Part shown: positions 1 through 57,930 of the stretch, in pieces
Position numbering within the stretch: position 1 is the stretch's first letter
Layout: the number at the start of each line of letters is the position of its first letter
Notes under the pieces: generated by a model
Seen by the model: the letters and a program-made list of their open reading frames with translations, nothing else
The model's database searches: none
What the model was told of the DNA's origin: nothing
NCBI GenBank assembly: GCA_001438605.1
Contig: LIDE01000022.1
Coordinates: 1-57,930 of the forward strand
Direction of reading: 5' to 3'
DNA length: 57,930 bases
Source of the DNA: SAR92 bacterium BACL16 MAG-120619-bin48
GTDB lineage: Bacteria; Pseudomonadota; Gammaproteobacteria; Pseudomonadales; Porticoccaceae
Translations under genes and position numbers: made by a program

Positions 1-290
1 GCCAAATCCTAACCTATAGTAAAAACAAAAGCTAAAAATCGTTGATTTTAATCCTCAGCGTTAGGCAGGTTAATTGTATGGCAGTGCGGGCGTAGTATGA
101 CTACGTCCGCCTGCTTCCATTGAAAAATGGCGACGATTGTAAAACAATGGACACTACCTCGGTTTCTTCTGGCAGGAGGCTCCAGTGATTAAAGCCTGTT
201 CTAATTTATAATCCTCCCACATAGACAGAACTATTGATCGCTAGCAGTTAGGCGCGTGTCTGTTTCGTAAATCTAATCTCAACCTTCAAC
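1..290. other. Gene-free stretch at window edge with several small hairpins
   Basis: I see no convincing coding region here. The stretch holds three closely spaced potential hairpins. One has a 14-bp arm with one bulge and one G-T pair (81-114, loop TATGA). The second is a perfect 5-bp stem closed by GAAA (117-130). The third is a short ATTGT/ACAAT stem (about 135-147). An additional AAAATC/GATTTT stem lies at 35-49. These could be remnants of an RNA leader or an intergenic repeat. The left edge is cut, so no context is available. Confidence 0.35.
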
Positions 291-328
291 AAAAGGCTTC
301 GGCCCTCTCTAACATGAGACCCGAAGCC
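291..328 (-). terminator. Intrinsic terminator of the reductase gene
   Basis: On the minus strand, immediately after the stop of the reductase gene, an 8-bp perfect stem GGCTTCGG/CCGAAGCC is followed by TTTTG. This is the usual form of a Rho-independent terminator. Confidence 0.75.
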
Positions 329-334
329 CTCCCA

Positions 335-1579
335 TCACAATACCTTAAACGCCAACCCTGAATGCTCCTCTAAGCGCTTAACCAGTGCGCCACCCATCGC
401 TGTTGATGGGGTCAAGAAGCCTCCGGCTTTGTCTTCTTTCTTGATATCCAATGCTAAACACAATCCTGCTTGCGCAAGCATTTTGGCGGTTGAGCCGTAG
501 CCTGGGTCGCGGTCGCCGGTCACTTTTACGGTGACACGGTTACCGTCGTTATCTCTGCCGTTGACGCGAACGTCGAAGTAGCCGTTTAACTGTGCTTCTG
601 GGCTTGGGCCTTCGCCGGGTGCTGGCAGCACGAATTTTTCTAGCAGTGCGCGTATTGGGCTGATGTAGAGTCCAAGGCCCAGTGCGCCGAAGCCGACTGT
701 GGATGCGATTGCGCCGAGACGGCCTTTAAAGCCTTTTCCGGTGAGCATGCCTTCGTCGTAACTGAAGTCTTTGCCGTAGGCCATGTCGAGGAGTGCGTTG
801 GAGTGCAGTACAACCCGTGAATTGATGGCTTCCATAATAAATGGTGCGATCCATGAGTCGAAGTCGCTGTCAAACAGTGGGCCTTTGACGCTGGAGGCTT
901 TGTTTTGGTATTGGTGGTCTTTGCCGCACAGCAGGTAGGGGTTGCCCATTTGTTTGCGCACTTTGGGGTCGGCTTTGGCGGCTTTTAGGGCTTCGATCAT
1001 GCTGGCAATGGTGCCGCCGGAGGCGCCGCCTTTCATGGCTTTGACGCGCAATTTTGCGTGGGGCATGTAGTGGTCGTATTGCTTTTTCGCCTGTTGCTGC
1101 ATGACAAAGACGCCCAGATCTGAGGGGATGGAGTCGAAGCCGCAGCAGTTGACGATGCGTGCGCCTCTGGCTTTGGCGGTGGCGTGGTATTTGTCTTGCA
1201 TCTGTTTGATCCAGTGGGCTTCACCGGTGAGGTCGGTGTAGTCGGTACCGGTTTCTGCACAGATTTTGATCAGCAGTTCACCGTACAGGGCGTAGGGGCC
1301 GACGGTGGAGATTATCACGCGGGCTTGGCTGCACATGGCTTGTAGGGAGGCTTCGTCGTGAGAGTCGGCGATGATCATGGGCAGATCGGTGGCGCGGTCG
1401 CCGTAGCTGTTGCACAGGTCGTTGAGTTTTTGCGCGGAGCGCGCGGCGATGGCCCAGCTCACGGTGCCTTTGGCGCCGACATGTTCTAGCATGTAGGTGG
1501 TTAAGATTTGCCCGACAAAACTGGTGGCGCCGAAAACGATGATATCGTATGGTTTATTTGAAATTTGGTCTTGTGACAT
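335..1579 (-). CDS. Saccharopine dehydrogenase-like / trans-acting enoyl reductase family protein
   Basis: The 414-residue product starts with a Rossmann nucleotide-binding motif (IIVFGATSFVG, about residues 13-23). It continues as the saccharopine-dehydrogenase-like NADP-binding fold found in mycobacterial trans-acting enoyl reductases and in many gammaproteobacterial paralogues of unknown substrate. A conserved block near residue 147 (CCGFDSIPSDLG) and the GGASGGT block near residue 184 are typical of that family. No lysine-biosynthesis genes are nearby, so a role in lysine metabolism is unlikely; reduction of a lipid-type substrate is possible but inferred. The ATG lies behind an A/G-rich stretch (AAGAAG), and a clean terminator follows the gene. 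It appears monocistronic and is divergent from the GST gene at 1644. Confidence 0.85.
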   Translation of the reverse strand: MSQDQISNKPYDIIVFGATSFVGQILTTYMLEHVGAKGTVSWAIAARSAQKLNDLCNSYGDRATDLPMIIADSHDEASLQAMCSQARVIISTVGPYALYGELLIKICAETGTDYTDLTGEAHWIKQMQDKYHATAKARGARIVNCCGFDSIPSDLGVFVMQQQAKKQYDHYMPHAKLRVKAMKGGASGGTIASMIEALKAAKADPKVRKQMGNPYLLCGKDHQYQNKASSVKGPLFDSDFDSWIAPFIMEAINSRVVLHSNALLDMAYGKDFSYDEGMLTGKGFKGRLGAIASTVGFGALGLGLYISPIRALLEKFVLPAPGEGPSPEAQLNGYFDVRVNGRDNDGNRVTVKVTGDRDPGYGSTAKMLAQAGLCLALDIKKEDKAGGFLTPSTAMGGALVKRLEEHSGLAFKVL

Positions 1580-1643
1580 AAGCTGTTCTTCTTTTTATAG
1601 TTTACAGTTGTTGTGACTTAACCCGCTGAGCGGATTATCCCCT

Positions 1644-2279
1644 ATGTTGCCTGTGCTGTACTCTTTTGTCCGCTGTCCTTACGCCATGCGTGCGCGAATG
1701 GCTCTTCTTTACGCGAGTATAAAGGTTGAACTGCGCGAAGTCCTGCTGAAGGATAAACCGCCGTCTATGTTACTTGCCTCGCCCAAAGGGACTGTGCCTG
1801 TGTTGCTTTTGCCTGACGGAGGCGTGCTCGACCAGAGTGTGGATATTATGCACTGGGCGCTGTCTGTTCGCGACCCTGCGGGTTGGCGCACTGAGGCGTT
1901 GGCGGAGCCGATAGCGGCGCTGATTCAACAAAACGATGAGCAGTTTAAAACCCATCTCGATCACTACAAGTACTGGGAGCGATTTCCCGCTGAGTCGCAG
2001 GGTTTTTATCGCGAGCAGGGGGAGCAGTTTTTGGCGCGGCTGGAGACGCAGTTGAGTTCCCAGCGCTATTTGCTGGCAGAGCATGTCACGCTGGCGGATA
2101 TTGCGCTGTTTCCGTTTATTCGTCAGTTTGCGTTTGTCGATAAGCGCTGGTTTGATCAGGCGCCTTATCCCAAGCTGCAATCTTGGTTGCAGGGGTTTCT
2201 TAATTCTCCGTTGTTTTTGGCGGTGATGAAAAAATTGCCGCCGTGGCAGCAGGGCGATGCTGTGGTCTTGCTGCAATAG
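1644..2279 (+). CDS. Glutathione S-transferase family protein
   Basis: This 211-residue protein has an N-terminal thioredoxin-like GST domain. The RCPYAMRAR motif at about residues 10-18 places a cysteine where glutaredoxin-2-like and omega-type GSTs have theirs. The KGTVPVL segment (about 49-55) carries the cis-proline that contacts glutathione. The C-terminal half is helical with the typical ADIALFPFIRQF block (about 151-162). The presence of Cys suggests thiol-transfer (deglutathionylation) chemistry rather than classical conjugation, which is inference. It stands alone between a divergent reductase gene and an ABC exporter gene. Confidence 0.88.
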   Translation: MLPVLYSFVRCPYAMRARMALLYASIKVELREVLLKDKPPSMLLASPKGTVPVLLLPDGGVLDQSVDIMHWALSVRDPAGWRTEALAEPIAALIQQNDEQFKTHLDHYKYWERFPAESQGFYREQGEQFLARLETQLSSQRYLLAEHVTLADIALFPFIRQFAFVDKRWFDQAPYPKLQSWLQGFLNSPLFLAVMKKLPPWQQGDAVVLLQ

Positions 2280-2419
2280 TTGAGCGTCTTGTGACCAAGC
2301 CTGCTAAGAAAATAACCCTCTAATTCATTTCATTTTCCTTCATCGGCCTCGATGTTGGTATCATTGCGCCCCTTGCGAAAGACCACGATTTTTTGCCTTT
2401 TTTATGTACAGGATATTCA

Positions 2420-4249
2420 ATGTTTGGCTTTTTTGAACGCTTGGTGAACCCCTTTCCGCCTGAGTCACCACAACTTCCGCCGCGCGGGATTTACGCGTTT
2501 TGTCGCTATTATATTCGCGGCATTGAGCACTGGTTGGTGTTGATGGGCGTGCTCACTGCGATTACTGCGGTGTCTGAGGCCATGCTGTTTGGCATTCTTG
2601 GACAGGTGGTAGATTGGCTGGCGGGCAGTGATCGCGAGACGTTCTTTGCTGATTCGTGGCCGATGCTGCTAGGGATGACGGTGTTCATGTTAGTGGTTAT
2701 TCCGCTGGTGACGACGGCGCACTCGCTGGTGGTGCATCAAACCTTGATGGGTAATTTCCCGATGTCGGTGCGCTGGATGACGCACCGCTATTTGCTCAAC
2801 CAAAGTTATGGCTTTTTTCAAAATGAGTTCAGCGGGCGCATTGCCACTAAGGTAATGCAGACCGCGCTTGCCGTGCGCGATACGGTGATGAAGCTGCTCG
2901 ATGTGATTTTGTTTGTGATCATTTATTTGACCACGACGTTGATTCTTGTCGCCAGTGCCGACTATCGCCTGTGCTTGCCGCTGCTGGTTTGGCTGCTGTT
3001 TTATATTTTTGTGCAGCGACATTTTGTGCCGCGCATGAAGAATATCTCCACTCGCCAGGCAGATGCGCGGTCTCTTATGACGGGGCGTATCGTTGATAGC
3101 TACACCAATATCGTGACGCTTAAGCTGTTTTCCCACAGTGCCCGTGAGGCTGATTATGTGAAAGACGGTATGAGCGAGTTTCTCGACACGGTGCACCCGC
3201 AGATGCGTTTGGTTACTCAGCTGAATATTACGCTGTGGACCCTGAATATGTTTCTGGTCTTCGGAACAGGGGCCATGGGTATTTATCTCTGGACTACTGG
3301 CGTGGTGGATCCGGGTGCGGTGGCGATTGTGATGAGTTTGGCGATTCGCCTCACTGGCATGTCGCACTGGATTATGTGGGAGATCAGCAGTCTGTTTGAA
3401 AATATTGGTATTGTTCAAGACGGTATCAATACAATTTCTATTCCTCACGCGGTGGTTGATCGAAAAGACGCGACGCCGCTGGTGGTCAGCAAGGGCGAGA
3501 TTCATTTCGACCATGTTAATTTTGCTTACCACAGCGATGCCAAGGTATTTGACGACCTCAATCTAACCATTACCGCCGGCGAAAAAGTTGGCATTGTTGG
3601 GCGCAGCGGTGCAGGAAAGTCGAGCTTGGTGAGTTTGTTGCTGCGTTTTTACGATGTGCAGAGCGGTGCGCTGACTATTGATCAGCAGAATATTGCCGAG
3701 GTGACTCAGGACAGCTTGCGCGATGCCATCGCCATGGTGACGCAGGATACGTCGCTGCTGCATCGCTCGGTGCGTGAAAATATTATGTTTGGTCGTCCCG
3801 ATGCCAGCGAAACACAAATGATTGCTGCTGCTCAGCAGGCTCAGGCCCACGAGTTTATTCTCGGTTTGCGCGACAGCAAAGGGCGCACCGGTTACGACGC
3901 TCACGTCGGTGAGCGCGGTGTGACCTTATCGGGCGGTCAGCGCCAGCGTGTGGCGATTGCGCGAGTGCTGCTAAAAGATGCACCGATTTTGGTTCTCGAC
4001 GAGGCGACCTCAGCATTGGATTCTGAAGTGGAAGCGACGATTCAAGAGAGTCTCAACAAGTTGATGCAGGGCAAAACAGTCATTGCCATCGCCCACCGGT
4101 TATCCACCATCGCGGCAATGGATAAGTTGATTGTGTTTGATCAGGGCAAGATTGTGGAGCAGGGCACGCACCAGCAGTTAATTGCGCTGAATGGCGTCTA
4201 CGCTAAATTATGGAGTCACCAGTCCGGCGGCTTTCTCGGTTTCGACTAA
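2420..4249 (+). CDS. ABC exporter, fused permease/ATPase (PA3228-like)
   Basis: This is a 609-residue half-transporter. An N-terminal six-helix ABC exporter membrane domain (about 30-330) is followed by a nucleotide-binding domain with Walker A GRSGAGKSS (about 394-402), signature LSGGQ (about 503) and Walker B LVLDEA (about 524-529). It resembles the multidrug/lipid ABC transporters of pseudomonads such as PA3228, and probably works as a homodimer in the inner membrane. Substrate is unknown. I chose the ATG at 2420 because AGGA sits about six bases upstream; an in-frame TTG at 2393 lacks a comparable site. It is 21 bases upstream of the ABC-F gene and is probably cotranscribed with it. Confidence 0.88.
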   Translation: MFGFFERLVNPFPPESPQLPPRGIYAFCRYYIRGIEHWLVLMGVLTAITAVSEAMLFGILGQVVDWLAGSDRETFFADSWPMLLGMTVFMLVVIPLVTTAHSLVVHQTLMGNFPMSVRWMTHRYLLNQSYGFFQNEFSGRIATKVMQTALAVRDTVMKLLDVILFVIIYLTTTLILVASADYRLCLPLLVWLLFYIFVQRHFVPRMKNISTRQADARSLMTGRIVDSYTNIVTLKLFSHSAREADYVKDGMSEFLDTVHPQMRLVTQLNITLWTLNMFLVFGTGAMGIYLWTTGVVDPGAVAIVMSLAIRLTGMSHWIMWEISSLFENIGIVQDGINTISIPHAVVDRKDATPLVVSKGEIHFDHVNFAYHSDAKVFDDLNLTITAGEKVGIVGRSGAGKSSLVSLLLRFYDVQSGALTIDQQNIAEVTQDSLRDAIAMVTQDTSLLHRSVRENIMFGRPDASETQMIAAAQQAQAHEFILGLRDSKGRTGYDAHVGERGVTLSGGQRQRVAIARVLLKDAPILVLDEATSALDSEVEATIQESLNKLMQGKTVIAIAHRLSTIAAMDKLIVFDQGKIVEQGTHQQLIALNGVYAKLWSHQSGGFLGFD

Positions 4250-4270
4250 AATTTTTGGTATCACCTTTTT

Positions 4271-6178
4271 ATGATTACATTAAGCAATATTCAGCTGTGC
4301 CGTGGCCAAAAAGTTCTGTTAGACGATGCTGAGCTGGTTGTTCACCCCGGGCAGCATATCGGCATTATTGGTGCCAATGGCAGTGGCAAATCGACTCTTT
4401 TCAAGCTTTTGATGGGGCAGGTTACGCCTGATGCGGGCGACCTATTTATTCCGTCAAACTGGCGTGTTGCGCATATGGCACAGGAATTGGCCAACTCGGA
4501 AAACAGTGCCCTCGACTTTGTCCTCGATGGCGATCCCGCTATTCGCGCTATCGAAAGAGCGATTGAGCAGGCTCTTGCTGACGGTGATAACGACCGTCTC
4601 GCCCTTGAATACGAGAAAATGGACGCTGCCAACGGCTTTGATGCCCACTATCGCGCCGAGCAGTTGCTGCATGGTTTGGGTTTTGCGCAGTCTGAAGTGA
4701 ATCGTCCGGTCAATAGCTTCTCTGGCGGCTGGCGCATTCGCCTCAATCTGGCTCAGGCGCTGATGAGCCCGTCGGACTTAATGCTGTTAGATGAGCCGAC
4801 AAACCACCTCGATTTAGATGCCACACTCTGGCTGGAGCAGTGGTTGAAAAGCTACGCGGGAACTCTGCTTATTATTTCTCACGATCGCGATTTTATCGAC
4901 AATGTGGTCGAGCGTATTGTGCATATCGATCAACAAAAAGCGAATGCCTATAAAGGCAACTATTCGATGTTTGAAAGAGTGCGCAGTGAGCGTTTGGCAT
5001 TGCAACAAGCCAGTTTTGAAAAGCAGCAAAAGCGTCGCAAAGAAGTTGAAGATTTTATTACTCGATTCAAGGCGAAAGCGTCTAAAGCGAAGCAGGCGCA
5101 GAGTCGTGTTAAAGAACTTGCGCGCATGGAAGAAATTGCGCCTGCACATATCGACTCGCCATTTTACTTTAGTTTTCCAACGCCGAAAAAAGCTTTTAGT
5201 GCGCTGGTAAATATCAGCCAAGCTGATTTAGGTTACGATAAAAAAACGATTCTTAATCAAGTGAACTTTGATTTGCATCCGGGTACGCGAATTGGATTGC
5301 TCGGTCCAAACGGTGCTGGCAAATCTACGCTGATTAATAGTTTAACCGGTGATTTAGGTTTGCTTAGTGGCAATCGTGTGTATGGTGAAAATGTAAAAAT
5401 TGGTTATTTCGCGCAGCATCAATTAGAGGTTTTAGACTTGCAGGCTAGTGCGTTTTTGCATATTCACCGAATTAGTCCGAAATCAACTGATCAAGAAATA
5501 AGAAACTATCTGGGCAGCTTTGACTTTCACGGTGATAAAGCATTGGAGCCGATTAAAGATTTTTCCGGCGGTGAAAAAGCGCGCGTTGCGCTGGCGCTTA
5601 TTGTCTGGCAGAAACCCAATCTGCTGCTGTTGGATGAGCCCACTAACCACTTAGATTTGGAGATGCGCCAAGCCCTAACGATGGCGTTGCAAGGCTATGA
5701 GGGCGCGTTGGTGGTGATTTCTCACGATCGCCATTTGTTGCGCAATACGGTCGATCAGTTTTATTTGGTGGCGAACGGTGAGGTGCAGGAATTTGATGGC
5801 GATCTGCAAGATTATCAGGTTTGGCTAAAAAATTATAACCGAACGCCAGACGCACAGGTTAAAAATAGTGTGCCGGATAACAGCGTGGAAAAATTAAGTG
5901 GTGCTGAGAAAAAAGCGCAGCGCCAGCAGTCTGCCGAAGCGCGAAAAAAGATTGCACCGTTAAATAAAAAATCACAGCAACTCGAAAAAGAAATTGAAAA
6001 AAACGAGAAGCAATTGGCTGATGTTGAGCATGAATTAGCCGATACCGATTTATACACTGACGCAAAAAAAGAGGCGCTAAAAATGCTTCTTGATCGTCAA
6101 GCAAAAACAAAAAAAGCAATTGCTGATAAAGAGGCAGAGTGGCTCGAAATACAGACGCAAATTGAGGCTATGTCCTAG
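4271..6178 (+). CDS. yheS: ABC-F ATPase YheS
   Basis: This soluble 635-residue protein carries two ABC ATPase domains in tandem and no membrane segments. The first Walker A is GANGSGKST (about residues 34-42) and the second GPNGAGKST (about 347-355). Both halves carry SGG signatures and LLLDEPTNHLD-type Walker B motifs. A long charged linker between the domains (about 236-283) is the P-site tRNA interaction motif of ABC-F proteins, and the C-terminus is a Lys/Glu-rich coiled coil. Length and start match E. coli YheS, an ABC-F protein that acts on ribosomes. Family knowledge says translation factor; the exact role is uncertain. It follows the exporter gene by 21 bases. Confidence 0.9.
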   Translation: MITLSNIQLCRGQKVLLDDAELVVHPGQHIGIIGANGSGKSTLFKLLMGQVTPDAGDLFIPSNWRVAHMAQELANSENSALDFVLDGDPAIRAIERAIEQALADGDNDRLALEYEKMDAANGFDAHYRAEQLLHGLGFAQSEVNRPVNSFSGGWRIRLNLAQALMSPSDLMLLDEPTNHLDLDATLWLEQWLKSYAGTLLIISHDRDFIDNVVERIVHIDQQKANAYKGNYSMFERVRSERLALQQASFEKQQKRRKEVEDFITRFKAKASKAKQAQSRVKELARMEEIAPAHIDSPFYFSFPTPKKAFSALVNISQADLGYDKKTILNQVNFDLHPGTRIGLLGPNGAGKSTLINSLTGDLGLLSGNRVYGENVKIGYFAQHQLEVLDLQASAFLHIHRISPKSTDQEIRNYLGSFDFHGDKALEPIKDFSGGEKARVALALIVWQKPNLLLLDEPTNHLDLEMRQALTMALQGYEGALVVISHDRHLLRNTVDQFYLVANGEVQEFDGDLQDYQVWLKNYNRTPDAQVKNSVPDNSVEKLSGAEKKAQRQQSAEARKKIAPLNKKSQQLEKEIEKNEKQLADVEHELADTDLYTDAKKEALKMLLDRQAKTKKAIADKEAEWLEIQTQIEAMS

Positions 6179-6290
6179 GTTTTCGTGAACTGATTCAAGT
6201 AGTTAGTATTGTCAGAGTGTTTTCCAGGTTGGCAGTGTGCGAGGGAAGTTGCTAGTATGTTCTGCAATGTGATATCGATTGGTGAACATT

Positions 6291-6812
6291 ATGTTTGAGT
6301 TTAAAAAAAATGCGAACAAGAAAGGTTCGGTAACCGATGCAGGTGCTACCTCTCACGAGGAAGGCGCTGACATCAGTTCATTATTACTAGGAGGTAGTGC
6401 AATGATAGGTCCAACAATTGTGATCGAGGGCAAGATCATCAGTGGTGAAAACATGCTGGTTGAAGGTAGAGTGATTGGCAGTATTTCTGCCCCTGAGCAT
6501 GAAGTAACTGTGGGTGTGTCGGGTGATTTAGCGGCGGATATTTCTGCCAAAGTTGTCCGTGTTGAAGGCAAGGTCAAAGGTAATATTTCTGGCAGCGAGA
6601 AAGTGATTATTTCAAAGCGCGGCAATGTGTTGGGTAATATTGATGCGCCGCGGGTGACACTTGAAGATGGCGCCAAATTCAAAGGCAGTATTGAGATGGA
6701 TCCCGGCACTGCGGTGTTGTCCGAGCTGCCAACTAAGGCGAGTGTCAATCACAAGTCGAAACTGGTTGAGAGTGAGGAAGATCTGCTCTCGTCTACGTCA
6801 ACAATTTCCTAA
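6291..6812 (+). CDS. Bactofilin (polymer-forming cytoskeletal protein)
   Basis: This 173-residue protein has the bactofilin architecture: a disordered polar N-terminus (1-35), a central right-handed beta-helix made of short repeating hydrophobic strands (about 40-145; recurring V-G-I/S patterns such as VEGKVKGNISG) and a disordered tail. Bactofilins self-assemble into filaments without nucleotide and recruit cell-wall or envelope enzymes. No peptidase partner gene of the LmdC or M23 type is adjacent. The next gene encodes a Rossmann/methyltransferase-like protein instead. I chose ATG 6291, preceded by GGTGA at good spacing, over an upstream in-frame TTG at 6279. Confidence 0.9.
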   Translation: MFEFKKNANKKGSVTDAGATSHEEGADISSLLLGGSAMIGPTIVIEGKIISGENMLVEGRVIGSISAPEHEVTVGVSGDLAADISAKVVRVEGKVKGNISGSEKVIISKRGNVLGNIDAPRVTLEDGAKFKGSIEMDPGTAVLSELPTKASVNHKSKLVESEEDLLSSTSTIS

Positions 6813-6839
6813 CGTCACAGGTTAGTCGCTTATCGAACA

Positions 6840-6868
6840 GGTCTCGATTGTGTCGAGGCCGTTTGTTT
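6840..6868 (+). terminator. Weak candidate terminator after bactofilin gene
   Basis: An 8-bp stem (GGTCTCGA/TCGAGGCC, one G-T pair) with a 5-base loop is followed by GTTTGTTT. The T tract is interrupted, so termination may be partial and the next gene may be read through. Confidence 0.4.
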
Positions 6869-6901
6869 GCGAATAGTCCGCCACTGTAGGCCCGAGCCAG
6901 A

Positions 6902-7549
6902 ATGACACAGCGAAGTGCAGTTCCAATACCAACGGATCACGGCGATCTCCAGCTACACAGCAATCTTGCGGCTGCGCTGTTCGAATCGGTGCGGCCAGAG
7001 AAACAACTGGTGGTGCTGGATGTGGGTCGAGCAACCTCTGCGACGGTGGATTTGTTTAACCAGTTTAAATGTAAGCTTATCTTCAGTGATCTGTACGCTG
7101 ACCCCGTGATGACAGAGATTGACGAGACAGTGAGCCACGAGCAGTTGGTGGGGCGTTTTCAGTCTGCGCTAGGTCTGCCAGTGGGCTGCAAAATTGATAT
7201 CTGTCTGTTCTGGGATTTCTTTAATTATCTCGATGGCACGTTGCTCAGCGCCTTTGTGCAAGCATTGCGGCCCTATGTTGATAACAACACCTGCGGTTAT
7301 GGGTTGGGTGTGCTCAACTCGCGCTCTGCGCTACCCAATTATCGTTATGGTCTGCACAAACTGAATCAATTGATGCAATATCCTCGCGCTGAGGCGCAGC
7401 TGCCGGTGTATCCGCATTCCCAGCGCGATCTAAATGCCTATTTAGGCTATTTTGAAATTGAAAAGAGCAGGCTTATGCCCGATGGCCGAGTGGAGTATTT
7501 TATTGCGCGCGCCAATGACTCCGCGCCCCCAAAGAAAGCGATTTTCTAG
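6902..7549 (+). CDS. Rossmann-fold / class I methyltransferase-like protein of unknown function
   Basis: I do not recognise a named family. The 215-residue product has a segment resembling methyltransferase motif I (VLDVGRATSATVDLF, about residues 38-52) followed by a strand ending in an acidic residue (LIFSDLYAD, about 60-68). A later DICLFWDFFNYLD segment (about 99-111) is in the motif IV position. The canonical GxGxG of SAM-dependent methyltransferases is not present, so it may be a degenerate or regulatory member. No signal peptide or membrane helix is visible. It lies 89 bases after the bactofilin gene on the same strand, which suggests, but does not prove, a shared function. Confidence 0.65.
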   Translation: MTQRSAVPIPTDHGDLQLHSNLAAALFESVRPEKQLVVLDVGRATSATVDLFNQFKCKLIFSDLYADPVMTEIDETVSHEQLVGRFQSALGLPVGCKIDICLFWDFFNYLDGTLLSAFVQALRPYVDNNTCGYGLGVLNSRSALPNYRYGLHKLNQLMQYPRAEAQLPVYPHSQRDLNAYLGYFEIEKSRLMPDGRVEYFIARANDSAPPKKAIF

Positions 7550-7647
7550 GCGCCAAACCCCCGCCCACTCTTGTACACTTCCCCCTTTGAACGATTTTCT
7601 AAAAACCATACTATGCAGCGTTTTTTTAGGCGTCTGAGGGGAGCGAT

Positions 7648-8364
7648 ATGAAACAAGCCATTATTGTTGGGGCCAGTTCTGGTCTCGGATATGAATTAGC
7701 CATTCAACTGGCCGCTAAGGGCTATCAGCTCGGCTTAATGGCGCGTCGCGAGTCGCTGCTTGAGGAGTTGCAGGCGAAATTGCCCGGTGAGCACTTTATT
7801 CAGGTGACGGATGTGACTGAGGCTGAAACGTCACAGCAGCAGCTTAAAGATCTTATTGCGCGCATGGGCGATGTGGAGTTGATTGTCCTCAGTTCAGGGG
7901 TGGGTCTGTACGAGAAAAAATTGGATTGGACGCTTGAGCGGGAAATGATCGATGTTAACGTGCGCGGCTTTGCAGCGCTGTCGATTGTGTCGATGGATCA
8001 TTTTATGGCTCGCGGCGCGGGACATTTGGCGGGTATTTCCTCAGTTGCGGCGCATATGTCGGGTGGACTAACACTCACCTACCACGCGACTAAGGCGTTT
8101 GTGTCCAACTATCTTGCCGGTATGCGCTCGCGGGCTGCGCGATCTGGGTTGCCTATCACCATCACGACCATCGAGCCTGGATTTGTTAAAACGCCGATGG
8201 TGCAGGGCAATCCCGTGTGGATGGCGCCGGTGGAGAAGGGCGTTGCGCAGATGGTTGCGGGTCTTTTAAAGAAAAAGAACCATATCTTTATTACTAAGCG
8301 CTGGGGTGTTGTGGCGGGAATACTCTATTTTATTCCACAATCGCTGCTGCGGAAATTTATGTAA
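7648..8364 (+). CDS. Short-chain dehydrogenase/reductase (SDR)
   Basis: This is a 238-residue classical SDR. The nucleotide-binding GASSGLG motif lies at about residues 8-14. The active site has a serine near 132 and Tyr145-x-x-x-Lys149, followed by a proline-glycine turn (EPGFVKTPM). The arginine pair at about 32-33 (ARRES) favours NADP(H). No membrane anchor is evident. A strong GAGGGGAG ribosome site precedes the ATG. The substrate cannot be deduced from the sequence or the neighbours (a methyltransferase-like protein upstream, an amino-acid exporter pair downstream). Confidence 0.88.
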   Translation: MKQAIIVGASSGLGYELAIQLAAKGYQLGLMARRESLLEELQAKLPGEHFIQVTDVTEAETSQQQLKDLIARMGDVELIVLSSGVGLYEKKLDWTLEREMIDVNVRGFAALSIVSMDHFMARGAGHLAGISSVAAHMSGGLTLTYHATKAFVSNYLAGMRSRAARSGLPITITTIEPGFVKTPMVQGNPVWMAPVEKGVAQMVAGLLKKKNHIFITKRWGVVAGILYFIPQSLLRKFM

Positions 8365-8415
8365 GCGTCACCGCTGTTTTTTTGAATGTAAGTAATCACT
8401 TAAGATGCACACATT

Positions 8416-9111
8416 ATGACTAAAGGTGTTCAAACAGCTCTGCGCAAAGGCGTTGTCGATATGCTGCCGCTTAGTTTCGCGGTGTTGCCTTGGGGTATTT
8501 TGTTTGGGTCTATTGCGGTGCAGCGCGGGTTTAGTTGGTTTGAAGCGCAGATGTTTTCTGCGCTGATTTTTGGGGGTGCGGTGCAGATTGTCACCGTTGA
8601 GTTGATCGCCGATAACGTTTCGCTGCTGACGATTCTGTTCACTGCCTTTGTGATTAGTTCGCGGCATTTTCTCTATGGGCTGTCGCTTCGTGAAAGGCTT
8701 AGCCCGCAGCCGCTGAAGTGGCGTCTTGGGTTGGGGTTTTTGCTCACCGACGAATTGTTTGCGGTGTCGGGGCACCGTCGTGCTTATCAAGGTCGGCTGC
8801 GGTTATTTTATGCCTTGGCTGCGGGCGGCAGTTTTTATCTGGCATGGAATCTTTGGACCTTTATTGGCATTGTCGCTGGCGCTTCGCTGCCAGACCTAAC
8901 CGATTTGGGGTTGGATTTTGCCATCGCAGCGACGTTTATTGCGCTGGTTATTCCCAGTATTAAGACGCTTGCCACGCTTGTGGCCTGTCTTGCGGGGGCG
9001 ACCGCCGCGGTGGTATTTCAGCTGTGGCAGTTTGAGCTGGGACTTGTCTGTGCGGCATTGATTGGCATGTCGGCGGGCTATGTTGTCAGCAAGATGCGGG
9101 GTGCGGCATGA
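8416..9111 (+). CDS. azlC: AzlC family branched-chain amino acid exporter, large subunit
   Basis: The 231-residue protein is very hydrophobic, with several membrane helices and the AzlC signature region near the N-terminus (LPLSFAVLPWGILFGSIAVQ, about 17-36). AzlC pairs with the small AzlD protein to form an inner-membrane exporter of branched-chain amino acids and analogues. The stop codon overlaps the azlD start (ATGA), indicating translational coupling. No Lrp/AsnC-type regulator is adjacent. Confidence 0.9.
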   Translation: MTKGVQTALRKGVVDMLPLSFAVLPWGILFGSIAVQRGFSWFEAQMFSALIFGGAVQIVTVELIADNVSLLTILFTAFVISSRHFLYGLSLRERLSPQPLKWRLGLGFLLTDELFAVSGHRRAYQGRLRLFYALAAGGSFYLAWNLWTFIGIVAGASLPDLTDLGLDFAIAATFIALVIPSIKTLATLVACLAGATAAVVFQLWQFELGLVCAALIGMSAGYVVSKMRGAA

Positions 9112-9419
9112 CTTTAGTGACTATTGTGCTGCTGGCCTGCGTGACGTTTACGACTCGCTACCTGTTTCTTGAAGGTCGCCTGCCTGTGCGCTTGAGCAGC
9201 AACTTTAAGCAGTTCCTCAGTTTTAGTGGGCCGGCGGTGTTGTCCGCCATCTTTGTGCCGATATTGCTGGTGCACGATCATCAGCTCGACCTCAGTCTGC
9301 AAAATCCTTATCTGTGGGGCGGCGCTATGGCCGTGGCAGCGGGCTACCGAACGGGCAGTGTGTATTGGACGGTGGGTCTTGGCACGCTGGTGTTTGTCTT
9401 GGTCGGATACGTTTTTTAA
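9108..9419 (+). CDS. azlD: AzlD family branched-chain amino acid exporter, small subunit
   Basis: The 103-residue membrane protein has three or four predicted helices and the typical AzlD start (a TRYLFLEGRLPVRLS-like block at about 16-30). It overlaps azlC by four bases and very likely forms the two-component AzlCD exporter with it. In this family the small subunit is required for transport. Confidence 0.88.
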   Translation: MTLVTIVLLACVTFTTRYLFLEGRLPVRLSSNFKQFLSFSGPAVLSAIFVPILLVHDHQLDLSLQNPYLWGGAMAVAAGYRTGSVYWTVGLGTLVFVLVGYVF

Positions 9420-9556
9420 TCGCTCTTGCCCTGTCTGGCAGCGACGCCAAAGCAGAACGCCGCGGTCATGAAAAAGCCCTTCCATCGGTGTCAGAGTTGC
9501 ATTCAACACCGTAAGAGATTGCTACTATCTGTGCATACCAAAAGAGGTTAAGCAAA

Positions 9557-10699
9557 ATGATTCCACGTTCTTTGTACGATTCAGATCACGATATGTTCCG
9601 CGACTCGGTGCGCAAATTTATTGAAACCGAAGCCATGCCGCACCATGAGCAGTGGGAAAATGACGGTATGGTGAGCGATGAGATCTGGCTGAAGGCTGGT
9701 GAACAGGGCTTTTTGTGTCCCACGGTGCCTGAGGAATACGGCGGTGTTGGTGCTGATTTTCGCTACAACTGTATTGTTAATGAAGAAATTGGCCGGTCTG
9801 GCTGCACGGGTCTCGGTTGGACTCTACACTCGGATATCGCGGTTCCTTATATTGTTCGCTACGGCAGTGATGAGCAAAAGCAAAAGTATCTGCCGCGCTG
9901 TGTGACGGGCGAGTTGATTACGGCTATTGCCATGACTGAGCCAGCCGCAGGTTCGGACTTGCAGGGCACTAAAACGACGGCGGTGCTGGACGGTGATGAC
10001 TATGTGATCAACGGTTCAAAGACCTTTATTACCAATGGTCAGAAGGCCAATTTGGTGATTGTTGTGGCAAAAACGGACACGTCGGCAGGCTCAAAAGGGA
10101 TTAGTTTGTTTCTCGTCGAGGCAGGCACGCCCGGCTTTAGCAAGGGTAAGAATCTGAAAAAGCTGGGGATGAAAGCTCAGGACACCTCTGAACTATTTTT
10201 CCAAGATGTACATGTGCCGAAGGCCAATTTGCTCGGTGAGCTCGGTCGCGGTTTTGTCTATTTGATGCAAGATCTGCCGCAGGAGCGCCTGTCGGTTGCT
10301 GTTGGCGCTAATGGTATGTGTCAGGCGCTGCTTGAGTTGACGGTCAACTATGTGAAGGAGCGCAAGGCGTTCGGTACGACGGTTGCAACCTTTCAAAATA
10401 CGCAGTTTAAGTTGGCTGAACTGGCCGCTGAGATTAGCTGTGCGGAGGTTTTCTTGGATCGTTGTACGGAGCTGTTGATTGCGGACAAGTTAGACACGGT
10501 CACTGCATCAAAACTCAAGCTGCTGACCACTGATTTACAGTGCAGAGTGGCGGATGAATGTCTTCAGTTGCACGGTGGTTGGGGCTATATGTGGGAATAC
10601 CCTGTCTGCCGCGCGTTTGCTGATTCGCGTGTGCAGCGTATTTATGCGGGCACCAATGAGATTATGAAGTTGATTATCGCGCGAGACTTGATGAAGTAA
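9557..10699 (+). CDS. Acyl-CoA dehydrogenase, long-chain/isovaleryl type active site
   Basis: The 380-residue flavoprotein has the three-domain acyl-CoA dehydrogenase layout: an N-terminal helical domain, a central beta domain with the FAD/acyl contact AMTEPAAGSDL (about 130-140), and a C-terminal helical domain. The residue equivalent to the medium-chain catalytic Glu is Ala (IYAGTNEIMK near the C-terminus). A Glu lies in the LPQERL helix instead (Glu243), the arrangement seen in long-chain and isovaleryl-CoA dehydrogenases. It catalyses FAD-dependent alpha,beta-dehydrogenation of an acyl-CoA; chain length is not certain. It stands alone with a strong terminator downstream. Confidence 0.92.
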   Translation: MIPRSLYDSDHDMFRDSVRKFIETEAMPHHEQWENDGMVSDEIWLKAGEQGFLCPTVPEEYGGVGADFRYNCIVNEEIGRSGCTGLGWTLHSDIAVPYIVRYGSDEQKQKYLPRCVTGELITAIAMTEPAAGSDLQGTKTTAVLDGDDYVINGSKTFITNGQKANLVIVVAKTDTSAGSKGISLFLVEAGTPGFSKGKNLKKLGMKAQDTSELFFQDVHVPKANLLGELGRGFVYLMQDLPQERLSVAVGANGMCQALLELTVNYVKERKAFGTTVATFQNTQFKLAELAAEISCAEVFLDRCTELLIADKLDTVTASKLKLLTTDLQCRVADECLQLHGGWGYMWEYPVCRAFADSRVQRIYAGTNEIMKLIIARDLMK

Positions 10700-10723
10700 T
10701 TGCAGGTCTGAGAAGCGCCAGAC

Positions 10724-10774
10724 TATCTGCAACAGTGAGGAGCAAGCAGTGCTTTCGCTGTTGCAGATATTTTT
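10724..10774 (+). terminator. Intrinsic terminator after acyl-CoA dehydrogenase gene
   Basis: A 12-bp perfect inverted repeat TATCTGCAACAG/CTGTTGCAGATA separated by 22 bases is followed directly by TTTTT. It lies 25 bases after the stop codon. Confidence 0.8.
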
Positions 10775-10864
10775 ACTCTGCAGTCTACCTAATGCCTATT
10801 AACATCCTCTAACGTCTTCAAAAATCTACAAAAATCCGCCAATAGGGTTAAACGTCTTAGAAAA

Positions 10865-11599
10865 TCAATTTTTATAGGATGGGTCAATCTTGTCGATAAT
10901 CCGCGTTAGCGCTTTAAATTCTAAATTGCCCGCTGCTACGCCCATGCCCTGTATTTTCATGAGTTGCTCTGAACGATCGAGAATCGACTGAGCGACAGGA
11001 ATAATCGGCTTACCCGTCGCATCGCAGGCTACCTGCACTTCACAGGAACGCTGCAGCGCCCACATGTTGTAGAACGCTTCTGGTATTGAGCGCCCACAGG
11101 TCAAGAGACCGTGGTTGCGCAGAATCAACATGCTTTTGTCACCCATATTGGCAATCAATCGAGGTTTCTCGTCGTCCATCACTGTCAGACCTTCGAAGTC
11201 GTGGTAGGCAACACGATTGGTCAGCAGCGCAGAATAGAAGTTGTCGCTGCGCAATCCCTCTGCAGAACAGGCCACGGCCATGCCTGCATCGGTGTGGGTA
11301 TGGGCGATACAGGCGACATCGTGACGCGCTGCGTGAATGGCTGTGTGAATAACAATGCCCGCTGGATTAACCGCGTACTCTGTGGGTTCGACAATATTGC
11401 CGTTGATATCCACTTTAACCAAGTTGGATGCTGTGACCTCGCTGTAGTGCAGACCGTAGGGGTTGATCAGGAAATGCTCGTCGTCGCCCGGCAACTTAAC
11501 CGTAATATGGTTGTAAATCAGTTCCGCCCAGCCGAGGTAATCAAAAATTCGGTAGCAGGCTGCGAGTTCAACCCGCAGTTCTTGTTCTGTTTGAGACAT
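10865..11599 (-). CDS. Class II aldolase/adducin family protein
   Basis: This 244-residue protein carries the class II aldolase/adducin fold. The zinc-site histidines appear as AHTHTDA (about 98-104) and in LRNHGLL (about 159-165). The GWAELIYNHITVKLPG block (about 23-38) is the family's substrate-side motif. Relatives are fuculose-phosphate or ribulose-5-phosphate handling aldolases/epimerases, and a large group with unknown substrates that includes adducin-like proteins. No sugar kinase or transporter is nearby, so no substrate can be assigned. It is convergent with the acyl-CoA dehydrogenase gene. Confidence 0.85.
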   Translation of the reverse strand: MSQTEQELRVELAACYRIFDYLGWAELIYNHITVKLPGDDEHFLINPYGLHYSEVTASNLVKVDINGNIVEPTEYAVNPAGIVIHTAIHAARHDVACIAHTHTDAGMAVACSAEGLRSDNFYSALLTNRVAYHDFEGLTVMDDEKPRLIANMGDKSMLILRNHGLLTCGRSIPEAFYNMWALQRSCEVQVACDATGKPIIPVAQSILDRSEQLMKIQGMGVAAGNLEFKALTRIIDKIDPSYKN

Positions 11600-11963
11600 T
11601 AAGTCGCCCTCTTGACAAATTTAATTAAAATCAGGTTCTGTGTGTCATTGACGCGAGTGAGCATTCGCCACGTGACACCTGTGTGGCGGTACTTGGCTCG
11701 ACATGCTGGCGATGAGGCAGCGCGAGTGATTAAAGCGCTAGTGTCAGGATGATTATTTTGCCCGCGACAGATGCTGCAAATTAGCACAGATTGTTCCGCA
11801 CTGTCATCCGAGGGGGCAACAGAATGTGGCTGAAGGGTTTCGCTTGATGAGCAGAGCCCTACAGAGTGAACCGCTCTGGCCTGTAAGGCTGAAATTATGG
11901 GCGGCCTACTTTCATTGCGGATTAACAGGCGACAATGTGGCGACTCGCCAGCGATATGGTTGC
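11600..11963. other. Gene-free stretch between aldolase and flavoprotein genes
   Basis: No convincing gene is visible in these 364 bases. Short open frames occur on both strands, but they have no ribosome site and no recognisable protein pattern. The aldolase promoter must lie near its right-hand side reading leftwards; I cannot place -35/-10 boxes with confidence. A perfect TTGACA at 11612-11617 faces the plus strand but lacks a good -10 partner. Confidence 0.4.
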
Positions 11964-12947
11964 TTAAATCAAAGGCTCAAGGGCGGCCGCAGCGGCCCAA
12001 CCCGAGAGCACCGCACCCTCGAAACGTGGTCCGGCAAAGGCATCTCCTGCCAATGCCAGTGGCGGCAGCGTCGTATTGTCGCTGAGGACGATACAACGGG
12101 CCGAATCCACGACATCGGGTTTGCTGTAACGCCAGCCCTGCACCTGAAACTCAACGACATTGGCACCTAGCAACGGTTGTGCAGCGTCAATTAATTGTTG
12201 CCCCACCGCATGTCTGTCTTGATCAAAATGGGCAGCACTAAAACTGCCGCTGCCATGAATGGTTACTGCGGGCACGGCTGATACGCCTTTCTGCTGGTTG
12301 TCACTTATCCACGCAATGGGACCGTCGGAAAATGCCATGGCGCCTGGCTTGGCTAGGGCGCTTGGCTGGTCGAGCACGGCCATGACGGCAATGCAGCTTT
12401 CGTAGGTAATGCGCGCGAGGCGAGTTTGCATTTCTTCAGTTATGGGCACAGCGCCGCTGTGAAGAAGGTCGAGGGTCTGGGGAATGGGCGCCGTTATCAG
12501 CAGTGCCTTTGCTTGCACACTATCGCCAGTGTCCAACTCAACATGCCAGTGGTTGCCTTGCTGTGCGAGGCGCACTGCGCGCACGGTGCGCATCACATCA
12601 ATGTCCTGCGCCAAATGTTTGGCAATGGCTGTCATCGTGGGCACTCCTCGGTAGCGAGGATGGCAGTCTTCTCCGCCGGGGTAGCTGCTGTACCATTCTG
12701 CAGCAACACCAAGGCGAATCCACTCGGCAACCACAGCCTTAAATCGTTCATCGCGGGCTGTCATAAATTGTGCGCCGTGGTCGAACGTCGCATCGCCAAT
12801 GCGGCGCCCAGCCAATCGTCCGCCCAGGCCGCGACCTTTATCGACAACCAGCACTTGCTTGCCTGCTTTTTGCAGTTCGACAGCGGCACTTAAACCCGCG
12901 AGGCCTGCGCCAATAATAAGAATATCGGTGGAAAGAGATTTAGGCAT
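11964..12947 (-). CDS. Renalase-like FAD/NAD(P)-dependent oxidoreductase
   Basis: The 327-residue protein opens with the dinucleotide-binding motif DILIIGAGLAGLSAA (about 8-22). The VVDKGRGLGGRLAGRR segment (about 34-49) and DHGAQFMTAR block (about 56-65) are characteristic of renalase-like amine-oxidase-family flavoproteins. A C-terminal LALAGDAF flavin-binding strand (about 299-306) completes the fold. Bacterial renalases oxidise isomeric dihydro-nicotinamides; whether this protein does so is inferred. A DUF2256 gene lies 65 bases upstream on the same strand, a pairing often seen near photolyase/cryptochrome genes, though none is present here. Confidence 0.85.
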   Translation of the reverse strand: MPKSLSTDILIIGAGLAGLSAAVELQKAGKQVLVVDKGRGLGGRLAGRRIGDATFDHGAQFMTARDERFKAVVAEWIRLGVAAEWYSSYPGGEDCHPRYRGVPTMTAIAKHLAQDIDVMRTVRAVRLAQQGNHWHVELDTGDSVQAKALLITAPIPQTLDLLHSGAVPITEEMQTRLARITYESCIAVMAVLDQPSALAKPGAMAFSDGPIAWISDNQQKGVSAVPAVTIHGSGSFSAAHFDQDRHAVGQQLIDAAQPLLGANVVEFQVQGWRYSKPDVVDSARCIVLSDNTTLPPLALAGDAFAGPRFEGAVLSGWAAAAALEPLI

Positions 12948-13012
12948 AAATGATATTTTTCAGTGTGTTAGTGAGTGAGCGTCGGGCGGTTTTCTTTTCA
13001 GATCTATTGTTC

Positions 13013-13183
13013 TCAGGCATCGTGCTTGCTGACATCTTGTCTGCGTGCGTCCGTTTTACAGCGCACGGAACAGTAGCGCACCTCGTCCCAGACGCGTTCC
13101 CATTTTTTTCGCCACGAGAACGGACGCTGGCAAATGGGGCACATCTTAGACGGTAGATTTTCTTTTTTAATCGCTTTTGGCAT
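13013..13183 (-). CDS. DUF2256 zinc-ribbon-like small protein
   Basis: This 56-residue gene reads from ATG at 13183 to TGA at 13013. The product carries the whole DUF2256 pattern: a lysine-rich start, [19 protein letters not shown], then a [12 protein letters not shown] block. It has four cysteines in two CxxC/CxxxC-like pairs (residues 15, 18, 38 and 42), suggesting a metal-binding ribbon. Function of the family is unknown. It sits 65 bases upstream of the renalase-like flavoprotein gene and 48 bases downstream of the dioxygenase stop on the same strand, so all three could be cotranscribed. Pattern match is strong despite the size. Confidence 0.88.
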
Positions 13184-13231
13184 TCATACCTAATCGGTCA
13201 CGGGTTGTTTCAGATAAGACTGCGGTTACCG

Positions 13232-14062
13232 CTATGCCGCCTTGAGGGGCGAGCCGGCCAAGGTAATACGGTGCATTAAGCGCGCCTGTCCCTGATAGTC
13301 GTTGTTGGCCATGTGCCATGTGGAGCGATTATCCCAAAATGTCACAGACCCGGGTAGCCAATTAAAGCTGCAGGTAAACGCGGGTGTATTGACATGGGCA
13401 AACAGCTCGTCAAGCAGCTCACGGCCTTGATCAAACTCCCAGCCTTCGATGCTGATGGTGTGGCCAGGGTTCACGTACAGTACTTTGCGGCCACTCTCAG
13501 GGTGAATTACTACCACTGGGTGGGTCGCATCGCCCACGCGATCCATGCCGCCGAGCTGGTCGGCTAGGTCAGTGAAGCGGTAGATACCGTTCTCACCGTA
13601 GAGGTGCGTGTTGGAGTGAACTGCGCGCAACCCTTCAAGGCGTTTTTTCATTGTCTCAGGTAGTGCGTCGTAGGCAGCCGCAAGGTTGGCGAACTGGGTA
13701 TTGCCGCCGGTTTCGGGCAGTGTGCGGGCGACGAGAATGGAACCCATCGCAGGGATATCGTCATAGGAATGGTCTGTGTGCCAGCCGCCGCCAATATTGG
13801 TTTGCTGCGTCTTTTCTTTGCGCACCTCAGCAATTTGTGGGTGCTCGGCAGTCGTCTTAAAAAATTTATTGACCACAATCTCGCCAAAACGGTTGGCGAA
13901 GCGCAGGTGTTCATGGGGCGGAAAATCTTGGTCGCGAAAAAATAACAGCCCATGTTCTGCAAAAGCGGCACGCAATTGGTTGAGCTCGATGTCTGTCATG
14001 CGCGACAGTTGCAGATCGCTGACAACAGCGCCGCAGCCGGGAGAGAAGGGGACAATTTTCAT
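13232..14062 (-). CDS. TauD/TfdA family Fe(II)/2-oxoglutarate dioxygenase
   Basis: This 276-residue enzyme carries the complete iron triad of the family: His95-x-Asp97 in WHTDHSYDD and His250 in STWHMA, with the 2-oxoglutarate-binding Arg at about 265 (MHRITLAG). Length matches TauD and TfdA. Family members hydroxylate taurine, alkylsulfonates, 2,4-D or related acids, releasing succinate and CO2. No sulfonate transporter or ssu/tau gene is nearby, so the substrate is open. It is followed by the DUF2256 and flavoprotein genes on the same strand. Confidence 0.9.
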   Translation of the reverse strand: MKIVPFSPGCGAVVSDLQLSRMTDIELNQLRAAFAEHGLLFFRDQDFPPHEHLRFANRFGEIVVNKFFKTTAEHPQIAEVRKEKTQQTNIGGGWHTDHSYDDIPAMGSILVARTLPETGGNTQFANLAAAYDALPETMKKRLEGLRAVHSNTHLYGENGIYRFTDLADQLGGMDRVGDATHPVVVIHPESGRKVLYVNPGHTISIEGWEFDQGRELLDELFAHVNTPAFTCSFNWLPGSVTFWDNRSTWHMANNDYQGQARLMHRITLAGSPLKAA

Positions 14063-14230
14063 GGTGAGATTCTTATTGTTTTTATGGATGCTTTATTTCA
14101 GCACCTTTTGCGCAGCTTGTCACCACAACATCTTGCCGAGGCGAGTTGAGGCGATTTAAGTGAGATGCAGAGCTATTCTGCGAGTGGGAGTGGATAGCGG
14201 TGGGTTTAAAGGGCGTCCTTGCCCACGAGA

Positions 14231-14614
14231 TTATTGCTTATCCATGCTCCAGATGCCTGGGCCGCGCGCGGCGATATATAAGAACGCAAAGCAATAAAGC
14301 GCTGCCAATTCACCGCGGTTGATTATGGGGAAGAAGTCGTTCATGCCGTGGGCCATCCAGTAGGCGACAGCCATGGTTCCACTGCAGATAAAAGCGATAG
14401 GACGCGTCAATAGTCCAATCATCACCAATAATCCACCGACCAACTCGATCACCCCAGCCGTGTACATGAGCGGGCTGAGCGGATAGGGAAAATCCACGGG
14501 AAAATTAAACAGTTTTTGTGCCCCGTGCCATATAAACAAGAATCCTGTGACGATTCTCAGTAGCGCATAGCACTGCTCTTCACGATCTTTCAACAGATTA
14601 TCTAAAAATGTCAT
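14231..14614 (-). CDS. DoxX family membrane protein
   Basis: The 127-residue protein has four predicted membrane helices and the DoxX-type start with a basic/aromatic first helix (LLRIVTGFLFIWHGAQKLF, about 18-36). It continues with a GVIELVGGLLVMIGLLTR block (about 54-71). DoxX proteins form a broad inner-membrane family; some are quinol- or thiosulfate-linked, most are uncharacterised. A good AAAGGGG ribosome site precedes the ATG. An inverted repeat about 60 bases upstream may be an operator. Confidence 0.85.
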   Translation of the reverse strand: MTFLDNLLKDREEQCYALLRIVTGFLFIWHGAQKLFNFPVDFPYPLSPLMYTAGVIELVGGLLVMIGLLTRPIAFICSGTMAVAYWMAHGMNDFFPIINRGELAALYCFAFLYIAARGPGIWSMDKQ

Positions 14615-14674
14615 TTTTATACCCCTTTAATTATTGAACTTACCTTGTAAACATTTGTTTATCCGAAATGCTGT

Positions 14675-14691
14675 TGACCATTTGTTGGTCA
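14675..14691. promoter_or_regulatory. Candidate operator upstream of doxX-family gene
   Basis: A perfect 6-bp inverted repeat TGACCA-N5-TGGTCA lies about 60 bases upstream of the DoxX-family start. The spacing and symmetry suit a dimeric repressor, but no regulator gene is adjacent and the repeat could be chance. Confidence 0.3.
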
Positions 14692-14771
14692 GCATATCCA
14701 CCATAAAACCATTTCGTCAGTAACACAATATAAGCCGCAAAAACGGCAGGGCATGAGGGGTGATTGCGGAC

Positions 14772-15083
14772 TTACGCAACCCGCGAATCAGTCGCGCCGG
14801 CGTCTTCCAATGCAGCTCTGTACTCTTCGCCATGTCCGTGTTCGCTGACGACTTGCATGAGGGTCATGCCGTCTTGGTTGGTGGCGTTTAGGTTGTGACC
14901 TGCAGCTTTAAAAAAGGTTAAGAAGGTTTTGAAGTTGTCGATATTCATACCGCGGTAGGCTTTTTCCAACAAGTGATAGTCGGGGCTGACACCGGCTGGC
15001 GCTTGGTAGTTGAGGAAGCTTTTAACGCGATCGTCGTCAAACACTTCACCGAGTATTTTTTGTTTGTCTTTCTTTAATGACAT
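14772..15083 (-). CDS. PA4642-like conserved small protein
   Basis: The 103-residue protein matches the PA4642 family of pseudomonads and relatives: a Lys/Asp-rich start (MSLKKDKQKILGEVFDDDRV), a central PDYHLLEKAYRGM block and a short ankyrin-like NATNQDG segment near residue 68. Function unknown; likely cytosolic, with no signal peptide or membrane segment. It begins 17 bases after the gatB stop and is probably the last gene of the gatC-gatA-gatB transcript. Confidence 0.82.
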   Translation of the reverse strand: MSLKKDKQKILGEVFDDDRVKSFLNYQAPAGVSPDYHLLEKAYRGMNIDNFKTFLTFFKAAGHNLNATNQDGMTLMQVVSEHGHGEEYRAALEDAGATDSRVA

Positions 15084-15100
15084 GGTATCTATTTTTCCTA

Positions 15101-16567
15101 TTACAAAAGTGTGTTGAGCTTTTGCAGTAACAGTTGATTGACCTGTTGTGGGTTCGCTTGGCCTTTTGAGGCCTGCATGATTTTACCCATAAAGCCGCCG
15201 AGTTTTTTACCGCGCTTGCTCTCATCGCTGTTGATGTAGTCTTCCACCATGGCTGGGTTGGCGGCCAATACGTCGGCGACAATTTTTTCGAGGGCGCCGC
15301 TGTCAGACACTTGCTTGAGACCGCGTGCTTCAATAATGTCATCGGCGCTGCCTTGTCCAGCCCACATGCCATCAAACACGTCTTTCGCCATTTTGCCTGA
15401 AATACTGCTGTCGCTAATGCGCGCAATCAGGCCTGCCAGTTGCTCTGCGCTGACGGGGCTTTTGGCGACGCTGAGATCTTGGCTGTTGAGCCGCGCTGAG
15501 AGTTCACCCATGATCCAGTTGGCGGTCAGTTTGGCGTTGTTGCTGTGGCTGACGACGGTTTCAAAATAATGTGCGGTGGCTGCGTCGCTGCTGAGAATGC
15601 CGGCGTCGTAGTCTGACAGCTCGTATTGCGCAACAAAGCGCGCCTGTCGTGCATCGGGCAGTTCTGGCAGAGTGCGGCGCAGTTCTGCAATGGTTTCTTC
15701 GCTGACAATCACCGGCAGCAAGTCGGGGCAGGGGAAGTAGCGGTAATCATTGGCTTCTTCTTTGCTGCGCATGGAGCGAGCCACTTTGGTGTCGCCGTTG
15801 TAGAGGCGCGTTTCTTGAATCACTTTGCCGCCGTCTTCGATGAGGTCTATTTGACGCTCTACTTCGCGGGCAATGGCCTCTTCCATAAACTTAAATGAGT
15901 TGAGATTTTTTGTTTCCGTTCGGGTGCCGAGCTCTGTTGTGCCGTGCGGGCGAACGGAGACGTTGACATCAAAACGCATGCTGCCCTGAGACATTTCGCC
16001 GTCACAGATGCCGATGGAGGTCACGATGCTGTGGAGTTTTTTGGCGAATGCGACAGCTTCCTCTGCATTGCGCATGTCGGGTTCGGAGACAATTTCAATC
16101 AGGGGCGTGCCCGCGCGATTTAAATCGATACCGGAGAAATTGCTGCTGAAGTTGCCTTCGTGCAGTGACTTTCCCGCGTCTTCTTCGAGGTGTGCGTGAT
16201 GGATGCGAATACTCTTTTTACTGCCGTCGGCAAGCTGAATTTCGACATTGCCGCGCCCTACAATGGGCTTTTCCAGCTGCGTGGTCTGGTAGCCTTTGGG
16301 CAGGTCTGGATAAAAGTAGTTCTTCCGCTCGAAGGCGGACTCGCGGGCAATCTCTGCGTCGATGGCGAGGCCAAACATGATCGCATAATTGACCGCTTGC
16401 TTGTTGAGCACGGGCAGAGTGCCGGGCATGGCGAGATCAATGGCGCAGGCTTGGGTGTTGGGTTCTGCTCCAAAAGCGGTGCTGGCGCCAGAGAATATTT
16501 TAGTTTTGGTGGCTAGCTGCACATGCACTTCTAGACCGATAACAGTTTCCCATCCGCGATGACTCAT
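15101..16567 (-). CDS. gatB: Aspartyl/glutamyl-tRNA amidotransferase subunit B
   Basis: The 488-residue GatB starts with the invariant [12 protein letters not shown] block (about 7-18) and has the [10 protein letters not shown] metal/ATP region (about 95-104). The C-terminal YqeY-like tail that grips the tRNA ends in Gln-rich sequence. With GatA and GatC it activates and amidates misacylated Glu-tRNA(Gln) and/or Asp-tRNA(Asn). Its start overlaps the gatA stop by four bases (ATGA), indicating translational coupling. Confidence 0.97.
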
Positions 16568-18033
16568 TGCGCTGCTCCCTGCTGAATTGATGCTGGCGCG
16601 AGGTTGTGCCAGTCGGTTGCCTGCTGGAATTGGTGGGCGACGTTTAACATCAGCGCTTCGTCAAAGTAGTTGCCGATGATTTGCAAGCCGACAGGCTTGT
16701 CTTCGACCATGCCGCAGGGAATCGACATGCCAGGCAGTCCAGCCAAGTTGGTCGCGATGGTGTAAATATCTTCGAGGTACATGGCTACTGGATCGTCGCC
16801 TTTTGAGCCAAATTTGAAGGCTGGTGACGGACAGGTGGGGCCCATAATCACATCTACTTGGGCGAAGGCGCGAGTGAAATCCTGCTGGATCAGCTGGCGC
16901 ACCTGTTGAGCTTTGCCGTAGTAGGCGTCGTAATAGCCCGCAGAAAGACAGTAGGTGCCGATGAGAATGCGACGCTGTACTTCTTCCCCAAAGCCTTCGC
17001 CACGGGTGCGGCAGTACATATCTTGCAGATCTTTCGGCTCGTCACAGCGATAGCCGTAGCGCACACCGTCAAAACGACTAAGGTTGGCGGAGGCCTCTGC
17101 GGGTGCAATAACATAGTACGCGGGGACGGAAAGAGCCGAGTTGGGCAGACTAATATCCACCAGTTCGGCACCTTGTGCGACGAGGTCGGCCAGGGCTTGA
17201 CGCACGGCGGCTTCTGTTCCGGGGTGTAAACCTTCCGAGAAATACTCTTTGGGGACGCCGATTTTTAAGCCTTTTATGGGACGGTTTAATGTGCTGCTGT
17301 AGTCAGGTACTGGCTGATCGACGGAGGTTGAGTCTTTCTCGTCATAGCTGGCCATGCAGCTAAGCATAATTGCGCAGTCTTCTGCGGTGCGCGCCATGGG
17401 GCCGCCTTGGTCGAGACTTGAGGCAAAGGCAATCATGCCCCAGCGCGAGACCCGCCCGTAGGTAGGCTTGATGCCGCTGATGCCGCAGAGTGCCGCGGGC
17501 TGTCGAATGGAGCCGCCGGTATCTGTGGCCGTCGCGCCTGGCGCAAGTCTGGCGGCTACCGCTGCCGCTGAACCTCCTGACGATCCGCCGGGCACACAGT
17601 CGAGCGCCCATGGGTTCTTAACGGGGCCGTAATAGCTGGTTTCGTTGGAGGAGCCCATGGCGAACTCGTCCATATTGGTTTTGCCCAAGATCACGGCGCC
17701 GTCGCGGGCGAAGTTTTCAACCACAGTCGCATCGTAGGGAGGCACAAAATTGTCGAGCATTTTTGAGCCACAGCTGGTGCGCACACCGTTGGTGCAGAAT
17801 ATATCTTTGTGCAGCATGGGCACGCCACACAGTGCTGGTGCGTTGCCGGCCGCGAGTCTTTTGTCGGCGGCAGCGGCGGCAGCTAATGCCTGCTCTGCTG
17901 TGACGGTGATGACGGCGTTGTAGTCGGCGTTGAGGTTGGCGATACGCGCTAGAAAGTGTTGCGTGAGTTCAACACTGGTAAAGGTTTTACTGCGCAGGCC
18001 TGCCACAAGCTCGGCGATAGTTAGATTATGCAT
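16564..18033 (-). CDS. gatA: Aspartyl/glutamyl-tRNA amidotransferase subunit A
   Basis: The 489-residue amidase carries the amidase signature. The catalytic Lys lies in PMLHKDIF (about 73-80). The [17 protein letters not shown] segment (about 149-165) and the [14 protein letters not shown] block (about 171-184) provide the cis-Ser and nucleophile Ser. It releases ammonia from glutamine for the GatB subunit. It sits between gatC, 29 bases upstream, and the overlapping gatB. Confidence 0.97.
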
Positions 18034-18062
18034 TCTGGACTCTTTAGGCTCTATTGCTGACG

Positions 18063-18350
18063 TTATTCAATGACTTTAGGCACTAAAAATAGGCCGTCTT
18101 CAACCGCGGGGGCTATCGCTTGCAGCGCGTCGCGCTGATTCAGTTCACTGACACGGTCATCACGCAGTCTTTGGATTGCCTGCATGGGGTGCGCCATGGT
18201 ATCTATGCCAGTGGTGTCTGCGGCCTGCAATTGATCGACTAATTGCAAGACACTGTCGAGTCGCCGTGCGACATCACTGATAGTTCCTTCATCAATTGCG
18301 ATGCGCGATAGCGTGGCCAGTTTTTCTATTTCACTGCGTTCAATGCCCAT
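18063..18350 (-). CDS. gatC: Aspartyl/glutamyl-tRNA amidotransferase subunit C
   Basis: This 95-residue GatC has the usual start (a [11 protein letters not shown]-like block at about 10-20) and the DDRVSEL region that wraps around GatA. It stabilises the GatAB core. First gene of the gatC-gatA-gatB-PA4642 operon and divergent from mreB, the arrangement found in pseudomonads. Confidence 0.95.
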
Positions 18351-18528
18351 TGAATTTTCCGTTTGTCAGCCTTGATGTGTGCTCGATGAGAAGGGGCGTA
18401 AGGTATCATAAATGCGGCGATCAGGTTAAGAGGGCGCGTGCGGATAAACAGCCATTTAAGAGGCTTTTTTCTGTTATCGCAGCAAGTTCTTGGTAGATCA
18501 GCTAGAATTCGTCAAAAATACCGGCAAA

Positions 18529-18555
18529 CCAACAGTGAGCGCTTGCTCTGGTTGG
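18529..18555 (+). promoter_or_regulatory. Nested hairpin in the gatC-mreB intergenic region
   Basis: A stem CCAAC/GTTGG encloses a second stem GAGC/GCTC with a GCTT loop, about 85 bases upstream of the mreB ATG. A longer AACAGTG/CACTGTT repeat partly overlaps it. No T tract follows. It may be part of the mreB leader or a protein-binding site; the call rests on symmetry only. Confidence 0.3.
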
Positions 18556-18638
18556 CCGCCACTGTTAAATTTAGCGACCTTTATTTTGTGCTGGTCGCAG
18601 CCTGATCTTGCGGCTGGCCACCAAGGAATACATAGCCA

Positions 18639-19673
18639 ATGTTTAAAAAAATACGCGGGTTCTTTTCAAGTGATCTTTCAATCGATTTGGGAACGGCGAA
18701 TACGCTAATTTATGTGCCTGGAAAGGGCATTGTTCTCAACGAGCCCTCGGTAGTGGCTATTCGCCATCATCTGGGTCAAAAAATTATTGAGGCCGTTGGT
18801 GTCGATGCAAAGCGCATGCTGGGCCGCACACCGGGCAATATTACGGCTATTCGGCCATTAAAAGATGGCGTGATTGCCGATTTCCAAGTCACCGAAAAAA
18901 TGCTGCAACACTTCATCAAGAAGGTTCACGCATCGAGTTTGATTCCCCCTAGCCCGCGAGTACTTATTTGCGTTCCCTGTATGGCCACTGAAGTTGAAAA
19001 ACGTGCCATTAAAGAGTCTGCCTATGGGGCGGGTGCGCGTGAAGTATTTTTAATTGACGAGCCGATGGCCGCTGCAATGGGCGCCGGACTGCCGGTTGAA
19101 GAGGCCGTTGGGTCTATGGTGGTGGATATCGGTGGTGGCACTACTGAGATTGCTATTTTGTCGCTGAATGGCGTGGTTTTCTCCGATTCAGTGCGCATTG
19201 GTGGTGACCGTTTCGATGAGTCAATTGTGAATTTTGTGCGCCGCAAGTATGGCAGTGTGATTGGTGATAGCACGGCGGAGCGCATCAAGATGGAAATTGG
19301 CAGTGCCTATCTCTCCAAAGAGGTGCGTGAAATTGACGTTCGCGGTCGCAATCTGGCTGAAGGTGTACCCAAAAGCTTTACGCTCAACAGCGATGAAATC
19401 TTGGAGTCTCTGCAAGAGCCTCTGACCGGAATTGTTCAGGCGGTTAAGCGTGTACTTGAGCAGTCGCCACCTGAATTGGCGTCGGACATTGCCGAAACCG
19501 GTATTGTTTTGACGGGCGGTGGTTCCATGCTGCGCGATCTCGATCGTTTGCTGACTGCCGAGACGGGATTGCCGGTTATTCTGGCAGAAGATCCGTTAAC
19601 TTGTGTTGCTCGTGGTGGCGGCGAAGCGCTTGAGCTGATGAGCAGCAAGAAAACTAACTGGCTTACTTTCTAA
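18639..19673 (+). CDS. mreB: Rod shape-determining protein MreB
   Basis: This 344-residue actin homologue has the phosphate-1 loop [18 protein letters not shown] (about 18-35). The [16 protein letters not shown] phosphate-2 block lies at about 162-177 and the adenosine [10 protein letters not shown] block near residue 291. MreB filaments position the elongasome and set rod shape. Length is standard. AAGGA lies at good distance upstream of the ATG. First gene of the mreB-mreC-mreD-maf-rng-yhdP-nitrilase run. Confidence 0.98.
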
Positions 19674-19732
19674 TGTTGTAGGTATTCGAGTAGCGCACGA
19701 TTGGCTGCTCGCTGGAACGGAGGAGAGGCACA

Positions 19733-20581
19733 GTGAGAAACGTTTTTAATAAAGCTTCCTCTCCTGCGAGAAAATTTCTCATCATTGCCTTTGTTGCAGT
19801 GTCATTTATGTTGATCGATAGCTTTACCCCTTGGATGAAGCCTATCTATAGCGCAGTCGATAATGTCGTTAGACCGATTTATTGGTTATCTAATATCCCA
19901 TTACGCCTTGAGGCGTGGAGTGAAAATGCGGTTGTGCCGCGCTCTGAGCTTGAAAGAAATAACCTTCGCTTGACCAAAGAGAGTTTAATTTACCACGGTC
20001 AGTTGCAGCGCATGTCTGACTTGGCTGCTGAGAACACCCGCTTGCGCCGGCTGCTCAATGCGACTGAGTTGTTGGTCGATAATGTCTTGGTTACTGAGGT
20101 TATTGGTGTTTCATCAAATCCCTTGCGCCACACGTTGACCGTTGATCGCGGCAGTGATGACGGTGTCTATGTTGGACAGCCCTTGTTGGATGCTCAAGGA
20201 TTGATGGGGCAAATTATTGATGTCCACACTAATCACAGCACCGCACTTCTTATTACTGATATGAGTCATGCCCTACCGGTTCAGGTACTGCGCAATGGTG
20301 TGCGATCGATTGCCCAGGGATTGTCTGATTACAACTTATTGCAGTTGCAGTTTGTCTCGCCGACGTCGGATGTGGTGGTGGGTGATACGTTGGTCAGCTC
20401 GGGTCTGGGTGGCTTGTATCCGGTGGGTTATCCAGTCGGGACAATTATCAGCATTGAGCGCAATCCGGGGGATAGTTTCCTTAATATTCAGGTTGATCCG
20501 TCAGCAGAAATTGATCGCAGCCGACATTTGTTATTGGTGTTCACGTCTTCGGGCGCCGATTCGGATGCGGCAGCGCCATGA
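19733..20581 (+). CDS. mreC: Rod shape-determining protein MreC
   Basis: The 282-residue protein has one N-terminal membrane helix (about 14-31), a coiled coil with SELERNNLRLTKESL (about 71-85), and the periplasmic beta-barrel-type MreC core with TVDRGSDDGV (about 134-143). It links MreB with PBP2/RodA. The start is GTG at 19733, preceded by GGAGGAG. The stop overlaps the mreD start by four bases. Confidence 0.95.
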   Translation: MRNVFNKASSPARKFLIIAFVAVSFMLIDSFTPWMKPIYSAVDNVVRPIYWLSNIPLRLEAWSENAVVPRSELERNNLRLTKESLIYHGQLQRMSDLAAENTRLRRLLNATELLVDNVLVTEVIGVSSNPLRHTLTVDRGSDDGVYVGQPLLDAQGLMGQIIDVHTNHSTALLITDMSHALPVQVLRNGVRSIAQGLSDYNLLQLQFVSPTSDVVVGDTLVSSGLGGLYPVGYPVGTIISIERNPGDSFLNIQVDPSAEIDRSRHLLLVFTSSGADSDAAAP

Positions 20582-21054
20582 AAAAGGATGATCACCTGGT
20601 TGTCGCGCTGGTTTCGTTGGTGCTGGCTGCAACCCTACATGTGATGCCTGTCACCGGTAGTTGGATAGTGTGGAAGCCCAACTTTTTATTGCTGGTGACC
20701 ATGGCGTGGATTTTTCACCGGCCTAGTGAGTTTGGTGTTTTTTTTGCGGCGAGTGTTGGGATTTTTGCGGACTTTTTAATGCGTTCAACACTGGGTCATC
20801 ATATGTTGATGTTTGCTTTCTGTGGTGCTTTGATCGGCGTATTAAGTCGCTGGAGTCAGTTCCTCTCGTTTATACAACGCATCGTTTTGGTGTCATTGAT
20901 TGTGCTGCTGGTAGGTTTTGTTGAAGCGAGTATTTTTGCTGCTTACGACATTTCAGCTGCGCTGACACAGGTGCCAATGGTCGCTCTTTTTTCCGCATTG
21001 TTTTGGCCGATTATCGATAAACTTATTGCTCGCTCAAGTGCTGTTGATTACTAA
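20578..21054 (+). CDS. mreD: Rod shape-determining protein MreD
   Basis: The 158-residue integral membrane protein has five or six helices and typical MreD content (ILVxW-like PNFLLLVTMAWIF near residue 33). It belongs to the elongasome membrane complex with MreC and RodA. It overlaps mreC by ATGA and is followed by maf after 22 bases. Confidence 0.93.
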   Translation: MKKDDHLVVALVSLVLAATLHVMPVTGSWIVWKPNFLLLVTMAWIFHRPSEFGVFFAASVGIFADFLMRSTLGHHMLMFAFCGALIGVLSRWSQFLSFIQRIVLVSLIVLLVGFVEASIFAAYDISAALTQVPMVALFSALFWPIIDKLIARSSAVDY

Positions 21055-21076
21055 GATTTTTATCTGAGGATCTGTT

Positions 21077-21694
21077 GTGTCGGAAAGCCCGGTTGGTTTG
21101 TCAGCGAGTCCCTCTCTTTTACTGGCATCGTCTTCACCGCGTCGCCGCGATCTTTTACAGCAGATCGGTGTGCGCTTTTCCGTACTTTCCGTTGATATTG
21201 ATGAGTCTCGCTGCGAAGGCGAACTGCCCCGCGACTATGTCTTGCGCCTTGCGCGAGAGAAAGCGGAGGCGGGTTTTGCTCGTCAGCAAGGGGCGCTGGT
21301 GAGCTTGGGTGCAGATACAATTGTGGTGTGTGATGGGGAGATTTTTGGCAAGCCGCGCGATCAAGCGCATGCCATTGCGATGCTAACCGCTCTTTCTGGC
21401 AAGGCTCATCGTGTTTTATCGGCCGTTGCATTGGTGGATGCCACGCGAGCTGCGGTGGATGTTTCAGAGACCGCAGTTTTCTTTAGAACCATTTCGCCGG
21501 AGGAATGCCTTACCTATTGGCAAACCGGCGAGCCCCTCGGCAAAGCGGGCGGTTATGCCGTGCAGGGTTATGGCGCTGTTTTTGTGCAGAAAATAGAGGG
21601 AAGTTATAGCGGTGTTGTCGGGCTGCCATTGGCCGAGACAGAACAGTTGTTGCGAGAGTTTAATGTGCCGCTTTGGAATGTTGTTGACGGGTAG
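21077..21694 (+). CDS. maf: Maf family nucleoside triphosphate pyrophosphatase (YhdE type)
   Basis: The 205-residue protein opens with the Maf signature LLLASSSPRRRDLLQQIG (about 14-31) and contains GADTIVVCDGEIFGKPRD (about 75-92). The YAVQGYGAVFVQKIEGSYSGVVGLPL block (split at about 158-183) completes it. Maf/YhdE hydrolyses dTTP and UTP or modified pyrimidine nucleotides and is a housecleaning enzyme. The start is GTG at 21077 with GAGGA upstream. Position between mreD and rng is the conserved gammaproteobacterial order. Confidence 0.95.
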   Translation: MSESPVGLSASPSLLLASSSPRRRDLLQQIGVRFSVLSVDIDESRCEGELPRDYVLRLAREKAEAGFARQQGALVSLGADTIVVCDGEIFGKPRDQAHAIAMLTALSGKAHRVLSAVALVDATRAAVDVSETAVFFRTISPEECLTYWQTGEPLGKAGGYAVQGYGAVFVQKIEGSYSGVVGLPLAETEQLLREFNVPLWNVVDG

Positions 21695-21742
21695 TCGTTT
21701 GTGCGACGAGTTAATTAGCGGCAAAGTCATTAGGGATGCTTT

Positions 21743-23227
21743 ATGAGTCAGGAAATTCTAATCAATATTACGCCGATGGAAACGCGCGTTGCGCTTGTGG
21801 AGAACGGCCTGCCGCAAGAAATTCATATCGAGCGAAATGCTAAGCGTGGTTTGGTCGGCAATATCTACAAAGGTAAAGTTGTTCGCGTGCTGCCCGGTAT
21901 GCAGGCGGCATTTATTGATATTGGCGAAGAGAGAACGGCGTTTCTTCATATCGACGATCTTGTCTCGCGCAAAAAAGCGAAGGCCGCCGATGACACATTA
22001 GATATTTGCCGTCTGCTGCATGATGGCCAGCAAATTGTTGTGCAGGTGATCAAGGACCCAGTGGGTGGCAAAGGTGCGCGATTGTCTGCTCACCTGTCCG
22101 TAGCATCCCACTATTTAGTGTATATGGCCGATGCTGACTACATCGGTATTTCCCAGCGGATTGAAGGTGAGGAAGAGCGCGAGCGTTTAAAAAGTACTGT
22201 AGAAGCGGTCGTGGCAGAGCTGGCTGCGGCAGACAAGAGTGGCGCTGTGGCGGGTGGTTATATTTTGCGTACGGCGGCGGAAGGGGCAGCGGTAGCGGAT
22301 CTGCACAGTAGCGTTCGATTTCTCAAGCGTGTTTGGCAGGATATAGTAGATAAAAAGACTGCGGCGAAAGCGCCGTGCTGTCTTTATAAAGAGCTCCCTC
22401 TTTATCAGCGCGTGCTGCGTGATATGGTCTTCCCAGACGTTGAAAAAATTTATATTGATTCTCGCGAAATCCTGGATGATTTAACCCACTTTGCGAACAA
22501 GTTTAATCCTGAAATAGTGCAGCTACTGGAGCATTATCCGGGAGAGCGGCCGCTCTTTTGCCTTTATTCAGTCGAGGAGGAAATTGGCCGTGCGCTTGCG
22601 CGCAAGGTGCAGTTGAAGTCCGGTGGTTATCTGGTCATAGATCAGGGCGAGGCGATGACGACCATTGACGTTAACACCGGCGCTTTTGTGGGCCACCGCA
22701 ATCTTGAAGAGACCATTTATAAAACCAATCTCGAAGCGGCGCAGGTGATTGCTCGACAGATGCGAATGCGCAATCTGGGCGGTATCGTGATTATCGATTT
22801 TATTGATATGCAAAGCATCGAGCATCGCCGCCAAGTGCTGCGTGCTCTTGAAAAAGCGATGGCGCGAGATCGTGTAAGAACAACAATTTCTGGTGTGACT
22901 GAGCTGGGTTTAGTGCAGACTACACGCAAGCGCACCAGTCAGAGTTTGGCGCATGTGCTCTGCGAGGAGTGCCCTGTTTGCGAGGGTCGGGGTTATGTGA
23001 AGTCGGCAGAGACGCTGAGTTATGAAATACTGCGCGATATTCTGCGCGCCGCACGTGCCTATGAATGTGGTAGTTTACGCGTGTTGGCGCCGGCTCCTGT
23101 GATTGAGCGTCTGTTAGATGAGGATTCTGATCAGGTGGCGGATTTAGAGCAGTTTATAGGGTGTACTATTCAATTCAGAGTCGAGAGCCTCTATGCTCAC
23201 GAACAGTTTGACATTATTCCGGTGTAA
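21743..23227 (+). CDS. rng: Ribonuclease G
   Basis: This 494-residue RNase E/G family enzyme has an N-terminal S1 RNA-binding domain (about 38-120) and the DNase-I-like catalytic domain with DVNTGAFVGH (about 309-318), whose acidic residues bind Mg2+. It carries the zinc-link cysteines in CEECPVCEGRG (about 412-422). It lacks the long degradosome scaffold tail of RNase E, so it is RNase G (5' maturation of 16S rRNA and mRNA decay). It is followed by yhdP after six bases. Confidence 0.96.
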   Translation: MSQEILINITPMETRVALVENGLPQEIHIERNAKRGLVGNIYKGKVVRVLPGMQAAFIDIGEERTAFLHIDDLVSRKKAKAADDTLDICRLLHDGQQIVVQVIKDPVGGKGARLSAHLSVASHYLVYMADADYIGISQRIEGEEERERLKSTVEAVVAELAAADKSGAVAGGYILRTAAEGAAVADLHSSVRFLKRVWQDIVDKKTAAKAPCCLYKELPLYQRVLRDMVFPDVEKIYIDSREILDDLTHFANKFNPEIVQLLEHYPGERPLFCLYSVEEEIGRALARKVQLKSGGYLVIDQGEAMTTIDVNTGAFVGHRNLEETIYKTNLEAAQVIARQMRMRNLGGIVIIDFIDMQSIEHRRQVLRALEKAMARDRVRTTISGVTELGLVQTTRKRTSQSLAHVLCEECPVCEGRGYVKSAETLSYEILRDILRAARAYECGSLRVLAPAPVIERLLDEDSDQVADLEQFIGCTIQFRVESLYAHEQFDIIPV

Positions 23228-23233
23228 TTAGGC

Positions 23234-26200
23234 ATGGCGATGGCGACGTTAGGCAAAGCATTTCGAGCGACACTGCGCTGGCTTTGGCTAACGGCTGCAC
23301 TGCTGATTATTGGCACCGTGCTATTGGTGGTGCTCGGTCGTCAGAGCATTGCCAGCTTGGATAATTTTCGCACCGATATCAAACAATTTATTCAAACCCA
23401 AACTGGTTTGACGGTGGCGCTGGGTGAGCTAAAAGGCGATTGGCCGCAGCTGACCCCCGTAATCAGTGTTGATCGCACAGAAATTTTTGCCAACGATAAC
23501 ACCTCTATTCTTGTTTTTAGCGACGCTCGCGCCGATCTCGATCTGTTTGCCAGTCTTGTTCGTGGCACGCCAATTTGGCGCGAGTTGGCGATTGATAATT
23601 TAACCTTGACTCTGGTTGAGAGTGAGCAGGGGCTTTGGGCGCTAAAAGGGTTTGCCGGCAATGCTGAAAGCGATCTAAGCCTGTTTATTGATCCACTGCT
23701 TTATAGTCGCTTTATCCGGCTGCAAGGGTTGAGTGTCATATTGCAGTTTTATTCGGGCAAGTCGATGCTGCTTAGTGGCCGCGACTTGAGTATCGAGAAC
23801 GATGGGGTATTTCATCGCGCAGAACTATCCGTGATCTTGTCGGAGCACGAGATTGCAGAGACCTCCGAGAGTGCTATGGAGCCTCTCGACAGGTTTTCAG
23901 ATGAGTCACAAAGTCCTGCCTATTTGCTGATGGAAGGGCACGGTGATTTGGGGGATATTGAAAGTTTCTTTGCCGAGGGTTATTTCCGCTTTGACGACTT
24001 TAATCTGTCAGCGCCACTAGCTGACCTTTTGCGCTCGCTGCTCCCCAGCTTATTTGCCAATCTCTCCGACTTCAAAGCAAATGCCGATGGTGAATTGTGG
24101 TTCGATATTCACCCTGGCGGCTCGTTGGACTTTTCTGGCAATTTGACTATCGGCGAAGTGCCGTTGAACTGGTTGGCCGATGTGCCCTCCATTACCGATA
24201 TCAAGACGGACATCACCGGGTGGTTTACTCCTGGGGTTGATTGGGGAGCGCGCCTGCAAGGGTTTAGCCTTAACTGGTCTGAGACAAAAATAGAGCCACT
24301 GAATTTGGTTTTTACGCAGCAGCTGGGTTCCCACTGGCAAGATTTTGATGTGTCGGTGAACCATTTAGATGTGACCTTGATGTCGGAATTGCTCCGTGCA
24401 ACCCGCATTGCGGACGAAAAAGTGCTGTCGGCGGTCGAGAAACTCAATCCCAAAGGGGACGTTAATGCGCTAACTGTTGGACACAACGAGACGGGCTATT
24501 ATGTGTCTGCCAATTTGCAAAAAATAACCATTGCCTCGTGGAAAGGTGCCCCAGGCGTCAAAGATCTTGATGGTTATATGGAGCTTTACGATACTCATGG
24601 GCTCTTTGAAATTGCTGACCAAGACGGTTTTTCTGCCTATTTCCCGACGGTCTATCGAGACTATCTGGCGATTGAAGAGGCGTCTGGAACCATTAGCTTT
24701 GCATGGCAGCGTGAGCAAGAACGACTGACATTGCGCAGCGATATTATCAAAGCCAAGGTCGATGCGGGGCGCGCCAGCGTGCTCTTTTCCCTCGACCAAG
24801 ATCTGCCGTCGAAAGGCAATCCGCCCGAGGTCAACTTGCTGATTGGCGGACGCGATCTCGATGCTAAATTTAGAGCGAAATATCTCCCCTACAAACTCGC
24901 TCCTCAGCTTGATCGCTGGTTGAAAGAGGCGATTTTACAGGCGCATGTCGACGAGTTTGGACTGCTGATTCGCAATGGCCCGCCATTGGCTGATCCGTTG
25001 TCACAGACCACACAGTTAGTGATCAAGGCGAGTGGCGCTGATGTTGACTACGACCCCAATTGGATGGGACTTCGCGGTGCTGAAGTGGAGCTGCTGGTCG
25101 ACGATACCTATACCGTTGCTGACCTTAAGTCGGGCACGGTGGGCACTGCACAGATCAGTGACGGCAAGGTGATCTACCAGCTTCGAGAGAGCGATAGCAA
25201 GCCATTTTTGTCTGTGGAAGCGAGCGTCGAAGCCGAACTCTCGGAGGCAATTAATATTCTTACCCAGTCGCCGGTGAGAGACAGTATCGCCGCACTGCGA
25301 GATTGGCAGTACAGCGGCAATGTGCACAATCGGCTCGATTTGTTGATTCCAATGTTTAAGTCAAAATCGCAGCAGGGTCACTACAGGGTAGCCTCCGAGA
25401 TTAAAAAGGGAGGCATCACCATTGGCGATGGGCCGATTGCCCTGACTGAGATTGACGGTAAACTCAATTTTTCGATGAAGGAGGGCTTGACCGGTCAAGG
25501 CATTCGAACGACTCTTTGGCAGAGACCGATGCTGGCAGAGCTCTATTTAAAGGGTGGCGAGCAGAAAATTGCATTAAAAGGCGATGTGCTACCTAAAAGC
25601 CTGAATCAATTGGTCGCCTTTCCGTGGGAGAAAGTTGTAAAAGGTGCGATACCTGTGGATGCAGTTGTTTCCATCCCATGGTCAGTTGAGAATAAGCTGG
25701 CAGTTGAGAATAAACTGCTAGGTCAGCCCAGCGAAGTGACATTGCAGATCGCCAGCGACCTGCAAGGCGTCGCGTTAGATCTTCCGCAGCCCCTCACCAA
25801 GTTGGCAAAAAGTAAACAGCCAGTCGATTTAACGCTCCATTTCGCCCCCGACCTGTCGCGTCTGGAGGCCAGGTTGTCGGGCAAGTCTGATGCCAGTTTA
25901 GGATTGAGTGCCGACACAAATGTCGATTTGCGTTTTAATCAGACCGCGTTGAGCGGTGGCACAATTAATTATGACCGCCCCGTTGTCGAACCGGAGCAGG
26001 GCATTGTAAGAGTATCAGCCTATCTGCCAACGACTGAGTTAGCACTTTGGGAACCCTTGGTGGGGCTCTTTGCGCGCAACGATGGCGAGTCTCCTCCAGC
26101 GTGGCAAACAGTGTTTGATGTGCGTCTTGATGAACTTGATGTGGCAACCCTGCAATTAAAAAATATAGCCGCTATTGCAACGCTGTCCGATACCGCAGTT

Positions 26201-27280
26201 GATGTCGATTTCCAGAGTGATTTGGCCGACGGCCGGCTTCTAGTGCCCTTTGATACTGCGCTGACTGACCCGCAGATCAACCTCAGTCGCCTCTCTGTGC
26301 CCAGCGCGATTCTAGAGGAAAAGATCACCGAATCGACGATTGATCCGCGAACATTTGTCGCCCTAGATGTGCTCATTGACCAGCTCAATGTGGGCGACGA
26401 TAACTGGGGATCGCTCTCCTTTAAATTGCGTCCCGAGGCCTCTGGTGCGTCGTTTAATTCGATAAAAGGCAATCTTTTTGGCCTGAAGCCAGGCTTTTTT
26501 GACGATCAGCCAGCAACAGAATTTTTCTGGAGTTACGACGGAACTAGTTATGCCAGCCGTTTGGTGGGCCCCGTTGGGGTCGACGATATAGGTGATTTTT
26601 TGGTCACCGGGCTGTCTATCCCTAAGATTATGGACAGTGAGTCAGGTCAATTACTCTTCAATTTGTCATGGCAAGATCAGCCATGGAATGTGTCCCGTGA
26701 AAATCTGTCTGGTGAGTTCCAGATTCAGCTTAAGAAGGGCAGTTTTTATAAGTCGCCGGGGGGTGCTGGCGCTGCGTTGAAAATGGTCAGTTTGATTAAC
26801 TTCGCAAACTGGTTGCGCCGGCTACAGCTAGACTTTTCTGATGTTGTCGGGCAGAACCTCGCCTACAACAGTCTCAATGGGACCCTGAGTTTTGACAAGG
26901 GTGTAGCCTCTTTGCGCGACCCTTTGCGCATGAAGATGCCGTCCGGACGCATGAGTATGGCGGGCGATTTCGACTTGCTAAATGAGCAGATTGACGGCCG
27001 TCTGGTCGCGACGCTGCCGGTGGCGACCAACTTGCCGTGGGTGGTTGCGCTTTTGGGCGGGTTGCCCGCGGCAGCGGGAGTCTATGTCACCAGTAAGTTG
27101 GTGGAAAAACAGGTCGACCGGCTGTCGAGTATCAGTTATAAAATATCGGGACCTTGGGACGATGCCGCCATCAAGGTGGATAAAATTTTTGCCGCCGATT
27201 TACGCGACCAGCAGGGAGAGAACCCCGTGTCTGAGACGGAGGGAAATGCTGCCAAGGAGAATGAGGGTGAGCAAAAGTAG
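23234..27280 (+). CDS. yhdP: AsmA-like inner-membrane-anchored protein YhdP
   Basis: This very large (1348-residue) protein has one N-terminal membrane helix (about 15-33). It continues as a long repetitive beta-rich periplasmic region of the YhdP/TamB/AsmA bridge type and ends in an AsmA-like C-terminal domain (LSFDKGVASLRDPLRMKMP near residue 1217). YhdP-like proteins form hydrophobic grooves spanning the periplasm and move phospholipids to the outer membrane. Length matches pseudomonad YhdP. A two-copy 18-base tandem repeat (25683-25718) duplicates VENKL. The stop overlaps the next gene's start by 14 bases. Confidence 0.93.
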   Translation: MAMATLGKAFRATLRWLWLTAALLIIGTVLLVVLGRQSIASLDNFRTDIKQFIQTQTGLTVALGELKGDWPQLTPVISVDRTEIFANDNTSILVFSDARADLDLFASLVRGTPIWRELAIDNLTLTLVESEQGLWALKGFAGNAESDLSLFIDPLLYSRFIRLQGLSVILQFYSGKSMLLSGRDLSIENDGVFHRAELSVILSEHEIAETSESAMEPLDRFSDESQSPAYLLMEGHGDLGDIESFFAEGYFRFDDFNLSAPLADLLRSLLPSLFANLSDFKANADGELWFDIHPGGSLDFSGNLTIGEVPLNWLADVPSITDIKTDITGWFTPGVDWGARLQGFSLNWSETKIEPLNLVFTQQLGSHWQDFDVSVNHLDVTLMSELLRATRIADEKVLSAVEKLNPKGDVNALTVGHNETGYYVSANLQKITIASWKGAPGVKDLDGYMELYDTHGLFEIADQDGFSAYFPTVYRDYLAIEEASGTISFAWQREQERLTLRSDIIKAKVDAGRASVLFSLDQDLPSKGNPPEVNLLIGGRDLDAKFRAKYLPYKLAPQLDRWLKEAILQAHVDEFGLLIRNGPPLADPLSQTTQLVIKASGADVDYDPNWMGLRGAEVELLVDDTYTVADLKSGTVGTAQISDGKVIYQLRESDSKPFLSVEASVEAELSEAINILTQSPVRDSIAALRDWQYSGNVHNRLDLLIPMFKSKSQQGHYRVASEIKKGGITIGDGPIALTEIDGKLNFSMKEGLTGQGIRTTLWQRPMLAELYLKGGEQKIALKGDVLPKSLNQLVAFPWEKVVKGAIPVDAVVSIPWSVENKLAVENKLLGQPSEVTLQIASDLQGVALDLPQPLTKLAKSKQPVDLTLHFAPDLSRLEARLSGKSDASLGLSADTNVDLRFNQTALSGGTINYDRPVVEPEQGIVRVSAYLPTTELALWEPLVGLFARNDGESPPAWQTVFDVRLDELDVATLQLKNIAAIATLSDTAVDVDFQSDLADGRLLVPFDTALTDPQINLSRLSVPSAILEEKITESTIDPRTFVALDVLIDQLNVGDDNWGSLSFKLRPEASGASFNSIKGNLFGLKPGFFDDQPATEFFWSYDGTSYASRLVGPVGVDDIGDFLVTGLSIPKIMDSESGQLLFNLSWQDQPWNVSRENLSGEFQIQLKKGSFYKSPGGAGAALKMVSLINFANWLRRLQLDFSDVVGQNLAYNSLNGTLSFDKGVASLRDPLRMKMPSGRMSMAGDFDLLNEQIDGRLVATLPVATNLPWVVALLGGLPAAAGVYVTSKLVEKQVDRLSSISYKISGPWDDAAIKVDKIFAADLRDQQGENPVSETEGNAAKENEGEQK
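25683..25718 (+). repeat. 18-base tandem duplication within yhdP
   Basis: Two adjacent 18-base units share their first 13 bases (CAGTTGAGAATAA) and encode VENKLA/VENKLL in frame. It is probably a recent slippage duplication in a tolerant loop. Confidence 0.7.
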
Positions 27281-28112
27281 TTCAATTATCGCCGCTGCCG
27301 TTCAGTTGCAGCCCGCTGACTCCATCGCAGAGAATTTAGCCAATGCTGCCAAATGGATTGCCTGTGCCGTGTCTGATGGCGCGCAGTTAGTTGTTCTGCC
27401 GGAAAATTTTGCCCATCTTGGGCGCAAGGACTTCTCCCAAATCGGGTTGGCGGAGAGCGGCAAGTCTGGTGTCGTGCGACATTTTTTGGCTGATCAAGCC
27501 GCCCAGCACGCTATTTGGCTGGTCGGTGGCACGGTGCCAGTGACCGATGCGGCGAGTGGGACTAAGCCCTTTGCTCGATCGCTATTGTTTGATCCCTCTG
27601 GAGAGGAGGTCAATCACTACGACAAAATTCATCTGTTTGATGTGGACGTTGACCCCTCAGGGTTGGGGCAAGAGCAGCAGACGGCCTATCGAGAGTCGGA
27701 TAATTTTGCTGCAGGCACTGAATGGGTGATTGCCGAAGCGGCCATTGGTCGGATCGGCATGACCGTCTGTTACGACCTGCGGTTTGCTGAGTTATTTCGC
27801 AGGTTAGCCGATGGTGGTGCAGAGATTATTACTGTTCCGGCTGCCTTTACTGCGGCGACGGGCAGAGATCATTGGCAGCTTTTGTTGCGCGCACGTGCGG
27901 TCGAGAATCAGGTATTTGTGATCGGCGCCAATATGGTTGATCGATCGCACCCGCGCCGAGCACTCTGGGGCGGCAGTGCGATTATTGATCCCTGGGGCAA
28001 TGTGTTGGCCGAGATTGCTGAATCGGCGGGCGTTGCTGTTGCTGAGATAGACTTTACCCGTATTGCCCAAGTGCGGCAAAAGATGCCGGTCTCTGCTCAC
28101 CGCAAACTCTAG
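27267..28112 (+). CDS. Nitrilase-superfamily amidohydrolase (Nit1/YbeM-like)
   Basis: The 281-residue carbon-nitrogen hydrolase carries the Glu-Lys-Cys triad: Glu46 in LPENFAH, Lys120 in YDKIHLFD and Cys168 in MTVCYDLRF. It belongs to the Nit/YbeM group, whose best known activity is removal of deaminated glutathione. GTG at 27267 is the preferred start because AAGGAG lies seven bases before it; ATG at 27261 is possible. Either way the gene overlaps the end of yhdP and is translationally coupled. The order yhdP-nitrilase is conserved in pseudomonads. It ends 15 bases from darP in convergent orientation. Confidence 0.92.
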   Translation: MSKSSSIIAAAVQLQPADSIAENLANAAKWIACAVSDGAQLVVLPENFAHLGRKDFSQIGLAESGKSGVVRHFLADQAAQHAIWLVGGTVPVTDAASGTKPFARSLLFDPSGEEVNHYDKIHLFDVDVDPSGLGQEQQTAYRESDNFAAGTEWVIAEAAIGRIGMTVCYDLRFAELFRRLADGGAEIITVPAAFTAATGRDHWQLLLRARAVENQVFVIGANMVDRSHPRRALWGGSAIIDPWGNVLAEIAESAGVAVAEIDFTRIAQVRQKMPVSAHRKL

Positions 28113-28127
28113 CGGCGATTCCGTCAA

Positions 28128-28643
28128 TTACTCGGCGAGTTCTCGCAGATAAGTAAACAGTTTGCGGCTGGCAGAGGGTGGTTTTTTCTCTGCTATTTCA
28201 CGGTTGGCCTGGCGCTGCAAATTTCGCAGCTGCTGCCGATCCGCTGCTGGATAAAGGTCAACTAGGGCGTCAATAGCGCTGCTGCCCTCGTTAATAATGC
28301 GTTCGCGCCACTCTTCAAGCTGCTGAAAATGCTGTCGATAGGTCTGTGATTGATGATCCATTTTATCCAAGGTTTGCTGGATAAAATGGGTATCTGCGAT
28401 GCGCATTAATTTGCCGATGTACTGCAGTTGACGGCGCTTTCCCTCGCGGTTTTTCAGCTTGCGCGCTTCGTAGATGGCCTCTTTTAACTGCTGCGGCAGG
28501 TCGAACTTAACCAGTTGACCCTCAGGCATTTCAACCAGCTGTCGGCCCATATCCTGCAGAGCTTGGCTTTCTCGTTTAAGTTGAGATTTGCTGATGAGTT
28601 CATCTTCATCATCGTCTTCTTGGTGGGCAATAAAATCAGTCAT
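28128..28643 (-). CDS. darP: Ribosome biogenesis factor DarP (YjgA, DUF615)
   Basis: The 171-residue, highly charged helical protein has an acidic start, then an SKSQLKRESQALQDMG block (about 18-33) and a C-terminal helical bundle ending KLFTYLREL. DarP assists maturation of the 50S subunit. Its ATG overlaps the mgtE stop by one base (TAATG), so it is coupled to mgtE and is the last gene of the long minus-strand run. Confidence 0.93.
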   Translation of the reverse strand: MTDFIAHQEDDDEDELISKSQLKRESQALQDMGRQLVEMPEGQLVKFDLPQQLKEAIYEARKLKNREGKRRQLQYIGKLMRIADTHFIQQTLDKMDHQSQTYRQHFQQLEEWRERIINEGSSAIDALVDLYPAADRQQLRNLQRQANREIAEKKPPSASRKLFTYLRELAE

Positions 28644-29986
28644 TAGGTATAAAACATCGTGGCAAGTCCGAGGAAAGAGACAAAACCGACGAGGTCGGTG
28701 ACTGTCGTGAGAATAACTGAGCCAGCCAGCGCGGGGTCAATTTTTAATGCGCGCAAGAGCACTGGCAGCAAGGTGCCGGCCAGTGCCGCCGCCATTAAAT
28801 TGATCGCCATGGCCAAGCCAATAATAATGGCGATGTTCCAGTCGTTGAACCAAAGCGACGCCAGCGAGCCCATCACAATTGCCCAGAGCAACCCGTTTAT
28901 CGCGCCAACCGTAAATTCTTTGGTGAGCAGCCAGCCAATATTGTCGCGCTCGATCTGACCGAGAGCCATACCGCGGATGACAACGGTGAGGGTTTGACTG
29001 CCCGCGACGCCCCCCATGCTGGCGACAATTGGCATCAGAATGGCTAGCGCTACGACTTTTTCGAGGGTCTCCTCAAACAGGCTGATGGCCGATGATGCAA
29101 GCACCGCCGTGAGTAAGTTGAGACCCAACCAAAGCGCACGGCGCGGAGCTGTTCGACTGATGGACGAGAAGGTGTCTTCGGTGTCACTCAAACCGGCCAA
29201 GGCCAAAAGTGAGTGATCGGCGTCTTCAATAATAACGTCGACCACGTCATCGATGGTGATACGACCGACCAGATGATGCTTGTCGTCTATCACTGGCGCC
29301 GAGACAAGATCTTGGCGTTGGAACAGTTGCGCCACTTCGGAGTTGGTCAAACTCACATGGATGGCTTCAACGTCGGTGTTCATGACTTCTCTGACGGTGG
29401 TGTTTAAATTTGAGGTGAGCAGCTTTCCCAGCGACAGTGTGCCGAGGAATGTGTCGTTGCGACTGACCACGAAAATATTATCGGTGGCGTCTGGCAGCTC
29501 TTCAAAACGACGCAGGTAGCGCAGTACCACGTCGATGGTAATATCTGGACGAACGGTGATGACTTCGGTGTCCATAAGCCCACCGGCAGTGTCTTCATCG
29601 TAAGTGAGCACTGACTCAATACGCTGACGATCTTGCACTGACATGGCTTGTAGCACTTCCGGAATGACGCGACCTGGGAGTTGCTGCAGAATATCCACGA
29701 TATCGTCGACATCGAGACCTTCCGTTAGCGAGGCAACTTGAGCGCTGTCCATTTCGCCGAGAAATTCAGCCTGAATATCGTCGGAAAGCTCTTGCAGCAC
29801 CTCACCGGCAATCTCATCGTCGACGAGTTCCCACAAAATATTTCGGAAGCGTGGCGGTGCCGTTTCCAATTCGTGCGCGATATCGGGCGGTGAGAGATTG
29901 TTGAGGATATGACGTACTTGATTCAGTGTGCCGGAATCGATTGCGTTGCCAAGCCTGATAAGTAGACTATTTTCGTTGTCAGTCAT
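28643..29986 (-). CDS. mgtE: Magnesium transporter MgtE
   Basis: The 447-residue channel has a cytosolic helical N domain (about 1-120), two CBS domains (about 120-245) that sense Mg2+ and about five C-terminal membrane helices. The pore-lining block with MPIVASMGGVAGSQ lies at about 319-332. I place the start at ATG 29986, where GGAGGGAG lies seven bases upstream, rather than at an in-frame upstream start. I looked for an M-box-like leader in the 119 bases after npr and saw none. Confidence 0.94.
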   Translation of the reverse strand: MTDNENSLLIRLGNAIDSGTLNQVRHILNNLSPPDIAHELETAPPRFRNILWELVDDEIAGEVLQELSDDIQAEFLGEMDSAQVASLTEGLDVDDIVDILQQLPGRVIPEVLQAMSVQDRQRIESVLTYDEDTAGGLMDTEVITVRPDITIDVVLRYLRRFEELPDATDNIFVVSRNDTFLGTLSLGKLLTSNLNTTVREVMNTDVEAIHVSLTNSEVAQLFQRQDLVSAPVIDDKHHLVGRITIDDVVDVIIEDADHSLLALAGLSDTEDTFSSISRTAPRRALWLGLNLLTAVLASSAISLFEETLEKVVALAILMPIVASMGGVAGSQTLTVVIRGMALGQIERDNIGWLLTKEFTVGAINGLLWAIVMGSLASLWFNDWNIAIIIGLAMAINLMAAALAGTLLPVLLRALKIDPALAGSVILTTVTDLVGFVSFLGLATMFYT

Positions 29987-30105
29987 GCATCGCTCCCTCC
30001 CTAATGCTGAATCGTAAACTGCGGCCATTTTAACCAGCTAGCGGTCAGATCGGTAGCATTTACTGATACTCGGCAAAAAACAGTTGTCGATGTGACGTAG
30101 GTGGG

Positions 30106-30375
30106 CTATTCGCCTTCGCCAAAGTAGTCGGCTAATAACTGAGAAACGGCCTGGTGGGCTTCTATTTCATCTTCTCCGTTAAACTCGAAGAGCAGGTGCG
30201 TGCCTTTGCCTGCGGCGAGCAACATGAGCGACATAACACTTTTTGCGTCGACGAGAGGCTCTTTTTTCCCTGTGCGTATGGTGCAGCCGTAGCGTCCGGT
30301 GGTGCTGGCGAGTTTGGTGGCTGCGCGGGCGTGCAGGCCGAGTTTGTTGATTATTTCGATTCGGCAGCTAATCAC
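30106..30375 (-). CDS. npr: Phosphocarrier NPr (HPr-like, nitrogen PTS)
   Basis: This 89-residue HPr-fold protein has the phosphorylated histidine in NKLGLHARAATKLA (His16) and the KSVMSLMLLAAGKG helix. In gammaproteobacteria NPr carries phosphate from PtsP (EI-Ntr) to PtsN. The start is GTG at 30375, overlapping the rapZ stop as GTGA. ptsP is not in this window. Confidence 0.93.
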   Translation of the reverse strand: MISCRIEIINKLGLHARAATKLASTTGRYGCTIRTGKKEPLVDAKSVMSLMLLAAGKGTHLLFEFNGEDEIEAHQAVSQLLADYFGEGE

Positions 30376-31232
30376 TGAGAAAGCTCTTTGTGGGAGACTT
30401 GAACAAAGGGGTGCAGTGTTGAAAAGTGTTCATGCAGTCTGTTGGCGATATAGACGGAGCGATGTTGTCCGCCAGTACAGCCGATAGAGATGGTCAAGTA
30501 GCTGCGATTATTTTTTTGAAATTGGGGAATCCAACGAGTTAAGAAGCCAATAATATCGGCGAGCATCGAGGCGACTTCGACTTGCCCTTCAAGAAATTCA
30601 ATAACGCCTTGGTCGTTGCCCGTCTGGCTTCTAAGGTCTGACTTCCAATAGGGATTGGGCAGGCAACGCACGTCAAAGACAAAATCAGTGTCTGAGGGAA
30701 AACTGCGTTTAAAGCCGAATGACTCAAACAAGATGGCCATCTGGTCTGAGCTGTTGGGCGCCACGGTATGTTTTATTAAGTCTCGAAGCTGGTGCAGGGT
30801 CAGACCTGAGGTGTCAACAGTCCGGTCGGCAATATCAAAAATGGGGCTGAGCAGTTTCTTTTCCAGATCAATCGCGTCTTTAAGGCTAACCCCGTCATTG
30901 CTGAGCGGATGGCGACGCCGTGTCTCACTGAAGCGGCGCGACAGATTGGCGCGCTGGGCATGGAGAAAAACGACGGTGACGCTCACGCCCCCAGCCTCGA
31001 TTTCTTCGAGCATCTGTGGGATCTTGTCGAGATCGCCGGCGATGTTGCGCGCATCAATTCCGATAGCGATATTCAGCCCTTCAGTCTTTTCACTGCTGTC
31101 GAGCTGACTAATTAGATTTTGCAGTAGGCTGACCGGAAGGTTGTCGATACAGGTGAAGCCAATATCCTCAAGGACGTTGAGCGCGGAGGTTTTCCCTGAG
31201 CCAGAGTGGCCACTGATAATAACGAGGCGCAT
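30372..31232 (-). CDS. rapZ: RNase adapter / nucleotide-binding protein RapZ
   Basis: The 286-residue protein has an N-terminal P-loop (ISGHSGSGKTSALNVLED, about 6-23) and a C-terminal domain with the SIGCTGGQHRSVYIAN block (about 246-261). In enteric bacteria RapZ controls GlmS by guiding RNase E to the GlmZ sRNA. Here glmM lies in the same window, which fits an amino-sugar/envelope link, but no glmZ-like RNA was recognised. It is flanked by ptsN and npr in the classical rpoN order. Confidence 0.95.
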   Translation of the reverse strand: MRLVIISGHSGSGKTSALNVLEDIGFTCIDNLPVSLLQNLISQLDSSEKTEGLNIAIGIDARNIAGDLDKIPQMLEEIEAGGVSVTVVFLHAQRANLSRRFSETRRRHPLSNDGVSLKDAIDLEKKLLSPIFDIADRTVDTSGLTLHQLRDLIKHTVAPNSSDQMAILFESFGFKRSFPSDTDFVFDVRCLPNPYWKSDLRSQTGNDQGVIEFLEGQVEVASMLADIIGFLTRWIPQFQKNNRSYLTISIGCTGGQHRSVYIANRLHEHFSTLHPFVQVSHKELSQ

Positions 31233-31234
31233 GG

Positions 31235-31702
31235 TTAGGCAAGTTTCTCCAGTTCTAACGCGGTGGTGTAGAGCGCTTCGTCGTTGGTGCAGTTGCGTAA
31301 CAGCTGACGTGAGTCGGCGCTTTGCAAAATACTAACGACGCGGGCCAGTGTCGCAAGATGCTCTTCGTTTTGCTCCTCGGGCACGATTAACGCGAAAATG
31401 AGGTCGACAGGTTTGTCGTCGAGAGCGTCAAAGTCCACTGGCTCGGCCAATTTTATAAGACATCCGTGAATGCGGGTGAAACCCGGCACGCGGCAGTGGG
31501 GAATGGCGACGCCTTCCCCGAGACCCGTGCTGCCTAATCGCTCGCGGGCAACTAGGCTTTGAAAAAGCGCGTCAGCCTGCTCTGAATCGCCACCGAGAGA
31601 GTCAGTGACGAATGTTGAGAGGTTTTCAAGGATGCGCTTTTTACTGCCGCCCGGCAGATCGCATTGAGTCATCTGCTGGGTCAGAATGTCGGAGATTTTC
31701 AT
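31235..31702 (-). CDS. ptsN: Nitrogen-PTS EIIA protein PtsN
   Basis: The 155-residue EIIA-Ntr domain protein has the phosphorylation-site histidine in GEGVAIPHCRVPG (about residue 68). It adjusts potassium and phosphate transport and metabolism according to its phosphorylation by NPr. It lies two bases upstream of rapZ and eight bases after hpf. Confidence 0.95.
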   Translation of the reverse strand: MKISDILTQQMTQCDLPGGSKKRILENLSTFVTDSLGGDSEQADALFQSLVARERLGSTGLGEGVAIPHCRVPGFTRIHGCLIKLAEPVDFDALDDKPVDLIFALIVPEEQNEEHLATLARVVSILQSADSRQLLRNCTNDEALYTTALELEKLA

Positions 31703-31710
31703 AGGTAAAT

Positions 31711-31998
31711 TTAACGGCCTCGATGTTTTTCTTTGTATTTGATCAGCTGGCGGTCGAGCTTGTCGGTCAGGGCATCGATAGCCGCGTAGAGGTCTTCATG
31801 CTGGGAGTTGGCAAATAATTCAGCGCCACTGACATGGACCGTTGCTTCAGCATTCTGAGAGAGTTTGTCAACCGTAAGAATGACGGATGTACTGGTGATT
31901 TGTTCGTAGTGTCGCTCAAGTTTTGACAGCTTGGTGATGACGTACTCACGGATGGCGTCGGTGATTTCTAGGTGATGCCCGCTAATGGTTAAGTGCAT
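31711..31998 (-). CDS. hpf: Short ribosome hibernation promoting factor HPF
   Basis: The 95-residue protein opens with the HPF/YfiA pattern (LTISGHHLEITDAIREYVITKL split at about 3-24) and has a basic C-terminus. It lacks the long-form C-terminal dimerisation domain, so it is the short HPF that forms 100S ribosomes together with RMF in gammaproteobacteria. GGAG lies right before the ATG. It is 53 bases downstream of rpoN. Confidence 0.94.
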   Translation of the reverse strand: MHLTISGHHLEITDAIREYVITKLSKLERHYEQITSTSVILTVDKLSQNAEATVHVSGAELFANSQHEDLYAAIDALTDKLDRQLIKYKEKHRGR

Positions 31999-32051
31999 GG
32001 AGTGCTCCTTCTGCTTTGCGTGGTTAATAATACGTACTAACTAAAACCTAA

Positions 32052-33521
32052 CTAAAATCGTTTTCGTTGACTGGAGGATGGGATGCCCATGCTCTCTCGA
32101 TATTTGGCGACCGTTCGGCGCGCTACTTGGATACCTTGCTCTTCTAAAAGCGACGTTAGCTTGTTATCGCTGAGGGGTTTGGCGGGTTGTTCCGCGCCGA
32201 TCATTTCTTTCAGGATAGCGCAAACCGCGGTTGAAGAACACTCCCCCCCGCTCGCTGTGCCAACGTGGCTGGAAAAGAAGTATTTCAGTTCAAAGATGCC
32301 CTGCGGGGTGGCGAGGTACTTGGTGGTGGTGACGCGTGAAATGGTGGATTCGTGCAGTTCAAGCTTGCTGGCGATGTCCGACAGTACCATGGGCTTCATT
32401 GCGATGGGCCCGAAGTCTAGAAATCCCTGTTGCAGATCAACAATGGTCATGGCGACACGCATTAGCGTTTCGTTGCGACTTTCGATGCTGCGCAGGAACC
32501 AGCGCGCTTCTGCGAGATTATCTTTGAGAAATTGGTTGTCGCTGCTGTTGTCGGCGCGTTTGATCAGTGTTGAGTAGGACTCGTTGATGCGCAGTTTGGG
32601 CATATTGCTGTCATTGAGACGCACCACCCAGCGGTTTTTAACTTTTTCCACATAGGCATCGGGTACCACATACTCGACATTGTTTGCGCTCATCGACTCG
32701 CCTGGGCGAGGGTTCAAACTGCGGATTAAGCTGAGCGCGCCCTGCAGTTGCTCCGCGCTTATCCCGGCTTTCTTGGCGAGGCGAGCGCTGTCGATAGCGG
32801 CAATATCATCGAGAAACTCTGCGACTAAAATTTTTGCTGTGTCTAGATAAGCTGTTTCAGGCGCCATTTGATGAAGTTGTATCAGCAGACATTCGCTAAC
32901 CGTTCGAGCAAAGACGCCGGGTGGATCAAATTGTTGCAGTCGGTGCAGAACGGCAATCAGCTCGTCGGCTTCAATCGCGTCGTCTGGGTCGTCATACTGA
33001 ATGTGGCTGATAATGTCTAACAGGTTACTGCCAATAAAACCGGCGTCATCGATGGCATCGATAAAGGCAACGGCGATCTCTTTGTCTTTTTCGGAAAACG
33101 GTGTGAGGTTTAGCTGCCACTCCAGATGGCCTTGCAGTGACTCGGTCACCTGATGAACCTGCTCTATATCAACTTCGCCGCCGGCGCTGTTCGCTGCTGG
33201 CGGGCTGTAGACGTCATCCCAATTGGCGTCGACTGGAAGATCCTGAGGAATTTCATCATTCCATTCGTATTCAGGATTTTGCTCGCTGTTTTTCTCAGCT
33301 TCGCTGACTTGATTGGTTTCGCTGCTGGTGCTCTGGCTGGGGGAGGTTATGGGCTCTGACTGGCCGTCGTCTTCCATTTCGAGCAGAGGGTTGCTGTAGA
33401 GTTGCTCGATCATTTCCTCGCGCAGCTCTAACGTAGACAATTGCAGAAGGCGAATGGCCTGCTGGAGCTGCGGTGTCATAGTCAGCTGTTGGCTGATTTT
33501 TAACTGGAGGCCTTGACGCAT
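32052..33521 (-). CDS. rpoN: RNA polymerase sigma-54 factor
   Basis: The 489-residue sigma factor has a glutamine-rich region I for activator response (LKISQQLTMTPQLQQAIRLL, about 7-26), an acidic region II (about 48-125) and a core-binding domain. A helix-turn-helix follows, and the C-terminal RpoN box ends ARRTVAKYRESMGIPSS. It directs transcription from -24/-12 promoters. It sits downstream of lptB and upstream of hpf, as in pseudomonads. Confidence 0.98.
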   Translation of the reverse strand: MRQGLQLKISQQLTMTPQLQQAIRLLQLSTLELREEMIEQLYSNPLLEMEDDGQSEPITSPSQSTSSETNQVSEAEKNSEQNPEYEWNDEIPQDLPVDANWDDVYSPPAANSAGGEVDIEQVHQVTESLQGHLEWQLNLTPFSEKDKEIAVAFIDAIDDAGFIGSNLLDIISHIQYDDPDDAIEADELIAVLHRLQQFDPPGVFARTVSECLLIQLHQMAPETAYLDTAKILVAEFLDDIAAIDSARLAKKAGISAEQLQGALSLIRSLNPRPGESMSANNVEYVVPDAYVEKVKNRWVVRLNDSNMPKLRINESYSTLIKRADNSSDNQFLKDNLAEARWFLRSIESRNETLMRVAMTIVDLQQGFLDFGPIAMKPMVLSDIASKLELHESTISRVTTTKYLATPQGIFELKYFFSSHVGTASGGECSSTAVCAILKEMIGAEQPAKPLSDNKLTSLLEEQGIQVARRTVAKYRESMGIPSSSQRKRF

Positions 33522-33638
33522 GGTGAGCTTATTTTCTTCTGCTAGAACACTGCAAGTTTAGTGCCAATTCATTCCTGGTGGCAATCAACGATTGTCAAAA
33601 TACGCTATTCAGGCGGGTTAAACGCGCTCGACTGGGTG

Positions 33639-34364
33639 TTAAAGGGTAAAATTCTCACCTAAATAGGTCTTTCGCACATTCGCGTTGTTGAGAATGTCGT
33701 TGGTTGTGCCCTCGGCAATCACATGGCCTTCGCCAATAATGTAGGCATGTTGGCAAATATCGAGAGTCTCGCGCACGTTGTGGTCGGTGATCAGGACGCC
33801 GATACCTTTGTCGCGCAAGTGGCGAATAATCATTTTGATGTCGGTGACGGAGATTGGATCAACACCGGCAAAGGGTTCGTCGAGCAGAATAAATTGAGGG
33901 TTGGCTGCCAGTGCTCGAGCAATTTCCACCCGTCGACGTTCACCACCGGAGAGGCTCATACCGATATTTTTCGCCAGATGAGAAACATGGAATTCGTGCA
34001 TCAGTTCTTCGGCGCGCTGCTGGCGCTGCTGTTTACTCAGTTCTTTTTGCGTCTCCAAAATCGCCAGAATATTATCTTCCACACTTAATTTGCGGAAAAT
34101 GGACGCCTCTTGCGGCAAATAACCCAGTCCTCGCCGTGCGCGGCCATGCATTGGCATACCGCTAATATCTAAGCCGTCGATAGAAATGCTACCGGCATCT
34201 TGGCCAACCAAGCCAATAATCATGTAGAAACAGGTGGTTTTACCAGCGCCATTGGGGCCCAAAAGACCGACAATTTCGCCCTGCTTCACAGAGATAGAGA
34301 CATCTTTGACGATGGGCCGCTTGCCGTACGCCTTGGCTAAGTTGCGCGCTTCTAAAATCGCCAT
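33639..34364 (-). CDS. lptB: LPS export ABC transporter ATP-binding protein LptB
   Basis: The 241-residue ATPase has Walker [10 protein letters not shown] (about 36-44), signature [13 protein letters not shown] (about 138-150) and Walker [14 protein letters not shown]. LptB drives LptFG to extract LPS from the inner membrane; lptF and lptG are not in the window. Its ATG overlaps the lptA stop by one base (TGATG). Confidence 0.97.
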
Positions 34365-34906
34365 CAGGGTGTGCTCTCTTGCGGGGCTGAAGGGGTTTCT
34401 TGAACAGTGGGTGGAATCACTAACTGGATGCGTTTCTTTTCGCCCAGATTGTCACCTTTGGCTTTCCAAGTTTCATTTTTTATGTCGTAGTCGATCGAAT
34501 CGCCTTTTATCACCGTGCCGCTTCTGGAAAGTGCCGCATTGCGTTTCAGGGAAATTTTGTCGGTGCCGAGCAGGTAGTCGATATGCTCGGCTTTGGCGAT
34601 CATTAAGCCATTTTCTTGGCTAATCATCTGCTGATAACTGGCAGGCGTGCCGATACATTCGATACGGCTGAGTTTGGCCCCTTGATAGTGCAAGGTAATT
34701 TGCTCTGCCTCAATGAGAATGCTGCCTTGGCTGATAGTGACGTTGCCGGTGTAGACGGTTTTGCCGGTTTTTGCATTGCGCTCTGCTGAATCTGACTCGA
34801 CTGTGATGGTCTGCTGGCGATCATTGGGCAGTGCCATGCTGGTGGCAGAGGCCATGCACAGTGTGATCAGGAGCGCTGTTGCTGTGAAAATGTTACATAG
34901 GTTCAT
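34364..34906 (-). CDS. lptA: LPS transport periplasmic protein LptA
   Basis: The 180-residue protein has an N-terminal signal peptide (about 1-25, ending near SMA) and an OstA-type beta-jellyroll (about 33-150). It forms the periplasmic bridge that carries LPS from LptC to LptD. It overlaps the end of lptC by 14 bases and lptB by one, so the three are translationally linked. Confidence 0.94.
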
Positions 34907-35456
34907 AGGTTACTTTTACCTTGGACTGTATCGCAAAGGTCTCCTCAATAAGGTTGGCACGAAGCCCTACGCCACTGGTCTTGCTCGTCGGAGTGATTAA
35001 TTTGAAGGCAGCCTCAGTGGTGGCAACGTTGCTTTCAGTGAGGTAGGTCAACTGTTCTGTGGTGAGTTCTGCAGCGCTTTCTTCGAGTTCGATATGGGCG
35101 AGGACATTGCCATCGAGGTCGAGCCGATCTTCAGTGGTGTTGAGCGTCCCATGGGCGGCGCTCAATGCGAGCGGTCTACCTGCGCTAGTGCGCGTGGCAA
35201 AGTTGGGGTCAACCATAGTGATGCTCGCGTCGCCTTCAAAAAACTCGATACGCGGCGAATTGAGTGAAAATTTTTCATTGCCCGCGACGGAGTAGCGACG
35301 GCTGGTGATGTTGGTCATGTAGCTGTCGGCGTTGGGCTTCTCTTCAAACTGGTGGTTTGCTTGACGCAAAAAGGATTCCGGCGGTGAATCCCAGATTAAG
35401 ACGAACCCCGCGACGATGAGTGCGACTGTTGTGAAAAGAAGCGCTTGCCGAATCAT
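34893..35456 (-). CDS. lptC: LPS export protein LptC
   Basis: The 187-residue bitopic protein has one N-terminal membrane helix (about 3-22) and a periplasmic beta-jellyroll. It passes LPS from LptBFG to LptA. I chose ATG 35456 because it overlaps the kdsC stop as ATGA; an upstream in-frame ATG at 35483, behind AGGGAA, would add nine residues and cannot be excluded. Confidence 0.9.
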   Translation of the reverse strand: MIRQALLFTTVALIVAGFVLIWDSPPESFLRQANHQFEEKPNADSYMTNITSRRYSVAGNEKFSLNSPRIEFFEGDASITMVDPNFATRTSAGRPLALSAAHGTLNTTEDRLDLDGNVLAHIELEESAAELTTEQLTYLTESNVATTEAAFKLITPTSKTSGVGLRANLIEETFAIQSKVKVTYEPM

Positions 35457-35986
35457 TGATAGGCTGCCAGCACGTTTTGCCATTTTCCCTGCGCTTCGAG
35501 GATCATTTCAACTGCTTCACGGACAGCGCCGTCACCGCCGCTGCGATTAGTTTGCCAGAGTGCCGCCGCGGCCAGTGGCGCGGTGCCATTGGCCGGGGTG
35601 ATGCCCAGCCCCACTCTGCGTATCACTGCGAGGTCGGGAAAGTCGTCACCGATAAAGGCAATTTCATCCATGGTTATATCCATATTTTCCAGCAGCTCGT
35701 TGAGCGCTGTCAGCTTGTCTTCACGTCCTTGAACCACAGGGGCAATACCGAGCTCATCGGCGCGGCGCTGCACCAGAGCAGAGGAGCGGCCGGTGATAAT
35801 GCCTACCTGAATACCTTGTTTTTGCAGCAGTTTAATACCAAGACCGTCTTGGATATCAAAGGCCTTTAACTCTTCACCCTGATTGCCATAGTAGAGCTTG
35901 CCGTTGGTCAACACACCATCCACATCGAGCAGCAACAGTTTTATTTTCTTGGCGGCGTCAATGGCCGCAGCGCTTGGCTTGGCCAT
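35453..35986 (-). CDS. kdsC: Kdo-8-phosphate phosphatase KdsC
   Basis: The 177-residue HAD phosphatase has motif I LLLDVDGVLTNGKLYY (about 18-33), with the nucleophile aspartate in DVDG, and motif IV GDDFPDL (about 117-123). It lacks a cap domain, as KdsC proteins do. It removes phosphate from Kdo-8-P for lipid A-core synthesis. ATG 35986 overlaps the kdsD stop (TGATG). Confidence 0.95.
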   Translation of the reverse strand: MAKPSAAAIDAAKKIKLLLLDVDGVLTNGKLYYGNQGEELKAFDIQDGLGIKLLQKQGIQVGIITGRSSALVQRRADELGIAPVVQGREDKLTALNELLENMDITMDEIAFIGDDFPDLAVIRRVGLGITPANGTAPLAAAALWQTNRSGGDGAVREAVEMILEAQGKWQNVLAAYQ

Positions 35987-36957
35987 CAAATGACTCCTGC
36001 GCGCAAAATATCATGCATGTGTAGCACGCCAACGGGAATATGGTGGTCGTCTTCGACAATTAGCGCGGTGATTTTGCCGTCTTCCATGATTTTCAGCGCT
36101 TGGGCGGCGAGAATTTCACTGTTGATGGTTTTTGGGTTGGGTGACATGACTTGTGCCATTGTCGCGCTGTTGATATCGATTTTTCGATCAACTATTCGGC
36201 GCAAATCACCGTCGGTAAAGACTCCGAGAAGGGTGTTATCGGCCGCCACGACTGTGGTCATGCCGAATCCCTTTTCAGTCATAACGAGCAGAGCTTGATG
36301 GAGAGGTTGGTCGGCAAATACCTTCGGTACCTCTGCATCTTTGTGCATGATATCCGCAACGCGTAGCAACAGTTTTCGGCCAAGCGCGCCGCCGGGGTGA
36401 GAAAAGGCGAAGTCTTCGGCACTAAAACCGCGAGATTCCAGCAGGGCAATGGCAAGGGCGTCGCCCATAGCGAGTGTCACTGTGGTGCTGGTGGTGGGCG
36501 CTAAATTCAGCGGGCAGGCTTCACTCTCAACGCTGACGTCGAGGTTCGCGCAGGCGGCTTTGGCCAGTACAGACTGAGCATCACCGGTCATGCTAATCAT
36601 TGGGATGCCGAGTCGTTTGATGAGAGGCAGCAGGGTGACCACTTCGGCTGTACTGCCAGAGTTCGAAATAGCGATAACGACGTCATTTTTGGTGATCATG
36701 CCGAGGTCGCCATGACAGGCTTCGGCGGGATGGACAAAAAACGATGGAGTGCCGGTGCTGGCCAACGTCGCGGCAATTTTGTTACCAATGTGCCCAGATT
36801 TGCCCATGCCCGTGACAACAATGCGTCCCTGACAGGCTAGGACTGTATTGCAGGCGGTCACAAAGTTGTCATCCAACCGCGCCAGCAACTGCCGAACAGC
36901 ATCCGCCTCCATTGTGATTGTGCGTGTTGCCGAGGCAATAAAGTCTGTTGCAGTCAT
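35986..36957 (-). CDS. kdsD: Arabinose-5-phosphate isomerase KdsD
   Basis: The 323-residue enzyme has a SIS sugar isomerase domain (about 35-170, with GMGKSGHIGNKIAATLASTG in two parts) followed by two CBS domains (about 200-320). It makes D-arabinose-5-phosphate, the first Kdo precursor. I chose ATG 36957 because the protein then matches pseudomonad KdsD in length and N-terminal pattern (MTATDFIASATRTI). An open frame extends further upstream, with ATGs at 37002 and 37017, but no start has a clear ribosome site. Confidence 0.93.
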   Translation of the reverse strand: MTATDFIASATRTITMEADAVRQLLARLDDNFVTACNTVLACQGRIVVTGMGKSGHIGNKIAATLASTGTPSFFVHPAEACHGDLGMITKNDVVIAISNSGSTAEVVTLLPLIKRLGIPMISMTGDAQSVLAKAACANLDVSVESEACPLNLAPTTSTTVTLAMGDALAIALLESRGFSAEDFAFSHPGGALGRKLLLRVADIMHKDAEVPKVFADQPLHQALLVMTEKGFGMTTVVAADNTLLGVFTDGDLRRIVDRKIDINSATMAQVMSPNPKTINSEILAAQALKIMEDGKITALIVEDDHHIPVGVLHMHDILRAGVI

Positions 36958-37037
36958 AGGGTCGTCGCTGTTTTCTGGGGGGTGGGTCTCTGTGGTTGGC
37001 ATTATAGGGCTAAACATGTGGGTGGCGAAATAGACTA

Positions 37038-38036
37038 TTAAGTGGCGGTAATAATGGATGGCCACAGAACCACATAATAGAGTGCATAGGCGCCAATCAG
37101 AATAAAACCAAAGGCGCGTGGAATACGCGCGGGTGTGCGCGTTCTCTTGCTCTTAAACAGAGCGTAGCCAACCATAGCAATCATCAGCAATGTCATCAGG
37201 GCAAGGCTTACGTAGTCGCGACTGAATACCTGTGCCGACAGATCGGTTGGGGAGATGGCTCCGGCGGCTGTCATTACCAGCAAAATGTTAAATAGGTTTG
37301 AGCCGAAGACATTGCCAATAGCGATGTCGTGATGTCCCCGCGCAGCACTGACTGCGGATGCCGCCAGTTCCGGCAAGCTGGTACCGATAGCGACGACGGT
37401 CAGGCCAATCACTAATTCGCTGATACCCATCGATTGCGCGATGGATTTTGCGCTCCATACTGTGATGTCGGCGCTGGCGAGCAATACCGCAAGCCCGAGG
37501 CAGAACCAGAGTGTCGCTGCACCTGTGGTCAAGTCTGGTATATCTTCGCTAGTCGCTTCTTCTTCGGGGCTGATATGGTTTTTCTTGTATTTAATGGCAA
37601 TAACGATCAATGGAAAAACCAGCGCTGCCAGAAACAGGCTTTCACCTCGCCCAAGAAATCCGTCATAAAGACATATTCCTGCCGCTGCTGTGACGATTAA
37701 GAGTGCGGCCCCCTCTTGTGTCAGCAGGTGTTTTTGTACCGGAATAGCGGCGATCAGCGCAGTTACACCGAGCACCAGTCCTATGTTGGCAAGATTGGAG
37801 CCAATCGCATTGCCCACCGCAAGTTCCCCCGCGTGGCTTAATGCTGCATTCACGGAAACCAGCACTTCCGGTGCAGATGTGCCGATGGAGACTACGGTGA
37901 GGCCAATCACCAGAGGTGAAATGCCGTAGTTTTTTGCTGCGGCAGCGGCGCCTGCCACAAAGCGGTCGGCACCCCAGAGGAGCCCTAAAACACCAATTAT
38001 CAAACCTAACAGTGGAAGTATCATGGCGCTTATCAT
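37038..38036 (-). CDS. yrbG: Calcium/sodium antiporter, YrbG type
   Basis: The 332-residue membrane protein has about ten helices in two inverted repeats. Each repeat carries a Na+/Ca2+ exchanger signature: GLTVVSIGTSAPEVLVS (about 45-61) and GLTVVAIGTSLPELAAS (about 210-226). Such proteins exchange cations across the inner membrane. It is the first gene of the minus-strand run leading into kdsD. In many gammaproteobacteria yrbG sits between kdsD and mlaF, but no mlaF is present here. Confidence 0.92.
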   Translation of the reverse strand: MISAMILPLLGLIIGVLGLLWGADRFVAGAAAAAKNYGISPLVIGLTVVSIGTSAPEVLVSVNAALSHAGELAVGNAIGSNLANIGLVLGVTALIAAIPVQKHLLTQEGAALLIVTAAAGICLYDGFLGRGESLFLAALVFPLIVIAIKYKKNHISPEEEATSEDIPDLTTGAATLWFCLGLAVLLASADITVWSAKSIAQSMGISELVIGLTVVAIGTSLPELAASAVSAARGHHDIAIGNVFGSNLFNILLVMTAAGAISPTDLSAQVFSRDYVSLALMTLLMIAMVGYALFKSKRTRTPARIPRAFGFILIGAYALYYVVLWPSIITAT

Positions 38037-38214
38037 TTCTCCGGATTTTGGCTATATCAACCGTTGGTTCTATTTCTTCAGAAGTTGCAGGATGTTATAG
38101 TGCTCAGCCAAGATTGTCAGCATTTACGGTAGTTAATTGCACTCTTGCGAATAAGCTTGCGTATAAGGGTATAAAGTTTAACGCAGATTTTTACAGCATT
38201 TTAGGGAAACAGGT

Positions 38215-38826
38215 ATGAGCATTAAAAAGTGGGGTCTGGGCGTGGTGCTAAGCGTTTACGCAGCAGTCGGTCTGGCACAGAATGATTTTGTAGATCCCTA
38301 CCAGCAAATAGAGCACGTCACGACGGAATTGCTCAGTATTATTGGCCAGTATCGCGAGACCTATCCCGACACTGAAGATGCTTATTTTGCCGATCTGGAC
38401 AAGCTGCTGTCGACAAATATTGATTTTGGTTTTATCGCTACGAATGTGATGGGTCAGTACGTCAAAAAGGCGACGCCAGAGCAGCGCGAGAAGTTTATTG
38501 CAACTTTCCGTAGCGGTTTAGTTGAGACCTATGGTCGCGGATTGATTAGCTACAACAACCAAAAAATTGTTCTGGTTGACGACAAGGCCATTCCTGAAGG
38601 TCAGCGCAAGGCCACCATCAAGCAGGAGATTCGCAGCTCTGACAGTATTTACCCGCTGGAATACTCCCTCGCGCGCAAGAAGTCGGGCGAGTGGATGGTG
38701 GTGAATGTGATCATCAACGGCATTAATCTCGGTAAAACATTTCGCAATCAATTTGCACAATCTGCGCAGCGCGCTGGCGGTGATATTGATCAAGTCATCA
38801 GTGGTTGGTCGTCTAGCAACCTCTAA
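38215..38826 (+). CDS. mlaC: Phospholipid-binding periplasmic protein MlaC
   Basis: The 203-residue protein has a short signal peptide (about 1-21, ending GLA) and the MlaC/Ttg2D fold, with the FGFIATNVMGQYVKKATPEQ region (about 63-82) and GEWMVVNVIINGINL (about 160-174). MlaC shuttles phospholipids between MlaA at the outer membrane and MlaFEDB at the inner membrane. Unusually, mlaF, mlaE and mlaD do not precede it and mlaB does not follow it. The gene heads a run with ibaG and murA. Confidence 0.93.
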   Translation: MSIKKWGLGVVLSVYAAVGLAQNDFVDPYQQIEHVTTELLSIIGQYRETYPDTEDAYFADLDKLLSTNIDFGFIATNVMGQYVKKATPEQREKFIATFRSGLVETYGRGLISYNNQKIVLVDDKAIPEGQRKATIKQEIRSSDSIYPLEYSLARKKSGEWMVVNVIINGINLGKTFRNQFAQSAQRAGGDIDQVISGWSSSNL

Positions 38827-38875
38827 GGGACCATTGGCGAGACGCTGTCTCGACTGTATCGAACAAGGGTAAGTT

Positions 38876-39115
38876 ATGAATCCAGAAGATGTTAAAGCGC
38901 TGCTTGAAGCGGCAATCAGTGATTGTCAGTTTCAAGTTGAGAGCCAGGGCAGCCATTTTAATATTATTGCCATTGGCAGCATCTTTGATGGCAAGCGTCC
39001 AGTGCAGCGCCAACAGGCGATCTACGCCGCTTTAAATGAAAAAATATCGTCGGGCGTTATTCACGCGGTCAATATGAAGACGTTTACTCCCAGCGAGTGG
39101 GATGCTCAGCAGTAG
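38876..39115 (+). CDS. ibaG: BolA family protein IbaG
   Basis: The 79-residue BolA-fold protein has the helix-turn-helix-like KRPVQRQQAIYAAL segment (about 42-55) and the conserved His in VIHAVNMKTFTP. IbaG-type BolA proteins bind Fe-S glutaredoxins and affect envelope stress responses. It sits immediately upstream of murA, its conserved place in gammaproteobacteria. Confidence 0.93.
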   Translation: MNPEDVKALLEAAISDCQFQVESQGSHFNIIAIGSIFDGKRPVQRQQAIYAALNEKISSGVIHAVNMKTFTPSEWDAQQ

Positions 39116-39130
39116 CTACTCTTACGTTAA

Positions 39131-40408
<1,278 letters not shown>

Positions 40409-40457
40409 CGGACAGATGGGCAGGGCACACTCAGGACAACGGACGGCAAACACTACC

Positions 40458-41093
40458 ATGACACAGATAACCATAGCCTTGACCAAAGGTAGGATACTGC
40501 AAGAGACGCTGCCGTTGCTGGCGCGCGCAGGTATTGAGCCTCTGGAAGACCTCTCGACCAGCCGCAAGCTGGTGTTTGATACTACGCGGGCCAATGTGCG
40601 GCTAATCATTCTGCGCGGGTCAGATGTTCCCACCTATGTTCAGTTTGGCGCAGCGGATATCGGCGTTTCAGGCAAAGATATGTTGCTTGAGCACCAGGGC
40701 GACGGCTATTACGAGCCACTGGATTTGGGCATTGCTCGCTGCAAATTAATGACTGCCGTGCCCGTGGGCACCACTCAGCAGCCAAGTCGCCTTCGCGTTG
40801 CCACTAAATACACCAATGTCGCGAGACAATTTTATGCCCAGCAGGGTCGTCAAGCCGATCTTATTAAGCTCTACGGGGCCATGGAATTGGCGCCCATTCT
40901 TGATCTCGCCCATGAGATTGTCGATATCGTCGATACGGGCAACACATTGCGAGCAAACGGTTTAGAGCCGCGCGAAGAAATCGCCGATATCAGCTCGCGC
41001 TTGATCGTCAATAAAGCGGCAATGAAAACCAAGTTTACGGATATTCAATCGATTGTTGACGCATTGAAAGAGGCGGTCGAGGGTAATCGATGA
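40458..41093 (+). CDS. hisG: ATP phosphoribosyltransferase, short catalytic form HisG
   Basis: The 211-residue enzyme is HisG of the short (HisG-S) class, lacking the C-terminal regulatory domain of the long form. It opens [18 protein letters not shown] and carries the [16 protein letters not shown]-binding loop (about 156-167). Short HisG normally needs HisZ, which is not in this window. ATG 40458 is chosen by family length; the open frame extends 42 bases upstream. Its stop overlaps the hisD start as ATGA. Confidence 0.95.
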
Positions 41094-42403
41094 CGGACCT
41101 CTGTGCGGTAAATAGATTATCCACTGCCGACGCCGGTTTTGATCGCGCGCTGGACCAGCTGATTGCGTGGGACGGCGTTTCCGACGCAGACGTAGAAAAA
41201 GTGGTCAGAGATGTTATACAGCAGGTCAGGCGCGAGGGAGATCAGGCGTTGATCGCGCTGACTAATCGCTTTGATCGTCGCGATATAGAACAGTTTGATC
41301 AGCTCTGCATTGGCGCTGATCAGCTGCATGCTGCGTTGCAGAAAATTGATAGTGCCACCCGCGCCGCCCTAGAAAGTGCCGCGCAACGAATTCGCGATTA
41401 TCACCAGCATCAGCGGCAAGAATCGTGGCAGTATCAAGAAGCAGACGGCACAACCCTCGGCCAGAAAATTACGCCTCTAGATCGCGTCGGTATTTATGTG
41501 CCCGGTGGTAAAGCCAGTTATCCGTCATCGGTTCTAATGAATGCCATCCCCGCCCGCGTGGCCGGTGTTGGCGAGGTGATTATGACGGTGCCGGCGCCCG
41601 ACGGCGAATTGAGTCCAATGGTGCTCGCAGCAGCAGCTATTGCGGGTGTCGACAAAGTCTTCACCATTGGCGGCGCCCAAGCGATTGCGGCCTTGGCTTA
41701 CGGCACGGCGACGGTACCCAAAGTCGACAAAATTGTCGGTCCGGGTAATATTTATGTGGCGACTGCCAAACGCATGGTGTTCGGTTCTGTCGGCTTGGAT
41801 ATGGTGGCCGGCCCCAGTGAAATATTGGTCGTTTGTGACGGCAAAACTAACCCAGACTGGATCGCCATGGATCTGTTTTCTCAGGCGGAACACGATGAAA
41901 ATGCCCAGTCCATTTTAATTTCATGGGATAAACAGTATCTGGATGCAGTGCACCAGAGCATGACTCGACTGTTGCCGACAATGGAGCGAGAGGCCATTAT
42001 CTGTCAATCGCTGGCCGCGCGCGGAGCGTTGATTGAAGTTGAGAACGAAGGGCAAGCTCTGGCGTTAATCAACCGCATTGCCCCAGAACACCTTGAACTC
42101 TCGCTGGAAAACCCTGAAGCCTGGCTGCCCAATATTCGCCATGCCGGTGCCATTTTTATGGGGCGTTTTACCGCAGAGGCGCTGGGCGACTACTGTGCAG
42201 GCCCCAATCACGTGCTGCCAACGTCAGCCACTGCGCGCTTTTCCTCGCCGCTTGGCGTTTACGATTTTCAAAAGCGCAGCTCGGTGATTTACTGCTCCGA
42301 GCAGGGCGCGTCCGATTTAGGGCGCGTTGCCAGTGTTCTGGCGCGTGGCGAGTCATTAACCGCCCACGCAAAGTCGGCGGAATATCGCATACGTCGCGAT
42401 TGA
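41090..42403 (+). CDS. hisD: Histidinol dehydrogenase
   Basis: The 437-residue zinc enzyme performs the last two steps of histidine synthesis, oxidising histidinol to histidine with two NAD+. The [17 protein letters not shown] block (about 213-229), the [16 protein letters not shown] region with catalytic His (about 262-277) and the [14 protein letters not shown] segment are intact. Coupled to hisG by a four-base overlap and followed by hisC after 27 bases. Confidence 0.97.
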
Positions 42404-42430
42404 TATCAGATTGAGAGTACGAGACCGAGC

Positions 42431-43498
42431 ATGAGTAAATACTGGAGTGATTTTGTCGCCACCTTAGATCCCTACACCCCCGGTGAACAGCCGGCGGTGC
42501 AAAATCTGACAAAATTGAACACCAATGAAAACCCGTATCCGCCGTCACCCCGTGTGCTGGCGGCCATGCAGCAGTCGATTAATGGCAATGTCCGGCTCTA
42601 TCCACCGCCCAACGCAGACAAGTTAAAGCAAACCATTGCGGACTATCATCAGCTCAGCGTCGCACAAGTGTTCGTTGGCAATGGCTCGGATGAGGTTTTG
42701 GCGCACGTGTTTAATGCCTTTTTCCGCCAGTCACAGCCGATATTATTTCCCGATATTAGCTATAGCTTTTATCCGGTTTACTGCGGTCTTTACGCCATTG
42801 ATTATAAAACCTTGCCATTGGCTGAGGACTTCTCGCTCAATCTTGATGATTATGCACGTGCCAATGGCGGCATTATTTTCCCCAATCCGAATGCGCCGAC
42901 GGGTCGCTTGGTCGGGTTAAATGCTATCGAAAAGCTACTGCAGGTAAATTCTCAGTCAGTGGTTGTTGTCGATGAAGCCTATATCGATTTTGCTGACACA
43001 GGTTCCAGCGCGGTGGCGCTGTTGCAGCGCTACGATAATCTGCTGGTTGTGCAAACGATGTCGAAGTCACGCTCTTTAGCGGGCTTGAGAATTGGCTATG
43101 CCATGGGATCTGCCGAGCTAATCGAAGGTTTGGAACGCATCAAAAATAGCTTTAACTCCTACCCGCTCGGTCACGTGCAGCTGGCTGCGGGGGTGGCTGC
43201 AATCGAAGATGAAGATTACTATCAAGAGATGCGTCAACGGGTCATTGCCAGTCGAGAGACCCTCACTCAGAGCCTGCAATCCCTAGGTTTTGATGTTCTT
43301 CCCTCTGCCGCTAATTTTGTTTTTGCTCGTCACAATAGTCATGGTGCAGAGGCGCTGGCGCAGGCGTTGCGAGACAAGAAGGTGATTGTGCGGCACTTTA
43401 AGAAGCCGCGAATAGAAGGGTTTTTGCGTATCACGGTGGGCAGTGACACCGAGAACGCTCTGTTAATCGATACCTTGACCGCTATCTTCGAAGGGTAA
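42431..43498 (+). CDS. hisC: Histidinol-phosphate aminotransferase
   Basis: The 355-residue class I/II aminotransferase has the PLP-lysine in [16 protein letters not shown] (about residue 216). It shows the [13 protein letters not shown] substrate block (about 28-40) and the FPNPNAPTG motif. It interconverts histidinol phosphate and imidazole acetol phosphate. It closes the hisG-hisD-hisC run and is convergent with the protease gene. Confidence 0.96.
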
Positions 43499-43541
43499 CG
43501 CAGCTCTTTTTCAGGTTTTATTCAGAAGATCTCGTGGCGCG

Positions 43542-44696
43542 TTATTCGCTGGCCGTGGGGCGCACACCCGCTACTGCAGTTACGCTAAAGGTTTTCCCCT
43601 GACGCCAAATTTCCAGCTGAATTGGTGCGCCCGGCGCAACATTGGCTATTTGACTGATGCTTTTCTGACGGTCTGTCACCGGCGAGTCATTGATTGTTAT
43701 CACAATATCGCCGGGCTCAACGCCCGCATTGTAGGCAGGGCTGCCATTGTAGATCGCGCGCACCAACAATCCGTGAGTGATAGGCAGATTGAGGCGCTGA
43801 GCAATCTGTGCCGTAAGAGGGAACGCGTCCATGCCGAGCCACCCGCGCACCACGTAGCCGTAGTTGATAATATCGTTCAGCACTTTTGTTGCGGTGTCTG
43901 CGGGAATGGCAAAGCCAATTCCCACGGCCCCTGACTGACTCAGAATCGCCGTATTGATGCCCAGCAAATTGCCGTAACTGTCCACCAGCGCGCCGCCGGA
44001 ATTGCCTGGATTGATATCGGCATCCGTCTGGATAAAGTTTTCAAAGGTATTGAGCCCGAGGCCGTTGCGCCCTGTGGCGCTGACGATACCTTGCGTCACT
44101 GTCTGACCAACGCCATAGGGATTGCCGATGGCAAGCACAACATCACCGATTTTGGCCTGACTGGACTCGCCAATAGAGATCGCTTGCAAATGGTCGCTGT
44201 CGATTTTCAGCACAGCCAAGTCGGTTTCAGGGTCTTTGCCCACTATGATGGCACCGGCTTCGCGGCCATCGTAGAGCAAGACGAGAATTTGGTCGGCACC
44301 GTCAATCACATGGTTGTTCGTCAGAATAAAACCATTTTCCTGCATAATCACGCCGGACCCCAGCGAGGACTGAATGCGCTGCTGCTGGTTGTCGAACAAT
44401 CTGCCGAAATAGGGATCGTTCATCAGCGGATGTTGCGCGGCGTTGGTGACCTTGCGCGTGTAAATGTTTACCACTGACGGCGCCGCGCGCTTTACGGCGT
44501 GTGAATAGGAGACGGGGCCTGACCACTGGTTAGCCGTGGCGCTTGAATGGAGGTCCATCTCAGCTTGATTTGCCGGTTCCGGTTGCTGGCGGAATTCGGG
44601 AAAGACAAATAACAGCGCCGCAGCAACCACCAAGCCCAGCAAAACGGGTTTGCCGATGTAGTGGGCAATAAAATTAACAGTGCGATGTTTATTCAC
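43542..44696 (-). CDS. degS: DegS/AlgW-type envelope stress protease
   Basis: The 384-residue protein has one N-terminal membrane anchor (about 17-31), a trypsin-like domain with His in TNNHVIDG, Asp in ETDLAVLKI and Ser in NPGNSGGALVDS, and a single C-terminal PDZ domain (about 280-370). One PDZ plus a membrane anchor points to the DegS/AlgW group, which cleaves the anti-sigma factor RseA/MucA when misfolded porins are sensed. The start is GTG at 44696. Position next to hisC matches algW in pseudomonads. Confidence 0.93.
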   Translation of the reverse strand: MNKHRTVNFIAHYIGKPVLLGLVVAAALLFVFPEFRQQPEPANQAEMDLHSSATANQWSGPVSYSHAVKRAAPSVVNIYTRKVTNAAQHPLMNDPYFGRLFDNQQQRIQSSLGSGVIMQENGFILTNNHVIDGADQILVLLYDGREAGAIIVGKDPETDLAVLKIDSDHLQAISIGESSQAKIGDVVLAIGNPYGVGQTVTQGIVSATGRNGLGLNTFENFIQTDADINPGNSGGALVDSYGNLLGINTAILSQSGAVGIGFAIPADTATKVLNDIINYGYVVRGWLGMDAFPLTAQIAQRLNLPITHGLLVRAIYNGSPAYNAGVEPGDIVITINDSPVTDRQKSISQIANVAPGAPIQLEIWRQGKTFSVTAVAGVRPTASE

Positions 44697-44800
44697 AATT
44701 TATCTTTAAACCTCCAGCGCCTGTTATTTTTTGTTGTCTGACTATGGTTCCGATAGTGGTTCCGATTATGGCTCTGATTATGACATAGAAAATCAGCGCT

Positions 44801-45103
44801 TTAGCGCAATAGATTCGATAGCCGTGGATCGGGTGTTTTCGACTTGCGGAACAGCAACAGTACGTGGCCAACTGATTGCACGAGCTCGGCTTTGTGGTCG
44901 GCACAGATCGCCTCGGTCAGCGCTTTCTTGCTGTCGCGGTCATCGGCGACCAATTTTACCTTGATCAATTCATGATCAGTCAGCGCACGCTCGATCTCAG
45001 CATTGACAGTTTCACTCAGTCCATTGCCAGCGACTGTGACGACAGGCTTAAGATTATGGCCTAATCGACGTAAATGTTTTTTATCCTCGTTGGAACTTGT
45101 CAT
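44801..45103 (-). CDS. yhbY: Ribosome assembly RNA-binding protein YhbY (CRM domain)
   Basis: The 100-residue CRM-domain protein has a basic [20 protein letters not shown] start and the [15 protein letters not shown] block. YhbY binds pre-50S particles. It is divergent from rlmE, 48 bases apart, the conserved arrangement in gammaproteobacteria. Confidence 0.93.
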
Positions 45104-45151
45104 AATGCTTGGCTCAGTTTAAAGGCCGCTCATTCTAGCGAAAAGTACACC

Positions 45152-45769
45152 ATGGCGAAATCTAAAAATCGTAGTTGGATTAAACAACATGTTAACGATC
45201 CGTACGTACAACTGTCTCAGAAGGACGGTTATCGGTCCCGTGCAAGTTATAAATTGCTCGAGATTATTGGCAAAGACAACTTGATTCGTCACGGTATGAC
45301 CGTCGTTGACTTAGGTGCGGCACCGGGCGGCTGGTCGCAGGTCGCTGCAAAGTTGGTGGGCCATGAGGGCCGCGTGCATGCTGTTGATCTTTTGCCTATG
45401 GACGGTATTGCGGGGGTGGATTTTATTCTTGGTGACTTTACTCAAGAGGAGATTCTGCAACAGCTGCTAGCATTGATTGATAATCGGCCCGTAGACCTTG
45501 TAATTTCGGATATGGCCCCCAATTTAAGTGGAAGTAAAGCAGTTGATCAGCCAGCCAGTCTTTATTTAGTCGAATTGGCGCTCGACTTAGCCTGCAAAGT
45601 GATGAAGCCGGAAGGCGTATTTATCACTAAGATATTTCAAGGCGAGGGGTTTGATGAATTTGTACGGCACGTAAGAACACTGTTTAATACTGTGAGTATG
45701 CGCAAGCCCGACGCTTCGAGGGCGAAGTCTCGAGAAGTTTATATGGTAGCAAAGGGCTTAAAGGCCTGA
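45152..45769 (+). CDS. rlmE: 23S rRNA 2'-O-methyltransferase RlmE (FtsJ/RrmJ)
   Basis: The 205-residue SAM-dependent methyltransferase modifies U2552 in the 23S A loop. It has a basic N-terminus, the [13 protein letters not shown] start block and the SAM motif [15 protein letters not shown]. The K-D-K-E tetrad can be read in [25 protein letters not shown] and SREVYM. ATG 45152 is preferred by family length; the frame is open 26 codons upstream. Confidence 0.95.
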
Positions 45770-45786
45770 TTTAAGAGGATACAAAC

Positions 45787-47700
45787 TTGAACGATTTGGC
45801 AAAGAATTTAATTGTATGGCTGGTACTCGCGGCCATTCTGCTGTCTGTTTTTAACAGCTTTACCCCCAAGCCAGTCAACGATGGCATCGTTTACTCCGAC
45901 TTTGTTGCCGATGTGCAAAATGAGCGGGTGTCCAGTGTTGCCATCGATGGCCTGATCATTGAGGGCCTGCGCCTCGACGGGTCAAAATTCAGAACCGTTC
46001 GTCCCAATGTTCAGGACCCAGGTTTGATGGATGATCTTCTTAATCACAACGTCAAAGTTGTGGGCAAAGAGCCTGAGACGCCCAGTTTGTTATCGCAACT
46101 GCTGGTCGCCGCGTTCCCAATACTGCTGATTCTCGCTATTTTTGTCTTCTTTATGCGCCAAATGCAGGGCGGCGGTGGCGGCAAGGGCGGCCCCATGAGT
46201 TTTGGCAAAAGCAAAGCCAAGTTGCTTAACAGTGATCAAATCAATACTACCTTTGCCGATGTGGCAGGGGTTGACGAAGCCAAAGAAGACGTGGGTGAAC
46301 TGGTTGAATTCCTCAGTGATCCGACTAAATTCCAGCGTCTTGGTGGCCGCATCCCGAAAGGTGTATTAATGGTTGGCCCGCCAGGTACCGGTAAAACGTT
46401 GCTAGCGAAAGCGATCGCCGGTGAAGCGAAAGTCCCATTTTTCTCCATTTCAGGCTCTGATTTCGTGGAAATGTTTGTGGGTGTGGGCGCATCGCGCGTT
46501 CGCGATATGTTTGAACAAGCTAAAAAGCAGGCGCCCTGCATTATCTTTATCGACGAAATCGACGCTGTCGGCCGTCACCGTGGTGGTGGCTGGGGCGGCG
46601 GTAACGATGAGCGCGAGCAGACGCTCAATCAGCTGTTGGTTGAAATGGACGGCTTTGAAGGTAACGAAGGTGTGATTGTGATTGCCGCCACTAACCGCCC
46701 AGATGTCCTCGATAAAGCGCTTTTGCGCCCCGGTCGTTTCGATCGCCAAGTCTATGTGGGTCTCCCTGATATTCGTGGCCGCGAGCAGATTTTGAAAGTC
46801 CACGGCCGTAAAGTACCGCTAGATGAAACCGTTGAACTACACGTTTTGGCGCGTGGAACCCCCGGTTTCTCCGGTGCTGATTTAGCCAATCTCGTCAACG
46901 AAGCGGCACTTTTCGCTGCGCGTGCCAACCGCCGCATTGTCAGCATGGAAGAGTTTGAGAAGGCCCGCGACAAAATTATGATGGGTGCAGAGCGCCGCTC
47001 CATGGTGATGTCTGATAAAGAGAAAACCAACACGGCCTATCATGAAGCGGGCCACGCGATCATTGGTCGTCTCGTCCCTGAGCACGATCCAGTGCACAAG
47101 GTGACAATTATTCCTCGCGGTCGCGCCCTCGGCGTCACACAGTATCTGCCTGAAGAAGACCGCTACAGTATGAGTCGTCTTCAGTTGTTCAGTCAGTTGT
47201 GCAGCCTGTTTGGCGGTCGCATCGCCGAAGAATTGGTCGGAGGCCTAGACGCCGTGACCACTGGCGCGTCCAACGATATCGAGCGCGCCACTCAGATGGC
47301 CCGCAATATGGTGACTAAGTGGGGTTTGACCGAAAAAATGGGTCCTGTGCTCTACGGTGAAGACGAATCTCAGGGCCCTGGGGGCGGCAACACTCATTAC
47401 TCAGAGGATACCTCCCGCGAGATTGATCAAGAAGTGCGCAAAATTCTTGACGATGCCTACCAAAAAGCGAAAAAACTGCTCGAAGAGAATCGTGACGTGC
47501 TAGAGGCGATGAAAGATGCACTGATGGAATATGAAACCATCGATGCCGATCAGGTTGATGATTTGATGCATCGCCGCAAGGTTCGCCCGCCGCGTCAGTG
47601 GGACGACAACGACTCCGACAAAGGCTCCTCCAAGGGCGCCAAGAAAGATAGCGCGCCGAAAGCGGATGACAGCCTAGGCGACCCGATAGAAGAAATCTAA
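45787..47700 (+). CDS. ftsH: ATP-dependent zinc metalloprotease FtsH
   Basis: The 637-residue membrane AAA+ protease has two membrane helices (about 6-22 and 103-121) around a periplasmic domain, Walker A GPPGTGKT (about 197-204) and the second region of homology ending in GRFDR. The zinc motif is HEAGH (419-423). It degrades membrane proteins and LpxC. The start is TTG at 45787 with AGAGGA upstream. A terminator lies between it and folP. Confidence 0.98.
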
Positions 47701-47718
47701 CCTGACATGGCTAGGATT

Positions 47719-47752
47719 AGCCCCGACGTCGTAGTGGCTCGGGGCTTTTTAT
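47719..47752 (+). terminator. Terminator between ftsH and folP
   Basis: A perfect 8-bp stem AGCCCCGA/TCGGGGCT with a 12-base loop is followed by TTTTATTA. It ends only a few bases before the folP ATG, so it also covers the folP ribosome-binding region. Confidence 0.8.
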
Positions 47753-47756
47753 TACG

Positions 47757-48653
47757 ATGAATAAAAAACGTCTGATTTGTGGTGACAAGGTCCTCGATCT
47801 CTCCCGTCCTGCGGTGATGGGGATACTCAATATTACGCCAGACTCTTTTTCCGATGGCGGCAATCTCTACTCAGGGTCCTCTGTCGACCTGAGCAAAACC
47901 CTCTATGCCGTCGAACAGATGCTCACTGCGGGCGCTGACATTATCGATGTTGGCGGTGAATCCACGCGCCCCGGCGCGGCAGAGGTTTCAGAGCAGCAGG
48001 AGCTGGACCGCGTCCTACCTGTAGTGCAGGGAATAGCGTCGAGATTTGACGCGCTGATCTCAGTGGACACGAGCACAGCCGAGGTCATAAAGCAGGCAGC
48101 GGGTCTCGGTGCGCACATGATTAATGATGTGCGCGCGCTCCAGCGCGAAGGTGCCCTCGCGGCTGCGGTTGCCAGCGGCCTTCCCGTCTGTTTGATGCAT
48201 ATGCAGAATCAACCCAAGAGTATGCAAGATAACCCCACGTACGGCGATGTTGTAGCCGACGTGCTGGAGTTCTTGCAGCAGCGCAAACAGATCTGTCTCG
48301 ACGCAGGGATTGCCAGTGATCAAATAGTGCTTGATCCCGGCTTTGGTTTTGGCAAAACCTTAGAGCACAATCTTGCTCTGTTTGCCGCGCTTGATCGCTT
48401 TTCTGACGACGGAAGCGCCGTTTTAGTGGGTGTTTCGCGCAAAACCATGATCGGGCAGTTAATTGATTCAACGCTTGATTCAACTGTGGATAAAAGACTG
48501 GTCGGAAGTGTTACCATGGCGCTTTTAGCGGCCCAGTCGTTAGTCTCCGCAGGGGGCAGTATTATTTTGCGGGTGCATGATGTGTTGGAAACTGTGCAGG
48601 CTCTGACAGTTTGGCAGCAGGTAAAACAATTTCAGGACAGAGAGAAACAATAA
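47757..48653 (+). CDS. folP: Dihydropteroate synthase
   Basis: The 298-residue TIM-barrel enzyme joins p-aminobenzoate to dihydropterin pyrophosphate. It carries [16 protein letters not shown] (about 20-35), the GGESTRPGA loop and [15 protein letters not shown]. This is the sulfonamide target. The ATG lies directly after the ftsH terminator, and the only purine-rich stretch that could serve as ribosome site is in the terminator's 3' arm. The stop overlaps the glmM start as TAATG. Confidence 0.96.
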
Positions 48654-49996
48654 TGGCGAGAAAATATTTTGGCACCGACGGTATTCGTGGGCGAGTTGGC
48701 GAATTTCCCATAACGGCAGATTTTTTCTTGCGGCTCGGTTGGGCCGCGGGCACCGTCTTGACGCGCAACGCCAAAGGTAAAAAGCGCGTACTTATCGGCA
48801 AGGATACCCGCGTCTCAGGCTATATGTTTGAGTCGGCGTTAGAGGCGGGATTGATTGCCGCTGGCGTCGATGTGGATATGCTCGGCCCCATGCCAACACC
48901 CGCTATCGCCTATTTAACACGCACTTTTCGCGCCGCTGCAGGCATAGTTATCAGCGCCTCGCACAACCCCGTTGAAGATAATGGCATCAAGTTTTTTGCC
49001 GCTGACGGTTACAAATTGCCCAACGAAGTCGAACTAGAAATTGAAGCGCTACTCGATCAAACCCTGACCACCAACCAGAGTCATGAGCTCGGCAAAGCCC
49101 GACGTATCTCCGATGCCGCTGGTCGCTATGTTGAGTTTTGTAAGGCCACACTGCCGTCAGGTTTTAGTCTCGCTGGCCTCAAAGTTGTGCTCGATTGCGC
49201 CAATGGCGCCACCTACGATGTCGCGCCAAAGGTATTTAAAGAGTTGGGCGCTACCACCATCACCCTAGGTAACCAGCCCAATGGTTTTAATATCAATGAC
49301 AATTGTGGCTCCACCCACACCGCAGCACTTGCAGCCGCCGTTTTAGAACATCAGGCTGACCTAGGTATTGCCTTTGATGGTGATGGTGATCGCGTGTTGT
49401 TTATCGACAATCGTGGCGAATTGGTGGATGGCGATGAGCTACTATTTATCATTGCTCAATACCGACACCAATCCCCGAGTGGCTGCAACGGTGTCGCCGG
49501 CACACAGATGAGCAATCTCGGTTTAGAGATCGCGCTCGCCCAGATGGGCATCCCCTTTGTGAGGACTAAAGTAGGCGATCGCTATGTGGTCGAAGCCATG
49601 AAAGAAAATCATTGGCACCTCGGCGGAGAGGGCTCAGGACATGTCCTGTGCAGCGACCTCAATACAACCGGTGACGGTATTGTCTCCGCACTCCAAGTGC
49701 TTCGTGCGCTGGCGGCCAATGGCAAGTCGCTCCATGACGCCAAACGCGCCATGACCAAATTCCCGCAATTAATGATTAATGTGCGGTTGAAGACCAAGGT
49801 AGATATTAGTGGCGATGCCGAGATCAATGCCGCGGTAGACGCCGCAGAGAAAAAACTCGATGGCCGCGGTCGCGTTTTATTGCGTCCATCGGGCACCGAA
49901 CCGCTGATTCGGGTCATGGTAGAAGGTGAGGACGGGGTGCTCGTAAAGCACTTGGCAACTGAGATTGCCGAAACCGTGAAGCGCCGTCTCGCCTAA
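48653..49996 (+). CDS. glmM: Phosphoglucosamine mutase GlmM
   Basis: The 447-residue phosphohexomutase converts glucosamine-6-P to glucosamine-1-P. The phosphoserine is Ser103 in [13 protein letters not shown]. The metal loop DGDGDR (in [10 protein letters not shown]) and the sugar loop GGEGSGHVL are intact, as is the phosphate-binding [15 protein letters not shown] near the end. ATG 48653 overlaps the folP stop by one base. Confidence 0.97.
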
Positions 49997-50086
49997 GCGA
50001 AAAGACGATTTGCTTATTGTATCTTGGCCTTGAGTCGGGTAGGATTTGCGCCCTTTTGCAACACAGCTCTGAGAGGAGTTCGTCAG

Positions 50087-50827
50087 ATGTGTAAACCGCT
50101 GATTGCGGGCAACTGGAAAATGCATGGCACGACAGACTCAGCGGTAACGCTGGCCGGTCAGTTGTCTGCGACGTGGAAGGCCAGCGCGGTTGAGATGATT
50201 CTGTTTCCCTCGTTTGTGCACCTCGCCGCAGTTAGAGAGGCCATTGCAGGCAGTGCCATAGCGCTAGGTGCGCAAAATGTATCGCAACATGCCGCTGGCG
50301 CCTTCACGGGTGAAATCTCGGCGGAGATGTTGGTGGATCAGGGCTGTAAATATGTCTTGGTAGGCCATTCAGAGCGACGCGCCCTGTTTGGCGAGAGCAA
50401 TGAGACAGTGGCAGAAAAGTTTAAGGCAGCGCAGGGAGCCGGTTTAACACCTATTCTCTGTGTTGGGGAATCACTTCAGCAGCGGCAAAAGATGCAGACC
50501 GTTGAGGTGGTAACCGATCAAATAACCGCGGTTATTGATGCTGTAGGTCTGGATAATGTGTGTCGAGCGGTGATCGCCTACGAGCCTGTATGGGCCATTG
50601 GCACCGGTGAGACCGCCACGCCAGAGCAAGCGCAGGAGGTTCACCGAGCGATCCGTGAACAGCTCGGTGACCTAGGGGTAGCAACCACACTGTTATACGG
50701 TGGAAGCGTGAAAGCCTCGAATGCTGCAGCGTTATTTGCCCAGCCAGATATCAATGGTGGACTGGTTGGTGGGGCCTCGTTAGAGGCAGAAGAATTTTTG
50801 AATATTGCTCAATCGATAGAAGCTTAA
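50087..50827 (+). CDS. tpiA: Triosephosphate isomerase
   Basis: The 246-residue TIM enzyme has the catalytic Lys in AGNWKMHG (about 7-14), the His in VGHSERR (about 92-98) and the Glu in AYEPVWAIGTG (about 165-175). I chose ATG 50087, with AGGAG eight bases upstream; the open frame extends 21 codons further. It leads into secG after two bases. Confidence 0.97.
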   Translation: MCKPLIAGNWKMHGTTDSAVTLAGQLSATWKASAVEMILFPSFVHLAAVREAIAGSAIALGAQNVSQHAAGAFTGEISAEMLVDQGCKYVLVGHSERRALFGESNETVAEKFKAAQGAGLTPILCVGESLQQRQKMQTVEVVTDQITAVIDAVGLDNVCRAVIAYEPVWAIGTGETATPEQAQEVHRAIREQLGDLGVATTLLYGGSVKASNAAALFAQPDINGGLVGGASLEAEEFLNIAQSIEA

Positions 50828-50829
50828 TC

Positions 50830-51186
50830 ATGGAAAATTTTATTTTAGTCTTTCACTTTCTGATCGCCGTTGTGCTGATCGTTCTTATTTTGCTCCAGCA
50901 AGGCAAAGGCGCAGAAGCAGGCGCGTCGTTCGGTTCAGGTGCATCACAGACAGTGTTTGGCAGCTCCGGCAGCTGGAACTTTTTCAGCAGAATGACCGCA
51001 ATTCTGTCGACAATATTTTTCGTCACCAGCGTCAGCTTAGCTGTGATGGCCAAGAACAAAACCGTGATAGACACTGATTTACTGCCAGTGCTTGAATCAA
51101 TTCCATTCGAGTCGGTGCAAGAAACAGATGTGCCCGTTGTGGAAGACGCCGTTGACGGTGAAAGTACTTCTGAATTACCTCAGTAA
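50830..51186 (+). CDS. secG: Preprotein translocase subunit SecG
   Basis: The 118-residue SecG has two membrane helices (about 3-20 and 55-74) separated by the conserved LLQQGKGAEAGASFGSGASQ loop. It ends in an acidic tail. It assists SecYE in translocation. The tRNA-Leu gene follows after 85 bases, as in most gammaproteobacteria. Confidence 0.94.
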   Translation: MENFILVFHFLIAVVLIVLILLQQGKGAEAGASFGSGASQTVFGSSGSWNFFSRMTAILSTIFFVTSVSLAVMAKNKTVIDTDLLPVLESIPFESVQETDVPVVEDAVDGESTSELPQ

Positions 51187-51271
51187 GCAGAACTGCTAGC
51201 GACCACGTGTAGCGTGTCGGGTTATGAGCGACAGAAGTGATGTTGGTAGAATGTTTTAATAGTTTGAGAAT

Positions 51272-51356
51272 GCCCAAGTGGTGAAATTGGTAGACACGCT
51301 ATCTTGAGGGGGTAGTGGCGAAAGCTGTGCCGGTTCAAGTCCGGCCTTGGGCACCA
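51272..51356 (+). tRNA. tRNA-Leu (anticodon GAG)
   Basis: The 85-base gene folds as a class II tRNA with acceptor stem GCCCAAG/CTTGGGC. It has a D arm with TTGGTAGAC, anticodon stem CTATC/GGTAG around loop TTGAGGG (anticodon GAG), and a variable arm. The T arm is CCGG-TTCAAGT-CCGG and the CCA end is encoded. It matches the leuU position behind secG. Confidence 0.97.
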
Positions 51357-51390
51357 AATCAAAGTCCAGTAGTTATTGCTGGCGACCTAA

Positions 51391-51415
51391 GAGCCCCGTT
51401 TATCGGGGCTTTTTT
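51391..51415 (+). terminator. Terminator after tRNA-Leu
   Basis: A perfect 7-bp stem AGCCCCG/CGGGGCT with a TTTAT loop is followed by TTTTT. It ends the secG-tRNA transcript and marks the boundary of the conserved block. Confidence 0.85.
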
Positions 51416-51416
51416 A

Positions 51417-51668
51417 CGCCCGTGTGGTAGCAAAATTAGGTGGTGGAACGTTGTCGCAACGTCCTCGTATATAACCTCTTATTTACTCAATTCGCACTTT
51501 TTCTTTATGAAGAGCAGTCGCGATATGACAGCGCTAATGACTGAATTTATTTCCCCTTTTAAATGCAGTGCCGATTACAACGCTGTGAAGATTAGGGTTA
51601 ACAGGTGAAATAAACTAATTTATGTAATAGAAATCATCGTTTGCCCCTCTTTCGTTGCGAGGCTTAAT
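51417..51668. other. Gene-free A+T-rich junction before the receptor gene
   Basis: No gene is visible between the tRNA terminator and the receptor leader. A hairpin ACGTTG/CAACGT (51448-51462) is present. In most relatives a second tRNA and rimP-nusA-infB would begin here. I see no integrase and no repeat of the tRNA 3' end in the window. Confidence 0.4.
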
Positions 51669-51695
51669 CTAACATCTGATTGTTAGAACCATAAT
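51669..51695 (+). promoter_or_regulatory. Candidate promoter/operator of the receptor gene
   Basis: A perfect inverted repeat CTAACA-N6-TGTTAG (51669-51686) lies immediately before CATAAT (51690-51695), a possible -10 box. No good -35 box is visible, which would fit a regulated promoter. It is not a Fur box by eye. The call is tentative. Confidence 0.3.
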
Positions 51696-51743
51696 TTTAA
51701 GATGCAGTTATGCATTTACCAAAACGTTCGGGAGGGCTCATTT

Positions 51744-54215
51744 ATGACAATCTCTAATATGAAAAAATCTAAATCCGTTTTGCGCGGGTTGGCTGCGCGG
51801 CGTTTTGCTGTGGCACCTCTGGCCTTTGCTATTGCTAATATAGCATTGCCCTCGGCATCTTTTGCCGCGGAGGAGTATAAAACCCTTGAAGAAATCGTGG
51901 TAACGGCCACTAAGCGTGCGGAAGATCTTCAAAGTGTCCCCCAAAGTATCACGGCTTTTTCTGGTGATACCATGGAGATCATGGGGATTAGTAGTATGAG
52001 TGATTATATTAAGGCTCTACCTAGTGTCACGCTAACAGCAACACAGCCAGGTAGAAATTCCTTGGCTATGCGCGGCATTTCATCGGGTTCACGTGAATAT
52101 TATACCGATGGACAGGTTGCTGTGTATCTCGATGATATTCCCATGACAACCAACTCACAGCAAGTGAGTGTTCGCCCTATTGATATGGAACGGGTTGAAT
52201 CTTTACATGGCCCCCAAGGTACACTTTATGGGTCTAGCTCTCAAACGGGGACTCTTCGTTTAATCACTAATAAACCCAACCATGAGGGTTTGGCCGGTAG
52301 TCTTGAAACAAGCTATGGCATGACCGGAGGTGGCGACGGTAGCTATGACATTAATGGCCATATCAATATACCATTAATTGAAGATGTTCTAGCCATGCGC
52401 GCGGTACTTTACTCTACAAAAGATGGCGGCTATGTTGATAATGTTGCCGGTGCAAGCTTAAGTGGTAACCACCGCAATGATGACCCCGGCTATAACGTTG
52501 TTGATGAAAACCAAAATGAATACGGCACGCTAGGTGGCCGTATAATGTTTGCTTTCAAGTTCAATGAAAATTGGAACGCGCTCTTAACAGTGGTGACTGA
52601 AAACAGTGAGTTGGACGGCACCTGGGCAACCGACCCTCTGTTAGGCGACTATAAAGTGACTCGTTTCATCGACGAAAATCGAGAAGATGATTGGCTTTCT
52701 GGGTCTTTAACCCTGGAAGGTGATCTAGGTTTTGCTAATTTAGTTGTCTCAGCGACACGTCTTGAACGCGACATTACCTACAACTGGGATAATGACGTTT
52801 ATACGCAATACAAAGATCGTTACTACGGCAATGGCTATAATGCCTATGGTACTCTCTATGGCTTGTATAACACCGAGTATAACCGTAGCTTTATATTTAA
52901 TAATCAATCGCAAGAGCGCGATACCGTTGAAATTCGTTTGGCTTCAAAAGGTGAGAGCCGATTGCAATGGACAGCCGGTTTGTTCTACGAAGATGTATAC
53001 GATGAATGGTTCTACGGGTCCTCTAATGAGAACCTAGGAGATACAACGGCATGGGCAACCGCGCAAGCTTATGCCTATTACTATGGCGTCGCAAATTACT
53101 ACAATAATTACACGCCTAACCCAAATCAAGCTTACCCATTACCTGACTCTGATCACGGCTACGTGAATATTTTTGAGCGCTCGGTAAAACAAATAGCTGT
53201 ATTTGGCGAGGTATCCTACGATATTACTGAAGATTTGAGTGTGAAGGGAGGGTTCCGTTGGTCTGAGTTTGATCGTGATGTGTTTAGTTTAACTTACTTC
53301 CCCGACGGTTTGATTACTGCAGGCCGAGCCGATGGTGGTGATGGTGCCACACGAAGTCAGGGTAAAGCCGACGACACTATTTATAAATTGTCACTGACCT
53401 ATGCGATTAATGAAGATGTTATGGTGTACGGTTTATATAGTCAGGGCTTTAGACTCGGCGGTTCAAACAGCCCGCGTGCGGTCGCTACAGGTGAGGTTAC
53501 AGCCAACTATGGCTCTGATACGTTAGATAATTATGAGTTGGGCGTTAAAAGTTACTGGTGGGATAACCGGATAAAATTTAATGCGACACTATTTCAAATG
53601 AAATGGAAGGATTATCAGCAAAGCACAACATTCAAACAATGGTGGAATAGAGGTACGCTTAATGCGGGCGACGCGGGCAGTACCGGTATTGAATTAGACT
53701 TAGGTTTGCAGGCAACGGATAATCTAAAAATTAATTTGAGTTTATTTTCTGCAGATGCAAAGTTTGACGACGATATTTACTTTAGTGCTACTGCAGATCC
53801 GACCACGGACGACGTAGATATTCGGAAGGGTATGGACTTACCTAGTTCACCTGACTTAAAAGGCCACGTTAGTGTTCTCTATGATATACCTGATGTTTTA
53901 GGTGGTGATGCCTGGGTTTATTTTGATACGAGCTATCAAAGTGAGACCTGGAATGGCACTACAGATATTGTGGCTAATAATAGAAATGGTTTATCTGGTA
54001 CTTATAAAGTGAGTAATTTGTCGTTTGGTCTGGATATGTCAGACGGGTTAAATGTCACGTTGCAAATTGATAATGTTTTTGACAATAATGGCTCTACCTA
54101 TGTGTCTACATCAGGTAATAATGACGCAGACCTATTTGGCGATAACCGTTTTCATAATGAACGAACACTCGAGAGGCCGCGAACGACGTGGCTGACGGTG
54201 CGCAAGACGTTCTAG
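51744..54215 (+). CDS. TonB-dependent outer-membrane receptor with tyrosine-rich segments
   Basis: The 823-residue protein has a long signal peptide (about 1-41, cleavage after SFA) and a TonB-box-like LEEIVVTA (48-55). A plug domain follows (about 60-175), with QGTLYGSSSQTGTLRLITNKP-like features split across its end. The C-terminal 22-strand-type barrel ends in Phe. Substrate is unknown. Two segments are exceptionally rich in Tyr: 346-379 (ten Tyr) and 443-473 (nine Tyr, with AYAYYYG). Both lie in the barrel part and are probably surface loops. GGAGGG seven bases before ATG 51744 decides the start. It is monocistronic by its terminator and is followed by a beta-propeller gene. Confidence 0.93.
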   Translation: MTISNMKKSKSVLRGLAARRFAVAPLAFAIANIALPSASFAAEEYKTLEEIVVTATKRAEDLQSVPQSITAFSGDTMEIMGISSMSDYIKALPSVTLTATQPGRNSLAMRGISSGSREYYTDGQVAVYLDDIPMTTNSQQVSVRPIDMERVESLHGPQGTLYGSSSQTGTLRLITNKPNHEGLAGSLETSYGMTGGGDGSYDINGHINIPLIEDVLAMRAVLYSTKDGGYVDNVAGASLSGNHRNDDPGYNVVDENQNEYGTLGGRIMFAFKFNENWNALLTVVTENSELDGTWATDPLLGDYKVTRFIDENREDDWLSGSLTLEGDLGFANLVVSATRLERDITYNWDNDVYTQYKDRYYGNGYNAYGTLYGLYNTEYNRSFIFNNQSQERDTVEIRLASKGESRLQWTAGLFYEDVYDEWFYGSSNENLGDTTAWATAQAYAYYYGVANYYNNYTPNPNQAYPLPDSDHGYVNIFERSVKQIAVFGEVSYDITEDLSVKGGFRWSEFDRDVFSLTYFPDGLITAGRADGGDGATRSQGKADDTIYKLSLTYAINEDVMVYGLYSQGFRLGGSNSPRAVATGEVTANYGSDTLDNYELGVKSYWWDNRIKFNATLFQMKWKDYQQSTTFKQWWNRGTLNAGDAGSTGIELDLGLQATDNLKINLSLFSADAKFDDDIYFSATADPTTDDVDIRKGMDLPSSPDLKGHVSVLYDIPDVLGGDAWVYFDTSYQSETWNGTTDIVANNRNGLSGTYKVSNLSFGLDMSDGLNVTLQIDNVFDNNGSTYVSTSGNNDADLFGDNRFHNERTLERPRTTWLTVRKTF

Positions 54216-54218
54216 TAA

Positions 54219-54250
54219 AAAGGGCGGGTGACATACCCGCCCTTTTTTTT
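54219..54250 (+). terminator. Terminator after the receptor gene
   Basis: An 11-bp perfect stem AAAGGGCGGGT/ACCCGCCCTTT with a five-base loop is followed by further T residues. It is one of the strongest terminators in the window. Confidence 0.9.
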
Positions 54251-54316
54251 GCCTCATTTATCGTGATACTATTTTTTAAGTGAATTTTTTACATTAGTCT
54301 TTAGAATTTTTTGTAT

Positions 54317-55243
54317 ATGGTTAAATTAGTAACAAGCTCTGTTGTTAGGGGGAGTCAGCAAGGTGAGAGCCATGGTGGCGTTTATCTCATTGATTTCGAA
54401 AATGAATCAGTGGAGCAAAAGTTAGATTGGGATACCGTTAATATTGATTGGCGGGGTAGAGGTTGGGATAGAGGCCTTCGAGGAATCTGTTTTGACGATG
54501 ATAAAATCTACATTGCAGCTAGTGATGAATTATTTGCTTTTACCCCAAGGTTTGAGCTCATAGGTTCTTGGCGGAATCCTTACTTAAAGCACTGCCATGA
54601 AATAACGGTTTTTAAGCGCAAGATTTTTTTAACCTCGACGGGCTTCGATAGTATTTTGTCATTTGACCTTGATAAGCAAGTTTTTGATTGGGGCATGACG
54701 ATTCAAAATAGGCAATTCAGGTTTAACGGTAAACGATTTGACCCTCAGTCAGATGATGGGCCTATGATGTTTAATAAACTGCATATCAATAATGTGTTTT
54801 GCAATGAAAACGGGATGTATCTATCGGGCTTGAAGTCCGGTGGAATGTTGCATTACAACGGTAGTGAAGTGAATATGTCGGTTGAGCTACCCCTAGGCAC
54901 GCATAATGCGAGGCCTTTTCGGGATGGTGTGCTATTTAACGACACCAATGATGACGTGCTTCGTTATACCGGTAGAGGTGAAGGCGAGGAAGACAGGGCC
55001 ATGGCAGTGCCTAAATATCTAGACAGTGAAATGACACATTTAGATAAAAGAGATGAGGTGATGGCCAGACCTGGTTTCGCCCGGGGGCTCTGTGTTTTGT
55101 CAGATTCAGTGGTCGCCGGAGGATCATCACCATCAACGGTTACTTTGTATAATTTACCCAAAAACCAACAGATTGCTAGCGCAAATATTAGCAATGATGT
55201 TCGTAATGGTATTCATGGTTTAGAAGTGTGGCCATTTGATTGA
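54317..55243 (+). CDS. Beta-propeller-like protein, possibly DUF4915/TIGR03032-like
   Basis: I do not recognise this 308-residue protein with certainty. It has repeated short strand patterns ending in aromatic-Asp turns (YLIDFENE, IYIAASDELFAF, ILSFDLDKQVFDW, VTLYNL), which suggests a beta-propeller. A GFARGLCVLSDSVVAGGSS segment near residue 254 resembles the FARGL motif I associate with DUF4915/TIGR03032 proteins. Conserved-looking His residues occur in KHCHEI, KLHINN, GTHNARPF and GIHGLEVWP. No signal peptide is evident, so it is probably cytosolic. ATG 54317 is chosen over a TTG at 54311. It faces the sulfotransferase gene 16 bases away. Confidence 0.6.
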   Translation: MVKLVTSSVVRGSQQGESHGGVYLIDFENESVEQKLDWDTVNIDWRGRGWDRGLRGICFDDDKIYIAASDELFAFTPRFELIGSWRNPYLKHCHEITVFKRKIFLTSTGFDSILSFDLDKQVFDWGMTIQNRQFRFNGKRFDPQSDDGPMMFNKLHINNVFCNENGMYLSGLKSGGMLHYNGSEVNMSVELPLGTHNARPFRDGVLFNDTNDDVLRYTGRGEGEEDRAMAVPKYLDSEMTHLDKRDEVMARPGFARGLCVLSDSVVAGGSSPSTVTLYNLPKNQQIASANISNDVRNGIHGLEVWPFD

Positions 55244-55250
55244 TTAGCAG

Positions 55251-55272
55251 TGCATGGCTTTAAAGCCCTGCA
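55251..55272. repeat. Near-perfect 22-base palindrome between convergent genes
   Basis: TGCA and GGCTTT on one side mirror AAAGCC and TGCA on the other, with a single mismatch pair. The sulfotransferase stop codon lies inside it. It may act as a weak bidirectional terminator, but no clear T tract follows on either strand. Confidence 0.45.
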
Positions 55273-57278
55273 TTTCTGGATGCCTCAGGTAACTCATCAA
55301 TAATATAGCCTAGTTGATCTTTCCATAAATCTAGATGCTGTTCGTAACGTCGCCATTTACCTAGGGCTCCGGTATAAATTGGCTGGCGAACCTGTTCTGA
55401 GCTTGCCGTTTTTACGGCCCGCTCGTTTTGGTAAAAACGTAAACACTCTTCTTCAAAGGGTAGATTGCAAAAATCTAATATTTGTCTAACTTGATGCTCT
55501 AAATCGGTCACAGTAACTTCGTAATGCACATCGAGAATCTCGCCGGGTAGTACGCCGTGCCAATGCTTCATCATTAAATCATATTCTTTGTAATAATGAG
55601 CCAGGTCAAACATATCGTAAGTGAAGTTTTGGCCTCGTCCAAAGAGTTGTTTGTAACCGCCTAGACAACTATCAAAAGGGTGGCGTCGTGCATTAATTAT
55701 TTTGGCATTAGGTAAAATAGTTTTAATAAAACCTACGTGGGAAAAGTTATTAGGCAGCTTGTCTGTAAAAAATGGCTTGTTAGTCATTCGGTGTCTTTGG
55801 CTTTCTTCTATATATTGCTTACCATAAGCCACTAAGTCTTTATTACGCAGCTCGGCAACAGCTTCGGGATAGCGAATACTGTCGTTTCTATACCGGCCAA
55901 TATGATCAGATATTTTATTTACTATCGGCAGTTCTGAAGTGCCCTCTACCTGGCTATGGCTGGCAATAATTTGCTCGATGAGGGTTGATCCAGATCGAGG
56001 AAGTCCAACAATAAAAATAGGATCGGGTGCTGAATGGCCTACGCCTTTCTTTTCTATCATAAAGGTCTGACTAAAGGTGTTTTTAATGGCGGTGTTTCTA
56101 CCTTCCATTTCTAATGGGTCGTGTTCAACCGTCATTCTTTGCTTTTGGTTACCTTGGTGATAATAGTGCCAGGCACTATCGTAATCTTTAACGTCTTCCA
56201 ACGATTTGGCGAGAGCAAAATTGAAGTGAATTTGTGAGGTTTCAGAAAGCTCAGTCTGTTGAAGCTGAGCTTTCATCGCATCAACCTCTTCATTTTCAAA
56301 TTTAAAAACCTTTAAGTTAGCCATGCTCCAATAAACCTCACCAAGATCTGGTCTGAGTTTGATGGCGTTTCGATAGGCTTTGAGGGCTCCTGCTTGGTCA
56401 CCTATGGTTTTTAGTTCATGAGCATAAGATGTATTGACATGAGGAGCGTCAGGTTTGATAGCTAATGATTGCTCGAAGGCTTCGGCGCTCTTTTCTGGAT
56501 ACATGGCTCTGCCGTAAGCGTTGCCCAGCCCTGTCCATCCATCAGCATTTTTAGGCTCTAAGCTGGTGCATTTTTTAAACGTCTTGATAGCATCAAGGTA
56601 TTTATTTTGCTCCATGAGCACACACCCCAGCATATGCCAGGCTTCATAGTAGCTAGCAGATATTTGTGTCGCTCGTCTCAGCAAGGCTTCCGCGTCATTG
56701 AAGTTGTTTTTTTCTTGCCAGTAAGCACCAGCTAAATGCCTCAGTGCATTGATGTTGTCAGGGCTTCTTTTTAATACGGATCGAAAGGCTGCAATGGCAT
56801 CGTCATGCTTGCCCGCGCGCTGAAGCTCTATGCCTTTTATAACATCGGCTCTATCGGAGTTTTGTTCTATGTATTCTTCAAAGGCTAAATCAGCATCCTC
56901 ACCTCGTCCTTCTGCAGCCAGAGCTTCACCTAGTTTTTTATTTGCATGTGGCAGCGTGGGTAGAAGGGCAATAGCTTTCTCAAAAAGCGGTATAGCTTCA
57001 TTGAACCGAGATTGTAAGGATAAAATACTCGCTAGGTCTTCATAGAGGTGTGGGAAGTCTGGGTCTAGTTCAATGGCAAATTTCAATTGCTCCTCGGCTT
57101 CGATGAGTCTGTTTTGTGCTATCAATGAGTGACCGAGTAATCTCATATGATGGGTGCAACCTTGATGCTTAATCAAATAGTCTCGGCATAGCTCCTCTGC
57201 ACGTAAAGGTCTATTTGAGCGAAGAAATTCGATCGCTTGCTGAAGGCTGTTATTTTTTATTTCTGGCATTAGATTCAT
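55260..57278 (-). CDS. TPR-repeat sulfotransferase family protein
   Basis: The 672-residue protein combines about ten tetratricopeptide repeats (1-400) with a C-terminal sulfotransferase domain. The 5'-phosphosulfate loop is VGLPRSGSTLIEQ (P-loop at 425-432), and the 3'-phosphate motif is NARRHPFDSCLGGY (Ser537). The combination of PRSGST, a GTSEL segment and a C-terminal ASSEQVRQPIY block recalls tyrosylprotein-sulfotransferase-like enzymes, in which TPRs could hold a protein substrate. No signal peptide or membrane helix is visible, so it should act in the cytoplasm where PAPS is made. The start is uncertain (ATG 57278 or 57269) and lacks a ribosome site. It lies eight bases after the dioxygenase gene. 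Confidence 0.85.
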   Translation of the reverse strand: MNLMPEIKNNSLQQAIEFLRSNRPLRAEELCRDYLIKHQGCTHHMRLLGHSLIAQNRLIEAEEQLKFAIELDPDFPHLYEDLASILSLQSRFNEAIPLFEKAIALLPTLPHANKKLGEALAAEGRGEDADLAFEEYIEQNSDRADVIKGIELQRAGKHDDAIAAFRSVLKRSPDNINALRHLAGAYWQEKNNFNDAEALLRRATQISASYYEAWHMLGCVLMEQNKYLDAIKTFKKCTSLEPKNADGWTGLGNAYGRAMYPEKSAEAFEQSLAIKPDAPHVNTSYAHELKTIGDQAGALKAYRNAIKLRPDLGEVYWSMANLKVFKFENEEVDAMKAQLQQTELSETSQIHFNFALAKSLEDVKDYDSAWHYYHQGNQKQRMTVEHDPLEMEGRNTAIKNTFSQTFMIEKKGVGHSAPDPIFIVGLPRSGSTLIEQIIASHSQVEGTSELPIVNKISDHIGRYRNDSIRYPEAVAELRNKDLVAYGKQYIEESQRHRMTNKPFFTDKLPNNFSHVGFIKTILPNAKIINARRHPFDSCLGGYKQLFGRGQNFTYDMFDLAHYYKEYDLMMKHWHGVLPGEILDVHYEVTVTDLEHQVRQILDFCNLPFEEECLRFYQNERAVKTASSEQVRQPIYTGALGKWRRYEQHLDLWKDQLGYIIDELPEASRNAGL

Positions 57279-57286
57279 GGTGGTGT

Positions 57287-57859
57287 CTATTGTGTTTCGG
57301 GTGAGGTCTTTGGCAGATTTTGTGGGGGTACATAATCAAAGATAAATGAAATTCTATCTTCGTCACTCATATTTATCACACTATGTTTTTTTTGATTGTT
57401 AATTTCATAAGCCTGACCTACTTCGAACGGGTAAGGACGGCCATCGATGGTAAATCGAACGGCGGGATTTGTAGTAATAGGTATGTGAATTCTATGGCCA
57501 ATATGGAAAGAGTGAAGTGTGTCTCTGTGCGGTCTAATTTGGCCTTTTGCTTTTAGTTTGGCAGCCATTGCGCGTAATAATATTCCGCCGGGTGGGTAGT
57601 GTTTTTCTAGGATGGCATTAATGATCGGCATGGCAGCTTCTGACAATCTATCCCAGCCCATATCTTTATGTATCTCACCTTTAGGCCAGCTTTCTTCACA
57701 AAATAGCATGACGATTGACTCGGTATCTTTATGCACCTCGTAGGTTTGTTGTCTAAGGAATTGCTCTGTCCAGGCTTCAGAAGGCTGATTCAGTATGCAC
57801 TGCTTTAAGTCATCAATTAAAAATTTGCCTAATGGCTTTTGAGCTACGTCTATATCCAT
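57287..57859 (-). CDS. Aspartyl/asparaginyl beta-hydroxylase-like dioxygenase
   Basis: The 190-residue protein fits the aspartyl/asparaginyl beta-hydroxylase family of Fe(II)/2-oxoglutarate enzymes. It has PHRDTLHSFHIGHRIHIPI with His111 and Asp113, the distal His159 in KKHSVIN, and Arg169 in DEDRISFIFDY for 2-oxoglutarate. Human AspH has Gly at the Asp113 position, whereas here the full HxD is kept. No signal peptide is seen, so it is likely cytosolic. It is followed eight bases later by the TPR-sulfotransferase gene, so the two form an operon. The target is unknown. Confidence 0.8.
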   Translation of the reverse strand: MDIDVAQKPLGKFLIDDLKQCILNQPSEAWTEQFLRQQTYEVHKDTESIVMLFCEESWPKGEIHKDMGWDRLSEAAMPIINAILEKHYPPGGILLRAMAAKLKAKGQIRPHRDTLHSFHIGHRIHIPITTNPAVRFTIDGRPYPFEVGQAYEINNQKKHSVINMSDEDRISFIFDYVPPQNLPKTSPETQ

Positions 57860-57930
57860 GGTCTATTTGTTCAGCGTTATAATTATTAGATTCTTTAACA
57901 ATATACCATTAAACCGCACTTCCAAATACC

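Follow-up and report, generated by a model that had tools for sequence, protein, structure and literature searches.

A conserved TonB-dependent receptor and TPR-sulfotransferase pair with an accessory propeller and hydroxylase: a candidate receptor-tailoring cassette in a SAR92 bacterium and its relatives

Introduction

Cytosolic glycosyltransferases modify autotransporters before export, and we know of no TonB-dependent receptor (TBDT) that is covalently tailored. Tyrosylprotein sulfotransferases (TPSTs) usually act where acidic residues lie beside the acceptor tyrosine. AspH has an iron site that lacks the acidic ligand, and peptidylglycine amidating lyase is a six-bladed metal propeller that works with a hydroxylase partner. 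A worked example of bacterial tyrosine sulfation is RaxX, and its sulfotransferase RaxST is described in PMC9372746 as acting in the cytoplasm before secretion.

Here we analyse four adjacent genes, for a TBDT, a propeller protein (PROP), a TPR-sulfotransferase (TPRST) and a 2OG/Fe(II) hydroxylase, in a window that comprises the whole of contig LIDE01000022.1 (57,930 nt) of SAR92 bacterium BACL16 MAG-120619-bin48. Their conserved linkage and a tyrosine-rich loop in the receptor point to enzymatic modification of the receptor ahead of its export. Our literature searches matched no paper joining a TonB receptor with a TPR-sulfotransferase, with an adjacent sulfotransferase and an aspartyl enzyme, or with a SAR92 gene cluster; the matches on neighbouring topics were a review on sialic acid and two papers for tyrosine sulfation together with TonB-dependent proteins.

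Results

Four intact genes at the contig end

The receptor, propeller, TPR-sulfotransferase and hydroxylase genes that the first-pass annotation had placed together at 51744-57859 are all intact ORFs. The TBDT (51744..54215, plus strand; 823 aa) matches the Pfam barrel (7.3e-23) and plug (9.4e-16) models, both above cut-off, has a signal peptide and a TonB box as judged by eye only, and falls in our tree within the clade of TPRST-linked TBDTs. It is followed after 95 bases by PROP (54311..55243, plus strand) and, after a further 16, by TPRST (55260..57278, minus strand), 8 bases upstream of which lies the hydroxylase gene on the same strand (57287..57859, minus). The contig ends 71 bases past the hydroxylase start, with no small precursor visible, both as previously noted. 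The A+T-richer setting described at first pass was likewise borne out (the final two of the 2-kb segments listed have a GC of 0.438 and 0.415, those before them 0.47–0.57). A tRNA-Leu(GAG) does precede the cassette, at 51272-51356, but was ruled out as a member of the unit: two relatives match the sequence at 99.8% identity only from 51733 onwards, up to where the contig stops, and their left flanks differ.

A receptor–sulfotransferase core with an accessory pair

The four genes recur as a cluster in alpha- and gammaproteobacteria. Where the PROP ORF was complete (95 loci), TBDT and TPRST accompanied PROP in 68 and all four genes were present in 35, so that the neighbourhood on whose conservation in relatives the first-pass proposal hung is strongly conserved; among the 80 named PROP loci, 70 had a TBDT and 68 a TPRST. 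Sixteen PROP loci lacked at least one of these two, with PROP at most 1 kb from the locus end in seven of them, and the four loner PROPs, nested among linked ones, are separate losses. Pairwise distances of PROP, TBDT and TPRST are correlated (mirror-tree r of 0.82–0.87, n = 68, uncorrected for species relatedness). Across 143 relatives surveyed, the hydroxylase was present in all 23 genomes with PROP, and both occurred in the same two of 398 genomes in a phylum-wide sample. PROP had zero matches in the plasmid collection. The gene set was found across many water and soil bacteria; Microbulbifer sp. NKW57, for instance, carries all four genes (L101), and Novosphingobium pentaromativorans US6-1 carries the TBDT–TPRST pair.

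The TBDT–TPRST pair also exists without PROP or hydroxylase alongside, as in 18 of the 20 next-nearest TBDTs fetched (second-tier regions hand-chosen from a ranked list), and its linkage is kept across bacterial classes. In three PROP-negative genomes, all five long single-domain sulfotransferase frames (481–670 aa) adjoin a TBDT; in these same genomes only 5 of 78 TBDT matches are sulfotransferase-adjacent, and none of the 10 other sulfotransferase frames is TBDT-adjacent. In the SAR92 genome itself, 4 of 32 TBDT matches adjoin a sulfotransferase. At most seven candidates per genome were scored in the TBDT search, and A4 was built in part from genomes later searched with A4. The cassette has TBDT plus TPRST as its core, to which PROP and hydroxylase are added jointly as an accessory pair.

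The genes around the cassette bear on a different explanation, ligand catabolism, in which the TBDT would import a nitrogen-rich peptide or small molecule, to be broken down or detoxified in the cytosol by the hydroxylase, PROP and TPRST. The recurrent neighbours are indeed catabolic, the frequent ones among 104 loci being an Xaa-Pro dipeptidase-like amidohydrolase (21), a class-III aminotransferase (19), an MTHFR-like protein (15) and a Rieske GbcA-like protein (11), each family being named from one representative. Moreover, at one locus (L126) PROP stands without a TBDT among sarcosine-oxidase-like, BCCT and MTHFR-like genes, and the hydroxylase fold is closest to that of a free-proline hydroxylase (see below). 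However, these neighbours vary by locus, with a LacZ-type galactosidase at 10 of the 104 and the aminotransferase type at others, while TBDT and TPRST are constant and persist as a pair where PROP or hydroxylase does not adjoin them; the loner PROPs are secondary, and PAPS-dependent sulfotransfer is, to our knowledge, not a usual catabolic step. We consider ligand catabolism rather unlikely.

TPRST is a relative of tyrosylprotein sulfotransferases

TPRST consists of N-terminal TPR repeats, matched by many TPR models, and a C-terminal Sulfotransfer_3 domain (Pfam, 1.9e-47), with no signal peptide seen by eye. Its PDB relatives are CurM, TPST1 and TPST2 (E-values of 3e-8 to 3e-4 for the two TPSTs), and the TPST1 alignment spans the domain, pairing NKDP with DKLP, STDQV with SSEQV and GALSKW with GALGKW. 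The PAPS motifs and catalytic-type residues of a TPST-like domain are present: the PAPS loop GLPRSGSTL is conserved, and each of R428, E449, K507, R532 and S626 reaches a conservation of 95% or more within both groups compared. These groups hold 108 TPRSTs, and of the 86 scored as PROP-linked two come from own-genome loci that lack PROP; 14 of 14 further TPRSTs have the residues too. E449 does not fall exactly on the expected place of the TPST catalytic Glu in the HMMER alignment. An APS kinase, for PAPS supply, is encoded. These features suggest that TPRST is a cytosolic, TPR-fused TPST relative and a putative tyrosine sulfotransferase.

A sulfotransferase of this type might instead act on a surface polysaccharide or lipid, with the adjoining receptor coupled by regulation only. 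CurM, a polyketide sulfotransferase, is as close to TPRST in the PDB as TPST1 is, and other TPR-sulfotransferases are found away from TBDTs: among 20 top matches in the phylum sample, 14 scored below 650 bits with the TPRST profile and had no adjoining Tyr-loop TBDT, and one more had no called ORF. Of 130 plasmid records matching TPRST, eight were inspected, and in three enterobacterial plasmids the TPR-sulfotransferase adjoins a family 8 glycosyltransferase and an autotransporter, the latter not rich in Tyr, while in a Methylovirgula plasmid record it adjoins a urea transporter; given these neighbourhoods, other targets are possible in the family at large. Against such a role here, the TBDT-linked enzymes form a distinct high-scoring set, since the five phylum matches above 650 bits all adjoin a Tyr-loop TBDT (the 20 loci were hand-chosen from a ranked list, two of the top 22 being omitted as a contig edge and a tandem-set member), and the LacZ-type galactosidase is the sole sugar-related annotated family among those neighbouring at least 10 of the 104 loci, two families being unannotated. 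Sulfation of a polysaccharide or lipid by TPRST seems improbable.

Linked receptors carry a tyrosine-rich loop

The TBDT contains a stretch of 43 residues with nine tyrosines (codons at 52788..52916, plus strand), which TBDT topology predicts to be an extracellular loop. Tyrosine makes up 15.6% of this loop in 79 cassette TBDTs but 3.6% at the corresponding positions of 16 other, control TBDTs from the same genome. The maximal number of tyrosines per 30 residues averaged 7.66 in PROP TBDTs (n = 79), 7.39 in TPRST-linked TBDTs without PROP at the locus (n = 23) and 4.22 in unlinked TBDTs (n = 32, range 3–6). We therefore dropped the idea that the loop is tied to PROP, as it goes with TPRST linkage. 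A comparable excess of Phe, Asn, Asp or Ser was absent from the same sets, Thr being slightly raised in the TPRST-linked set without PROP and Trp in the PROP-linked set.

The own-genome controls (20 regions taken down a ranked list, minus the known TPRST-linked ones and, for no particular reason, C33:2628) serve, because of these omissions, as a loop control only and not for an adjacency count; none has PROP, hydroxylase or a TPRST of at least 200 bits. The 16 G022 controls were hand-chosen from a ranked list. Rows omitted were the split TBDT of L283 and four of the 20 own-genome regions, in which the profile found no TBDT ORF above 600 aa.

In the tree, a branch with an SH-aLRT of 99 separates the 20 PROP-linked TBDTs included from all others, and TPRST-linked TBDTs as a whole fall into three lineages, so the loop statistics are phylogenetically thin, the loop having arisen few times; an independent-pairs test gave four pairs and no significance. 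The third linked lineage (L069) has five tyrosines in 30, near background, and L068 has six, a value reached by 3 of the 32 unlinked TBDTs. The Asticcacaulis receptor has only five; the Novosphingobium US6-1 enzyme has two neighbouring receptors, one of them likewise with only five, and at L279 the loop is present with no TPRST within 7–8 kb.

The loop could then be an unmodified aromatic binding platform, co-inherited with a TPRST that has another job, in keeping with its being nearly a clade trait and with the acidic context, Asp and Glu showing no enrichment at −3 to +3 around the loop tyrosines and only at −4. This has a small chance in our estimation, given that a separate TBDT lineage beside TPRST (L281 and L282) carries a different tyrosine cluster with acidic residues, seen by eye, and that TBDT and TPRST stay linked from class to class.

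The first-pass annotation had named either the receptor or a peptide ligand as the substrate. RaxST and RaxX show, according to PMC6637879, that bacterial TPSTs modify small peptides, and the substrate could accordingly be a ribosomal precursor peptide, RaxX-like or a RiPP, with the TBDT as that peptide's receptor. In a BLAST comparison, no ORF of 22–109 aa lying at most 6 kb from PROP was common to over 4 of 96 loci, and the gaps within the cassette are those given above, of 95, 16 and 8 bases; we hold a precursor peptide to be very improbable. The receptor half of the earlier claim is favoured, because no small ORF is common to more than four PROP loci while a TBDT with a Tyr-rich loop adjoins a TPST-like enzyme.

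The accessory hydroxylase and propeller

The small hydroxylase matches Pfam Asp_Arg_Hydrox (1.1e-12; 48.6 bits against a cut-off of 22.6), and to that extent the AspH-like dioxygenase of the first-pass annotation stands. Nonetheless, H111, D113, H159 and R169 are invariant in 39 sequences, and the nearest fold to its model in Foldseek is L-proline cis-4-hydroxylase (best 4p7w and 4p7x), AspH (5apa) coming eighth. With this invariant HxD...H plus Arg and a proline hydroxylase as nearest fold, 'AspH-type' is a loose label, and in view of the HxD in 39 of 39 we do not class the enzyme as AspH proper. Its alignment profile had no match in the PDB, and identity with LpxO was rejected (NCBIfam lipid_A_LpxO, where it scores 16 bits and the cut-off is 500). 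A comparison for residues special to PROP-linked TBDTs, as possible hydroxylase targets, yielded only Ala and Pro common to half of the others, and Met.

PROP is an undescribed family, delineated with alignments A1 and A2. Its AlphaFold model (mean pLDDT 90.9) is a propeller with six blades as counted from strand order, in which His94, His96, His158, His198 and His302 and Arg57 and Arg258 stand at inner-strand starts. PROP may be an enzyme or, as proposed at first pass, a partner protein; we favour a metal enzyme, since four blades contribute near-invariant His that, with two invariant Arg, would line the pore. These residues are intact in 62 of 64 sequences, one being unreadable at one position and one having lost them. 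The homologue at L064 is His-less. PROP was rejected as DUF4915 (13.8 bits against a Pfam cut-off of 35) and has no accepted family; the top 50 Foldseek matches were all general propellers, and the profile gave only generic or repeat-inflated WD40-type matches in the PDB. We found no paper on DUF4915/TIGR03032.

Discussion

We tentatively read the cassette, as not quite an even call, as a receptor-tailoring unit in which TPRST would sulfate a loop of its partner TBDT before export and the hydroxylase and PROP would supply a second step or act as helpers. TPRST, guided by its TPR part, would bind the unfolded precursor of the adjoining TBDT in the cytosol and sulfate tyrosines of the one long Tyr-rich loop ahead of Sec export, like RaxST on RaxX, and the assembled receptor would display a flexible, anionic, aromatic arm for ligand capture. 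In a subclade, the hydroxylase and PROP may act on this receptor in a further step, or else aid the first. A more far-reaching form, which we hold as doubtful, is a dedicated maturation of outer-membrane nutrient receptors, with TPRST writing sulfotyrosines on the loop of its own receptor and, in one branch, the hydroxylase and a His-rich metal propeller making a chemically new change, for example hydroxylation and then metal-dependent cleavage or rearrangement, as in hydroxylase–lyase pairs. If the tailoring reading holds, a class of nutrient receptor in aquatic and soil bacteria would bear a written surface code missed by sequence databases, receptors produced in a foreign host for uptake assays would lack the modification, and the propeller family, so far undescribed, would acquire a biochemical context.

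Among known systems, RaxX–RaxST of Xanthomonas is alike in having a cytosolic, unanchored TPST-like enzyme that acts before export and is encoded beside its target, as described in PMC9372746 and PMC6637879; it differs from the cassette, which has a long TPR domain, a Sec-exported beta-barrel receptor as proposed target and no shared small peptide gene. Metazoan TPST1 and TPST2 can be aligned along the whole sulfotransferase domain and share Lys, Ser and GALxKW features, but they are Golgi-anchored according to PMC9372746, whereas TPRST would be cytosolic and is TPR-fused, and the E-values are only those cited above. Human AspH and bacterial L-proline cis-4-hydroxylase resemble the cassette hydroxylase in Pfam family (Asp_Arg_Hydrox) and in the Foldseek matches; in contrast to AspH, the cassette enzyme has the invariant HxD...H, and its chain includes no TPR part. 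Peptidylglycine amidating lyase offers an analogy of six blades, with His and Arg as expected at the PROP pore, and a hydroxylase partner, although PROP has no sequence match to it and only general propellers in the Foldseek top 50. Finally, the autotransporter glycosyltransferases are cytosolic enzymes encoded beside the outer-membrane protein that they modify, as we propose for TPRST, with the difference that here sulfate rather than sugar would be added, and to a TonB receptor rather than an autotransporter.

Conservation of a four-gene cassette around a propeller protein

The four cassette genes reported by the first-pass annotation were recovered as complete ORFs: a TonB-dependent receptor (TBDT; 51744–54215, + strand), a propeller protein (PROP; 54311–55243, +), a TPR protein with a sulfotransferase (ST) domain like that of protein-tyrosine sulfotransferases (TPST) (TPRST; 55260–57278, −) and a small 2-oxoglutarate enzyme (hydroxylase; 57287–57859, −), with the window, contig C22 of a 2.53-Mb draft genome, stopping 71 bases beyond the last. 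Pfam confirmed the receptor, the TPR and C-terminal Sulfotransfer_3 regions of TPRST, and the Asp_Arg_Hydrox assignment. For PROP (310 aa), Pfam offers no accepted family and a search of NCBIfam gave nothing up to E 0.1; AlphaFold modelling from 64 relatives (mean pLDDT 90.9) bears out a propeller, whose strand order reads as six blades. The closest titled record among the matches listed is a Porticoccaceae MAG, 94% in PROP.

A PROP match turned up in 24 of 143 relatives, in one case only a distant one of 23%. When the loci of relatives were mapped together with 80 titled loci (the best 80 of at least 183 PROP relatives), the conserved neighbourhood that the annotation had set as a check was evident. 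Among the best 80, whatever their flank length, TBDT was found in 70, TPRST in 68 and the hydroxylase in 33, and in the 37 whose flanks both reach 9 kb these numbers were 32, 32 and 21. Merging both sets, with duplicate records removed, PROP ORFs of 280–360 aa and partners counted as full-length ORFs within 9 kb, gave 95 loci: 35 with all four genes, 33 with PROP, TBDT and TPRST, 10 with TBDT only, six with TPRST only, two with TBDT and hydroxylase, one with TPRST and hydroxylase, and eight with PROP alone, several of the gene-poor loci lying at contig ends. The next commonest neighbour family (≥90 aa) reached only 27 of 104 loci. Four loners (L095, L126, L137, L138) are nested among linked PROPs as separate linkage losses. 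Titles include Woeseiaceae, Halieaceae, Lysobacterales, Emcibacteraceae, Hyphomonadaceae and the isolate Microbulbifer sp. NKW57.

Loci L106, L132 (CAMAXE010000001.1) and L131 (CAMDAC010000025.1) lie on contigs of MAGs whose titles give Klebsiella pneumoniae and Candidatus Sulfopaludibacter; PROP loci are otherwise alpha- or gammaproteobacterial, and the titles of these two accessions may be wrong. A different cluster at L066 (G140:C11:72000–90000) encodes two sulfotransferase-like and two Asp_Arg_Hydrox-type proteins with a distant PROP relative (22–23% identity), and BLAST with the window's receptor found no TBDT there.

Coupling of PROP and the hydroxylase

PROP and the hydroxylase are coupled genome-wide. 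The hydroxylase profile scored at least 293 bits in 24 of 143 relatives (next match, 122 bits). With one exception, G013, an 82% complete genome, these coincide with the 23 genomes that have a full PROP. Since PROP and the sole strong hydroxylase match lie on separate contigs in nine of the 23, their adjacency is dispensable. Across 398 genomes of the phylum, both occurred in the same two (E up to 1e-50).

Each PROP blade begins its inner strand with a His/Arg set (Arg57; His94/His96; His158; His198; Arg258; His302), and these seven residues with His21, Glu97 and Asp211 form a pattern intact in 60 of 64 rows. Two rows differ at His21 alone, and residue 158 is unreadable in that of L044. The remaining one, a paralogue adjoining TBDT and TPRST (L064:1856–2788, G133:C72), has lost His94, His96, Glu97, His158, His198 and His302 and keeps His21, Asp211, Arg57 and Arg258. 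Joint loss of the pore histidines and Glu97 is as expected of one joint site, a putative metal site formed by the His set; judged by its residues, this paralogue is probably a pseudoenzyme, and the loss suggests that a non-catalytic role is retained there. In the hydroxylase, His111, Asp113 and His159, which we take to be a full facial triad, and Arg169, presumably the 2-oxoglutarate residue, are invariant in 39 sequences. Its model (pLDDT 91.1) has L-proline cis-4-hydroxylase as nearest fold and AspH further down, at TM-scores (~0.5–0.6) that do not fix a substrate.

A receptor–sulfotransferase core

TBDT and TPRST form the core of the cassette. In relatives, 33 TBDT matches reach 700 bits, and every one falls within the same 23 PROP/hydroxylase genomes; the threshold is partly circular because the profile was built partly from those loci. 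From a second tier at 530–660 bits we fetched 20 TBDTs, in PROP-positive and PROP-negative genomes; TPRST adjoins 18, and neither PROP nor hydroxylase was found in the fetched stretches. In three PROP-negative genomes, all five long single-domain ST frames adjoin a TBDT and none of ten other ST frames does, only five of 78 TBDT matches being so placed. In the window's own genome ST adjoins four of 32 TBDT matches, of which one is a weak fragment where a contig ends; a fifth ST contig is just 3.3 kb. Among 20 top ST hits of a phylum sample, the five that score over 650 bits with the TPRST profile each adjoin a Tyr-loop TBDT, none of the 14 at 411–592 bits does, and one had no ORF called. The pair also occurs on plasmid records of three Novosphingobium strains (one annotated, two by our ORF calling). 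Asticcacaulis sp. DW145 has an annotated row of TBDT, ST, hydroxylase and ST without PROP (L323, pASDW145_1: TonB receptor, sulfotransferase family 2 protein, aspartyl/asparaginyl hydroxylase and TPR-sulfotransferase, with a further sulfotransferase ~0.9 kb on).

At L283 (G017:C1:1230000–1241000) the TPRST-adjacent TBDT is broken, leaving frames of 267 and 556 aa, and at G022:C1:120303–122303 a frame of 1107 aa that contains the Sulfotransfer_3 domain twice does not adjoin a TBDT. On Kluyvera, Enterobacter sp. 638 and Lelliottia plasmids (L325, L327, L328) a TPR-sulfotransferase gene overlaps one for a family 8 glycosyltransferase, followed by an autotransporter with 12% Ser and 9–12% Thr that is not Tyr-rich.

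A Tyr-rich loop in TPRST-linked receptors

Aligning 79 cassette TBDTs with 16 others of the same genome delimited a Tyr-rich loop (residues 363–405 of the window TBDT, counted in the ORF starting at 51702), averaging 48 residues versus 24, with 15.6% Tyr versus 3.6% (16.1% in the 20 second-tier TBDTs). TBDT topology would place it outside the cell, because it is long and follows a strand read as upward. Mean maximum Tyr per 30 residues was 7.66 in PROP-linked TBDTs (n = 79), 7.39 in TPRST-linked ones without PROP at the locus (n = 23) and 4.22 in unlinked ones (n = 32), the latter two ranges overlapping (5–11 and 3–6). Mann–Whitney p-values against unlinked TBDTs (2e-15 and 2e-9, respectively) overstate the independent evidence, since in a tree without loop columns TPRST-linked TBDTs form three lineages, the main one with nearly all rows, and yield only four independent pairs, with no significance. 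Phe, Asn, Asp and Ser showed no comparable step; Thr rises slightly in TPRST-linked TBDTs without PROP, and Trp in PROP-linked ones. The second lineage (L068, L281, L282) carries a Tyr cluster of another kind, which in L281 and L282 is accompanied by acidic residues, and the third (L069) has Tyr near background. L280 has neither TPRST nearby nor loop; L279 has the loop, yet no TPRST within 7–8 kb. Also counting against a loop–enzyme link, Tyr reaches only 5 per 30 in the Asticcacaulis receptor and in one of the pair of receptors that flank the enzyme of Novosphingobium US6-1, and Asp/Glu are not enriched beside loop tyrosines, save four residues before.

Possible receptor modification and relation to known systems

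A PDB search with the ST domain matched CurM, TPST1 and TPST2 (2e-8 to 3e-4). PAPS-loop Arg428, Glu449, Lys507, Arg532, Ser626 and Trp642 are at least 95% conserved in each of two TBDT-linked TPRST groups (n = 86 and 22), but they mark the enzyme family rather than the receptor-linked subset, because all 14 other TPR-sulfotransferases share them. The window's own genome encodes APS kinase. Bacterial TPST is described as acting in the cytoplasm ahead of secretion (PMC9372746), so a cytosolic enzyme could plausibly act on an exported receptor.

The cassette enzymes might instead process the imported ligand, a case strongest for PROP and the hydroxylase. We favour modification of the receptor, in which TPRST would sulfate the loop tyrosines, because receptor, loop and enzymes are constant across loci while catabolic neighbours vary (LacZ and a symporter; aminotransferase and ketoacid dehydrogenase; Rieske and folate-dependent demethylases). 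By appearance, many of these genes act on peptides, amines and betaines, which invites the speculation that an anionic aromatic loop serves cationic ligands.

G003 and G007, separate species in the genome collection used, share block 51733–57930, the last part of the contig, with the window at 99.8% identity and have unrelated left flanks. Either recent interspecies transfer or a chimeric contig in this draft assembly would explain this; the cassette itself is independent of the window contig. Searches for the cassette and its parts, confined to the open-access literature, yielded no description of the cassette. Because its chemistry is putative, we group it with a known kind of system, cytosolic modification of exported surface proteins of the TPST type.
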